The notes beneath the pieces are model-generated. The model was given only the letters and a program-made list of their open reading frames with translations. It was not told the DNA's origin and did not search any database. Shown here in pieces: positions 1 to 51,790 of a DNA stretch of 51,790 nucleotides. The translations under genes and the position numbers were made by a program. Source of the DNA: Stentor roeselii (lineage: Eukaryota > Ciliophora > Heterotrichea > Heterotrichida > Stentoridae). The stretch covers positions 1 through 51,790 of the forward strand of contig RSEH01000303.1 in the NCBI GenBank assembly GCA_006503475.1, in the 5' to 3' direction. How positions within the stretch are numbered: position 1 is the stretch's first letter; each line of letters starts with the position of its first letter.

Positions 1-1374
1 AGGTAATTTAAGATTAGCTATTTATTAAGAGAGATAATAATTCCTAACTCAAAAACTTCAGTAGATCATTTGGAATATCTTTGATTTGGCAAGTTACTTC
101 AACTCATTAAATTCTTGAATTCATGCTCCTGTTTTCTGCATGGATATCGATTTTTTTATCAGCTGGCAGAAAATATGATTTTTTCACTAGGGAAAAGCTT
201 TCCAGGTAATAATATAATTCCTGTCAAATCATCATTTAATTCTTTTCCTAATATCGCGAATCACAACTTTATATCTTATCATTTTTTGAATTTCCCTGAG
301 CTAACTTTCTTGGAATAGTTTTAAATTCAAAGTCTTGATTAAATGTCCCAAATTCCAGATTTGAAAATCTGAGTCATTGCTGATATCATAAAATATATAG
401 TGAATCCACTATAAAGAATCTCTTACCTTTGAAACCCTCTATTTAGGAATTCTAAACAGAAGTTAATCCGAGAGAAGTTTAATTTCTGCTTATTTTATCA
501 TCAATTAAATGATTCTCCTTAATAATAATCTACATATGTTGTGAAAAGGTGTGCAGATAGTTTATGAGGACTTTGAAATTATCAATACTTTGACTTAGAC
601 AAGTTTTTAGCAAACTATAAAAAAATACTCAATCAAAGAACTAAAGTAAATAAACTCTGAAGATAAAAATTTAAATCTTAAATGCGAAAGGGCCCAAAAG
701 AGTAATTTTAGGATTTTTAGATCTATTGATCAAGAGGTTGAACGAAAAAGAATATTCTTATCCAGTCTTGGCTTATTATAAAGTAAAAGCTATTCTTTAA
801 TAGTTAATTGAAGTGATCAATTTTCAAAGCATCCAATTGATTTTTGTGTTTATGATAAATTCAGTTCAGCTTGATTTAAAAAATTAAATAAGATAAGTTA
901 GTTGGGTAAAGAAGAGGCTCTTCTTTACTGATAATGTTTCGAATGAAGATAATTATATTATTTCAAGAAAAAATGATATTCTGGACCTTGATATCATAAA
1001 AATACTTTAGAAAGATGAAGAAAGTCGAGTGTTAATGAAGAAACAAAAGAAAAGATTATCAAATGTCAGAAAAAATATCTGCTAATATAAACAAATACAC
1101 ATATATACAATATAAATGAATACGAAAAGAATAGAGATATTTGAAAAGTATAGCATTAGTATAAAATTTAAGAAAATACAAAACAAATTAGATATATATT
1201 TACCCTAATACTAATATCAAATCAGTTTATTTCTACTAAAATTTTGTAAGCAACCAAATTCTTATAGAAAGTTCAGTAATTCATAAGGTTTACTAGAATC
1301 TCTGGCATTATTATTATATTTCTTCACTTTAAAACAATTCATGGTATAATTTTGGATTTCTAAGAGATTTTTAA
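1..1374. other. Gene-poor left flank
   Basis: No intact gene is visible in this AT-rich stretch. A 67-codon open frame near 115-318 starts at TTG, is low in complexity and lacks recognisable motifs, so it is not annotated. From about 365 to 1085 the plus strand carries several stop-interrupted coding-like runs, listed separately as a possible decayed gene. The last ~100 bases before 1375 would hold the promoter and leader of the WD40 gene; no specific element is recognised. Confidence 0.5.
365..1085 (+). pseudogene. Possible decayed gene, several frames
   Basis: Coding-like runs follow each other on the plus strand but need frame changes. The first frame covers about 365-660 and includes a run reading NPLFRNSKQKLIREKFNF. 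The second covers about 660-925; from the SEDKN run to the next stop about 40 codons are open. The third covers about 915-1085 and includes TDNVSNEDNYIISRK. Many in-frame stops are one transition away from Gln (TAA/TAG) or Trp (TGA). The composition (Glu, Asp, Lys, Arg, Ser) is more protein-like than the surrounding filler. No family is recognised. In DNA this AT-rich, chance alone can produce part of this, so the call is weak. Confidence 0.3.
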
Positions 1375-4300
1375 ATGAGATATTACATAATAAATATAAT
1401 TTCGATAATAATGGATTTCCAATCATATCAAGCACCGATTAATAGCAAGTGGAATCAAGAACTCTTCAAGGTTGGTAATGAAGGTATTTCAGATACTTTC
1501 GCTGACCAGAATTACCTCTTATATTCGAAATTTGAAAAAAAACATCAGACCGAAAATTTTGAATGGCCTAAAAACTTAATAAAGTCATATAAAGTAGCAG
1601 AAATATCAGAATACTCTCCTTGTGGGAACTTTCTGTTAGCTAAAGAAGAAAAATCCTTGAAACTTTGGGATATTTATAAAAAAAAAAAATTATTTTGTCT
1701 AAATATTGGCAGTGATACCACTTATCATTTATCACAACATCCTAATGGTAAATTTTTTACCTTAAATACAGCTGATCGAAAAGTGAATTTTTGGAATCTG
1801 CAGGAGATGAGTATCGATATTTCATTAACATTAGAGTCACTATCGCGTACTTTAGCATTCAGCCAAAATGGAAAATTTTTTGCGACAATCATTAAAGAAC
1901 AAAAGATTAAATTATGGAATTTGCAAGACCAAAAACTTAGTTTCACACTTGAGGGTCATTTGACTAAAATAACTACAATATGTTTTTCTCCAAACGATCA
2001 ACTTTTAGCTTCAGTATCCGATGACGAATCATTAAAAATATGGGACCTAGATAAAAAGATCGAATTAGTTACATTAAATGATATGAAAAACATTAATTCT
2101 ATGACATTTTGCCCTTCAAGTAAAAACATTACAACTCTCATCGAGAGCAAAATAATAAAAATTATCAGCATCGAACAAAAAAGTGAAATAAATTCATTTT
2201 CGGAATATCTAAAATATTTTGACTTCTTCAAGTATACTCCTGACGGTGCATACTTAGTAATTGGATATCGAGACTCAACAATCATTTTTTGGAATATTGA
2301 AACCAAAGCAAAAGATTGGATTTTTTTCAGTGAAAAAATCTGGATAAGTAGTTTAAATTTATCATCTGATGGTAAATCTATATCAATAGTCTACGGAGAT
2401 CAGAGGCTAAAGTGCATAACTTTTCCAAATTTTGATGAGGAGTTTACATTAGATAAAAGAAATAGCAATATCAAATGCTTATCCTTTTCAAATGATGGAA
2501 GTTTGTTAGCCACAGTATCAATCGACAAGATAATTCGAATCTTTAACCTGATCAACAGTTCAGAAGATCTCAGCCTGAACCATAATTTTTCAGCAGTAAG
2601 TTGCCTGGTATTTCCAAAAAACAAAGACCATTTACTAATCGCCACCAAGGAACTAACTTTATGGAATTTAAAAAAGAAATGCAAAGAATTTACATTTGAA
2701 GGTGAAACAAATTCAATCTTCAGTGTTTCTTTTTCTTACGATGAAAAATTCGTAGCAGCAGGAGCCTATTCTAATATTCTCAAGATTTGGAATGTTAATA
2801 CGAAAAGTATCCACATGACTATCAATTGTTGTTCGGTTAATTTTGCATTCTCTCCAGTTGACCACTGGGTGGTCTTTCGTTTTGGTACCTCAAATGCGAA
2901 GATATTAAATTATGAAAACCATCAAGAAGAGGTCATCTTTACAGATAATTCTTTTCAGTTATCCTGTCTTGCCTTTTCACATGATGGGAGACTTATTGCA
3001 ACTTATTCTAAAGAAAAATTGATTTTTTGGAACTTAAAACAGAAAAAAACTGAATTTGAATGGTTAAAAATTAATTATTTTGTTATTTGTCTCGCGTTTT
3101 CGAAGAATGGGAAATATTTAGCGGCTGGGACTACGAAGTCATCTGTTCAAATTTGGAATATGACTGAGATGAAACAAGAGGTTATTTTTTATGGGAATGG
3201 ATATAGTGTCCTTTGTTTGGCTTTTTCTCCTGATGAACGGTTTCTAGCTTCTGGAATGGTTGGAGAAAACTTGAAAATGTGGGATTTGAATGAAAAAAGT
3301 GTAGCTTTGCCTTTTATTTCTTATTATCAAAATATAAGATGCTTTTCTTACTCTGAAAATAAAGATTTGGCTGCAATAGGATTATGGAACTCAAAAATAA
3401 TAATTTATGTTAATGAAAAGGAAAACTTTACCTTTACTGGCCATTTGAAACATATTAATTGTTTAGCTTTTTCAAGAGATAGTCGATATTTGGCATCAGG
3501 GTCTGGTGATTTCCTGATAAAAATTTGGGATCTTCTGGAAAAATGTGAAAAAGTTACTTTTAAGGGTCATTCTAATGATATTCTTTGTTTATCTTTCAAT
3601 AAAGACGGAGAACTTTTGGCTTCAGGGTCGAGGGATACAACAGTAAGGATTTGGAGTTTAGTTCATAAAAATGAAGAATTTTCTTTTAAAGTTTATTCAA
3701 GTCGGATTAACTGTTTGAAGTTTAGTCCTGATAGTCTTCTTTTAGCTACTGGAGCTGGAGAAACTTATATAAAAATATGGAATTTAAATGAAAGAAAAAT
3801 AGAAAATTCCATCTTTGGAAAATCAAAAACTAATTGTATGGCTTTTTCAAATGATGGAGAATTCATCGCTGTAGGATATGGAAGTTATTGCATTAAAGTT
3901 TGGAAATTGATAAAAAATGGGGAAGAAATAGCTTCTTTCTTTAAAAATGTGAAAATATCAACAATTTCTTACCACCCGAACGGTCATTTTTTAGCTGCAG
4001 GTTATAATGATGGATGCATTGTTGTTTGGGATATTATAAGAAAAAATCAGGCTTTTTCTCTTAATTTTCATAGAAAAGGACTCAAAATCTTATATTTGGA
4101 ATTTATAATGAATGGAGAATGTTTAATATCATCTGATAAAACTCAATCGTTCAAGACATCAATCTCAGACAAGTTCTGCTCTATCCTTAATAAAACCGTG
4201 AAATATTGCATTGAGCAGAAAGATGATTTAAAAAAAATATTCCAAGATGTCTTGATTTGTTTAAATATTTCCCGATATTATCCTTGTAACTCTCAAAGCA

Positions 4301-5457
4301 AGAAAGCTGTGAAAAAAAAAATTCATTCAATAATTTCATTATCCCTTATTGACTTTTTTTATCAGAGAAATAGTGATAAAGCGAGAAAAATTGCTAAGTA
4401 CATCGTTAAGTTTGCCTCATTTGGAATAAGATTAAAATATTTAAGTTCATTTGCAATGAGATTAATTGAAAGAATTTGTGACTTTAATAAAAAATTATTT
4501 TCAAAAAAGAGAAACTATTCTGAACTAGTACTAAATATATTTATTAACTTAATCAAAGAAAAAACGATAATAAAAAAACTTATGAAATATAAAGAAATTC
4601 TCAACCTCGTTAACTATTCAAATAACCAGAAATTCCTTAAAAAATCTAAAATTTTAATGAAAGAATTTTATAATGTAAGGTTTTTTAGAGAAGTGATTAG
4701 AGAGGAGTTCAATATCAAATATTATAAAGGTCTATGCTTTTTCAATAATATTTTAAACAAAAACTATGTTCTAACTCAAGATATTTCTGAAGAGACTAAA
4801 AATAAAATAAAGATTTTCATTGAAATAGAAGCTTTTTACTTTGAACTTTTCAGTAAATGCCGCAATGAACTTGGATGTTTTCTTGAATATTACGGATACA
4901 TTGAAGACAAGAATAATTTCTCAATAATCCTTAGCAACGATGGAAAAAATATTGAAAAGTTTGTTGAAGAATTGAAAATGAAAAAATATTACTTGAACCA
5001 GATTGAAATTTTAAATATTTTGAATTCTTTTCTTATCATTTTCGAGATACTTAAAAAAGAAAATATTTTTTTTAAGGAGCTGAAGATGAGATCCTTCCTT
5101 ATCGATGAAAATTTCAAGATTTATTTAGCAAACTTTGAAAAATGTTTGATTCAGAAAGAAACAGGAATCTTTGAATGGTTGACTTTAAATTCAAAGGCTG
5201 AATTAAAAGATTGGTCTATTAACGAAAAAAGAATCGTTTATGATCTTGGAAAAATTATTTTGAAATTGGCGATTTCAAGCAGAAAAAAATATTATAATGA
5301 AAATTTTGAACAGTGTTTGTCGATTTTAAAGAAAAGTGGACTTGGATTATTAGGGAAATTGCTTAGAAAAATGATTTGTGATCGATTGGAAGACTGTTTA
5401 ACATTAAAAGAAGTTGCAGAGTATTTAGAGGAAAGATTTGAATTTAGATTAGTTTAG
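1375..5457 (+). CDS. WD40-repeat protein with C-terminal pseudokinase-like domain
   Basis: This 1360-residue protein carries many WD40 blades over about residues 60-930, seen as repeated motifs such as KLWDI, KIWDL, IFWNI, KIWNV and RIWSL, mostly preceded by FSxDG-type turns; there are enough for two or more propellers. A helical Lys-rich linker follows (about 930-1130). The last ~230 residues read like a protein kinase C-lobe: FFKELKMRSFLIDENF at 1232-1247 aligns with the HRDLKPEN loop, and LANFE ending at 1255 aligns with the DFG motif. The catalytic Asp is Glu1235, the loop Asn is Ser1240, and DFG is NFE, so phosphotransfer is unlikely. I see no glycine loop. The role is probably scaffolding. 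The start could instead be Met13 (1411); both ATGs have AT-rich upstream sequence. It ends in TAG. Confidence 0.85.
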   Translation: MRYYIINIISIIMDFQSYQAPINSKWNQELFKVGNEGISDTFADQNYLLYSKFEKKHQTENFEWPKNLIKSYKVAEISEYSPCGNFLLAKEEKSLKLWDIYKKKKLFCLNIGSDTTYHLSQHPNGKFFTLNTADRKVNFWNLQEMSIDISLTLESLSRTLAFSQNGKFFATIIKEQKIKLWNLQDQKLSFTLEGHLTKITTICFSPNDQLLASVSDDESLKIWDLDKKIELVTLNDMKNINSMTFCPSSKNITTLIESKIIKIISIEQKSEINSFSEYLKYFDFFKYTPDGAYLVIGYRDSTIIFWNIETKAKDWIFFSEKIWISSLNLSSDGKSISIVYGDQRLKCITFPNFDEEFTLDKRNSNIKCLSFSNDGSLLATVSIDKIIRIFNLINSSEDLSLNHNFSAVSCLVFPKNKDHLLIATKELTLWNLKKKCKEFTFEGETNSIFSVSFSYDEKFVAAGAYSNILKIWNVNTKSIHMTINCCSVNFAFSPVDHWVVFRFGTSNAKILNYENHQEEVIFTDNSFQLSCLAFSHDGRLIATYSKEKLIFWNLKQKKTEFEWLKINYFVICLAFSKNGKYLAAGTTKSSVQIWNMTEMKQEVIFYGNGYSVLCLAFSPDERFLASGMVGENLKMWDLNEKSVALPFISYYQNIRCFSYSENKDLAAIGLWNSKIIIYVNEKENFTFTGHLKHINCLAFSRDSRYLASGSGDFLIKIWDLLEKCEKVTFKGHSNDILCLSFNKDGELLASGSRDTTVRIWSLVHKNEEFSFKVYSSRINCLKFSPDSLLLATGAGETYIKIWNLNERKIENSIFGKSKTNCMAFSNDGEFIAVGYGSYCIKVWKLIKNGEEIASFFKNVKISTISYHPNGHFLAAGYNDGCIVVWDIIRKNQAFSLNFHRKGLKILYLEFIMNGECLISSDKTQSFKTSISDKFCSILNKTVKYCIEQKDDLKKIFQDVLICLNISRYYPCNSQSKKAVKKKIHSIISLSLIDFFYQRNSDKARKIAKYIVKFASFGIRLKYLSSFAMRLIERICDFNKKLFSKKRNYSELVLNIFINLIKEKTIIKKLMKYKEILNLVNYSNNQKFLKKSKILMKEFYNVRFFREVIREEFNIKYYKGLCFFNNILNKNYVLTQDISEETKNKIKIFIEIEAFYFELFSKCRNELGCFLEYYGYIEDKNNFSIILSNDGKNIEKFVEELKMKKYYLNQIEILNILNSFLIIFEILKKENIFFKELKMRSFLIDENFKIYLANFEKCLIQKETGIFEWLTLNSKAELKDWSINEKRIVYDLGKIILKLAISSRKKYYNENFEQCLSILKKSGLGLLGKLLRKMICDRLEDCLTLKEVAEYLEERFEFRLV

Positions 5458-6368
5458 TGAATAATTTCATTTAGATTTATTACTAGTTAATTTTCGTTTA
5501 TACCTCTTCTAATAACATTAAATACCTAAATTGTTAGTATAAAAATAATAGATTATATATCAAATTTTCTCTAAAATTAAATCATTAGTTTCTAGAGCAA
5601 ATATATCTATGAATAACAAGAAAATTGTGATTAGTTAACTTTTAGTGAGTATTTATCATAATAAATTTTAGATACTTTAGAAAGTAATTTGTTGAAAATA
5701 GTTTTTCATGTATATTATTTTGAAACTTGTGCTTATATGAGATCTTAATACTTTGAGATTTATGCTATTTTTTATATAGTTTTAGACTCGAATCATTAAA
5801 TGATAATCAATTGATTATCTTAATCCTTTGAGAGATTAAGTTTGTTCTTTATTTTTAAAAATATAAATCAGGTAAAATACTTAGATTATTAGATTCAATA
5901 ATAAATAGGTGCCTGAGAAATAGTTATTTTCAATTATAGATCTTATACTTAGATGAGTAGTTTATTCATTAATGAAAAATGTGCTAATTTTAATCGTTTT
6001 ATTAGTATGCATGAATAAATTTTCTTGATGCAAAAGTGTTTGGTAATTATAAGTTTATTTAATAAATTCATTATTGATTATTTTTGAAAATTTGTGTGAT
6101 CATTTGCTCAATTTAACCAAAAATTTTGAACAGTTACGCTTAATCACTTAAAATAATCACAAACTAAAGTAATAAAATAACATTAAATTGTTTATCAGTA
6201 TTCAATTGTTTATTAGCATCAAAAATGATAGGGAGTATTGAAAATTTCACAATATCTTACCATTATAATATATTTATCAGGTTTTATTTAAGTGAGGTAA
6301 GAGCTAGTTACTCATATAATTAATAAAACCAGTGAATAATCCTCAAACAACTCTATAATCTAACTATC
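5458..6368. other. AT-rich intergenic region
   Basis: This stretch holds the 3' flank of the WD40 gene and the 3' flank of the convergent minus-strand zinc-binding gene. No open frame is convincing: stop-interrupted runs near 5650-5990 have a stop density expected by chance. A perfect 18-bp palindrome lies at 5802-5819, and a short stem-loop (CTTAATC...GATTAAG) adjoins it at 5819-5840. Nothing else is recognised. Confidence 0.6.
5802..5819. repeat. 18-bp perfect palindrome
   Basis: GATAATCAATTGATTATC reads identically on both strands. It sits between convergent genes, and its 3' end overlaps a second short inverted repeat (5819-5840). A similar AATCAA/TTGATT core occurs in the inverted repeat at 29910-29930. 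The function is unknown; it could be an incidental AT-rich palindrome or a structure in overlapping 3' UTRs. Confidence 0.6.
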
Positions 6369-7627
6369 CTAATTTTTAACTATTTCAAATTTCTTTTTAC
6401 TATTTGTGCATGCATGCACAGTATCTTCTTCATTAATCAATTTCAAGCAAATCCCACAAATTTTCTTATTGCAGCAAGTCTTAACCCAGAAAGGATAAAC
6501 ATTTATAGCCCATTTGATTTGATTTCCACATTGATCACATATAACAAAATGAAAAAGCCCAACACACTCCAAACAAACATATTTCATCAATTTTAAACTA
6601 GGGTGAAAGCATTTCTTACAAACACAATGATCACAAAGTAAATCAAGGTAATTATTAGAAGAAAATTTGCACCTGAAACACATTTTATAATACTGACGAT
6701 CCTCTGAAAAATTCTTCATAATACAATTATCATTGAAACAATAACTATTTTTAATACAAGTTCTGCAGCCAAAATGATCGCAATAAGGAAATTTGCCTTC
6801 GTAACTAAAGTTATTGCAAAATTTGCACTGAAGAGTTCCAGTTTTCGGAATAAGAGAAATTCTTGATTTTTTTAGTTCATTTTCCTTCTTTTCCTCTTCG
6901 AGGTCTATGGTAAAAATAGAACTGATTATGTTTGTTAGGCAATTTATTTCATTATGGTTAATGTGAACCTCTTCGAACTCTAATTTATTGGTGACAAGGT
7001 GGGTGTTATTTATTAGGATTTGATTGACAATATTTGAAAGATTCTCTATTCTATTCTTTATAAAGATGCACCAGTAACGCATTTCTTTCTGAAAAAGATC
7101 TACTTTATTTGAAATATGTAAAATGGTTTGGTTTAGGTTGTTGTTCTTTGTATTATTGAAAACTATCTTTAATCCTTTATGATTTGCTTCGCAGGTAATC
7201 TCTGATATGTAAATAGATCCTTGAAAGTAAAGGTTTTTTATACTTTTGATCATAGCAAATAACTTTTCTTGATTATATTTAATGAGAAAGATCTGAAAGT
7301 CTGAGGATTTAATCTTGCATCTATCTCTTTAGTATTCAGCTCTTTGAGCATCCCAGAGTAAACCGAATTCAAATGCTTAAGAATAAATCCTCCATAATAA
7401 CTGATTTTTGAAGAAAATTCGTGAATTTTTTTTAAATCTCTCTTGATCTCTTCCTTCTTTAATAATTCATTCGCTTCTATAAGCTGTTCAGGTTGCAGAT
7501 AATCGCAAGAGTGCTTAGAATCAGAAAAGTGCTTATTCAGGTGATAATCACAGAAATAAGAAGGCCAAGGACAGGTCCTGCAGAGACCTGTGATAATAAA
7601 GCTGCATCTAAACGATTTACAGTACAT
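6369..7627 (-). CDS. Cys-rich zinc-binding protein, RING/B-box-like, frameshifted
   Basis: Two overlapping minus-strand frames appear to be one gene. The 5' frame (7627-7250) has an N-terminal Cys/His cluster (CKSFRC, CRTCPW, CDYHLNKHF) like a B-box, then a helical segment. The 3' frame (to 6369) continues the helices and ends in dense Cys pairs: CKFC, CRTC, CFRC, CDHC, CKKC, CLEC, CDQC and CGIC, resembling RING or in-between-RING fingers. The 3' frame stays open upstream of its first ATG as far as 7331, so the frame change (-1) falls between 7331 and 7250. No GT..AG intron of suitable length (14 or 17 nt) is present there. It may be an assembly indel, a real mutation or programmed slippage. 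A ubiquitin-ligase role is only suggested. The neighbouring plus-strand gene at 7738 diverges from it. Confidence 0.6.
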
Positions 7628-7737
7628 TTACAAGAAATAATTATATATATAGTAAAATATAGACAATGAGAGGCTAGGTGAAATCTTGTTATTTAAGTAG
7701 TTCTTTTCAATCTTAAGAAGAATCAGTGATAATATAA

Positions 7738-8073
7738 ATGACAACTTGGGTAGGGTATTATATGAATTCAGTAGGAATGACAAAATTAAGATTTGATTAT
7801 TTTACTATCAGTGGTCAGATAGTTGAAATCGGTGGGGCTGACCATATTGGAACTTATAAAATGAGTGGAGGTATCGAAGGAAGCAAATTTGAAGCATTTC
7901 AAGTTTATCTTAATCAGCCTGATAAACAATTTGTATATAAAGGATATTTTGATCAAAGCAAAAAGAAAATATTTGGATTTTGGAGTTCAGTTGATAGTGA
8001 TAAAATATATACTTTTGAGTTTGCAGAAATCAGAAATGAAGATTGTGAGGCTTACTTCATTATACATGATTAG
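7738..8073 (+). CDS. Small beta-strand-rich protein, unknown function
   Basis: This 111-residue protein has no signal peptide or membrane segment. Its sequence alternates hydrophobic and polar residues with regularly spaced glycines and aromatics (WVGYY, GADHIGTYKMSG, YKGYF, IFGFW), typical of a compact antiparallel beta barrel or sandwich. The repeated G-x-Y/W-x-G pattern suggests a lipocalin- or avidin-like shape, but I do not recognise a family. The ATG follows an AT-rich leader (ataatataaATG). It is convergent with the short WD40 gene; their stop codons are 30 nt apart. It ends in TAG. An overlapping 80-codon frame at 7865-8107 is a shadow. Confidence 0.8.
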   Translation: MTTWVGYYMNSVGMTKLRFDYFTISGQIVEIGGADHIGTYKMSGGIEGSKFEAFQVYLNQPDKQFVYKGYFDQSKKKIFGFWSSVDSDKIYTFEFAEIRNEDCEAYFIIHD

Positions 8074-8103
8074 GTTAACTTTAAAAACTTTGATAATCAA
8101 ATC

Positions 8104-8787
8104 TTAAAACCTTAATCTAAAAACTTTGAAATAAATTTCATGAAAACTAACAACACAGTACTTAAACCTGAAATTATGAGCATCAATCATTTTATCTTTC
8201 CCTTTATAAACCACATTCAAATCATCTTGATTTTCAAGATTCCAATGAAGTATAAGATGATCATTCCCGACAGAGACAATCCTATCATCCCCTTTAATAA
8301 AAAACGTAACGACATGAAATTTATGAACACCTTGAACAACCCGAACTGAATCCTTCAGAAGACAATAAAAATAAAAAGAGCCATCAGAACAAGCAGCCCC
8401 TGCAAGTGTCGAGTCCTGATTAATGCTGACTGAATAAACATAAGATTTACATTCAATGATTTTTTTCAGTTTTTTGTTTTGCAAGTCCCAAAGAGTCATT
8501 GTTTTGTCTAAACTTCCAACAGCAAGTAAAGTCATTTCAAAGTTTACTGAATGATCACTTATCCATGATGTGTGATGAGCGAATCTTAAATGTATTCTTT
8601 TATGGATCAAGTCCCAGATTAAGATTTCGAACTCTGGACCTACGTGGATTAGAAATGACTTGCAGGGAGATAGCTTTATGCAAGGAAGGTTTCCGATACC
8701 TTTCAGGACCTTGCCTTTTATTTCAACTTTCCATCTTTCATCTCTTTCGTCTTCCCATCGGATGTGGTAGCATGAGATTCTTTTCAT
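8104..8787 (-). CDS. Short WD40-repeat protein
   Basis: This 227-residue protein has about four or five WD40-like blades. Signals are KLSPCKSFLIHVG followed by ILIWDL, TLLAVGSLDKTMTLWDL, the DSTLAGAACSDGSF strand pair, and DDRIVSVGNDHLILHWNL. That is too few for a closed seven-blade propeller, so it may pair with another protein, contain poorly conserved blades, or be truncated. There is no signal peptide. It starts at an ATG in the context AAATAAATG. It is convergent with the small beta-rich gene, and its upstream side faces the kinesin gene, so the gap 8788-9355 must hold promoters for both. The binding partner is unknown. Confidence 0.8.
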   Translation of the reverse strand: MKRISCYHIRWEDERDERWKVEIKGKVLKGIGNLPCIKLSPCKSFLIHVGPEFEILIWDLIHKRIHLRFAHHTSWISDHSVNFEMTLLAVGSLDKTMTLWDLQNKKLKKIIECKSYVYSVSINQDSTLAGAACSDGSFYFYCLLKDSVRVVQGVHKFHVVTFFIKGDDRIVSVGNDHLILHWNLENQDDLNVVYKGKDKMIDAHNFRFKYCVVSFHEIYFKVFRLRF

Positions 8788-9355
8788 TTATTTGAAAATT
8801 TTTAAGTATTTGGAGAATTAGATTGTTTTTATACTTTTTGAATTCCTTAAATACTTTATTGAATGATTTGAACTCATTTTCAGGATTGGATAATAAACAG
8901 TTGATCAAATATTTACTATATTTAAATTATTATATCAGAAAAGATCAACATGAAGATGGAATAAGATTTAAAAATTACTTTTAGAGTCAAAATAATCTTA
9001 TCTGCTAAAAATAAAAAATTATACATAAAAAGCTCTTGATTTTAATTAAAAGTTATTCAGAACTAATCAAAATTAAAAAAAGTGTCCAGCCAAGATAACT
9101 ATAATTTACTTTAACAATTTTTCTATAATCCCCTAATCTCAAATAAAAAAAAATTCTCAACCCAAAAACCTTCCCTTCTCTTTACATAAAAATCAAAAAG
9201 AAACTATCTAATAACTCAAAAACCAAAAAAAAAAAAATCATCACTTCAAAAATACTTCAATTCTCTAAATCCCATCTCCTCCAATCCAATCGAAAAACTC
9301 TTCCACCATCCACCTCTCCAAACCCTCATTCTTTCCAGTACCTTATCCCTAATAA
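8788..9355. other. Divergent intergenic region between WD40 and kinesin genes
   Basis: No coding frame is supported. The left half is AT-rich without skew. The right part (about 9130-9355), upstream of the kinesin start, is strikingly A/C-rich and almost free of G on the plus strand, with poly-A runs. It should contain the promoters of both flanking genes, but I cannot identify discrete elements. Confidence 0.5.
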
Positions 9356-11446
9356 ATGCAATCAAAAGACCCAGTGAAAGTTTTCATAAAGTTAAAGCCA
9401 GAGTTTTCGCATGCACCCCTTCAACGTTCTCTTCAATTGCTAGACAATTCAAGTCTCTCATTAGACGGGAAGACATACAAGTTCGACTACATCTCTTCAG
9501 AGTCCAGTTCTCTCGACGACTTTTATTCTCTCACAATGCCCGGGCTAGCCTGCGACTTTTTATCAGGAGAGTCAATCCTTCTTTTCACTTACGGTCAAAG
9601 CGACTCAGGAAAAACTTACACACTTTTCGGATCTTCTCGTGAAAAGGGTTTAATCCAAAAAACCTGTGAAAATCTGATAAAAGACTTCAACGTCAAATCA
9701 TTAACCTGCTCTTTTGTTGAAATCTTTCAAGAAAATATCTACGACTTGTTATGTGCAACAGTTAAGGATGAGAAAAATAAAGTACTCGAGTTAATGAAAG
9801 AAGAAGTGCTCAGTGTCCCTGCTCAAGTAGAAGAAGTGCTGAAGTCTTTGCAGAGACGTGTAGGAGGAGGTAAAGGACATTCGATCTTTACTCTTGGGAT
9901 TTCAGGAAAAGCACAGAAATTCGTTTTCGTTGACTTGGCAGGGTCTGAAAGGCAGAGATCAGCTTTTGCTTCAAGTGAAAAAGCTAAGGAAAATTCGATG
10001 ATTAATAAAGGCCTTTCTTCTCTTGATAATGTTATCAAGGGACTGGCTTCTGGAAGTGGATATATTAACTACCGGGACTCAAAACTCACTTTTTTACTTA
10101 AAGATTTCTTTTTGAATTCAAAGATTGTCTTGATCGCAGCTGTTGTCACTAATAAAAAAGCCTTTCTTGATACCATCGGGACTATTAAATTTGCTCAAAG
10201 GGTCAAAAGACTGAAAAAATTTGAACCTGATCAAGAACAGATGGAAACTATTTCTGAACTTCAGGGGAAAATAGAGGAAATGAGGAAAATACTTGAAATA
10301 TATAAAAATATTGAAGAGGATTATATCAACTTGCAAAGAGAACATTGTCAATGTGAAAAAATTATGAAAAATGATAAGGAAAAAATTTTGGACCTTGAAG
10401 ATGAGGTTCAGATGCTTAGGAAGGAAATTTTAGAGAATAATAAAATTGAAAATTCTGACTGGCTGCTTAGTTCTGATAGTGAAGATAATGAGACTCTTTT
10501 TCAGTTGAATAAAGAGAAGAATGGACTTGAGGTGTCGTTGGCTGCTGTTCAGGAGAAATTGGAGGAAAAGAATAAGGAAATTATCAATGTTCTTGATAGA
10601 CTTGAAGGTTGTGAAAGGGATAAAGAGAGCCAGGCAAAATTAATCCAACAACTAAATTCAGAAGCCGAAGAACTAAATTCCAAGTGCAACAAACTTCAAG
10701 AGCTCTGCCTTCTCCTGGGCACATTAAACTCCAACCTAGCTTCAGAAATGAAAGTAGGATCAGACATCTCAGACCCTCCTGACCTATCCTACATGTCAAG
10801 TACCGACTCAAGCAAGATGGAAATATTCAAGATCATAGAAGAAAAAGATGCAAAAGCCAGTAATTTAGCTGAAAACTTCAAAGAAACCGAGGAAAGTTTC
10901 CATAAACTACGTGAAAAGTACTTCACAGACACGATGAACTTAAAGAAACAAATCGCAAGATTAAAAAAAGAACTGGAAATCACAAAAGCAGAAAATATTA
11001 AAGACAACGACTATGCAATGACAGTTCTCGAAGGACTCAAAGCAGAGAAAAAACGACTTTTGACCTTTATTGAAGCAGTTTCTGAAGGTTCTGATAGAAG
11101 AAAAATTCAAGAATTAAAAGAAGTCAATAACTTACTCATTGAAAACTTGAAGGTAAAAGGACAACAAATTTCTGACCTCCAAAGAAAATTCCAAGAATTT
11201 CTAATGGACAGTCAAAATACTGAAACCTTAAAATGCAAATTGATGAAAAAAAAGGAAAAAATCAAAGAACTCAAAACAGAATTCTTTAAAATCCGGGCAC
11301 ATATCATAAAATTTCCACAATTCAGGAAAAAACTTGAAAACTTAGGCCTTGCTGAATGTTTGATCGATATTTTTTCTAGTTTTAACCCAAGAAAAAACAA
11401 ATCTGGTTCGATTTATGATTTGGAGAAGCTAGGTTTGTATTTCTGA
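9356..11446 (+). CDS. Kinesin-like motor with long coiled coil
   Basis: This 696-residue protein has an N-terminal kinesin motor (about 1-285) followed by coiled coil (about 295-660). The P-loop is GQSDSGKT (80-87), where most kinesins have GQTGSGKT. Switch II DLAGSE (193-198) and the helix-4 stretch INKGLSSLDNVIKGL are intact, as is YRDSKLTFLL. Switch I is not: the usual NxxSSRSH is replaced by GGGKGHSIF (170-178), and the segment before it is shortened, so the motor is compact and may hydrolyse ATP poorly. The tail suggests dimerisation; cargo is unknown and I cannot place it in a kinesin family. The leader is A/C-rich and the ATG context is aataaATG. It ends in TGA; the next gene starts after 17 nt. 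Confidence 0.92.
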   Translation: MQSKDPVKVFIKLKPEFSHAPLQRSLQLLDNSSLSLDGKTYKFDYISSESSSLDDFYSLTMPGLACDFLSGESILLFTYGQSDSGKTYTLFGSSREKGLIQKTCENLIKDFNVKSLTCSFVEIFQENIYDLLCATVKDEKNKVLELMKEEVLSVPAQVEEVLKSLQRRVGGGKGHSIFTLGISGKAQKFVFVDLAGSERQRSAFASSEKAKENSMINKGLSSLDNVIKGLASGSGYINYRDSKLTFLLKDFFLNSKIVLIAAVVTNKKAFLDTIGTIKFAQRVKRLKKFEPDQEQMETISELQGKIEEMRKILEIYKNIEEDYINLQREHCQCEKIMKNDKEKILDLEDEVQMLRKEILENNKIENSDWLLSSDSEDNETLFQLNKEKNGLEVSLAAVQEKLEEKNKEIINVLDRLEGCERDKESQAKLIQQLNSEAEELNSKCNKLQELCLLLGTLNSNLASEMKVGSDISDPPDLSYMSSTDSSKMEIFKIIEEKDAKASNLAENFKETEESFHKLREKYFTDTMNLKKQIARLKKELEITKAENIKDNDYAMTVLEGLKAEKKRLLTFIEAVSEGSDRRKIQELKEVNNLLIENLKVKGQQISDLQRKFQEFLMDSQNTETLKCKLMKKKEKIKELKTEFFKIRAHIIKFPQFRKKLENLGLAECLIDIFSSFNPRKNKSGSIYDLEKLGLYF

Positions 11447-11463
11447 GATTAATTAACTTATAA

Positions 11464-13017
11464 ATGGAGAGTTTAAACTTGAAGTGTGAGGTAAATCATT
11501 GTCTTTCTTTATCAAGGTTTCAAGTGAACCATGAGAATCAAAGTAAATTGTTTTGTGAAGTTCATACAACTGATGCTTTTCAGTTTGAATCCCCGAAGAT
11601 GCTTGATAATGAATCAATCGCTGACTTACAATATAAACTTTGCTTTATTAGAAATAATATCAAGAAAATTAAAGAAAATTATATTGATATGAGTGAAAAA
11701 ATTATTGAAAGAGTTGCTTGTTTGACTAGAGAAAGACTTGATTTTTTGGTAAAGGTTGAAAAAAATATAGATATTATTAAAAAGTTCATGCAAAGATCAA
11801 AGACTTTATTTAGAAAAATTATTCAAAGTATTGAAGAAAATGCTTTAAATCAGAGCTTTTTGAATTTAAATTTACAGAAAATTTTAATGTCTTTGAATAG
11901 TCTCTTTTGTACTGAATATCTTGAAGAAAAACTGAATGTTGAAAGTTTTCAGTCAATTTTTATCAAAAAGCCACAAAGTCCCTTGACTTTAAAAATGATA
12001 GAGAATATTGGTATAGAAACCAGTACAAAAAAAGACATAAAGGCTTATGACCTTCTAGACTACCGATTTTTTTCTACTTTAACTTCAGTAGAGCAGAAAG
12101 TGAAACTTCTAATGAATCTTCCTCTTCCAAACAAAAAACCACTTCAAAAGCCAAATATTTTCACAGTCCTTCCTACAATCGAAGCCCTGCAAATAATCCA
12201 GTCAAAAAACCAGATAATAACTCTTCATAAAGACCACTATCTCTGCTCCTGGTCACTAAAAACCTTAACCTTCAAAAGCGGTGACCTAAAACTCTTCAAC
12301 AATACCGAAAACTACAAAATCATTTCAATTTTCTCATTAAACGACGAGAACCTTCTCCTAATATTCAACCAAGCAATAATCAGAGTAAATTTAAAATCCT
12401 TTAAAATAAGAGGAACAAATTTCAACATTTCTTCTCCTATTCAACACAGCCTTCTACAATCAAACCGATTTTTAATCATAACAAATTTTCTTGGAAAACT
12501 TCAAGTTTTTGACTTAGAAACTTTTGACTTCAAGCCATTTAATCGAGAAAATAAATGGATTGATATTCATGCTTCTCATTTACAAGGACCTATCACTTGC
12601 ATTGTTGGAGTTGAGGACTGGGTTGTTGCTGGAGGAAGAGACGGAAATATCAAGATTTGGAGAGTTGGAGAGGAAAAGGTTAAGAATTTTTCTGCTCATC
12701 CTGTTGAAGTAAGAGCGGTTTCTTTGTCGATGAATAAATATTTTATTGCTTCGGCTGGGGAAGATAAAAAAATCACGCTTTGGACTCAGACTAGTGATAG
12801 CTTCAAATGTGTTTGGTCTAAAAAATTTACGGATAGGACTGTATTGAATTTGACTTTTAATTTTGATTCTAGTAAACTCTTGATGAAGACTCAAAGTCAA
12901 ATTGTTTATTTTGATTTGGTTAATGGGGAAAAAAGTGAGGTTAGGTATTATGAATATGCGAAGATTGTTGGAGATTTTCCAGGGGTTGTTGAAATTATTG
13001 ATGGGTTTAATAAATAG
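11464..13017 (+). CDS. Coiled-coil protein with C-terminal WD40 repeats
   Basis: This 517-residue protein has Cys/His residues near its N-terminus (CEVNHC, LFCEVH) that could be a reduced B-box-like zinc site. A helical region (about 50-160: DLQYKLCFIRNNIKKIKENY and following) comes next, then a linker. A WD40-like propeller fills the C-terminal half (about 240-510). Its clearest blades are EDWVVAGGRDGNIKIWRV and KYFIASAGEDKKITLWTQ; earlier blades are divergent. The order Cys-rich tip, coiled coil, propeller resembles TRIM-like or scaffold proteins, but no RING is present. It lies 17 nt behind the kinesin on the same strand, so its promoter must overlap the kinesin gene, or the two share a transcript. 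It ends in TAG. Confidence 0.85.
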   Translation: MESLNLKCEVNHCLSLSRFQVNHENQSKLFCEVHTTDAFQFESPKMLDNESIADLQYKLCFIRNNIKKIKENYIDMSEKIIERVACLTRERLDFLVKVEKNIDIIKKFMQRSKTLFRKIIQSIEENALNQSFLNLNLQKILMSLNSLFCTEYLEEKLNVESFQSIFIKKPQSPLTLKMIENIGIETSTKKDIKAYDLLDYRFFSTLTSVEQKVKLLMNLPLPNKKPLQKPNIFTVLPTIEALQIIQSKNQIITLHKDHYLCSWSLKTLTFKSGDLKLFNNTENYKIISIFSLNDENLLLIFNQAIIRVNLKSFKIRGTNFNISSPIQHSLLQSNRFLIITNFLGKLQVFDLETFDFKPFNRENKWIDIHASHLQGPITCIVGVEDWVVAGGRDGNIKIWRVGEEKVKNFSAHPVEVRAVSLSMNKYFIASAGEDKKITLWTQTSDSFKCVWSKKFTDRTVLNLTFNFDSSKLLMKTQSQIVYFDLVNGEKSEVRYYEYAKIVGDFPGVVEIIDGFNK

Positions 13018-13454
13018 AATTGTTGGAATTTTTTATCTTTTGGATAATTATCTTTTGAGTTAATTGGTTATTGGTAGTTGATGGATTTGTGATAATTACA
13101 GTATTTTTTTTAATAGAGATTTATATTTGATGATTAATTATTGGGCTAATTAGATATTTTACAGTACTTTCACTGTGAATTTCAATTAATTCTGAAATAT
13201 CAACCAAAGTGTCTAAAAAATTCATATTTTTCTCCATAATCTCGATATCATGAAGATGTTTTCTTAATTTTCAGAAAAATTCCTGGATCAAGAAACCCCA
13301 AAGTTAACATCAAATAACTCCCAAAATTTAAATCTTTTCTAATCAAAGTCAACAATTAAACATCCAAACCCGAATACTCAAAAATCCTAAAATCCTAAAA
13401 TCCCTAAAAAATCAATTTCAACCTAAGCTGACCCCTTAGACTTATACAAATAAC
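13018..13454. other. Intergenic region with a possible small open frame
   Basis: The first ~130 bases downstream of the WD40 gene are G/T-rich on the plus strand; from about 13260 onward the plus strand turns A/C-rich and contains short near-repeats of aaatcct (about 13380-13410). A short coding-like minus-strand frame at 13121-13237 is listed separately. No other gene is seen. Confidence 0.5.
13121..13237 (-). other. Possible 38-codon small ORF or gene remnant
   Basis: A minus-strand frame from ATG at 13237 to TAA at 13121 encodes a small acidic, helical-looking peptide (MEKNMNFLDTLVDISELIEI and 18 more residues). The coding-like composition continues upstream in the same frame (KLRKHLHDIEI) to a TGA, which suggests the 3' remnant of a longer gene. 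No family is recognised. It lies downstream of the RNase-kappa-like gene on the same strand. Confidence 0.25.
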
Positions 13455-13721
13455 TTAATGATCATCTAAAACCTGGTATCCCAAAGGCACCACAACTCGT
13501 TTTTTCCTAAACTTAATCCCAACAGTAACAACGAAAGTAAACAAGTAAATAGCCGCAGCGACAAACAAGGTATAAGCATGACTCTCCTTATCTTCCACCC
13601 TGAGTTCCTGAGATTCAAACAAGCACAACAATCCAATATAACTCTACCTAAACCCTACCAACAAGACAACTCCAGCAAGTGATACAAGAAAGCAGTAGTT
13701 AACACAAAATCCATTTGACAT
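13455..13721 (-). CDS. Ribonuclease kappa-like small membrane protein, one 15-nt intron
   Basis: Removing a 15-nt GT..AG intron (13644-13658) gives an 83-residue protein from ATG at 13721 to TAA at 13455. It has two hydrophobic segments: about residues 10-30 (CFLVSLAGVVLLSYIGLLC) and about 48-65 (TLFVAAAIYLFTFVVTVG), joined by an acidic loop (FESQELRVEDKES) and followed by a basic tail (FRKKR). This matches the size and layout of RNASEK, a small two-span protein found with the V-ATPase in endo-lysosomal membranes. The similarity is by eye: first helix, acidic loop, then an FxAAxxYLF second helix. The gene starts 14 nt after the stop of the upstream minus-strand coiled-coil gene. Without splicing the frame stops at a TAG that forms the intron's last three bases. 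Confidence 0.75.
13644..13658 (-). other. 15-nt spliceosomal intron
   Basis: On the minus strand the sequence is GTAGGGTTTAGGTAG: GT at the 5' end, AG at the 3' end, exactly 15 nt, with an in-frame TAG. Its removal rejoins two halves of a coherent two-helix membrane protein in the same frame between Leu21 and Ser22. This length is the hallmark of heterotrich ciliates such as Stentor. Confidence 0.75.
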
Positions 13722-13735
13722 TATTAAGTGTTTAA

Positions 13736-14767
13736 TCAAACAACTCTCTTCAACTCGTCAATCAACAAAAAACCACTGATTCCTTGTTTAACATTCAACT
13801 TTTTCCTCAGTTTTTCCATCAACCCTTTAGATTCTCGATGATACAAAAAGAGTTTTTCCATCACATCAAAGATGTCTTCTTTTCTATCAACTTCAAACAA
13901 CTTCTCGAAATAAGCAACACTTTTAACCTTCTCAAGGGCGTCTTCATCTGAAGAAGAAATTTGAAGATTAAGAGCTTGGAATACTTGGACCTTGAATTCA
14001 GTAAGTTCTTCTATTGCAGCTTTTAAAGCTCGTACCCTGGGAAAGACTTCTTTTAAGGCAAAAGCGAAACTTTGGTAGTCTTCATTGTCTGTGATTCCAG
14101 GAACGATTTCTTTGCAGATCTCTTGAACGAAGATGTCAAGACTAGGAACGACTTTCATAATATTTTTCAAACTTTCTATTTTTGAGAAAATTTCTTCTTC
14201 TTCTTCGACTTGAAGGGTTTTTTTTATTTTTTCTAGAAAAGGTTCTTCAACTTGAAAAGAGATTTCGTTTAAGTCTTGGTTTTTTAAGGATTTTACCTTT
14301 TTTTTTAAAGAATCGATTTCGAGGTCTGATGGGTTTGAAAGTCGTTCAGCGAGACTTTCTCTTAGAACTTTGACTTCTGCGATTAAATTAATCACCAACT
14401 TCAAAGTTTTCTTTAAAGTTGGTGAAGGGCCGAGTGGTTTTAAATTGTTTTCTATTAACAGCTTGTTTGCAAGGTCTAAACAACGAAGCTCGTTACTTGA
14501 CTCTTGGGTTTCCCAATATTTGAACAGCTTGTTGATGTCGTCTTGAACTTCTGAAGTCTTTTTTAAAGCTTGTTGGGCGAATTCGAACATTTCTGTCAGT
14601 TCTAAACTGTTTTGGTCTTCTTTTTCTTCGATTTCTTCTGGAAAGTTGGTTTTTTCTTGATGAATTCTTGGATTTGAAATAGGGTCTTGGGCCTTTGGTG
14701 CATTTAAGAGCCTGCAGGATGAAAAGGATCCTTTTGGAGGAAGTTTTATTTGATGAACTGTCGTCAT
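13736..14767 (-). CDS. Acidic coiled-coil protein, unknown function
   Basis: The ATG at 14767 gives a 343-residue protein (MTTVHQIKLPPKGSFSS...); an in-frame TTG further upstream (14785) would overlap the divergent neighbour and is rejected. The N-terminal ~60 residues are Pro/Ser-containing and probably disordered. The rest is Glu/Lys/Leu-rich helix and predicted coiled coil (EEKEDQNSLELTEMFEFAQQ, ESLAERLSNPSDLEIDSLKK). No catalytic motif, signal peptide or membrane segment is seen. Its start codon is only 11 nt from that of the plus-strand gene at 14779, implying a shared promoter region. Its stop is 14 nt from the start of the RNase-kappa-like gene. I do not recognise a family; a ciliary or cytoskeletal role is only a guess. 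Confidence 0.82.
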   Translation of the reverse strand: MTTVHQIKLPPKGSFSSCRLLNAPKAQDPISNPRIHQEKTNFPEEIEEKEDQNSLELTEMFEFAQQALKKTSEVQDDINKLFKYWETQESSNELRCLDLANKLLIENNLKPLGPSPTLKKTLKLVINLIAEVKVLRESLAERLSNPSDLEIDSLKKKVKSLKNQDLNEISFQVEEPFLEKIKKTLQVEEEEEIFSKIESLKNIMKVVPSLDIFVQEICKEIVPGITDNEDYQSFAFALKEVFPRVRALKAAIEELTEFKVQVFQALNLQISSSDEDALEKVKSVAYFEKLFEVDRKEDIFDVMEKLFLYHRESKGLMEKLRKKLNVKQGISGFLLIDELKRVV

Positions 14768-14778
14768 TTTAAATAAAA

Positions 14779-15621
14779 ATGTCAACGCGAGAGACTCTTC
14801 AGCTTATTCTTCGGCCTGAGTTCCTTTCGAGAACTGAAACCTGGGAGGCTTCAGCGAATCAGAATGAAAAAAAGGGGATAAAAATAATCAGCTCGATTTT
14901 CAAATACAAAGGAAAAAAAGTTTTCAAAACTGCGCCTGGAGCCAATATGAAACTGGGTTCCGTAGAGTCAGAACTAAAAAAAAGACAATTCGTATCCACC
15001 TACGGTCAAGAGTACTCAACCATAACCCAAGGCACCCGTAATCCAAACATTTTCGACTACAAGAAACTAGAAGACATGCCATGTTCAACCATCTTAAACC
15101 AAGTAGCGATAATGTTTATCCAGAACTGGTTAGACTTAAAAGACGACCAAGTCTACCAAGACCTAGTCCTTCAATGCCTTCGTTCAATCCACGCCGTGAT
15201 CAACTCTTCATCGGGTCTAGTTTCAGAGTCCCACAAGAATTATCTCTGGAATGACCCTTCCAAGAACTACAGTGTCCATCGCATAGACCAGCAAGCTTCT
15301 TACTTCTTAGGCGTCAGGTCTCAAAGTGCGAATAAACCTTGGGTAAGGCCGAGCACGAATGAACAAAATGATAAAAATAACATCAAAGCTGTCATGTTTA
15401 CAAAAGAAGACCTTATGAAACAGAAACAGAATCTTATTAAGGGAAGTGGAGTCATTGGAAAGTGGGTTGTTGCTCCTGCTAATCCTCATGTTTCGAGTTA
15501 TCAGGATACTTTTGTTACGCATTTTAATAAATATCAGAAAACTCAAGCTCCTGACTTCCAGACTTCTATCAGTGTTGGAAGACTTTGTCCGAACCTTCCG
15601 AGACCGGATTCGATAAGATAA
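14779..15621 (+). CDS. Hypothetical 280-residue protein
   Basis: The ATG at 14779 opens a 280-residue protein with a basic N-terminal half, a short helical block in the middle (about 105-145: CSTILNQVAIMFIQNWLDLK) and a Pro/Gln/Ser-rich C-terminal tail containing GKWVVAPANPHVSSYQDTF and ending NLPRPDSIR. There is no signal peptide, membrane segment or known domain. Short aromatic and Pro motifs scattered in a poorly folded chain (STYGQEYS, SYQDTFVTHF) recall axonemal microtubule-associated proteins of ciliates, which is inference only. It diverges from the coiled-coil gene across an 11-nt gap that includes taaataaaa. It ends in TAA. Confidence 0.78.
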   Translation: MSTRETLQLILRPEFLSRTETWEASANQNEKKGIKIISSIFKYKGKKVFKTAPGANMKLGSVESELKKRQFVSTYGQEYSTITQGTRNPNIFDYKKLEDMPCSTILNQVAIMFIQNWLDLKDDQVYQDLVLQCLRSIHAVINSSSGLVSESHKNYLWNDPSKNYSVHRIDQQASYFLGVRSQSANKPWVRPSTNEQNDKNNIKAVMFTKEDLMKQKQNLIKGSGVIGKWVVAPANPHVSSYQDTFVTHFNKYQKTQAPDFQTSISVGRLCPNLPRPDSIR

Positions 15622-15962
15622 TAGAATTAGAATAATTTTAAGGTTTAGAGATGTTGGAATTTTTGGGATTTTTTTAGCATGAAATGAAGTTTTTTGGAAG
15701 GGAAATTTAGATTTTTTAGATATTTTGCGGTTTTGAGTAAAGACTTAAAAATTTAATTGAATTGATGTAATAATGGAGGTTTCTCACTTATTTTCTGTTG
15801 TCACTTTTCTAAATTCGAGCTTAAAGTTGATAGTTCATAATATCCACTATTGACCTCCTATTCAATCCAAATTGATCAATACTTCTGTTAATATTTAAAA
15901 CCTATCAAATAAATTTCCTTTTAAATCAAACTGAAACAATGTCTTAGCCATTCAAGCAATAA
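15622..15962. other. Intergenic region before the PKG gene
   Basis: The first ~150 bases are G/T-rich on the plus strand and the last ~120 are A/C-rich. That is the same 3'-flank and 5'-flank pattern seen at other plus-strand genes here. No coding frame, RNA gene or clear promoter element is seen. Confidence 0.5.
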
Positions 15963-18647
15963 ATGGGAAACTCTGAAAGTCACGAATCAACCTCAAACCA
16001 TCTCCAGCTTCCATCAAATTTCCAGCCACGTCACAACAGTTTAAAAGCCTTCGCATCAACCGAAATTCCAAGTTCAATTCCCATCACAATAAAAAAATCC
16101 AAAAAGCCTCGAGTAAAACACAACTCACGTAACATATCAACGGACCTAAACATCGATCTTGACGCTCCAACAGCGAAACTCCAATCAAAAAGCAAAACCC
16201 AAGAAGACCGAAGCCTTTTACGAACAGCTTTAAAACGACACTTCATTCTAAGTGGCCTTCCCGATGAAAACATAGACAAAGTAGCAGAAGAAATGAAACT
16301 TTTTTGCTTAAAATCAAAAGAAGTCGTTTTTTATCAGGGAAACCCAGGGTATAAATTTTTCATAGTCTCAAAAGGAACCCTTGAGATCCTCGTGAATGAC
16401 GAGGTCAAAGGACACCTGACAACAGGCCAGGGCTTCGGCGAGCGTGCTTTAATTCACGACATGCGCCGAAGCGCAACTATTCGAACAGTCACAAAAGTTG
16501 AACTTTGGGGAATCACTCGGCAGGTCTTCAGAGATACTTTAAAAGTACTAAATTCTTTACATTTTGAAGAAAACAAGAAATTTTTAAAAACTGTTCCTTT
16601 TTTGCAGGTCTTGACTGAAACTCAGATTAATTCTTTGTCTTCTGTTGTTGTCTGTCAAAGTTTCAGTCATGGCCAGCAAATTGTAGTTGAAGGCGACACG
16701 GGTGGGTCTTTTTTTATTATTAAGGAAGGATGTGTTGAATGTTCTGTGAAAGGTTCAGTTATCCGTTGCTTGTCTAAAGGCGAGTTCTTCGGAGAGCAGG
16801 CTTTGTTATACAAAACTAACAGAACTGCAACTATCACTGCAGTTAACAAAGTAGTTGTGTTAAGCCTCGGTCCTGACCTGTTAAAAAGCACTGTCGGTGA
16901 ACGTCTTCAGACCTTTTTATATAAAAATACTCTTAGAATCGCTTTTGACTCTTCCAAGTTCCTTGCTGAACTTCCAAGAGAAGACAAGGAAAAAATCATT
17001 GAAAAAGTAGAAATTTTTTTATTTACTAAAGGCGAAGTTGCAGTTCCCAAAGGTGTCGTGAAAGGAAGGTACTTGTGGATTGTTTTAAAAGGGTCAATCT
17101 CAGCAGGGACTAAACAAATCTCCAAGTTTCAAGACCTCGGCGCTAAGTGGATCTGGTCGAAATCTCAGGGAGAAGTCAAAGAAAACTTCATTGCTGATGA
17201 AAACACTGACCTAGGAATCATCAGAGCTGACTTAATTCACTCAATCATTTCAGGACCTCTTGCTGAAGTCGTTAAAATCACGAAAATCTTCTCAATACTG
17301 AAAAATGTTCACATTTTTCGAATGCTCAGTAGTTCTAAACTTCGATCTCTCAGTCAAAAAGTGACAGAAAAAGAGTTTAAACAAGGTGAAGGAATTTTTA
17401 ACCAGGGAGAGAACGGTGAAGGTTTTTACATCATCAAGGAAGGAGAAGTTGATATTATTAAAGATGAAAAAGTAATTCGCACAGTCTTCGCGAATAACTA
17501 CTTCGGAGAACGATCGATTATTTTAAATGAAACTCGCACAGCAACTGCTAAGTCGAGAACTGATTCAGTTCTTTGGATGCTCAGCAGAGAGGACTTCTTA
17601 TCCATCGTCGATGAGAACATTTTAGCCTTGTTGGTAAAAAGAATCCAGCTACAAGATGACACCATCGGAATGGAAGACTTGTACATCGTTGACCAGCTGG
17701 GAAAAGGAACATTTGGAAGTGTTTACCTTTGTGTTAAACAACAGAATAAAGTCCTTTACGCTTTGAAGTCAATCTCTAGAAAAAAAATCGATGCTTATAA
17801 TTTGCATGAAAGTCTTCAACAAGAAAAAAAAGTACTTTCAAGAGTCGAACATCAGTTCATTGTAAAGTTCGTTAAAACCTTCAAAGACCAGAAAAGACTT
17901 TTTTTTCTTTTAGAGTTCATTCAAGGGATGAACTTACTCGAAGTACTTCGAGTTCTTAACATCCTTAATGGCTCACGAGCAAAGTTCTATGCCAGTTGCT
18001 TGCTACTGATTCTAGAGCAACTTCATGAAAATTTCATCATTTTTCGAGATTTGAAACCGGAAAATGTCATGGTGGAAGATGATGGGTATTTGAAATTACT
18101 TGACTTTGGAACTGCTAAAATCATTGAAAGTAGGACTTTCACGGTTATTGGAACTCCACATTATATGGCTCCTGAAGTTATCATGGGCAAAGGGTACTCA
18201 TTCGCTGCTGACTTGTGGAGCTTGGGAGTCGTTATTTTTGAGATGGTCAGTGGAACTGTTCCTTTTGGAGATAACTTTCAGGATAATCCTTTCGCTGTTT
18301 ATAGAGAAATTATTAATGGAAAGTATGAATTTCCACATTTTGTTCATGATTCTTGCAAAGGGATTGTTGAGGATCTGCTTAAACCTTTTGGAGAAATGAG
18401 GGGAAATGTTGAAGGGTTTAAAAGACATCCTTGGTTTGAAGGAGTCTCTTGGGATGACTTGCTTAGTCGAAAAAAATCTCCTCCTTATAAACCACGTTGT
18501 GATGACTTGACTAAAGTTATTGATGTCGCTATTGAACAAGGAAGGACTGTTGAGGCGTTTTTGAATCGAAATACTGAAAATAGTGGGTTGATTCAATTCT
18601 TCGGAGAAAAAAAAGCTTTTGATAAAAATTGGGATCGAGATTTTTAA
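15963..18647 (+). CDS. cGMP-dependent protein kinase (PKG), four cyclic-nucleotide domains
   Basis: This 894-residue protein starts MGNSES, an N-myristoylation motif that would anchor it to membranes. Cyclic-nucleotide-binding domains follow. Phosphate-binding cassettes are seen at about 158-172 (FGERAL..RRSAT), 277-290 (FGEQAL..RTAT) and 514-528 (FGERSI..RTAT). A third domain (about 325-430) keeps the fold but has lost the cassette. Ser/Thr after the cassette Arg, where PKA has Ala, favours cGMP. The AGC kinase has the glycine loop GKGTFGSV (580-587), Lys602, FRDLKPEN (694-701), DFG (714-716) and a T-loop Thr at about 727. Four domains with the third degenerate is the known apicomplexan PKG layout, so this looks like an alveolate PKG. 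It probably transduces cGMP signals to motility or secretion. The leader is A/C-rich. Confidence 0.95.
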   Translation: MGNSESHESTSNHLQLPSNFQPRHNSLKAFASTEIPSSIPITIKKSKKPRVKHNSRNISTDLNIDLDAPTAKLQSKSKTQEDRSLLRTALKRHFILSGLPDENIDKVAEEMKLFCLKSKEVVFYQGNPGYKFFIVSKGTLEILVNDEVKGHLTTGQGFGERALIHDMRRSATIRTVTKVELWGITRQVFRDTLKVLNSLHFEENKKFLKTVPFLQVLTETQINSLSSVVVCQSFSHGQQIVVEGDTGGSFFIIKEGCVECSVKGSVIRCLSKGEFFGEQALLYKTNRTATITAVNKVVVLSLGPDLLKSTVGERLQTFLYKNTLRIAFDSSKFLAELPREDKEKIIEKVEIFLFTKGEVAVPKGVVKGRYLWIVLKGSISAGTKQISKFQDLGAKWIWSKSQGEVKENFIADENTDLGIIRADLIHSIISGPLAEVVKITKIFSILKNVHIFRMLSSSKLRSLSQKVTEKEFKQGEGIFNQGENGEGFYIIKEGEVDIIKDEKVIRTVFANNYFGERSIILNETRTATAKSRTDSVLWMLSREDFLSIVDENILALLVKRIQLQDDTIGMEDLYIVDQLGKGTFGSVYLCVKQQNKVLYALKSISRKKIDAYNLHESLQQEKKVLSRVEHQFIVKFVKTFKDQKRLFFLLEFIQGMNLLEVLRVLNILNGSRAKFYASCLLLILEQLHENFIIFRDLKPENVMVEDDGYLKLLDFGTAKIIESRTFTVIGTPHYMAPEVIMGKGYSFAADLWSLGVVIFEMVSGTVPFGDNFQDNPFAVYREIINGKYEFPHFVHDSCKGIVEDLLKPFGEMRGNVEGFKRHPWFEGVSWDDLLSRKKSPPYKPRCDDLTKVIDVAIEQGRTVEAFLNRNTENSGLIQFFGEKKAFDKNWDRDF

Positions 18648-18706
18648 CGAGGTTTGTAATAGTATCGTTATGGTGGAATTTTAAGAATTTTATTATCTTT
18701 AGGAAT

Positions 18707-19528
18707 TTAATCGCATTCAGGACTAACTAAATTTCTTCTTGCTTCTAAAACTCTTTGCGAAAAGTTGATAAGTGGTTCATCAAAGTTAACATCTAAATCC
18801 GGACTACACGGTACAAGCCAAAGTAGCTTATTCGTGCCTAAAACCTGTTCCAAGTTCTTCAATCTTCCCATATCAAGTCCGTATTTTCGATTGAATTTTT
18901 CAATAGAACTTTGATTTCCCATTAAATTGTAAATCTGATCTTTCAATAGCATCGAAGCGATAACTATAAAAAAAACACACTCCAGACAAACTATGCCGAT
19001 TAAAACTGTGTCCATCACCTTTAGTTCTTTTGAGTTGAATGAATAGGCTATTGCGTATATTGATGGATATAAAGAAATACATCCTGTGATGATTAGGTAT
19101 GTCAGAAAGAGTAGGAAGTATTTGTGGTTTTTGTAACCCACGCAGTTGTTGATCCAGATACAGTGATGGTCCATACGGTGGATGCAAATTTTGCATTTTC
19201 TGCAATGATGGGTTCTGGGAGGTTTAGGTTGGTCACATATTTCACAATATCTAATATCCTCAGATTCAATAAGATAACTAATCCTAGGAGTAGCTCCCGG
19301 GTTAGTACAAACCGACAAAAAGTACGAAATAAAAAGCAACCCAACAACCACCTGCATAAAACCCAGAATAACAACCCCAGATAAGCTGAGCCCTAAAAAT
19401 CCCTGATTCTCTTTCATAAACCCAAAAACACACTTGAAAACAATAACCAAATCCGCATAGCAAATAAAAAACACAACCTTTCTAACCCTTACCACAAAAT
19501 AAACAAGTCCCTTATCATTCTGAAACAT
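18707..19528 (-). CDS. DHHC-type protein S-acyltransferase
   Basis: This 273-residue protein has four hydrophobic spans (about 15-35, 47-73, 135-162, 173-196). Between spans two and three lies the Cys-rich DHHC domain (about 94-135): YCEICDQPKPPRTHHCRKC, then the catalytic DHHC at 120-123 and NNCVG. It transfers palmitate from acyl-CoA to protein cysteines via an acyl-enzyme at the DHHC Cys. The TTxE motif after span four is present in variant form (SSIE, about 207-210). The size is normal for the family. It is convergent with the PKG gene (59 nt between stops) and divergent from the GBP gene (121 nt between starts). Possible substrates in this window include the Cys-rich prenyl-motif protein at 38368-39228, which is speculation. 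Confidence 0.95.
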   Translation of the reverse strand: MFQNDKGLVYFVVRVRKVVFFICYADLVIVFKCVFGFMKENQGFLGLSLSGVVILGFMQVVVGLLFISYFLSVCTNPGATPRISYLIESEDIRYCEICDQPKPPRTHHCRKCKICIHRMDHHCIWINNCVGYKNHKYFLLFLTYLIITGCISLYPSIYAIAYSFNSKELKVMDTVLIGIVCLECVFFIVIASMLLKDQIYNLMGNQSSIEKFNRKYGLDMGRLKNLEQVLGTNKLLWLVPCSPDLDVNFDEPLINFSQRVLEARRNLVSPECD

Positions 19529-19649
19529 TTTACCCCTAATAATTTCTCCTTAACTCCAAATACCCAAACCTTCAAAACAAATCCCTAATCCTCGAAACTT
19601 CAACAAACATAGATAATGGCGCTCAATCCATAATCTTATTTAAATTCAA

Positions 19650-22600
19650 ATGGAAGACACTGTAAATACCTCCCACTTAAGCGAGTTCGAATACAGCGAT
19701 TCTGCACTTCCCTTGCTGAGCTTCAACACGACAGAGAAAATTTACGAGCTTTCACTCAGCGCTTTGGCGATGCTTCGAAGTGTCAGTGGTCGGGTCAGTG
19801 TGGTGACTGTCGCTGGCCTTTATAGAACAGGAAAGTCTTACCTGTTGAACCAGGTCCTTCTCGGCAGGAAAAGCGGTTTTGGAGTAGGTCCTTCAATCAA
19901 CCCCTGCACGAAAGGAATGTGGATCTGGGGTCGACCTTTACAGTCCCGGACCAGCAAAGGCGAGCCCTGTAGTTTACTTTTAATAGACACTGAAGGCATC
20001 GGCGCACTTGATGAGGACTCGACGCATGATTCTAGGATCTTTTCTTTGGCAGTTCTTTTTTCATCTTGCTTTGTTTATAACTCAGTTGGGTCTATTGATG
20101 AGTCAGCTCTTTCAAGCATGTCACTTGTGTTGAACTTGGCAAAGCATATCACGGTGAAATCAGATAAAGTCTCTGGGGATAACCTTGCTGATTATTTTCC
20201 GAGTTTCTTGTGGGTCATTCGTGACTTCGCACTTCAACTTGTTGATGAAAATGGAAAAGCACTTACTTCTAAAGAGTACCTGGAAAGAGCTCTTATGCCT
20301 CAAAAGGGCTTTTCTGAGATCAGTGAAGAAAAGAATAGAATCAGGACACTGATCAAGACTTATTTTCGTGATCGAGAATGCTTTACACTTGTCAGGCCCA
20401 CTACGAATGAATCAGAACTCCAGAGTCTTGACCAGAAAGACCTGAACACGCTTCGTCCTGAGTTTATCAGCCAAGCGCGAGAATTGAAATCGCTTATTTT
20501 CAGCAGGCTTAAGCCTAAAGAAATCAATGGAAAAGAACTCACGGGCGAAATGTTTGCGGACCTTGTTGAAAGCTACATCAATGCCATTAATACCGGAGCT
20601 GCTCCTTGCATTGAAAATACTTGGACTTATCTTTGCAAGAATCAAATGGCGAAGGTCTTGAGTCATTGTGAAGAACTTTTTGATAAAAAAGTCGCGGATG
20701 TACTTGAGAATGAATTTCCTTTACCGCATAAAGAATTGAAAAATGTTTTGAAAAATATTAAAAATGAGACTTTTAAAGTTTTTAAAAATTCAGCTGTTGG
20801 AGAAGAGGCGGAGGAAATTATGGAAAAGTTGAAGGAAAGGATTCAGGAAAAGATTGATGCTATTGTTTTGAATAATGAAGATGGATGCAAAATTATTAGT
20901 TCTAGGTTCTTGCAGGAGAACTTTTCGGGGATTTCTCAGAAACTTAAAAAAGGAGTTTTTAAAACTTTTCAGGAGTTTGAGAAAGAATTGAAAATATTGA
21001 AAGATTATGCGAAAGGGCACTGCCCAGTAATGGACTCACAATATCTAGCAGAATTTCTCTGTGAATGCACTTCAAACGCGGGTGACTTTTTCATCAAAAA
21101 CCTATCAAACGAGATCCTTCTTCAAAAAGATGTTCTGAAAGAAACCATCTCGCGACTTCAGTCAGAATTCAAAGAATCAAAAGACATTCTTCAAAAAGAA
21201 CGAGAAGACCTCAGAGGCAAGGTCTCTTCTCTAGAAAACGAAAAAATGGAGCTTTTCCTCCGTGAAAAAAGCACTTCTGAGAAACTAGAAGAGCTAAAAA
21301 CCGACAAAGAAACCCTGGAAAGAGAAAACAGAAACCAAATCCGCAGTCTAAAACAAGACCTAAACGAAAAACTCGAAGAAGCCACTAAAAGATGCTGGGA
21401 ATACGAAGAAAAAATCAAAGAACTCGAAAGAAAAATCTTCCAAACCCAAAGCGACTCAGCCCAAGAACTCGCCTTGCTTCAGCAAAAAAGCTCCTACCTC
21501 GAAAAAGCCCTCGGAGAGGTCGAGACTCGTGAACAAAAGGCAATTCAAGAGTTGAAGACCTACAAGCAAAACCACAATTCTCTTATAAAAGAATTCTGCT
21601 CAAAACAAGAAGACCAACTTTCAGTTTACCAGTCGCGACTTTTAGAAGAAGCTGAAAAATTCAATGACTTAGAAAAAACGCTTTGTGAAAAAGAAGTCGA
21701 ACTTGAACAAATGAAAATAAAGTTTGAGGAAAATGAAACAAGACTTGAAAATCTTGCTGATGAGTTGAAGGAAAATGAAGAGTTTAATAAGGCTAGACTT
21801 GAGCAAAGGGAAAAGTTCTTCAAGCAGGAATGGGAAAGGTCTATTGAAAAATATGAAAATGATCTACAACATCTTAAAAATTCACTGCAAGTCGCTGAGG
21901 ATAAAGTCAAAGGTTTTGAAGGTGCTAAGATGGTTAAAACTGCTGAAAGTTCTAAAGAAACAGCGATTTTAGAACAAAAAATAGAGTTTTTAGAACAGGA
22001 ACTCAAAGATACCAAAAAGTCTCTTGAGGAAGAAAAGAAACATCAGCAACACCTTCTGGCATCTATGAGCAGTCTTTCAGTTGAAAACACGAAAGACGAG
22101 TTTTCATTGGAAATCAAGAAAATGCAGGAAACTCATGACAAGGAGATCAGAGTTAAAGAAGAAATTTGGAATGTTCAGAAAACTGAACTTTTACAGGAGG
22201 TCAACTTTTTGAGAGAGTCTTTGGAAGAACTGGAAATTCAAGTGAAAGTCGCACAAACACATAAAACTGAAAAGGAAAAAGAAATGGCTGATGAAATTGA
22301 GGTTATGAAAAGTGAAAAAAATAGACTGCTGGAAAAAATTAAGTCACTTAATTTTGAGTACTCAGCTTTTGTTGAGGAAACTGAAAATAAGGCTAAGGTT
22401 AAATCTAAGGAATTGGAAGAAAGGTCTGAACAGCTTATTAGTTATTATACAAGGGAAAACTCTGAGATCAAGATGAAACATGAGGAAGTTATAATGCAAT
22501 TGAAAAAGTATTGTGAAGAGGACAAGTCCAGAATGGAAGCTCGAGTAAAAGAAGAACGAGAAAGATCAGAAAAAAAATACTCCCTAATGTGTGAAGACTT

Positions 22601-24557
22601 CGAGCGTCGTATCCAAGAAGAGCAAGACCACTACGAATGTGAAATTTCCAATCTTCAGCAAGAACTTCGCGACCTTCACGAGCGTTCTTCACAAGAGCTT
22701 CAAGTTCTTCGTCACAAGTCTGACTTCGACAGTCAAAAGATCGAAACCCTTGAAAAGTACTTAAATTCAACAAAAGACCAAATATCAAGTATTCAATCAT
22801 CTCAAGCCCAAGCCCTTGAAGCTCATCTTCAAGCTTTCAACAACGAAAGATCAACTCTTCTCGACAAAATCGAGCGACTCGCTTCAGACCTTGCCAGCAA
22901 AGAAAGAGAAAACGCGAATTTCACTTTTCGCATCGAGCAGGCCCAGGCAAGAGCGGCTTTAAAAGAAAAAGAACTGGAAGAGCTGAAAGAACAGTACAAC
23001 CGCGAACGAGGACTTTTCATTGAAAGACTCGAGTCAGCGAAACAAGCGAATCACAAACTAGCCGACGAGATAAGTCAGAAAAAAAGTGACTATAAACGAG
23101 AAATTGCCCTGGCTAACCAACATATCGAATTTCAATGTAAAAAAATCGCTGATTTAGAGAAAGCTATTCAGGAAAATAGCTCAAAATACTCAGATTCTTT
23201 TAAAATGTGGAGAAATGAATCAGGACTTGAATTCACTGAAACTATTGAAAAACTCAACTCGGATAAAGAAACTGCGGAGAAGAAGTTGGAGGATTATAAA
23301 AGGAAAAATAAGGAAAATGAAATCAAGTTTTCTAAACAAATCGCTTGTTTGGAGAAGGAAAAAACTTTACTTGTTGAAAAAGTTTCGCAGATGGAGAATA
23401 AAAAAAGTGATAGTGAAAAAAGGTTGCAGGAAGAACTTAAGGATTTGAAGTCTCAGATCATGTGCAGTAAAGAATTTGATACTATGGGAAGATCGGTTTA
23501 TTTAATTGAAAATGAAAAGTTGAAGAGTAAAAATAATGAGTTGGAAAAGAACTTGGCTGAAGTTAATTCTTTTATTGAAAGGGATAAAGTACTTTGGGAA
23601 AATAAATTTGCTTTTTTAGTTCAGCAGAGGGATCAGGCGAGGAATGATCTGGTTGAGTCTCAGCAGAAGTTTGATCTTGCTCTTGAAAGACTTCAGAAAA
23701 GGGGAAGTCTTGATCGTGATAAGGTCGGAACTGCCACTGCTTCACTTATATCGTCGGTTGAAGCAAGGTACTCTGCCCAGATTAAGGAAATTCATGAAAA
23801 ATATACTACTACTATCAGTGAATTAACGCAGAAAAATAAGTCTCTTGAACGTGAACTGCGAAACACTAAAGAAGAATACGAAATCGAAAGAAGAACTCGA
23901 AGTTCCGATTCAGGTTCCCAAGGCCGTAAACTCCAAGACCTTCTAAACAACGAAAAAAGGCTCCAGTCCGAACTCGAAGATCTGAAATCCGGAAAAGAAT
24001 CAAAAATCAGAGAAATAATGGAAATGTTCAAAGGTGAAAAAGAAAACTTTAAACTAAAACTCCAGGATTCCGAGCAGAAAATAAAAGAACTGGAACATAA
24101 CAAAAGTCAACTTTTCCTCGAACATGAGAAAGAAAGAGCGAAATGGGCTCTTGAACGTGATCATCTTATTTCTCAGAAGAACGAAGCACAGGATATTGTT
24201 GATAGTCTGGAAAAAAGAAAAGACACTTTGTTGAAGGAAAATGAAAAACTTAAAGCAACTAGAGGCAGAGTCTCTTCATCGAAAATTGACAGCCTTGCAA
24301 GTGTTAACAAGTCTTACATGTCAAATCTTTACAGCACTAATATTTCTTTTGATGAAGTCACTAAAGAAGTCAAACCTGCTTGCACGTCACCTGGAAATGT
24401 TTCTAATGATTTTTCTCCGTTGCCGCTTAGGTTGAAGAACTATGGAGGTTTGCTTAAGAAGAAAATTGAGGATAAGGGATTTGAAGGGTTTTATCAAAAT
24501 CTTGGTGAAATTGTTAGGAAACCGAAGAGAAACTTGGATGAGAATTCGAGGGGTTAA
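19650..24557 (+). CDS. GBP/atlastin-type large GTPase with very long coiled coil
   Basis: This 1635-residue protein begins with a guanylate-binding-protein GTPase domain (about 20-310). The P-loop is GLYRTGKSYLLN (56-67), the switch-I Thr is in NPCTKGMW (about 84-91), DTEG is at 113-116, and the guanine-specifying RD motif is in WVIRDFALQL. A helical GBP-like segment follows (about 330-490). The remaining ~1050 residues are almost continuous Glu/Lys/Gln-rich coiled coil, ending in a short basic tail. Typical GBPs are ~600 residues, so the coiled coil roughly triples the length. No transmembrane anchor is seen, unlike atlastins. GBP-family GTPases dimerise on membranes or filaments; here a role in tethering or cytoskeleton organisation is inferred. 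Within the gene, codon choice alternates between C/A-ending and T/G-ending blocks. Confidence 0.92.
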   Translation: MEDTVNTSHLSEFEYSDSALPLLSFNTTEKIYELSLSALAMLRSVSGRVSVVTVAGLYRTGKSYLLNQVLLGRKSGFGVGPSINPCTKGMWIWGRPLQSRTSKGEPCSLLLIDTEGIGALDEDSTHDSRIFSLAVLFSSCFVYNSVGSIDESALSSMSLVLNLAKHITVKSDKVSGDNLADYFPSFLWVIRDFALQLVDENGKALTSKEYLERALMPQKGFSEISEEKNRIRTLIKTYFRDRECFTLVRPTTNESELQSLDQKDLNTLRPEFISQARELKSLIFSRLKPKEINGKELTGEMFADLVESYINAINTGAAPCIENTWTYLCKNQMAKVLSHCEELFDKKVADVLENEFPLPHKELKNVLKNIKNETFKVFKNSAVGEEAEEIMEKLKERIQEKIDAIVLNNEDGCKIISSRFLQENFSGISQKLKKGVFKTFQEFEKELKILKDYAKGHCPVMDSQYLAEFLCECTSNAGDFFIKNLSNEILLQKDVLKETISRLQSEFKESKDILQKEREDLRGKVSSLENEKMELFLREKSTSEKLEELKTDKETLERENRNQIRSLKQDLNEKLEEATKRCWEYEEKIKELERKIFQTQSDSAQELALLQQKSSYLEKALGEVETREQKAIQELKTYKQNHNSLIKEFCSKQEDQLSVYQSRLLEEAEKFNDLEKTLCEKEVELEQMKIKFEENETRLENLADELKENEEFNKARLEQREKFFKQEWERSIEKYENDLQHLKNSLQVAEDKVKGFEGAKMVKTAESSKETAILEQKIEFLEQELKDTKKSLEEEKKHQQHLLASMSSLSVENTKDEFSLEIKKMQETHDKEIRVKEEIWNVQKTELLQEVNFLRESLEELEIQVKVAQTHKTEKEKEMADEIEVMKSEKNRLLEKIKSLNFEYSAFVEETENKAKVKSKELEERSEQLISYYTRENSEIKMKHEEVIMQLKKYCEEDKSRMEARVKEERERSEKKYSLMCEDFERRIQEEQDHYECEISNLQQELRDLHERSSQELQVLRHKSDFDSQKIETLEKYLNSTKDQISSIQSSQAQALEAHLQAFNNERSTLLDKIERLASDLASKERENANFTFRIEQAQARAALKEKELEELKEQYNRERGLFIERLESAKQANHKLADEISQKKSDYKREIALANQHIEFQCKKIADLEKAIQENSSKYSDSFKMWRNESGLEFTETIEKLNSDKETAEKKLEDYKRKNKENEIKFSKQIACLEKEKTLLVEKVSQMENKKSDSEKRLQEELKDLKSQIMCSKEFDTMGRSVYLIENEKLKSKNNELEKNLAEVNSFIERDKVLWENKFAFLVQQRDQARNDLVESQQKFDLALERLQKRGSLDRDKVGTATASLISSVEARYSAQIKEIHEKYTTTISELTQKNKSLERELRNTKEEYEIERRTRSSDSGSQGRKLQDLLNNEKRLQSELEDLKSGKESKIREIMEMFKGEKENFKLKLQDSEQKIKELEHNKSQLFLEHEKERAKWALERDHLISQKNEAQDIVDSLEKRKDTLLKENEKLKATRGRVSSSKIDSLASVNKSYMSNLYSTNISFDEVTKEVKPACTSPGNVSNDFSPLPLRLKNYGGLLKKKIEDKGFEGFYQNLGEIVRKPKRNLDENSRG

Positions 24558-24643
24558 TTATAATAATGAAAATCATCAAATAACATCGATCTTAAAATCC
24601 CCAAACTAACGATAACCAATTTAAAATTTTTCTATCACAATCT

Positions 24644-25339
24644 CTACTCACTCATCCTCATCGTGACCTGGCTCGCCATCCTTTTAAAATCCTTTTTGCT
24701 ATCATTCAATAAAACTTTGCAATCATCTAAAATTTTATCAATTCTCTTCAACTTCTGATCCCGACCGTCTTTAGCTTTTCCAAGCTTAATTCCATCCAAG
24801 TCACTTGTCAAGATAGGAGGTAAAGTTTGAAAGCTCTGAGAATTTCTAATCAAAGAGTTTTTTCTCGTAATTCCAGCAAAAGACCCAGTACTAGGAACAA
24901 TTACTTTAAAATTTTTTTCATCTTTTTCGAAGATTTCTTCCTTCGCGCCGCTTGCCTGATGAACTGAAAGTATTTGTTTTTGCACTTTTTTGCTAATAAA
25001 GTCAGACAAAAGTATCTTCGCCTGACTACTCTGCTTTTTTTTGTAAATTTCTCTTTTCCTAAATGGAAAGTCTGGAGTCAACCCGAATTCAACAAGCTGT
25101 AAAAGCTTTAGGTCTAAATTCGCCTTATTTTTAGTTGTTTTGGCGAATTTGGCATCGAAGATCTCTGGAAATTTTAATGGATACCCTGATGAATTGTTGT
25201 CATCGCTTGGATTTTGTTGAAAATTCTGAAGATTTTCAAGGTTCTGCGGTTTTCGGTATCGCTTGCGGATAAAGTCGTCGCTTTGAGAAGAAACTTCGTA
25301 GAATGGGACTTGGTTATTTGGAATTTTATGGCTTTTCAT
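24644..25339 (-). CDS. Hypothetical 231-residue basic protein
   Basis: The ATG at 25339 opens a 231-residue chain rich in Lys, Ser, Asn and Gln, with no signal peptide, membrane span or known domain. The N-terminal part looks disordered (NLENLQNFQQNPSDDNNSSG). The C-terminal ~40 residues (KLKRIDKILDDCKVLLNDSK) look helical. It converges with the GBP gene (86 nt between stops). The upstream region in its own sense is A/C-rich, like the leaders of other genes here, which supports it being real. The function is unknown. Confidence 0.7.
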   Translation of the reverse strand: MKSHKIPNNQVPFYEVSSQSDDFIRKRYRKPQNLENLQNFQQNPSDDNNSSGYPLKFPEIFDAKFAKTTKNKANLDLKLLQLVEFGLTPDFPFRKREIYKKKQSSQAKILLSDFISKKVQKQILSVHQASGAKEEIFEKDEKNFKVIVPSTGSFAGITRKNSLIRNSQSFQTLPPILTSDLDGIKLGKAKDGRDQKLKRIDKILDDCKVLLNDSKKDFKRMASQVTMRMSE

Positions 25340-26248
25340 ATTTTATTGTCGAAGGGTGAAATTTATGGTGATTATTTGTCAGAATCTTAAATTTTGATTC
25401 AAATTTTAAAGGGTAAAGGTTATTGTTGAGAAAATCGAAGGGTTTTGGATTTTTCAAAATATTTGGAATGGAAAGATGCAGGGAATTTTTTAGAATTGAA
25501 GGAATTTTCGCCTTTGGGATTGAAATAATGAAGATATCTATTTTTTTTTATTAATTATTTTTGTTTGAAGGATGGATTTATGAAGGTGGCATTTTTTTTT
25601 GAAATTTCTGGAATTGAATGATGATATTTTTTTTAGATATGTTTTGAAGTAGAATGCTGTAACTATGGTTAAATAAATTATTTTTCATATGATGAAATAA
25701 GGGAAAATGGCATAGGTCGGTTTTTTAAAATGTTGAGTTAACTAAAACTTATCATTTTGGTGTTTGTATGTAAATGTTGTGAGAACTTTAGTGATTTGTT
25801 TTTTTTTCTGATTGGGCATTGAGGGAAAAACAGTAAATATACTGAAATTATTTATTATTATTAAACATTTTATATTAAATTCTACCTTGAAAATATATTT
25901 TTTTTCAAGATTTGATGTGAAAGAAATGATTCATACATAAAAACATCTAAAATTAACTCAACTAATATCCAAAACTCTATTAAAATATCTGATTTTTCAT
26001 CAAATTGTTAAAAAGTAGATAGAATCTTAATAAAAATCTCGAAAATCTTAATCTGATATAAAAATGGCTAACAAACGAAAAAATTATCTTTAAAACCTTT
26101 AGATTAAAATATTCCCATTCCCACATCAACCCTTAAACTTCCATTACCCAATCAACAACTAATAGAACCTAATCAAAATCAGCCTTCGACCTAATCAAAC
26201 TTCACAACTCTTCAACATTCCACATCTAATCCTCTATTAACCTCTAAA
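25340..26248. other. AT-rich intergenic region
   Basis: No gene is visible. The left half (to about 25820) is G/T-rich on the plus strand, with T-runs of 8-10. The right third (about 26050-26248) is A/C-rich with almost no G. A small stem-loop (CTTGAAAA...TTTTCAAG) lies at 25886-25909. It contains the leader of the minus-strand gene ending at 24644 and the 3' flank of the minus-strand gene at 26249. Confidence 0.55.
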
Positions 26249-27181
26249 CTACATAAAAATACATTCATTGAACCTATCAATCGACTTTTCAAATTCATCA
26301 GCAAGTTTCATGATTTCATCATTTAAATCTTGATAGGGCATTCCAATTTCAACGTAGTCCAGCTCTTCCAACAGCAAAGGTAAATTTTTTAAAATTTTGC
26401 TAGTTTTATTCGCTTTTCCTTCTTCTTCAATAAATCGATTTTTTACTTCCCAGGACAAGTTTTTCTCAAATTTCAAAAGAGCTGAAAAATAAGCAGCAGG
26501 GACTTTTAACTCCGAGACTTCTCCTTTAATAAACATTAAGTATTGCTCTAGATACTCTTTGGTATCAGGCCGAGGCATTAACCCTCCTTTCATGATCTGA
26601 CCGCAGATATATTCAGGGAAAGAAGGAGGACTAACCTTCAAATAACAAGCTTGAATAACCTGAATATAAAAATAGTCAATCATTGTTTTGTTGTTTTTAT
26701 AAGAAGGTAATTGTTTTATTGAATTTTTCAAATATTTCAGATCTTCTTGACAAGCGCCTGAAATTGCTGACTTACACAAAACTGATGCGAATTTCGCTAA
26801 AAATAAGAAATTTGACTGTGTCAGGTACTCAAAATTACCTGAAGGGTTGTAGGAACGGAAATAAGGAAGCTTTACGGATGTCACACAGTCGGAGTGATTG
26901 AAACTTATGGTGCAGTAGTAGGATATTGAAAACTCTTGGAATTGGGATATTGATACTTTGTAGTGAAGGTGAGGGTTTGTTAGAGACACTTCGGCTCTTG
27001 CGATCATGTTTTCTTCGCATATTTCAAATGAAAGAGTTTCTGGAAGACATTTGTAAAGACCTGGGATAATGTTTAGGGAAAAGTCGAATAACTCTTGAAG
27101 TTGCTGATTAGAGCTCAATGACTTTGAACTCCTATCAGTAGGATTAAAACTAGACTGGTACTGAGTTTCTAAATCCATCAT
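26249..27181 (-). CDS. Hypothetical 310-residue protein
   Basis: The protein starts MMDLETQYQS and has a mixed alpha/beta composition with no signal peptide, transmembrane span or low-complexity run, so it is probably a folded soluble protein. An N-terminal Ser-rich ~30 residues precede a beta-rich block (about 55-120: AEVSLTNPHLHYKVSISQFQ). A mostly helical C-terminal half follows (DLKYLKNSIKQLPSY, YLEQYLMFIKGEVSEL, then DLNDEIMKLADEFEKSIDRF near the end). I do not recognise a family or catalytic motif. It is divergent from the papain-family gene, with 88 nt between starts. It ends in TAG. Confidence 0.75.
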   Translation of the reverse strand: MMDLETQYQSSFNPTDRSSKSLSSNQQLQELFDFSLNIIPGLYKCLPETLSFEICEENMIARAEVSLTNPHLHYKVSISQFQEFSISYYCTISFNHSDCVTSVKLPYFRSYNPSGNFEYLTQSNFLFLAKFASVLCKSAISGACQEDLKYLKNSIKQLPSYKNNKTMIDYFYIQVIQACYLKVSPPSFPEYICGQIMKGGLMPRPDTKEYLEQYLMFIKGEVSELKVPAAYFSALLKFEKNLSWEVKNRFIEEEGKANKTSKILKNLPLLLEELDYVEIGMPYQDLNDEIMKLADEFEKSIDRFNECIFM

Positions 27182-27269
27182 ATTAAACTAATATCAACCC
27201 TTCCTAAACTAATCATTAACTATTCATTTAAAATTTCAATACCCAATCCCATTCTCTCCACTCAAATAA

Positions 27270-28292
27270 ATGGAGAAAAAGTCAGCTTTTCTGCTTCTCA
27301 TCCCTCTGCTTCTAGTGGCCTATATTCTCTCAGAATCATCCACATCCTCCTCATTCCTTTCAACGATCGACCTAGACATGGCCGATTTCAACAAATTCCT
27401 TCAAACCTACAACAAGCACTATTCCCATTCAGAAAAAAAATACCGTCTTTCCATATTCAAGTCAAACTTAAAGTTAATCCACGAGATAAATTCTCAGTCT
27501 CTCGACTTCAAACTGGCCATAAACAAATTCGCAGACCTGACGCAAGAAGAATTTTCTCAACTCCAATCAACTCCAAAGAAAACCAACATGAGTGCCGAGT
27601 CCAGGTCAAGAAGAATAAACGAAAATCAAAACTTAAAAGCAGCTCCAAGTTCTTTTGACTGGAGAGACAAAGGTGCAGTGAGTGACGTCATCGACCAAGG
27701 GAACTGCATGTCTTCTTGGGCGATCTCAGCTGTTGGAGCTGTTGAAGGCGCCCTGGTCGCTCAAGGGCTGGTCTCGTTAATCGACCTGTCAGTGCAAGAA
27801 GTGCTTGACTGTGCAAATGGAGCTTCGGACCATGGCTGTTCAGGAGGTTTAATTGACGACGCTTTTCTTTTCGTTCAAAATTATGGACTGACCACTGACT
27901 TGATCTATCCTTACATCGCTGCGAACCAGACGTGTAAACAGAACTCGGTAAAGCAAAACGTGACGATTATTCATAGCTTTTATGAAGTACCCTCGAATGA
28001 CTCACCTTCTCTTATCAACCAGGTCGCGATGACTCCTGTTGTCTCGCAAGTGGATGCGGATAATTATGTCTGGCAGTTTTATTACTCTGGAGTTATTAAT
28101 AAGTTCTGTGGAACTGACTCGAAACATTATGTTCTGATTGTTGGGTATAATCAGGATGCTAGTCCACCTTATTATATTGTCAAAAACTCGTGGGGACAAC
28201 AGTGGGGCGAAAGTGGATATGCTAGGATTGGGATTTATGGAGGAGCTGGAATTTGTGGAATTCAGCAGGTGTGCTCGTATCCTTCTTATTAG
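27270..28292 (+). CDS. Papain-family (C1A) protein with Ser in place of catalytic Cys
   Basis: This 340-residue preproprotein has a signal peptide (about 1-21, KSAFLLLIPLLLVAYILS). An I29-type inhibitor prodomain follows (about 34-92: FNKFLQTYNKHYSHSEKKYR, then NKFADLTQEEF). The mature domain starts near SSFDWRDKGAV. It keeps the oxyanion Gln143, the disulfide Cys146, GCSGG, the catalytic His286 (KHYVLIVGYN) and Asn306 (VKNSWGQQWG). The catalytic position reads NCMSSWAIS where papain reads QCGSCWAFS: Cys25 is Ser149 (TCT, 27714-27716), and the preceding Gly is Met. Either a serine-type variant or an inactive homologue is possible; parallels are Plasmodium SERA, silicatein and testin. It probably acts in a lysosome or food vacuole, or outside the cell. 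It converges with the coiled-coil gene, 13 nt between stops. Confidence 0.95.
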   Translation: MEKKSAFLLLIPLLLVAYILSESSTSSSFLSTIDLDMADFNKFLQTYNKHYSHSEKKYRLSIFKSNLKLIHEINSQSLDFKLAINKFADLTQEEFSQLQSTPKKTNMSAESRSRRINENQNLKAAPSSFDWRDKGAVSDVIDQGNCMSSWAISAVGAVEGALVAQGLVSLIDLSVQEVLDCANGASDHGCSGGLIDDAFLFVQNYGLTTDLIYPYIAANQTCKQNSVKQNVTIIHSFYEVPSNDSPSLINQVAMTPVVSQVDADNYVWQFYYSGVINKFCGTDSKHYVLIVGYNQDASPPYYIVKNSWGQQWGESGYARIGIYGGAGICGIQQVCSYPSY

Positions 28293-28305
28293 TTTAGATA
28301 TTTTA

Positions 28306-29811
28306 TTAGGTTTGTAAAGAATTACAAAAGTTCGTAAAACGCTTGTTGGGAGTACATGCGCGCGATCTAAGAATATCAGGAGTAGGAGGAAATTTAATGA
28401 AATGTTTAAGTTGAGTAGAAGGAGACTCATCAGTGGCAGGCCTAGAAGACACAACAATATCAACCAATTTTTTCGTGATTTTTTTCTGACTCGAGGCCTT
28501 TTTACTTGAAGTGGGTTTAACACTCATAAGCTGAGCAGCCAACAATTTTGTCTGAACATGAACAGTTTCAATAGACTCTGCAAGATGAGCATAATCTTCC
28601 CACGAGGCTTTCCTTTCCAGATACTCAAGCACATCACTTATTTCCGCCTTGCAACTAAGTCGATTTTCAATATCCCTCAATTCAGTCTTTATTAAATTCA
28701 ATCGAGTATCATAATTGATTCTATTTGATCCAGACTCTTCAAGACTCTGAAACATTTCTTTCATATCTTCCGAGATTTCCTTTGTTTTTATTGCAAGAGA
28801 ACTGCAAGAGTCTTTTAGTTTCTTTATTTCAGCTTCCATCAACTTTGCAGGGAACTCATAAAAACTATCTTTTAGTTTCTTTAAATCAAGTTTTGAAGCC
28901 TTATCACAAATAATCTCATCAATTCTAGTAATCGCTTTTTCCTGATCCTCAATAAACCTATTAACCCTTTTCAGTTCCTGGCTATACTCAGTGATTTTCG
29001 GTAGATTTTCCTGTATAAACCCATCAAAATCAACTTTTGATGTCTTTCCATCCAATTCTTTTTTTAATCGATCAAACTGAAACTGTCTAATAACATCTGA
29101 ATAATCATTCCTAATCTTCAAGACTTCTTTCTTCAAATTTTCTTCCATCATTTTCGCTTCTTTTTTCAAAGCAAGGAACTCTTCTTGAACACCAGAAATG
29201 CGAATAGTAAAATTACTTGAGTTTGACCTAAGTTCATCTCTACTGATAAAGCCTGTCATCAAACTCATGATTTTTTTTTCCAGTCTTTCAAGTGAAGACG
29301 CTGAGTCTTTCTTGAGTTCGAACTCTTTCGAGACTTTTTCTTTGAACTGCTCATGAACCGTCTGAAGTGACTCTAAAGTGGAAGTCGTGGCGAAGGACCT
29401 CGTCTTGTTGAGGATGTCTTGGGCGAAGTCCCACGAGCATTTGTCTTCTAAAGACCTGGAAACCTTTTCCAAGTCGCCTTGATAAGCTTTTAACCGCAGG
29501 TCTGTCAGGATGTCGTCTAAGAAAAGACGCATTTTGCAGAGTTCTGTGAAGTTTTGCTTGTTTTGATCTCGGCAGGACTCTAGTTCACGTTCTAAGCGCT
29601 TGATTTCACGGTTGCTTTCGTAGATGTCGCTTTTGTTTATCTTGTACCGCCGCTCGATTTCTTCTGAGATGCAGCTGATTGTTAGGGTGTTGTTTAGCCA
29701 GTCTTCTAGTTGAGATTTTACACTTGAGAGGACGAAATCTTTTAATTGTTCTGAATAGGCTAGGTCCGATGTGGAAAGGGATTTTTCTATTGAGTTGATG
29801 TAGGCTTCCAT
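28306..29811 (-). CDS. Coiled-coil protein, unknown function
   Basis: This 501-residue protein is coiled coil for most of its length (about 50-430, for example RYKINKSDIYESNREIKRLE and EEFLALKKEAKMMEENLKKE). A basic Ser/Thr-rich C-terminal tail (about 430-501) contains KKASSQKKITKK and FPPTPDIL. A short N-terminal helix precedes the coil. No enzymatic motif, signal peptide or membrane span is seen. Such proteins in ciliates are often basal-body or cortical components, but nothing in the sequence proves it. The gene converges with the papain-family gene; 13 nt separate the stops, so their 3' UTRs must overlap on opposite strands. Confidence 0.83.
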   Translation of the reverse strand: MEAYINSIEKSLSTSDLAYSEQLKDFVLSSVKSQLEDWLNNTLTISCISEEIERRYKINKSDIYESNREIKRLERELESCRDQNKQNFTELCKMRLFLDDILTDLRLKAYQGDLEKVSRSLEDKCSWDFAQDILNKTRSFATTSTLESLQTVHEQFKEKVSKEFELKKDSASSLERLEKKIMSLMTGFISRDELRSNSSNFTIRISGVQEEFLALKKEAKMMEENLKKEVLKIRNDYSDVIRQFQFDRLKKELDGKTSKVDFDGFIQENLPKITEYSQELKRVNRFIEDQEKAITRIDEIICDKASKLDLKKLKDSFYEFPAKLMEAEIKKLKDSCSSLAIKTKEISEDMKEMFQSLEESGSNRINYDTRLNLIKTELRDIENRLSCKAEISDVLEYLERKASWEDYAHLAESIETVHVQTKLLAAQLMSVKPTSSKKASSQKKITKKLVDIVVSSRPATDESPSTQLKHFIKFPPTPDILRSRACTPNKRFTNFCNSLQT

Positions 29812-29909
29812 TAGTTAAATAATGAATTGGAAGAGACTGGCTGGTATTATTAGAGGTTATTAATTGAGAGGGGTTTAAGGTGGAATTTAGGTTTGTATTT
29901 TTAAGAGAG

Positions 29910-29930
29910 TAATCAAATAATATTTGATTA
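29910..29930. repeat. Inverted repeat, 10-bp arms
   Basis: TAATCAAATA and its exact reverse complement TATTTGATTA are separated by a single A. It lies about 100 bp upstream of the start of the minus-strand coiled-coil gene. It shares the AATCAA/TTGATT core with the palindrome at 5802-5819, so the two may be instances of one motif, but two cases in AT-rich DNA are weak evidence. Confidence 0.6.
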
Positions 29931-30302
29931 TGGAATCTAATTTTTGTCGGATTCAATAGTTTATACATTAAATATTTAGACAGCCCAAATAGCTCTATAA
30001 CCTATAAAAAACTGGTTTTCTTAACAAAATATTTTGAACACTGCAATGAAATTAGGTATTAAAAATGAGATCTGGTATGAAGGGATAAAACTTTATTCAA
30101 AGAGAACAGGCTGATCCTACATTAAATCATTTTTAAAAGTGTCCTGGGGTATTTTAATATTTTTTTATGCAGTCAATTTACAATCACTTTTCATTTGAAA
30201 TTTATATAGATTCTAAAGTTTATTATTTTTGATATGGTGGTGACTTGTTGTTTCTTGCTGATGTAAGATTCTGATGAATAATCAACTAATTATTTTCATA
30301 AA

Positions 30303-30779
30303 ATGTTTATTGCTTGTAAATGTCTTCTCCTAATAAACTCAAATGTTAAAAATAAACTCTTAAAAACTCAAATCATAATTAAAATTTAAACCAAATACAT
30401 TCACCAAGTGAAAAATAGATCTTTTCTCTAGCCTGGATATCCTGTTGAACTTTATCAAAGGATACCTGAAGAAATGCCTGATTGTAATGAACAAATTAAT
30501 AATATTAAATCCTCCAAGAATAGTTTTTCTTGAAATATTATCATCGTTTCCATACGACTGAATAATATCAGGCGATATTTCAACAAATCCTGACTATTAC
30601 AAGAAGATCATTACTCAAAATCAACACAACTACTATCGAAGTCAAACTAGAAGCACAAAAGAGTTAATAAAATCTGAACAGTGATTTAAAATCATATCCA
30701 AGACAAAAAAGATTTTTTTTCAAAGAAATGAGGCATGAAGAAAAATGAAGCTCTTTCAGTTCAAACAAGAACCCGATAA
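30303..30779 (+). pseudogene. Possible decayed gene, single frame with internal stops
   Basis: From ATG (30303) to TAA (30779) one frame spans 158 codons with eight internal stops, each one transition from Gln or Trp (some also from Arg). Open runs include a stretch containing GYPVELYQRIPEEMPDCNEQ (33 codons) and others of 15-29 codons. The stop count is only slightly below what this base composition predicts (about 11), so the support is compositional rather than statistical. No family is recognised. Confidence 0.22.
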
Positions 30780-30926
30780 TACAAGCGACAGTATTTTTCA
30801 ATCACTTTCTTAAACTTAATCAAATTAATGAGAAAAAAACATCTCCTAACCCTTCAAACTTTTCTTCTCTCAAACAAAACAAACCCCATCATCCTTACTT
30901 AATCCTCAATATTCCTAACATTAAAA

Positions 30927-31553
30927 ATGAAAAATCAGTCAAAAAAAAGACTCAACACAGAAAAAACCCTTAAAATGAACGACAGCTTCAACAGTTTTCT
31001 CGTTGAAACCACTTTCAACAGCGACATCGACTTGACGATTCGCAAAGAAATCGATAAAAAATTCCATAAATCAAAAATCAACTCAGAGTACAGATTTCCG
31101 CGGAAACAAATCCACAAGAAGTCAAAATCTAAGCAGCTCTCAACGAAGCCGAGTTTTGAGTCCTTTGCCAAGACGACTACGGTGCACAAGCCTTCAAAGT
31201 CCTCGATAATTAATCTTTGCAACTTGGATTTGAAACCTGCTGATAGACTTTTGACGAAAAAAGTCACTTTTGACCTGGACTTATTTGATAGTAAAAAGGA
31301 AAAATCGAGGAATTTGTCTTGTCGTAATTTGAAAAATGATTCGCTCGGAAAGTCTAAGTCAAAATCGCCGAAATCTGCGAAAAAACAGGGGGAGTCTGGA
31401 AATAAGATATTTTCGACGAATTGTAAAAAACCTTCGGGTGAATGTGTTAATAAAATATTTACTACTAGTAGTACGAAAGGAAGAATGATTAGCACTGCGG
31501 CTTCTATGAGGTTGAAGAAGATCTACCATAACGGCCGAGCAGGTCAAGTATAA
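30927..31553 (+). CDS. Lys/Ser-rich basic protein, unknown function
   Basis: The ATG at 30927 gives a 208-residue, very basic protein rich in Lys, Ser and Asn and probably mostly disordered (KIHKKSKSKQLSTKPS-like runs, then GKSKSKSPKSAKKQGES). SPK-type motifs could be phosphorylation or nuclear-targeting sites. There is no signal peptide or membrane span. An antisense frame of 186 codons (30935-31495) mirrors it but reads as hydrophobic filler and is rejected. The leader is A/C-rich as in other genes. It converges with the SMC3 gene; only 4 nt (31554-31557) separate the two stop codons. A DNA- or microtubule-binding role would fit the composition but is unproven. Confidence 0.72.
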   Translation: MKNQSKKRLNTEKTLKMNDSFNSFLVETTFNSDIDLTIRKEIDKKFHKSKINSEYRFPRKQIHKKSKSKQLSTKPSFESFAKTTTVHKPSKSSIINLCNLDLKPADRLLTKKVTFDLDLFDSKKEKSRNLSCRNLKNDSLGKSKSKSPKSAKKQGESGNKIFSTNCKKPSGECVNKIFTTSSTKGRMISTAASMRLKKIYHNGRAGQV

Positions 31554-31557
31554 TCTA

Positions 31558-34500
31558 TTAACTACCACTATTTATTTGTTGTATCACTTCCAAAGCCCTA
31601 TTTTTATCAATTTGCCTAATGGTGCTAGCCTTATTCTTAAACTTAACCTCAAACAACTTCGATGCATTTTGACAAAGTTCTGGTTTAAAAGTAGTCATAA
31701 TAAACTGAGCCCTTTCACTACTTCTACTAATAACATTCGCAAAAGCATTTCTAAGTTGCGAGTCAAGAGCAGCATCAAGTTCATCAAACAAATAAAAAGG
31801 TGCAGGATCAGCTCTTTGAATAGCAATAATCAATGCAATAGCAACAGCAGTTTTTTGCCCTCCAGAAAGTTGCTGCATCTTATAAACCGCGTCTTCAGAC
31901 CTTGAAAAGCTGACAGAAATGCTAACCCCGACATATTTATCCACTCCAGTCCCTTCGCCCTTCACCATCTTCAGCCGACCCTTGCCTTGCGTGACGATTT
32001 CATGAAAAACTTCAGAGAAATGTTGAGCGACGCTTCGAAAGGTCCTAACAATTGCGTCGTCTTTGACACTTTCTAGATGACTGATCAAGTCATAAATAGC
32101 TTGTTCAGATTTATCCAAATCAGCGATTTTTTCCTTTAAAGTTTCCATTTTTTCCATGTATTTGTTGTACTGTTCCAGTGCCCGCTTGTTGACATGCATG
32201 TACTTCTTGATTTTCTTTGAGTTACTTTCAAGTCGTGCTTTTAGAGCCTCTGGAGCTTCAGTCTTAAGCCGGTCGTGTTCTTCAGCGGGTAAGGCTCCGA
32301 GACTTCCCATTTTTTTAATGTAACTTTCTTTATTCTCAGCAAGACTCAGGAGTTTTTGAGTGGTTTTGTCGAGGTCTGTCATGATTTCAGTGATTTCATG
32401 ATTTATCCGGTTTAAGTTGTCTTTACGATTTTTTGCTTCGTCTTGTGAGGTCCTTATGCTTATCTTGCATTCGGAAAGGTCTTCGTTGTACTTCTGGATG
32501 TCGATTTCACAGGATTCAATCAAGTTGTTCACATGTCGGTTGTCCTCTTCCAACTCGGCCTGGTCTTTGCTTTCTAAGGTCAAGGCACAGTCGCCGATGG
32601 CTTCTTCTAACTTTCTTTCTTTATCAGGTAAAAAAACTTGGACTTGCTGCTCAAGTTGTTGAATCCTCTGAGCAAGTTCATTTTTTCTAGAAGTGATTTG
32701 AATGCAGTTTTTTTCCAAGTCTTCAAGTTCCTTCATCAGTGTTTCAAGTTCTTGACTTTCAGTGATTGACAAGTCGTTTAACTCATTTCTGGAAAGTTCT
32801 AAATGACTACTGGTTAAATTTTCTTCTACTGTTTTCAGTCTTTTTTCGTAGTCCCCCTGGGCTTTTTCAAGTTCGTTGATTTGGTTATGAAGGTCAAAGC
32901 GTAGGTTTTTTAAACTGGCTTCTTGAGTTTTGAGTTCCTGTAGTTTTACTGCAGATTTTTCCTTTGATATAAGACTTTCTTGCATGTTTCTTTCGAGTTG
33001 ACTTGCTTTTGACAGTATTTCATCTTTTTGCATGAGGAGATAAGCGAGTTTTGACTTGACTGTGTTGAGGTCTGTTTTCAATGAGAAGCATTCGAGGTAG
33101 GTGTTGATTCTTTCACGCTTCGGGTCGTTTACACCGCCTCGGATGATGTAAGCTCCGGCTTGAATGAAGAGGCCGTCAGTAGTGACACAATGAAGTTTGT
33201 AGTCTTTTGCGTATCTTCTAGCAACTTCGCTATTTCTCACGATGAGACATTTGCCGAAGACTTGGTTGAGGACTTGGCTCAGGTCAGCTTTGACCTCGTC
33301 TTTTACTTTGATTTGCTTGACGAGGACTATTGAGTCACTGCCTGAAGGGTATTCTCGAACTTTTGAAGGCTTTTCGTTCATCCAGTCCAAACAGAAAATG
33401 TTGATTTGGTCTCCGGCTATTGAGGAATTTATGTCTAACACCTTTCGAGCTACTTCGATGTTGTCGACGATTATTGAAAATACTTGTAAACGACCGGCAA
33501 TGTCGGCACAGCCTTGAAATTTTGAAGGAATTGTTATTAGGTCGATTAGGGGACCGTGAAAACCATCGAGATGGGAACATTCTTGTTTTAACTTCTCAAG
33601 TGTTAGGAATAGGGAACCTGGAAGTAAGATTCGAAGTCTTTGGGTGCTGTTTAGGATTTTTGATTCGGTTTCATCTATGGCTGATACTATTTTTTCTTCC
33701 TCGTGGCGAAGGATTGCTAGGTTTGTTGCGTTCTCTGCTCTTTGTTGTTTGAAGGTTATGTAGTTTGAACCGTGACGCTCGTTTATTTGCTTTTCTTCGA
33801 GAAGTTTAGTGGTGAATCCAGGAAGTTTCGAGTTGATTTCTTCAATTTTATCCTGAATCACTTTAATTTCATTCTTGATGGAATTAATATGAAAAACATT
33901 TTCCTGCTTCACTCTTTCCCACTTCTCAATCTCTCCACCAAGAAACAAATTCCTTTCCTTGATACTTTTGAATCGACTAGCACTTCCCTGTTTAGCAAAA
34001 AGTTGATTTTTTCTTCTATTTTTCAAAGCCAAGTCACTAAGCAACTTCTGTTCCAATTCAAAAACATTCCTCTGTGCAGGTCTTAAATCATTCAAATCCC
34101 TCTGAAACCTCTGCAAATTTTCCCTAACACTTTTAATTTCATTGCTAAATTCCTCTAATTCCTTCGCAGTTTTCGCTCTTTTATCCTTATAAACCGAAAT
34201 TTTCGATTCAATCTGTATTTTTTCACTTTGCAATTTTCCCATTTCATTTCCAAGATTTTCCACAAATCCTTGAATTTTCTTTTCCAAAACACTTTTACTT
34301 TGAATGATGACTTCAAACTTATCGATTTCTTCTTGAATAGTGTGACTTGTAGATTTCATTAGGTTGACTTTTTCATTCATATCAGCGAGTTGGGACTCAA
34401 TTAAGTCGATTTGTTCCTGATCATTGACGACGTGGTTTTTATACAAAATATATTCGATTGCGCGTCTTTCTTTTTCAAGTTTTGTATATTCTTGAAGTTC

Positions 34501-35121
34501 GTTGCTTTCTCCTCGAAGTTCATCGATTTTTTCTTGGATTCTTTCAAGGTTTTCTTTGATTTTGTCTTGTTTTCTTTTAGTGTCTTCCATTAACTTCTCA
34601 CTTTCGAGCTTTCTTTCGTCGAAGACTGTTGTTCCTGCAACTTCTTTTAACAGGTCGAGACATTGGGCTTCGTTCATCCCTGCTAAGGATGCTACTCGGC
34701 CTTGCTGTACCACGTAGTAAGGGTTTGACTTTGAAAAACCGGCACTTTCTAGAAGGTTGTTTATGTCGCCTTTTGTTACATGTTTGCCGTCGATGTAAAA
34801 CTCGTCTTTTTTGTCTTCGAGCACACGCTTTATGGATACGGTTGATTTTTCTATTGGAAGACGTGAGTCTGAGTTGTCTAAGATGATTTCAACAATCGCC
34901 ATATCCTGAGCTTCAGCACCTTCATGAATAAGTCTTTGCTTCTCTTCACTTCTAATATTAGAGAACTTATCAGAGAGCACGAACATAATAGCGCTAAAAA
35001 AATTTGACTTTCCATGGCCATTCTGACCTACAACAACATTATCCTTGGCACTGAGAGGTCCAATAATGACCTGTTCTCGATAAGTCTTGAATCCCTTGAT
35101 GATGATTTGCTTGATATGCAT
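31558..35121 (-). CDS. SMC3: Cohesin subunit SMC3
   Basis: This 1187-residue protein has the full SMC plan: N-terminal ATPase half, coiled coil, hinge (about 510-670, FHGPLIDLITIP to YIIRGGVND), returning coiled coil, and C-terminal half. Walker A is GQNGHGKSN (32-40); most SMC3 have GRNGSGKSN. The signature LSGGQK and Walker B (LFDELDAALD) lie near the C-terminus. The N-terminus (MHIKQIIIKGFKTYREQ) and NLLESAGFSKSNPYYVVQQG identify SMC3 rather than SMC1, 2 or 4. The two lysines acetylated in cohesion establishment are kept (Lys104-Lys105 in EDKKDEFYID). It acts with SMC1 and a kleisin to hold sister chromatids. Length is normal. It converges with the basic-protein gene (4 nt between stops), and tRNA-Ile lies 227 nt upstream of its start. 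Confidence 0.96.
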   Translation of the reverse strand: MHIKQIIIKGFKTYREQVIIGPLSAKDNVVVGQNGHGKSNFFSAIMFVLSDKFSNIRSEEKQRLIHEGAEAQDMAIVEIILDNSDSRLPIEKSTVSIKRVLEDKKDEFYIDGKHVTKGDINNLLESAGFSKSNPYYVVQQGRVASLAGMNEAQCLDLLKEVAGTTVFDERKLESEKLMEDTKRKQDKIKENLERIQEKIDELRGESNELQEYTKLEKERRAIEYILYKNHVVNDQEQIDLIESQLADMNEKVNLMKSTSHTIQEEIDKFEVIIQSKSVLEKKIQGFVENLGNEMGKLQSEKIQIESKISVYKDKRAKTAKELEEFSNEIKSVRENLQRFQRDLNDLRPAQRNVFELEQKLLSDLALKNRRKNQLFAKQGSASRFKSIKERNLFLGGEIEKWERVKQENVFHINSIKNEIKVIQDKIEEINSKLPGFTTKLLEEKQINERHGSNYITFKQQRAENATNLAILRHEEEKIVSAIDETESKILNSTQRLRILLPGSLFLTLEKLKQECSHLDGFHGPLIDLITIPSKFQGCADIAGRLQVFSIIVDNIEVARKVLDINSSIAGDQINIFCLDWMNEKPSKVREYPSGSDSIVLVKQIKVKDEVKADLSQVLNQVFGKCLIVRNSEVARRYAKDYKLHCVTTDGLFIQAGAYIIRGGVNDPKRERINTYLECFSLKTDLNTVKSKLAYLLMQKDEILSKASQLERNMQESLISKEKSAVKLQELKTQEASLKNLRFDLHNQINELEKAQGDYEKRLKTVEENLTSSHLELSRNELNDLSITESQELETLMKELEDLEKNCIQITSRKNELAQRIQQLEQQVQVFLPDKERKLEEAIGDCALTLESKDQAELEEDNRHVNNLIESCEIDIQKYNEDLSECKISIRTSQDEAKNRKDNLNRINHEITEIMTDLDKTTQKLLSLAENKESYIKKMGSLGALPAEEHDRLKTEAPEALKARLESNSKKIKKYMHVNKRALEQYNKYMEKMETLKEKIADLDKSEQAIYDLISHLESVKDDAIVRTFRSVAQHFSEVFHEIVTQGKGRLKMVKGEGTGVDKYVGVSISVSFSRSEDAVYKMQQLSGGQKTAVAIALIIAIQRADPAPFYLFDELDAALDSQLRNAFANVISRSSERAQFIMTTFKPELCQNASKLFEVKFKNKASTIRQIDKNRALEVIQQINSGS

Positions 35122-35348
35122 GGTTTATAAGATACTCTCCATAACATTTACATGAGTATCTAAAAAGATATAAAAAATTCCAAACAAAAAATCCAAACTT
35201 TTTTCATTCATCCAAAAAACTACTTACCTAATATTTATACTTTCCTAATAACCCAATTTCCTTTAATTCTTCTTCACTTTAAATTCAAATTCTTCGAATA
35301 AAATAATTTCTTCACATAAAACCTAATTCAACCCTAAGAAGTTATTGA

Positions 35349-35422
35349 GGTCCCATAGCTCAGCCGGTTAGAGCGCTGTGCTAATAACGCAGAGGTCCTG
35401 AGTTCGATCCTCAGTGGGACCA
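35349..35422 (+). tRNA. tRNA-Ile (anticodon AAT)
   Basis: The 74-nt cloverleaf has the acceptor stem GGTCCCA/TGGGACC with discriminator A and the D-arm AGCTCAGCCGGTTAGAGC. The anticodon stem CTGTG/CGCAG (one T-G pair) holds the loop CTAATAA, so the anticodon is AAT (Ile). The T-arm is CCTGAGTTCGATCCTCAG-like. The internal A box (AGCTCAGCCGG) and B box (AGTTCGATCC) are intact. There is no intron and no encoded CCA. It lies between SMC3 and the F-box/WD40 gene, only 12 nt before the latter's ATG. Confidence 0.96.
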
Positions 35423-35423
35423 C

Positions 35424-35428
35424 TTTTT
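35424..35428 (+). terminator. RNA polymerase III terminator (T5)
   Basis: A run of five T lies directly after the tRNA 3' end (A at 35422, C at 35423). It is the usual Pol III stop signal and lies only 6 nt before the ATG of the downstream protein gene. Confidence 0.8.
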
Positions 35429-35434
35429 ATAAAA

Positions 35435-36856
35435 ATGAACTCACGATACTCAGAACTGCTGAATTCCCAATGTAACCTGACTGACTTATACCGAAACCAG
35501 CTCCAAGTGACTTCATCTGAGTTGAAAAAAGCTAGAAATACGATTCAGAATTTAAGAGCTTTGCTTGTTTCTTTTACTTCTGACTTTCAAATCAAGTCAG
35601 CAGAATTTCAACCTTTTTTAGACTTTATTCATCAGAACTGTGAAGATGATAAAAGACTGGCGGATTTGGAAGATACTTTTAAAAGAAGTCTTACGAATTT
35701 GTATACTTCTTGTCCTTATAACCTCAGCATCTTTCAGATTCCTAGTGATCTCATTTTTATGGTTATGGAGTTCTTGGGGGTTAGAGAATTGACTGTTTTT
35801 TCGTATACTTGTAAAGAAATTTACTCGATGTGTCAGGCGCAAAAATTGTGGAAGAATTTAGGATTGTCGAGGTGGAAAGAAGATAACTTTGATAGAAGAA
35901 GGTTTTTGAAGAGGTATTCACAAGAAATGATGTGGTTTCATACAAGACCAGCAGTATCCACGTTAATCGGTCACCACGGAAGTGTGACCTGTCTTGACTT
36001 CTTAGAAGGATCTCAAGTATTCGTAAGTGGTTCCGACGACTGTTCCCTATCCTTATGGGAGGTAAAAACGATAAACCCAGATAAAGGAATGTTAAAGCAG
36101 CACCACATTCAAACTCGTCCAATAAACAAAAAAATCTGTTTCTACGGTCACGGAGGTCCAGTATGGACCTGTTGTTTTTCTCCCAGTAACACCCTGATCT
36201 CAGGTTCCCACGACAAGACCTTAAAAGTCTGGAACATGAGCACCGGTCAATGTCAATTCACAATGCGAGGTCACAACGGTTGGATAAGTTCAATCGACAG
36301 TACAAGTTCGCTCATAATCTCATCAGCATGGGACTCAACAGTAAAATTCTGGAACATAGAAACTAAGAACCAAGTCCAAAACCTTCACTTTGAAGACATC
36401 GTTTATTGTTTAAAAGCTAAAAATCAAACCCTTGCCCTAGGGACCAAGTCTCATAGTCTTGAAGTCTGGGATATTCTTAGAACTTCTCAGGTACTCAACT
36501 GTGTAGGGCACTTAAAAGCTGTTAATGCTTTGAAAATGACGGAAAATTTAATTGTTTCTGGAAGTTCTGATTCACTTGTTAAGGTTTGGGATGTTCGGAC
36601 TGGTGAATGTGTTGGGAACCTTCCTGGACATAGTAATAAAGTTGTTTGTGTTGACTTTGAAGAAGGTCCGATGAGGGTTGTTTCTGGAGGTTATGATAAA
36701 AGTATTCGGGTTTGGGATTTAAGAAACTTTTGCACTGCTCGAAGTGTTTTAAGAGGTCATAGTGAACCTGTCTTTTGTGTTCGGTTTGATCAGACGAAAC
36801 TGGTTTCGGGGTCGATGGACCAATGCATTAAAATATGGAACTTTGAAAGTAGTTGA
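35435..36856 (+). CDS. F-box/WD40-repeat protein (Cdc4/FBXW7-like)
   Basis: The ATG at 35435 gives 473 residues; a longer frame from 35414 would start inside the tRNA and is rejected. An N-terminal helix (about 20-90) leads to an F-box near 105-150 (IPSDLIFMVMEFLGVRELTV, then CKEIYSMCQAQKLWKNLGLSRW). Seven WD40 blades follow (about 175-473), with motifs LSLWEV, LKVWNM, VKFWNI, LEVWDI, VKVWDV, IRVWDL and IKIWNF and repeated SGSxD turns. F-box proteins of this plan are substrate receptors of SCF ubiquitin ligases; the propeller reads phosphorylated degrons. The target is unknown. Its promoter must overlap the tRNA gene or lie beyond it. It ends in TGA, 15 nt from the convergent stop at 36872. 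Confidence 0.93.
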   Translation: MNSRYSELLNSQCNLTDLYRNQLQVTSSELKKARNTIQNLRALLVSFTSDFQIKSAEFQPFLDFIHQNCEDDKRLADLEDTFKRSLTNLYTSCPYNLSIFQIPSDLIFMVMEFLGVRELTVFSYTCKEIYSMCQAQKLWKNLGLSRWKEDNFDRRRFLKRYSQEMMWFHTRPAVSTLIGHHGSVTCLDFLEGSQVFVSGSDDCSLSLWEVKTINPDKGMLKQHHIQTRPINKKICFYGHGGPVWTCCFSPSNTLISGSHDKTLKVWNMSTGQCQFTMRGHNGWISSIDSTSSLIISSAWDSTVKFWNIETKNQVQNLHFEDIVYCLKAKNQTLALGTKSHSLEVWDILRTSQVLNCVGHLKAVNALKMTENLIVSGSSDSLVKVWDVRTGECVGNLPGHSNKVVCVDFEEGPMRVVSGGYDKSIRVWDLRNFCTARSVLRGHSEPVFCVRFDQTKLVSGSMDQCIKIWNFESS

Positions 36857-36871
36857 TGTAATATGGATTAA

Positions 36872-37756
36872 TTAAAATACTTCACAGCCACCTGCACATC
36901 GGGCACTTACACCTTTTTCTTCTACTTTGAAACTTTTCTCTTCTATTCGACCTTCTAAAGCTTTCAACTTATTTTTCAGTTCAAGGTTTTCCTTTAGTCG
37001 CTCGAAGGTGATTTCTTCACTTTGGATAAGACGCATGTTTAGTTCTTTCACGCTCTTTGTTAACTCAGCAAGAAGATCTTGCTGCATGTCGTGAAAAGCG
37101 AAAGAATGATAAGAAAGACTTGAATTTCCGCTATTTTTTTTCATTGCTCTTCCCAAGTCTTCTCTTCTGTTTTTTTCTCTGTCGAACTTTTCAGTTTCTT
37201 CTGAAGTGATTTTGACTTGATCGGAGAAATCTTGAAACTTTTGATGATCTTTTTTGAAAGGATCTTCATCAATTTTATAATTTTTTGATGGATTTTGAGT
37301 GAAATTCAGTGGCTTTGGTGAAATATGACCTTTTTCTTTGTTTTTCTCTGAAATTTGAGTTTTTCTACGGTCTTGGCTTCTTTCTGGTGCCTGTATTGTT
37401 GACGAAAAGGGAAGATCTGGAGTTACTGATGGTGAATTGATAGTTGTTTTGCTTCTTGTTGGTTTTCTTTTAATTAATGTTGAAGACGGTTGAGGGGAAG
37501 TGCTTGGATTGGCTTTGGAAGGGTTTTTACTTGAAGAAATCGCTGATTTGTTTAAACGTGACTGGTCTTCAGTGGTTTTTAAAGGTTTTGATGAGTTTGG
37601 CGTTTGTGGTTGCGACGGTGATGATAAGGGAGAATTGTTTTCGAAAGCTTTTTGAGACCTTTTTTCATGTTCTGTCTGACTTTTCAGACGTTTCACTTGA
37701 GTTAAACTCAGATGTTTCTGGAAGGTTGGTTTGGTTTCTTTGGAAGTTGAGGTCAT
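36872..37756 (-). CDS. Ser/Pro-rich protein with C-terminal coiled coil
   Basis: This 294-residue protein has a long low-complexity N-terminal part (about 1-170) rich in Ser, Pro, Lys and Thr (SPSQPQTPNSSKPLKT, STSPQPSSTL) with many SP/TP sites. A C-terminal helix and coiled coil follow (about 220-285: LAELTKSVKELNMRLIQSEE). It ends in CAGGCEVF. There is no signal peptide or known domain. The SP/TP density suggests regulation by proline-directed kinases and disordered-tail behaviour typical of cytoskeletal adaptors; this is inference. It converges with the F-box/WD40 gene (15 nt between stops). Confidence 0.75.
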   Translation of the reverse strand: MTSTSKETKPTFQKHLSLTQVKRLKSQTEHEKRSQKAFENNSPLSSPSQPQTPNSSKPLKTTEDQSRLNKSAISSSKNPSKANPSTSPQPSSTLIKRKPTRSKTTINSPSVTPDLPFSSTIQAPERSQDRRKTQISEKNKEKGHISPKPLNFTQNPSKNYKIDEDPFKKDHQKFQDFSDQVKITSEETEKFDREKNRREDLGRAMKKNSGNSSLSYHSFAFHDMQQDLLAELTKSVKELNMRLIQSEEITFERLKENLELKNKLKALEGRIEEKSFKVEEKGVSARCAGGCEVF

Positions 37757-38367
37757 TTTTTGTTATGTTATTCGAATCAATGGGTGAAGAATAAGGAATT
37801 TGATTAGTTAACTATGAACTTTACCATGGTTTTAGTTTAGCATCGAAACCGCAATTAAAGATTGGGGAATGATGAGGGAAGAAGAATTAGAGATGGCTTT
37901 GATTAGCTTTTGGGATTGGCTTTTTTATTTGAATGATTTTTTATCAATTTAATAAAGTTTATGAATTTTAAACTTTTATTAAATTGACAAGGTTATAGAG
38001 TAGCGTGTTTTTATTGTATTTAAAAGTGAGAAGGAATTTTGGAAAAGATTATTAACTGGGTAGTCATCAAACTGAAATGGTTTAAAAATCTAGAATGTAC
38101 TGAGAATATATAGTTTTAATCTTATGAACTTTTGAGGAAATTTCATTATCGAGCTAATATTTAGTTTCTGTATTTAGAAATATTTTATTGTACTACAATT
38201 AAAATATCAGAGAATAAAAATTGCATAAATCGATTTATACTCTGCCAAATCGAGAAGAAAGGTTATTCTTTTGAAAAAGAAGTCCTCTTAATGTTTCATT
38301 CTCGAATGCAGGAATAAATTAATACATCCCGAACTACTAAACTATTCTAAATGGTAGATAATGTAAG
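37757..38367. other. Intergenic region with long hairpin
   Basis: This AT-rich gap lies between two minus-strand genes. It contains the near-perfect inverted repeat at 37944-37987 (listed separately). A 27-codon frame at 37869-37952 (starting MMREEELEMALISF) overlaps the hairpin's left arm and is too short to call. The rest shows nothing recognisable. Confidence 0.5.
37944..37987. repeat. Long inverted repeat (18/19-nt arms)
   Basis: The left arm TCAATTTAATAAAGTTTA (37944-37961) is the reverse complement of the right arm at 37969-37987, apart from one extra T in the right arm. The loop is 7 nt (TGAATTT). It would form a long AT-rich hairpin about 190 nt upstream of the minus-strand gene that starts at 37756. 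It could be a small miniature-transposon remnant or an RNA structure; no target-site duplication is evident. Confidence 0.7.
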
Positions 38368-39228
38368 TTAAAAAATATAGCATTTCGTGCAACATGCTGA
38401 ATGATTATAAGAATTCCGAAATGACTCTCTTGGTTCCAGCTCTCCTTCAATAATAGTCCATTCATCATTCTCTTCTTTAATAAACTTCTCAAATTTTTTC
38501 ATATCCCTATTTTCCCTTCTAATATCTGAGTTGAGATCCTGGATGACTTTCGAAAGTTTCAAAAAAACTTTCGATTTACTTTCATTAACCCGATTTCTAC
38601 ATGTCATCATCGAAACCTTGCAAGAATCACTTTCAAATCCTTCATCAAATTCACTATCAGAGATAAGACTTGAATCCAGGTAATTTTCTTTAATTTCTTT
38701 GTTTTTTCCTATTTGAGAATTTTCTCCAAAGTCCTTCAAGATGAATCCAGGTCGATCTTCGTCTTGTTCTTGAGTGTCAGTATCCAAAACCTCATCTTTT
38801 TTGGTAAAATCAGTTTTTTCAGCTTCAAAAGAAGAGTTATTGAAAACCGAACTAGGAATTTCAAAGTTATTTTCATTTACTGCTTCGAGATTTGCAACTA
38901 AAGTATGAACTCTTCCGCCTTTTCTTTGATATGATGAAGATGAACTTTGGGTACTGTTGAAAGATGTCTTTTGTCTTTGAAGTTTTGAAAGGATTGGAGT
39001 TTGGCTTTGTTTCAGTGATTTTTTTTTGGATTGTGTGTCAGTCCTTCGAAAAGTGCTTGAATAATCGTTTTTAAGGTTTTCAGGTAGACCTAATAACATG
39101 AGTTGGTTGTAGTCAGCTTCTAGCCAAATGCAGCTTCTTGAGAAACTCGCATCTTTGGAGTTTGAAATTTGAGAATTTTTGATTGATTTGGTATTTGTGT
39201 CGTTTATCATTTTTGAATTACCTTCCAT
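38368..39228 (-). CDS. Acidic Ser-rich protein ending in a CaaX-like motif
   Basis: This 286-residue, mostly disordered acidic protein is rich in Ser, Asp, Glu and Asn (DTDTQEQDEDRPG, SDSEFDEGFESDSCK), with a basic helical patch near 215-265 (KVFLKLSKVIQDLNSDIRRE). The C-terminus reads SACCTKCYIF and then TAA. CYIF fits a CaaX box; the final Phe favours geranylgeranylation. Upstream cysteines could be palmitoylated. The chain would then be tethered to a membrane by its tail. It has no signal peptide or known domain. It is the last gene of the minus-strand series that begins at 44472, lying 42 nt downstream of the previous stop. Confidence 0.78.
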   Translation of the reverse strand: MEGNSKMINDTNTKSIKNSQISNSKDASFSRSCIWLEADYNQLMLLGLPENLKNDYSSTFRRTDTQSKKKSLKQSQTPILSKLQRQKTSFNSTQSSSSSYQRKGGRVHTLVANLEAVNENNFEIPSSVFNNSSFEAEKTDFTKKDEVLDTDTQEQDEDRPGFILKDFGENSQIGKNKEIKENYLDSSLISDSEFDEGFESDSCKVSMMTCRNRVNESKSKVFLKLSKVIQDLNSDIRRENRDMKKFEKFIKEENDEWTIIEGELEPRESFRNSYNHSACCTKCYIF

Positions 39229-39270
39229 TTATTATAAGCAATAATCACCATTTATCCCTTTTTGAATTAG

Positions 39271-40377
39271 TTACTTTTTTTTAAACCCTGAACCCATACA
39301 TTCAGCAACAGAACTCGATGCATCTTTTTTCTTATAAGGAACAACGAACTCTCGGAATCTATCCTTCGGAGAATTGACCCGAAGACTTGGACTTTTGGAC
39401 TTACTGAAATTTCTGCTTTGCCTCAAGTCATCATAATTTTCTTCATTTCCAAGACTCATCTCATTCCTTTGATCATCATCGTTAATTTCACTCTGATTTT
39501 TCATTCCACTACGAATCGACTTATAACTTCTGGACTGTCGAGGTGCGAAAGTCGCTCCATTCGATTCACTTTGGGAGAATTTTCTATGAAAAGAAGGACT
39601 TCTAGGATCAGGTAATTTTTTAGGACTTTCAATAGTTTCAAGTAGTTTCTTATCAAGTTTTTCTACTTTAGCTTTAGAAATTTCAGTACTTTCCTTAAGT
39701 CCAGAGAGATTTTTGTTGTAGTTTTGAGAGTCATCTACTTGATTCGAGTACAAAGAATTCAAACTATGCTCTTGAGGCGAGATTTCATCATCACAAAATT
39801 CGAAGTTTCCGATGATATCCAAGAGAAATTTCAGCAAATAATGAAAACTTGAGCTGAAATTCGCGTTTTCGACTAAAGTTCTGAATCTTTTCTTGCATTG
39901 GACTCGTTCTTTGAACATCCTGTAGAGTACTGGGTAGCGTTTTAAAGAATTGACAAGGACATCTAATAGTTCCAGGTTTTCAGAGAAGGTTGAAAAGTGA
40001 TTTGATTTGAATTGAGTATGAGAAATCTCGTAGTTCAGTTCTTGTCTTGCATCTTCAATTGCTTTTAACGTTTTTATTTGAGATTTGAAGGACTTTTGAG
40101 AGTCTTTCAGCTTTTCATGAAGTCGAAAGATTTCCTTTTCTCGGTCTTTTAAAAGTTTTCGGTACTTTAAAAGCTCACTTTGAAGAGAATCGTTGGAATC
40201 ACGGAGAGATTCTAAATGTGAATGATTCCGAAGTAAATCTCTTTTACTGACTGAGTCTTCTTTGAGGAGCTCATAAGAAATTTTGTACTCGTCTCGTTCT
40301 TTTTTTAAGGTTTGAATGGTTTGAGCTGCTTTTGTTAAGTCTTTTTTCATGAGTTCAAATCGGTTCTGGTCAATCAT
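39271..40377 (-). CDS. Coiled-coil protein, unknown function
   Basis: This 368-residue protein has an N-terminal coiled coil (about 5-125: KKDLTKAAQTIQTLKKERDE, KYRKLLKDREKEIFRLHEKL). A compact helical block follows (about 130-200, including LELLDVLVNSLKRYP and HYLLKFLLDIIGNFEF), then a Ser/Arg-rich disordered tail (PDPRSPSFHRKFSQSES, SKSPSLRVNSPKDRF). No enzyme motif, signal peptide or membrane span is seen. It starts 54 nt after the stop of the upstream minus-strand gene and ends 42 nt before the next start. A structural role is likely; the family is not recognised. Confidence 0.78.
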   Translation of the reverse strand: MIDQNRFELMKKDLTKAAQTIQTLKKERDEYKISYELLKEDSVSKRDLLRNHSHLESLRDSNDSLQSELLKYRKLLKDREKEIFRLHEKLKDSQKSFKSQIKTLKAIEDARQELNYEISHTQFKSNHFSTFSENLELLDVLVNSLKRYPVLYRMFKERVQCKKRFRTLVENANFSSSFHYLLKFLLDIIGNFEFCDDEISPQEHSLNSLYSNQVDDSQNYNKNLSGLKESTEISKAKVEKLDKKLLETIESPKKLPDPRSPSFHRKFSQSESNGATFAPRQSRSYKSIRSGMKNQSEINDDDQRNEMSLGNEENYDDLRQSRNFSKSKSPSLRVNSPKDRFREFVVPYKKKDASSSVAECMGSGFKKK

Positions 40378-40431
40378 AATTACTAATTATTTGAATATAC
40401 CCAATGCTACTCAAAACTTGTCTTGAAATTA

Positions 40432-40950
40432 TTATTTGTATAAAAAACTTGCATCAAATCTTTTAAGCGACTTGATTTTTTCCTCGAGTTTTTCAGAATT
40501 CTTGATAAAAGCCTTGCATTTATTGCAAAGTCCCTGATTTTTTTCCATGTCTCTTATTTTTCCATCGTAAAACTTTTTCATTTCTTCATATCTCCTTCTC
40601 CAAATATCTTCAATCGCGTTTCTTTCATTTAAAATTTTCTGTTCAATATCATCATCGAAACAAGTAAAAGTGTCCTGTTGAAGACTCATCATTCTCTGAT
40701 GATAATTTTTAAACATTTCCTTTTGAACGATTTTTTGACTTTTTTTGTCTTCTTCGTGTTTAGCGATGAGTGTTCTGGCTTTGGCAAGTTTATATTCAAG
40801 ACTCATGATTTTTTTTTCTAGTTTTGAGACTTTTTCAGATGAATAAGGCGAGGAGGTCCTTGTGATGCGTCTTGAATTTGAAGAGCTGAATGGAAAATTC
40901 GACTTTTTCCTTGAGATGCGTCTTGCACTTTTTTTATTGTCAATGTTCAT
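40432..40950 (-). CDS. Small basic coiled-coil protein
   Basis: This 172-residue protein has a very basic N-terminus (NIDNKKSARRISRKKSNF) followed by coiled coil (about 40-125: YSSEKVSKLEKKIMSLEYKL and more). A CxxC (LCNKCKAF) lies near residue 142, and a final helix ends the chain. The CxxC could bind zinc or form a disulfide. Its start codon lies only 6 nt (40951-40956) after the stop of the PH-Clu-TPR gene on the same strand, so it may share that gene's transcript or use a promoter inside it. No family is recognised. Confidence 0.75.
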   Translation of the reverse strand: MNIDNKKSARRISRKKSNFPFSSSNSRRITRTSSPYSSEKVSKLEKKIMSLEYKLAKARTLIAKHEEDKKSQKIVQKEMFKNYHQRMMSLQQDTFTCFDDDIEQKILNERNAIEDIWRRRYEEMKKFYDGKIRDMEKNQGLCNKCKAFIKNSEKLEEKIKSLKRFDASFLYK

Positions 40951-40956
40951 AAATTA

Positions 40957-43900
40957 TTAAGTTAAAAAAATGAACCTCAAGGTTTCTTTGCTTTTTGTTA
41001 CTTGAGAAGAATGATCTGATGACTTTTGCATCCAGTTCAAGTGAAATGAAATAAAAGATGAAAGACTCTCGAATGACTGGATTTCTGCTGAGAGAGAGGA
41101 AAAGGAGAGGCTTGGAGAAGGTTTTGAATAAAAGTCTTCGAGAATTCGGGTTTTTTGGCTTGGTTTTAATTTTTCTAGATGGACAGAGAGTGAGTTTTTT
41201 AAACAATGCTTTAGAAGCTCTTCGTTGTTCACTGGAAGTCCTGCTGAGGTCATTTGAAATGAACTTGAAAAAACTTGATCACAAAAAAAGACGATTTTTT
41301 CACTTTTATTTGTTTTTAATGATGCTTTGACTCCTAATAGAGAAGCAGAGTATAACTTTTGAAGAATATCTTTTGAATCATCTTCAGGAATTCCTACTTT
41401 TGTTGCTTTTTTGAATCCGATGCAAACTTTTCTAGCTATTTCTAGAGTTCTATCGAAATATCCGAGTTTTTCTGCACTTTCTGCGAGTAATAATTCAGAG
41501 GAAAGGGTCAATAAATGAGAATTTCCGAATTCTGATGAAAAGATTAGGTAAGACTTTTCGTTGTATTCAAGATTTTTTTCGTAATCTCCCTCGAAACTAG
41601 AAACTTTTCCTAAGGCGAGGTAGATCTGGGCAGTCTGACGGTGATTGGGTCCTAGAATCTTTAAGGAACTTGCCAGAGCAACTTTCAAGAACTTATCAGC
41701 TGATTGAAAATCTTTAAGACTCATATAAATCTCTCCTAAAAACACATGAATTTTTATATGCAGCGGATGAAAAGCGCCATAATGAAAATTCAAAGCCGCA
41801 AGAGCCGCATTAAAGCAATCTAAAGCTTCAATCTGTAAACCCTTCTTCAAAAAAGCCTTAACAAGAACACACCAAGTCCTAACACTAGTTACCGAAAAAG
41901 GATGTATCTGAATAAGCGCTTCTTTCGCTTTCTTAGTCGCATTATCAATATCACCAGTTTCAACTAAAACCTCAGCAATTTCCGTTAAAACTCTAAAATC
42001 TCCAAGTTCATTCTCACGATCAACAACGACACTAATTCTCATTTTCAATTCACAAGCCTGCAAAGCAAGTGCAAATTTTTTCTGATTTAAACAAGTTCCA
42101 CTTTTATTTGCTAAAATTTTATACTCAACATTATTCATCTCAAAACTGTTACATTTAGCTTCAATCATTTTAATCATTTCAAGATTGAAAGGTTTTTCTT
42201 TTGTGAAGTCAAGATTTGCTTGAAAGTCGACAGAAATATTGCAATGAAAGCAGATAGAAAAGATAAGAGCATTTAAATTAATGAGTTTTTTTTGAATTTT
42301 TTCAACGTCGACTCCGTATTTAGAAGTTGCTGTTGGGATCACTACTCGTGTCCAGAAAAAGTCACTTTCAGGGCGATTTCCAAAGACAAGATTGAAGAAA
42401 TCGGCGACTTTTTGATACATGAAGGAGTCTAAGGTAAAGGTGTTAAAAGGCAGATAATCTTCAAAAAGACCTTCAGGGTCTTCGAACGCGACGGAAGTCG
42501 TAGTTTTTCGATGAAGTCTTTTTTTTATGCTAGGTGTGAAAACTGTATGAATACTTTTCCGTGAAAGCTTTTGCATGTCTTCTGCTATTAAAGGCGACTG
42601 CATGTAACTCATAGTCCTCGCACTTAAATCTCCCTGTTCATGAACTTTTGAATAGTCCAAGTTGAATTCAGACAATAGCTGAAACAAAAGAACTTTACAA
42701 CTTCTTGCAAGACATTCAATAAAAATCATTTGTTTTACATGAGTCAATCGACTTTTCTCTGCAACTTTTCCCATGTACCTCATATTTACCCCTTTTAAAT
42801 GAAAAGCTTCAGTTAAAGACCTGGAGTCAATCACAAACAAATCAAGTGAATCCAGGTCCTTCACCAGTAAATCAATTTGAAAAGTCCTTAAAAATTGTCC
42901 AGCTTTTAAAAGTTTTTCATTCTCAGCTGAAGAACTCACATGTTTATTAATAAAACCGTCTGAACTGAGCCTTTCTGGATAAATCGAAAGGAATTCAGGT
43001 CGAAGTCTTTTCGAAAAGTCAACAATTGCAGAATTTTCCAAGTCAACAGGCAACAAGTACCCAGTTTGAGTCATATAAACATTTTCCTCAGTTCTTACTT
43101 TTTCATCCATTCCAATATTTTCATTAACGAAATTCTCAAGTTCTGCATATCCGAAAGTCCTGTGAAACTCCAGAAATGCACTTAAATGGACGTAACAAGG
43201 CCCAACTCTTGAGTTCCATTCAAAAAAATGTTCTTTAAGTCTGGTTTTTAAAGCTAACTCTTTCAACCAACTGTAAAAATTTTGCTCTACTAAAAAAACA
43301 CCGTCACTTTTCGGCCCATGGACTAAACTTCGATCTCCTTCTAAAGGTGTCATCGCAACAGCCAAGATACGAAAGCCCCTGAAGTCAACAAGGCACATTG
43401 GAGGTAAACGAAAAGGAAGAGTTGGAATCGATTTTGCTAAAGTATAAAGATTGTCAAAAAGCCAGTTATTTGCTCGAAATTCATGACCAAAAAGTTGCCA
43501 ATCAGGTGTTCTGGAGTTTCTGGGTGTTAACTTGAAACAGATATTTTGGTATTGGTAAATTTGGTAACTTTCTGACTCTTCTAATGGGAAAAATTGTCTT
43601 TCATGGTCGGGGAGTGTTAACTCGTTGATGATCAGTCTGGAAACTTCAGTCACTTTTCGCTTGAATGAACCGAGATGTTTAAAAAAACGGATGCCACTTA
43701 TCATGCTTTGCTCGTAAGTCTCAGATCTCACTGTCTGTCCCCAGAGGACTTGAAACTGGTAGTCCCATGAAAATTTCAACAACTTTTCATATCTTTTTCT
43801 CTTCTGAGCCTCGATTTCTTCAAGTTTTTTCTTTTCTTGTTCATCTTGAAGTCTTTTTCTTTCATTTTCAACTTCATTTTTACGCTTCTGCTCTTCAATC

Positions 43901-44472
43901 ATCTGTTCTTTCAGTCTTTGCTTTCTTTTTTCCAGTTCATTCATTTTTTTAAAAGCTTCTTCTCGCATTTTTCTTTTATTCATCTCGTCAATGATTTTAT
44001 TTTCCAGAGCTTTTTGAGCTTTCATCGCGTTTTCAGTTTTTGAACAGTCGAAATTTTTCTCGATTTCAAGAGCTTTGAGCCAATTATCACAAAGGATTTG
44101 GGAATGAGTGGCGAAGACCCAAAAAATCCGTTTTCCTTTCCTTGATGGAGAAAGAAAAGAAATTTCGAATAAGAAGCTGTGAGTTTTTTTAGTGAAAATG
44201 TTGGAATCGATTTGTTGAAACTTGCATAAACGAGCTGAGATTTGACCTTTTGGGTCTGTTGAAACTTGGGTCTTTATACTGACAAGGTTTAGGGAATGAG
44301 GCGGGTCTCGGTAGTAACTTATTGTGCCTTCTTTTACGATTAGGTAACGACGGTTGAAGCAACATCCTCCTTTGGAAAGTTTGAAAACGTTACCTTCGCA
44401 GCCTGAAACTAGATAAGGGTTACAGTTTATCGAAGAGGCTAGACTTGAGGCTTGTTCTAGGTCATCAATCAT
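40957..44472 (-). CDS. PH-Clu-TPR protein (CLUH/TIF31-related)
   Basis: This 1171-residue protein starts with a PH-like domain (about 20-135: GNVFKLSKGGCCFNRRYLIV to the Trp in LCDNWLKALEIEK). A charged coiled coil follows (about 145-230). The Clu-like region (about 290-640) includes DWQLFGHEFRANNWLFDN, RLPPMCLVDFRGFRILAVAM and VHGPKSDGVF. TPR-like helices lie in the C-terminal third (about 830-1050: LNQKKFALALQACELKMRIS, YGAFHPLHIKIHVFLGEIYM, LGPNHRQTAQIYLALGKVSS). Clu proteins bind mRNAs for mitochondrial proteins and keep mitochondria dispersed. A PH domain in front is not part of the animal, fungal or plant plan as I know it and would add phosphoinositide or membrane targeting. It is the first gene of a tight minus-strand series. 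Confidence 0.87.
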   Translation of the reverse strand: MIDDLEQASSLASSINCNPYLVSGCEGNVFKLSKGGCCFNRRYLIVKEGTISYYRDPPHSLNLVSIKTQVSTDPKGQISARLCKFQQIDSNIFTKKTHSFLFEISFLSPSRKGKRIFWVFATHSQILCDNWLKALEIEKNFDCSKTENAMKAQKALENKIIDEMNKRKMREEAFKKMNELEKRKQRLKEQMIEEQKRKNEVENERKRLQDEQEKKKLEEIEAQKRKRYEKLLKFSWDYQFQVLWGQTVRSETYEQSMISGIRFFKHLGSFKRKVTEVSRLIINELTLPDHERQFFPLEESESYQIYQYQNICFKLTPRNSRTPDWQLFGHEFRANNWLFDNLYTLAKSIPTLPFRLPPMCLVDFRGFRILAVAMTPLEGDRSLVHGPKSDGVFLVEQNFYSWLKELALKTRLKEHFFEWNSRVGPCYVHLSAFLEFHRTFGYAELENFVNENIGMDEKVRTEENVYMTQTGYLLPVDLENSAIVDFSKRLRPEFLSIYPERLSSDGFINKHVSSSAENEKLLKAGQFLRTFQIDLLVKDLDSLDLFVIDSRSLTEAFHLKGVNMRYMGKVAEKSRLTHVKQMIFIECLARSCKVLLFQLLSEFNLDYSKVHEQGDLSARTMSYMQSPLIAEDMQKLSRKSIHTVFTPSIKKRLHRKTTTSVAFEDPEGLFEDYLPFNTFTLDSFMYQKVADFFNLVFGNRPESDFFWTRVVIPTATSKYGVDVEKIQKKLINLNALIFSICFHCNISVDFQANLDFTKEKPFNLEMIKMIEAKCNSFEMNNVEYKILANKSGTCLNQKKFALALQACELKMRISVVVDRENELGDFRVLTEIAEVLVETGDIDNATKKAKEALIQIHPFSVTSVRTWCVLVKAFLKKGLQIEALDCFNAALAALNFHYGAFHPLHIKIHVFLGEIYMSLKDFQSADKFLKVALASSLKILGPNHRQTAQIYLALGKVSSFEGDYEKNLEYNEKSYLIFSSEFGNSHLLTLSSELLLAESAEKLGYFDRTLEIARKVCIGFKKATKVGIPEDDSKDILQKLYSASLLGVKASLKTNKSEKIVFFCDQVFSSSFQMTSAGLPVNNEELLKHCLKNSLSVHLEKLKPSQKTRILEDFYSKPSPSLSFSSLSAEIQSFESLSSFISFHLNWMQKSSDHSSQVTKSKETLRFIFLT

Positions 44473-45027
44473 TTATAATATTGAAGTTTCTAGAATGGAT
44501 TTACTTTTAATTTAGATTAAAATTAGTTTTTGAAATATTGGGTAATCACTTTAAAAGAAGAATTGTGGATTTAGATGATTTGATTGTATATTATTAAAGG
44601 TTATTTATAAATAGGTGTTTATAGATGATCTGGATGTTTATGAATTAATTACGTGAAGATTTAATTTAAAATATATTTTGAATCAACTGGTTAATTATAT
44701 GTTAATTGTTGATTTAGGTATTCCAAAAAAAAGAAATTATATACTTTCGTTAGGATTTTCAGCTTCATGCTCGTTTTTAGATATAAATTAAGAGATTTAT
44801 GTTTAGGGTATAATTCAAAGTCCTATAAACTGAGAAAAATTAAAACTTATCAATGAAAATTAGCCGTAGTTATCCAATTGAATCAATATAATTTCGCTAA
44901 GATTATTATATTCATCACTTACTATTTTCTAAAATTCTTCTTCTATTGCTAAAATCTTAAATAAACCCAAACTTAAAATTTCCAAAATATGAAGGTCTAA
45001 TAAAACCTAATAACCCATTTCTAATAA
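44473..45027. other. Divergent intergenic region
   Basis: It separates the divergent starts of the PH-Clu-TPR gene and the F-box gene. It is AT-rich; the last ~120 bases before 45028 are A/C-rich and G-poor. A 47-codon open stretch near 44715-44860 on the plus strand is low in acidic residues and is judged to be chance. No RNA gene or clear element is seen. Confidence 0.5.
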
Positions 45028-45933
45028 ATGAAATTACAAGATCTTCGAAACGATTGTCTTCTAGTTATAATCGAATTCCTAACCTTTACAGAAATAGCCA
45101 GTCTTAGAAAAATCTGCAAGTATTTCAAGACCTTTGTATCAAAAAATCATACCTTTATCCAAAACTTATTCACAATTAGAAATTTCATCGAATCCTCGAA
45201 AGGTCTCAACAGCTGGGACCGAATTTGTGAAGAGATGATAAGTTCAACAGAGCCAAAGAAGTTTTACCCATATTACACCAACGGAGGAACATATCAAGAC
45301 CTTCCTGATTACTTCATCCAAAACCTGGTAAACGGTCGTGTTTACTCCTCAACTGTGAACACCAATAATCTAGTCAAGTATTGTTACACTAACTATCAAT
45401 TTGGATCTGACTTTAATCCTTTAAATCATAAAGTATCTGAAAATGTTTTCTTTATTAAAGATATTGAAGAGTCTTTGAAGATCTATACAAAAGAAATGCC
45501 ACTTTTACAGTCAGTAAAATTCAACAGTCCTCAATCAGGCTTTGGATGCCCTGTTTCGACCTTGATGGTCTTTAGCAGTGTTGAAAAGGAAGAAGATCTT
45601 GATTTATTTGAATTGTTTTATGATACTTTTGAGGTTAATCAAGTTGTTGAAATTGCAAAAATATTGAAATTAGATCCGATTGTTGAAAAATCTGCTGAAG
45701 TTATTAAAGTTACTTTTGATCGAAAAGAACCTGGAATAGCTCCTTTGTTGTGGGTCAAGATCAATAGTATTTATGCTAGACGAAAACATAGCTTTTGGGA
45801 AAATTTCAGGAAAAGTCTATTTGCGAGATATTTTTATTTACTTATTATTAAGGGGGAATATCTTGAAGGAGGACCTGGAATCGACTGTGGAGATGTTACT
45901 CCAGTGTTTAGAGTGATTAGAGTTAGAGATTAA
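45028..45933 (+). CDS. F-box-like protein, unknown substrate domain
   Basis: This 301-residue protein starts with an F-box-like helix set (about 5-45: LRNDCLLVIIEFLTFTEIAS, then LRKICKYFKTFV). The remainder is a folded alpha/beta domain I do not recognise, with KFYPYYTNGGTYQDLPDYF, LIIKGEYLEGGPGIDCGDV near the C-terminus, and several aromatic-rich strands. It has no signal peptide, membrane span, Leu-rich repeats or WD40 blades. It is probably a substrate adaptor for an SCF ubiquitin ligase, inferred from the F-box alone. The leader is A/C-rich with ATG context aataaATG. The region behind it is gene-poor and holds probable gene remnants. Confidence 0.82.
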   Translation: MKLQDLRNDCLLVIIEFLTFTEIASLRKICKYFKTFVSKNHTFIQNLFTIRNFIESSKGLNSWDRICEEMISSTEPKKFYPYYTNGGTYQDLPDYFIQNLVNGRVYSSTVNTNNLVKYCYTNYQFGSDFNPLNHKVSENVFFIKDIEESLKIYTKEMPLLQSVKFNSPQSGFGCPVSTLMVFSSVEKEEDLDLFELFYDTFEVNQVVEIAKILKLDPIVEKSAEVIKVTFDRKEPGIAPLLWVKINSIYARRKHSFWENFRKSLFARYFYLLIIKGEYLEGGPGIDCGDVTPVFRVIRVRD

Positions 45934-45987
45934 GGTAGTTAATGTTTTGATTTAGGTTGGTTATTAGGATGATAATCTAATATGATG

Positions 45988-46720
45988 TTAGTTTAAAATT
46001 AACTTGATGTCTTTACCAAAAAACAGTACTTCGAACTTGTCTCCTGTTTCAGAAACGTAGTTTCTTCAACTTCAGTCGTAGGGGTTGTACATTCTATTGA
46101 TTTTCTCTAAGTTTTTCAATGAAATCTTATAAAAAACTGCAGAGCTCATGCAAAAGCACATAAAATATAGCCACTTTATTAATTCCAATGTGCATGTATC
46201 AAACTCTATCAAATAAAGCTTTTTGTCATAATTTGTGAAGCTATCAACATTATAATTAGTAAAATTACCTCCATCAACTACAACAATATTTCTCAAACCC
46301 GATCAATTATTAGTTCAAAAGGTTCTGAATTAATCCTCGACCTAAAATTTAAAAAATGCTCAAAAATTGAATGCGTAAATAAAAAGCATTTGAAAACTCC
46401 TATATAGGGTATATAGTCGCTTGTAAAAAACATATCTCTGCAATATATTGGAATTTCTCATGAAATAGTTATAAAATACTTAAATTGCCAAAATAACAAA
46501 AGAGCTGAGACGTTGAAGAATATTAATTCTTGAGAGTAGATAAATCTTTTCAGTAATTCAGTAAAATTTACCTTTTTTAATAGAGTAAACTGTATTAAAA
46601 TCGTATTGAAATTCCTTCGCTCAGAGATGAAATTATTTGTGAAGTTTAAAAAAAAGATTCAAATGCTTCTTCTATTTCGATAAGCTTTTCTAAGCATTTG
46701 TTCCAAAATGTTTCACTCAT
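45988..46720 (-). pseudogene. Probable decayed gene with stops and frameshifts
   Basis: From an ATG at 46720 the minus strand reads MSETFWNKCLEKLIEIEEAF then FESFF before a TAA, and coding-like runs continue in other frames. One reads LLSRINILQRLSSFVILAI, then after one stop a 36-codon run (FYNYFMRNSNILQRYVFY and more). Then comes SIFEHFLNFRSRINSEP, and finally a 74-codon open run (46296-46072) containing VVVDGGNFTNYNVDSFTN. After two TGAs this continues as RNYVSETGDKFEVLFFGKDI to a TAA at 45988. No family is recognised. The 74-codon run is longer than expected by chance, so a recently decayed gene is plausible. Small introns do not explain the breaks, since suitable GT..AG pairs are absent. 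Confidence 0.42.
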
Positions 46721-46955
46721 ATTTTCCTATTCTAGCTTCAATATATCGAAAACAATGTAAGTTTATGAACAAGAGATTCAAGTTCACAGAAAGGTATTTT
46801 ATTGAATTTTAGGATAATTTAATTTTATACTTCTTCATCAATCAATTTAGCAGCCTTTAAGACTTTAGAATCTAAGAACTGCAAGGTAAAAATCATTCAA
46901 AATTTTACCCGTTAACCATTTTTATATTTAAGATTGCCTAAGGTATTGAATTATT

Positions 46956-47267
46956 TTACCAAATATACGAAATTTTGTAGTCATTTTTAAGTGGAATATA
47001 TTAAATCGAATAATTTTTAATAGTTTTAAATGGCTTTATATTAATTTCCTTTAGTTCTTCATGATATTTGGTTTTATTCATTTTTAATCAAGAAAGTGTC
47101 AATGGTTTCTTGAGTTAATTCATATGTTCAGATTTGGATTCAAGACGCTTTATATCTTTGTTTAGTGATCGCGATGCTCGAAGATTAGAATTTCAGGTAG
47201 TTTTCAATACATTATCCTTTGAAAAAATTAAAATTGTTCTCAAATGAGTTGACTCCGAGCATTCCAT
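46956..47267 (-). pseudogene. Possible decayed gene segment
   Basis: One minus-strand frame of 104 codons from ATG (47267) contains only four internal stops, fewer than the roughly eight this composition predicts. It reads protein-like: MECSESTHLRTILIFSKDN, NSNLRASRSLNKDIKRLES and YHEELKEINIKPFKTIKNYS. The internal stops are TGA or TAA at places where Trp or Gln would fit. It lies directly upstream of the remnant at 45988-46720 on the same strand and may be its 5' part. Confidence 0.35.
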
Positions 47268-47846
47268 GATATTTAGAATGGTCACTTAGGGTAATTGAAA
47301 ATATATATTTTAATCATAAGGCGATATTTCTAATTGATTTCTTTAATACTCTTGTGACATAGAAATTAATCTAAAATGCCCATTAATGATTTAATTTGAT
47401 ATCGAAACTTCTGGGTCTATGCGAATATATATTATGTGAATAAATATCATTTTGCTTAGATTTGGATCAGTTTTTTCATGTCTTGAAAAGAGCTATGAAG
47501 TTTTTTTATCGTCAAATCAGTAATTTTTGGTTAACTGATTGTATATTTTATTGACGAAATCATTCAAACCTTAAAATAAAACTATACATATCATACCTAT
47601 ATAAAATCTATAAATTATTTCATAATCCTTCAAAATAATAAGTTCATAAGTCTCAGTTGTTCAGCAATATACAAATCTAGTTGATAAATTTGAAATATCT
47701 TAATAAATTCATATAAATTCGATGAATATCATAAATCTCTATCAAAATAAATCACAACTTATCATGCTTGATCCTAAACATCTTCGTCATTAATAGAAAT
47801 TTCTTGATTTTCATATTAACTACTGAATCGAATTCAAGCATTACTC

Positions 47847-48845
47847 ATGTTTTCTCAAACACCTTACAATAAAATGGTAGAAAAAAAGGTTTTTGTGATT
47901 TTTCTTCTGCAAGCGTTCTCTGTGAATGCATTAGTGAATTACACAGTCTCAGGTATGAGCTCAGGGGGGTATATGGCAGGCCAAATGCACGTCAGTCACT
48001 CTTCATCAATTCAAGGCGTTGGCATCGTGGTTGCAGGCCCCTACTACTGCTCCCAAGGCTCAGTGACAAGGGCAAACACAATATGCACTTACAATGATAC
48101 AGTGTTGGACGTAGCGCCAATGATCGCCTACGCGACCTTAATGTCATCTAAAAATCAAATCGATCCAGTCTCATTCCTATCCACATCAACAGTATACATC
48201 TTTTCAGGTTTAAGAGACGAGTTGATGATTCCACAAATCGTCGAAGGCACATACAACTTTTACAAGGCATTTGTCCCATTGAATCAAATAACATTTGTCG
48301 AAGAAATTCCAATCAACCATGCCTGGCCAACTAAAAATTCAGGAAATCCCTGTTGGTACTACGGTCAATTCTTCGTAAACAGCTGTGGTTATGATGGTGC
48401 TGGGATAATTTTAACTACTTTACTTGGACCTTTGTATCAAGATGGTCAAAGTAATTCAAGCAATTTGTTTTCCTTTCCTCAGACAAAATATGTTAATGTG
48501 AATCAAGCGGCTCTTGATGTGAATGGATGGATTTATGTTCCGACTTCTTGTCAAAAAAACCCCGGGAACTGCAGATTGCATGTCAATATTCATGGATGTG
48601 GACAGGAATTTCAGAGGGATGGGTTAAATTATATTAATAACATCGGCATGAATATTTGGGCTGAAGGGAATAATATTGTTATTATTTATCCTCAGACTGT
48701 CATGACTGCTGCTAATCAAGGAGGGTGCTGGGATATTGATGGGTATACTGGACCTAATTTTGCTTTGAAGTCGGGGATTCAGATACAAGCTATTCATGGA
48801 ATGGCACAGGATTATGTGAATATTGTTAGGAGTATATTTATGTAA
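47847..48845 (+). CDS. Secreted PHA depolymerase-like alpha/beta hydrolase, copy 1
   Basis: This 332-residue protein has a signal peptide; Met10 (47874) is the better start because it gives MVEKKVFVIFLLQAFSVNA directly. The fold and motifs match bacterial short-chain-length polyhydroxyalkanoate depolymerases. The lipase box GMSSG has nucleophile Ser38, Asp124 lies in FSGLRDELM and His158 in NHAWPT, and GPYYC and the late HVNIHGCGQ and YPQT motifs are also present. The enzyme would hydrolyse poly(3-hydroxybutyrate) or related polyesters, perhaps from ingested bacteria. A second copy lies ~750 nt downstream with the same layout. The family is mainly bacterial, so gene transfer is likely. Codon use looks like its neighbours. 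The 3' end forms the first unit of a tandem repeat. Confidence 0.92.
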   Translation: MFSQTPYNKMVEKKVFVIFLLQAFSVNALVNYTVSGMSSGGYMAGQMHVSHSSSIQGVGIVVAGPYYCSQGSVTRANTICTYNDTVLDVAPMIAYATLMSSKNQIDPVSFLSTSTVYIFSGLRDELMIPQIVEGTYNFYKAFVPLNQITFVEEIPINHAWPTKNSGNPCWYYGQFFVNSCGYDGAGIILTTLLGPLYQDGQSNSSNLFSFPQTKYVNVNQAALDVNGWIYVPTSCQKNPGNCRLHVNIHGCGQEFQRDGLNYINNIGMNIWAEGNNIVIIYPQTVMTAANQGGCWDIDGYTGPNFALKSGIQIQAIHGMAQDYVNIVRSIFM

Positions 48846-49093
48846 TAGATTGAATTATGTTTGTTTATTGTTAGGAGTCTATTTAAGTAATAGATTGAAT
48901 TATTTTTGTTTGTTGTTAGGAGTCTATTTAAGTAATAGATTGAATTATATTTGTTTGTTGTTAGGAGTCTCTTTGAGTAATAGATTGAATTATATTGCTT
49001 ATTGTTAGGAGTCGATTTAACTAATAGATTGAATTATGTTTGTTTGTTGTTAGGAGTCTCTTTAAGTAATAGATTAAATTATATTTGTTTATG
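48825..49093 (+). repeat. 45-bp tandem repeat array, six units, seeded by gene 3' end
   Basis: Units start at 48825, 48870, 48915, 48960 (44 bp), 49004 and 49049. The consensus is GTTAGGAGTCTATTTAAGTA followed by ATAGATTGAATTATNTTTGT and TTGTT. Unit one contains the last seven codons and the stop of depolymerase copy 1 (VRSIFM and TAA); the others lie in the 3' flank and differ by a few substitutions. Most units keep the TAATAG double stop. A shifted frame through the array is open for 61 codons as a 15-residue repeat (LLGVYLSNRLNY-type), because the unit length is a multiple of three; this is probably not translated. Confidence 0.95.
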
Positions 49094-49595
49094 CTATGTG
49101 TTTGGAACTTATGATGATGAGGTACCCTTGAAGTTTTATTAACTGGTTTTAAAAATGTTTGATTTAAAAATTTTCTAGGTAGTCTGTGTCTTGGACACTT
49201 ACAAGTTTCTGTTTATTTTTATTCTCTTTCAGTCTGGGTGAAAATTATGAGTTTCAATTACTTCATAAATTTAAATTATTAGAGTTATTTGAAATTTATT
49301 CCAAGTTATCAACTTTAATATAAAACCCTAACTCAGAAAATTTTTTACTTTAACCAGTCAAAGTATAAATTTTAATCATCCTAACACGATTTCCATTCCC
49401 AAATGTCTAAAATTACAGAAATCTATATGATTACTTATTTCCAGGTATAATTTTTTACAACAAGTGAAAACTCAGAAATGCAATTATTCCTTTATCTATC
49501 AGAAATAATGCATGAGAATTAATTTAAAAATTATACACCAAATCCTTAAAAGCTTCTTAATAACTTTGATTCCTTTTCCAAACATTGTAGAATAA
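49094..49595. other. Intergenic region between the two depolymerase genes
   Basis: After the repeat array there are about 500 AT-rich bases with no coding frame, RNA gene or clear element. The last ~200 bases would hold the promoter of copy 2. Confidence 0.55.
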
Positions 49596-50561
49596 ATGAT
49601 TTTAGTAAGCTTTTTAATTACATCCTATCGAGTTGTAGCAGCAGTAAACTACACCGTCTCAGGTATGAGCTCAGGTGGCTATATGACTGGGCAACTTCAT
49701 GTTGCTCACTCAGCTTCGATAACAGCAGTCGGAATAGTAACAGCAGGACCTTATTACTGTGCTCAAGATTTTGGTTACGACAAAGGAAGTACAATTTGTG
49801 AAACGAACGACAAGCCTCTAGACGTGGCTGCATCAATTGCTTACGCGACTACACAGTCAGCAAAAGGTACCATAGACCCAGTCTCAAATCTGGCGAATTC
49901 AAAAGTTTACATCTTTTCTGGTTCTTATGACGAGCTGATGCTCCCTACTATACTCGAAGGAACTTACAACTTCTATAAAGCTTTTGTACCTCTGAATCAA
50001 ATCACTTTTGTAAGCGACGTTCCAGATAACCATGCCTGGCCGACTAAAGATGCTGGAAATCCTTGTTGGTTCTATGGGGCCGGTTTTGTTAATAACTGTG
50101 GATATGATGGGTCAGGGATTATTTTAACTACTCTACTAGGGCCGCTATACCAAGGAGGAACTTACAACAAAAGCAATCTTTTCACTTTTCCTCAGAACAA
50201 ATACGCTAATTTGAACTCGGCCTCGATGGGTACGAACGGATATATTTATGTGCCTTCTGGTTGTCAAAGCTCACCTGTCAGCTGCAGATTGCATGTAAAT
50301 ATTCATGGATGTTTGCAAAACTATGACTCTATCGGGTTGATGTTTATTGAAAGGATTGGAATGAATGGTTGGGCTGAAGAGAACAACATTATAACAATTT
50401 ATCCCCAAACTGCCAATTCTGCAGGGAATTTATTTGAAGGATGCTGGGACCTCTATGGATATACTGGAAGTAATTATTGCTTGAAGTCTGCTATACAGGT
50501 CAATGCTATTCATAGTATGGCACAGGATTATGTGAATATCGTGAGGAATATTTTTCAATAA
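49596..50561 (+). CDS. Secreted PHA depolymerase-like alpha/beta hydrolase, copy 2
   Basis: This 321-residue paralogue of the gene at 47847 is highly similar throughout. The short signal peptide is MILVSFLITSYRVVAA. The triad is Ser25 (GMSSG), Asp112 (GSYDELM) and His146 (NHAWPT). GPYYCAQ, GNPCWFYG, HVNIHGCLQ, TIYPQT and GCWDLYGY are also kept. As in copy 1, paired cysteines suggest disulfides, fitting a secreted or vacuolar enzyme. It should cleave short-chain polyhydroxyalkanoates or similar polyesters; the substrate is inferred from the family. The gene ends NIVRNIFQ and TAA and is not followed by the 45-bp repeat, so the repeat arose at copy 1 after duplication or was lost here. Confidence 0.92.
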   Translation: MILVSFLITSYRVVAAVNYTVSGMSSGGYMTGQLHVAHSASITAVGIVTAGPYYCAQDFGYDKGSTICETNDKPLDVAASIAYATTQSAKGTIDPVSNLANSKVYIFSGSYDELMLPTILEGTYNFYKAFVPLNQITFVSDVPDNHAWPTKDAGNPCWFYGAGFVNNCGYDGSGIILTTLLGPLYQGGTYNKSNLFTFPQNKYANLNSASMGTNGYIYVPSGCQSSPVSCRLHVNIHGCLQNYDSIGLMFIERIGMNGWAEENNIITIYPQTANSAGNLFEGCWDLYGYTGSNYCLKSAIQVNAIHSMAQDYVNIVRNIFQ

Positions 50562-51790
50562 TTAGGATTAGTTATTTTGGATTGATATAAGAGATTTTAT
50601 TATGTTTGATTAGATGGACTATTTTTTAGCATTTCTAAGATATTATCTAGCTTTTGGATATATAAGAAATGTTTTCTATTAAGATTTATAACCACTTTTG
50701 ACATATTTTTCATATCTTTTACGAGATTTTTTTTTCAATTTTACAAAAATTACTCAGTGATAAAAGTATTTTCAAATTAATAATTTAGCATGTTTATTTC
50801 GAAATTGACTTCAGTTTAATATTAAAATTTGATAATTGACAGAGATTTTTTATTTTGAAACTGCTTTTGGCTACAATTACGATCAAAATTTTGTAAAAAT
50901 ATAAGATTAGTATTGATAATTACATACTGATAAATTTTTGTATTTAATAAATATTTTATTGCATAAACCATCATTTTTAAATCAATATTGTATTTAAATG
51001 TAATACCTTAGCGAATTAGTAGTTTTTAATGATTATCCATGCACAGATTGTGCAATTTAAATGCTCTGTAAGAGTCTAAACTAAACTTGTGACCTAAAGC
51101 CTATAAATCGTAAATATTGTGCATTAAGAGTTCAACCTATTATAACTAGATATATTAAAGGGACCTATAAAATGTTTACAAAAGTTGTTCAATTTAATTT
51201 TTCAGTATTCATGCACTAAATTAAACAACCTCAACATTTAATAATTTAATTCTAAGAATTTTTCAATATCAATCATAATATTTCTAAAATCATACCATCT
51301 AGTAAATAAATATCTAATTATCAACTCTGCTAATTTAAATAGGAATTACAATTGCTTAATATTAAAGATTTTCAGTTTTATCATGATTTTATTAACTTTG
51401 ATTAATTCAATTTTGTAATTTATAAGGGTATTCTTTCTATTGTATAATCACAGCAAAATAATCATGTTAGAAACAATCGATTTTTTTTTGGAAAGCTAAA
51501 TTTTTTTATTCGTTAAATTGGAGCGTTATCTACGTAATCAAACATTTAAACCAAATCTCAATTTTGCATACCTTTCAATTTTACTTAAGTCAATAAGTTC
51601 GCAAATCAAATTGCCCTTCATCAGAGTTTGATGCTTTTCGACTTTAGAGCAAGCTTTCCTTAAACTCTGACAAAAAATTTAAAATTTACTGTTCAAGCAG
51701 AAATACATATAGATGAACTCACCAAATCAGCAAAAACGCATCACCTTTAGATAAGTTTCGGGCCTTGGCTGGCACCATCTCTGTTCAATT
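50562..51790. other. Gene-poor right flank
   Basis: This is very AT-rich DNA with no intact gene. From about 50562 to 51480 I see only filler. The last ~250 bases contain minus-strand coding-like runs listed separately as a possible gene remnant that may continue beyond the window edge. Confidence 0.5.
51538..51790 (-). pseudogene. Possible decayed gene, continuing past the window edge
   Basis: On the minus strand, a run containing EMVPAKARNLSKGDAFLLIW starts near the window edge and is followed by TGA. The same frame continues as VHLYVFLLEQ, a TAA, and ILNFLSEFKESLL. In another frame a 46-codon open run (IFCQSLRKACSKVEKHQTLM and 26 more) extends to a TGA at 51538. Joining the pieces needs one frameshift and two stop changes. 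The composition is protein-like and no family is recognised. It may be the 5' part of a gene broken by mutation, or chance in AT-rich DNA. Confidence 0.33.

Follow-up and report, generated by a model that had tools for sequence, protein, structure and literature searches.

A cathepsin-L-type zymogen with serine in place of the catalytic cysteine, probably a pseudocathepsin, in a heterotrich-like ciliate genome

Gene content of the locus and genomic setting

The window analysed here, a stretch of 51,790 nucleotides that forms bases 1-51790 of contig C234, contains an uninterrupted open reading frame (ORF) with no internal stops for a 340-residue protein (Table 1), which matches itself at 100% in a search of its own genome. 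Two of the seven Pfam families listed for this protein exceeded their cut-offs, Peptidase_C1 (residues 126-338, E 1.1e-58, 199.4 bits against a cut-off of 20.7), which identifies it as a homologue of the C1A papain family, and Inhibitor_I29 (residues 40-95, E 4.6e-18). This combination of an I29 prodomain and a Peptidase_C1 domain is that of a cathepsin-L-type zymogen, and the papain fold in zymogen form was likewise found in the predicted model and its structural matches, the latter made with VIA-align. The engineered "cathsilicatein" (2vhs) was among the sequence matches of the protein, ranked under many cathepsins. The propeptide carries a motif that we take to be ERFNIN. Six structural Cys are retained and Inhibitor_I29 lies above its cut-off; an earlier note on this DNA had read the prodomain and disulfide Cys as kept.

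Table 1. Features of the probable pseudocathepsin gene and its product; coordinates are those of the window.
Feature	Position	Strand	Basis
Complete coding sequence of the probable pseudocathepsin (340 aa, TAG stop)	27270..28292	+	ORF, Pfam, 100% self match
Hydrophobic helix at the N-terminus (residues 3-23), probably a signal peptide or membrane anchor	27276..27338	+	By eye; helix in predicted model
I29 propeptide with complete ERFNIN motif (EKKYRLSIFKSNLKLIHEIN) and AINKFAD	27387..27554	+	Pfam, I29 search
Mature papain-like domain, residues 125-340	27642..28289	+	Pfam, predicted model, structural matches
Ile141 for Lys (papain position 17)	27690..27692	+	Alignment; Lys in 17/17 live rows
Gln143, oxyanion-hole Gln retained	27696..27698	+	Sequence and L-type alignment
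Met147 for Gly23	27708..27710	+	Sequence and alignment
Ser149 (TCT) for catalytic Cys25	27714..27716	+	Sequence and alignment
Val175 for Glu (papain position 50)	27792..27794	+	Alignment; Glu in 16/17 live rows
His286, catalytic His position retained	28125..28127	+	Sequence and alignment
Asn306, catalytic Asn position retained	28185..28187	+	Sequence and alignment

Elsewhere in the window, 19650-24557 encodes a 1635-residue protein with guanylate-binding protein N- and C-terminal domains followed by an apparent long coiled coil, and 15963-18647 encodes an 894-residue kinase with three cyclic-nucleotide-binding stretches. Two similar proteins are encoded in tandem at 47847-48845 and 49596-50561. 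They gave no Pfam match at 0.001, presumably resemble polyhydroxybutyrate depolymerases, as judged by eye, and are possibly the result of gene transfer from bacteria.

The assembly contains telomere repeats of the heterotrich type, with 547 exact, mostly overlapping matches to three CCCTAACA repeats against 0 for the reversed sequence, and the matches listed on the + strand are confined to the initial 75 bases of the respective contigs. The heterotrich Blepharisma does not use the standard genetic code. A repeat of the CCCTAACA type is given as the telomere repeat of this organism in an extract of PMC9942806, and Stentor is assigned the standard code in an extract of PMC9505925. TGA seems to act as a stop in the genome studied here, as past four TGA-ended ORFs of the window the next stop follows after 1 to 4 codons; it ends only 2 of the 44 C1 frames with a readable stop. 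Against its use as a stop, TGA occupies a Trp position of the relatives in a contig-end fragment on contig C208. TGG is the sole Trp codon in the ORFs, a count that is circular given that TGA was used to delimit them. No tiny introns of 15 or 16 bases came out of a rough scan over ten window stretches, and introns thus lend a heterotrich no support. The source is taken to be a heterotrich ciliate that resembles Stentor in its genetic code.

Active-site residues and C1 paralogues in the same genome

The codons at 27696-27719 (CAA GGG AAC TGC ATG TCT TCT TGG) encode QGNCMSSW, in agreement with the earlier note, which had proposed that Ser149 stands in place of the catalytic Cys and Met147 in place of Gly. 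The 44.4 Mb assembly was searched for related genes, and C1 matches were obtained at 48 places by protein search and 53 by the Pfam model; the window protein is designated L001 and its nearest gene L002. The counts that follow rest on alignments and open frames in an assembly that includes contig-end fragments (L023/L107, L043). All 17 L-type rows that possess the catalytic Cys, here called live, have Gly147 and Cys149, so the substitutions at both positions are true departures rather than an alignment shift. Gln143, His286 and Asn306, also claimed as retained, lie in the columns expected for them when 26 rows of L-type paralogues are aligned. Set against the residues of an active C1A cysteine peptidase, the protein possesses the equivalents of Gln19, His159 and Asn175, and has Ser149 where Cys25 would be. 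That an ordinary active cathepsin has been misread or misassembled at 27714-27716 is barely credible, since the columns 141, 147, 152 and 175 of the active site are changed too and the sister gene L002, located on another contig with its frame also intact, departs at columns 141, 147, 149 and 175, a pattern that a lone base-call error is unlikely to produce.

Among the 25 L-type rows with an aligned active site, 17 have Cys and eight lack Cys25 (here called dead), with Ser in L001 and L026, Gly in L002, L005, L014 and L017_2565, His in L004, and Ala in L016. The gene L023, which has Cys, stands outside these counts, and its inclusion gives 26 L-type genes, 18 with Cys and eight without. Gln, His and Asn are all retained in seven of the eight dead rows, L026 being without all three. 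When C1 domains of all types were considered, with identical residues around the site counted once and domains with an unread column left out, 51 distinct active-site stretches were obtained (31 Cys, 11 Ser, 4 Gly, 3 Ala, 1 His and 1 Arg), so that 20 of the 51 in this genome are without Cys25. The catalytic His was kept in five of the 11 Ser-type stretches and replaced by Gln in the other six.

Several of these genes show further arrangements. Ser for Cys25 together with Gln for His159, with Asn kept, was observed in L031, L035, L039 and L104, and this recurring Ser/Gln/Asn combination may represent one subfamily. Proteins of approximately 558-605 residues with two tandem C1 domains and an insertion, presumably resembling the HIP motif of cathepsin Z, are encoded by L036 (446-2224 and 2292-4052), L038 (955-2628), L040/L105 and L042 (513-2327). 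An Ala-type domain is paired with a Cys-type domain in L036 (2292-4052) and L040/L105, and both domains of L038 have Ser. The C1 fragments of L043 at a contig end (C208, 1-2500) have Ser or Arg at Cys25 and carry an in-frame TGA at a position occupied by Trp in relatives; they resemble the L036 genes by eye and are perhaps a decayed or allelic copy.

History of the cysteine losses and constraint on the window gene

Phylogenetic analysis placed L002, which shares 49-50% identity with L001 and has Gly at the catalytic site, as its sister with a support of 100/100, and two further relatives of L001 have His and Gly at this site. In the tree of 24 rows, which omits L026 and L023 and holds seven dead L-type rows, a single origin for these seven was rejected (p-AU 0.00104), and a single clade of L001, L002, L004 and L005 (Ser, Gly, His and Gly, respectively) was compatible with the data (p-AU 0.439). 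These four genes have Asn145 in common, a residue present in no live row. Six changes at Cys25 were counted on the L-type tree when L026 was included and five without L026 and L023, although the exact number of losses should be regarded as soft, since many inner branches are weak. The loss of Cys25 is recurrent in this genome and is not tied to Ser. A tandem array of three cathepsin L genes was also observed on contig C206 (143495-146590; L013, L017 and L022), in which Gly replaces Cys in the gene at 145667-146590, whose branch length is roughly fourfold that of its sister (1.04 against 0.25).

The earlier note had left two options for the window protein, a serine-nucleophile enzyme or a pseudoenzyme with a binding role. 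In the first, a functional triad of Ser149, His286 and Asn306 would act on an altered range of substrates, as proposed for silicateins, and Ser-His-Asn and the oxyanion Gln are indeed present. Extracts of the literature offer some precedent: silicateins have Ser at this position and lose catalysis when it is replaced by Ala (PMC4671257), four natural but "extremely rare" C1-related Ser cases have been described (PMC9825947), and a chymotrypsin-like activity is stated for a fragment of SERA5 (PMC3265493). However, Gly is found in the sister L002 and His and Gly in the near relatives, substitutions have also occurred at papain positions 17 and 50, and six of the 11 Ser-type stretches of the genome have lost the catalytic His, which indicates that Ser is a common replacement even when the remaining triad is gone. 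Moreover, the configuration of papain-type triads disfavours Ser: according to the available part of PMC9825947, they are N-delta configured and serine triads almost only N-epsilon. A serine hydrolase is therefore very unlikely, though it could be a rare exception like the four cases with reported activity, and it was rejected as the main reading because the sister has Gly and the site varies; the sequence, as far as it goes, supports the binding pseudoenzyme.

To describe the constraint on the protein, 60 near-invariant columns were defined as those in which no fewer than 16 of the 17 live L-type rows agree on a single residue. The window protein retains 52 of them, the changed columns being 141, 147, 149, 152, 175, 187, 201 and 251; live rows assessed by leave-one-out retain 55 to 60 of 60 to 66 such columns. 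The six structural Cys are present in all 25 L-type rows. These features, together with the open frame and the predicted model, bear out the claim of the earlier note that the fold is under constraint. The column at position 141 (papain 17) has Lys in every live row and in one of the eight dead rows, and that at position 175 (papain 50) has Glu in 16 of the 17 live and two of the eight dead rows. Fisher tests of the loss of Cys against positions 17 and 50 gave 1.7e-5 and 0.001, respectively, values that ignore kinship and concern positions picked after the changed columns had been seen, and an independent-pairs test of papain positions 17, 50 and 23 against the loss of Cys found only two pairs on supported branches. 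Glu50 is involved in tuning the Cys-His pair of papain and caricain. In cruzain, Lys17 forms a bridge with Glu35, and Lys17 and Glu50 share a groove which is coupled to the catalytic Cys in simulations, according to an extract of PMC6347273.

The loss of Cys, the change of eight of the 60 near-invariant live columns, and the long branches of several dead copies, although these are also found in the live L021 and L025, could point to an ageing duplicate, a (nearly) non-functional copy yet to gain stops. Such a copy would hardly be expected to have an intact frame at about half identity to a likewise intact sister. When neutral change was roughly simulated at 0.3 substitutions per site, none of 1000 copies remained free of stops (mean of 10.3 stops, mean identity of 0.52). 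L001 and L002 have an amino acid identity of 0.49 while their four-fold sites differ at 0.59 (71 sites), and all six structural Cys are kept, so an ageing duplicate appears quite unlikely. The protein has lost a catalytic residue while keeping its fold and an intact frame over a long divergence, as would be expected of a pseudocathepsin. Nevertheless, a late loss of the Cys on this branch would mean that the traces of selection stem from a time when the enzyme was active.

Probable role and relation to known systems

From its sequence, the window protein is very probably not a peptidase, since papain-type cutting is impossible where the thiol is absent, and it is probably a catalytically dead cathepsin L, or pseudocathepsin, kept for what its folded cleft binds. 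A counterpoint to this reading is that Gln, His and Asn are kept in nearly all dead L-type rows, as a working triad would predict; we would attribute this, without proof, to structural hydrogen bonding and limited time. The pseudocathepsin would take the secretory or lysosomal route, and live paralogues would trim its propeptide in trans, as it is incapable of self-cleavage, after which the open, inert cleft could retain peptides or inhibitors. As a specific role we favour, tentatively, that of a decoy or buffer that would take up endogenous chagasin-like inhibitors, or of a shield for substrates, and would in this way tune the digestive cathepsins. The genome encodes inhibitors at four I42 (chagasin-type) and two cystatin places (L099, L100, L101, L102 and L103). 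By eye, the N-terminus is hydrophobic in the three I42 frames read and not in the two cystatin frames, and an I42 inhibitor could for this reason share a compartment with the pseudocathepsin.

The main rival to a binding pseudoenzyme is a propeptide-based role, in which the I29 domain of the dead zymogen would inhibit live cathepsins in trans or assist their folding, with the mature part as its carrier. The I29 score of the window protein is the second best of 25 genome places, its ERFNIN motif is complete, and no stand-alone I29 was found among the 25 places, all of which lie inside open frames of 319 to 428 residues. In addition, the ratio of I29 to mature identity is 0.93 for L001 and L002, compared with 0.72 to 0.88 in five live pairs. 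However, a mere carrier should decay faster, and the mature domain is kept at least as well (0.54 between L001 and L002, against 0.50 for I29), while the other dead pair, L004 and L005, has a ratio of 0.73, inside the live range. A propeptide donor is thus considered unlikely.

Compared with propapain (3tnx) and procathepsin L (1cs8; PF00112 and PF08246), the window protein shares the fold, an I29 domain with ERFNIN, the structural Cys and the active-site Gln, His and Asn, but it differs from these C1A zymogens in the absence of the catalytic Cys and in the changed Gly23, Lys17 and Glu50 positions. The parallel drawn earlier with Plasmodium SERA proteins is apt in that SERA5 and other serine-type SERA combine Ser in place of the Cys with His and Asn. 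In one study, however, the Ser form of SERA5 showed no proteolysis and a non-enzymatic role was found, the protein seeming indispensable while Ser to Ala parasites grew normally (PMC4671257, in part), whereas activity is stated elsewhere (PMC3265493) and the reports are called "conflicting" in an extract of PMC9825947. The window gene, in contrast, encodes a small cathepsin-L-type zymogen with I29, and it belongs to no Ser-type subfamily, because its sister has Gly and its near relatives have His and Gly. Silicateins are likewise papain-like with Ser at position 25 (PMC4671257 and PMC9825947, both in part), and the window protein, like them, keeps His and Asn; the comparison concerns Ser-His-Asn only, and no link to silica is known for the window protein.

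The cathepsin B1 paralogues TrCB1.5 and TrCB1.6 of Trichobilharzia regenti resemble the window protein in the replacement of the catalytic Cys within a kept zymogen, but they are of cathepsin B type, have Gly rather than Ser, and belong to a parasite that faces host inhibitors. In the available part of PMC7054455, live enzymes trim TrCB1.6 (Cys to Gly) in trans, and its binding of chicken cystatin is weak and involves a small part only, while human cystatins B and C are not bound. EnCL2 of Eudiplozoon nipponicum, also a cathepsin L, has Ser instead of Cys25, in the company of paralogues whose triad is the usual one; it is the sole EnCL of that study without this triad, and the extract of PMC5840727 leaves its activity undecided. 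A Cys to Ser change with limited effect on activity is reported in part of PMC9825947 for SERA5 (conflicting), congopain, an EnCL and silicateins, and EnCL2 and congopain are also covered in PMC5840727.

Outside the genome, only distant relatives were obtained. Searches of viral contigs with the query P0001 gave a single short match of 17 residues (L045), and the query A2 gave L098 (41%), which has the usual Cys. Bacterial and archaeal genome contigs provided 52 relatives with 24-53% identity in the best segment, the 53% extending over 37 residues only. The catalytic column of 70 domain rows, which include the window protein and broken and repeated domains, contained Cys in 50, a gap in 14, Ser in four (one of them the window protein), Asp in one and Thr in one. 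Among the bacterial C1 homologues, L054 and L064 (from Burkholderiales MAGs), L051 and L056 have Ser or Asp at Cys25, with His changed to Arg, Gln or Ala.

Ser-for-Cys papain-like proteins are already known from parasites and sponges, and the kind of protein described here is likewise known from SERA5, silicatein and the dead cathepsin B paralogues. Among the open-licence papers listed, as judged from titles and abstract beginnings, none described a papain homologue of Ser type, or dead in another way, from a ciliate. What may be new is how frequent dead C1 domains are in a single heterotrich-like ciliate genome, although a high share of them may be common among ciliates. A Ser at Cys25 should not be read as a new nucleophile before sister genes have been checked. 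In a broader and rather unlikely reading, the ciliate lineage would have built a standing pool of dead cathepsins by separate losses as a control layer on phagosomal digestion, with inert clefts that take up chagasin-like or cystatin inhibitors or hold peptides, and a ratio of live to dead forms that would set proteolysis; if this were true, losing papain positions 17 and 50 together would be a sequence signature of the passage from protease to binding protein. If the counts hold, a heterotrich-like ciliate carries many active-site losses side by side, beside live paralogues, and would offer a test bed for how a protease becomes a binding protein and for whether Lys17 and Glu50 serve catalysis rather than folding.
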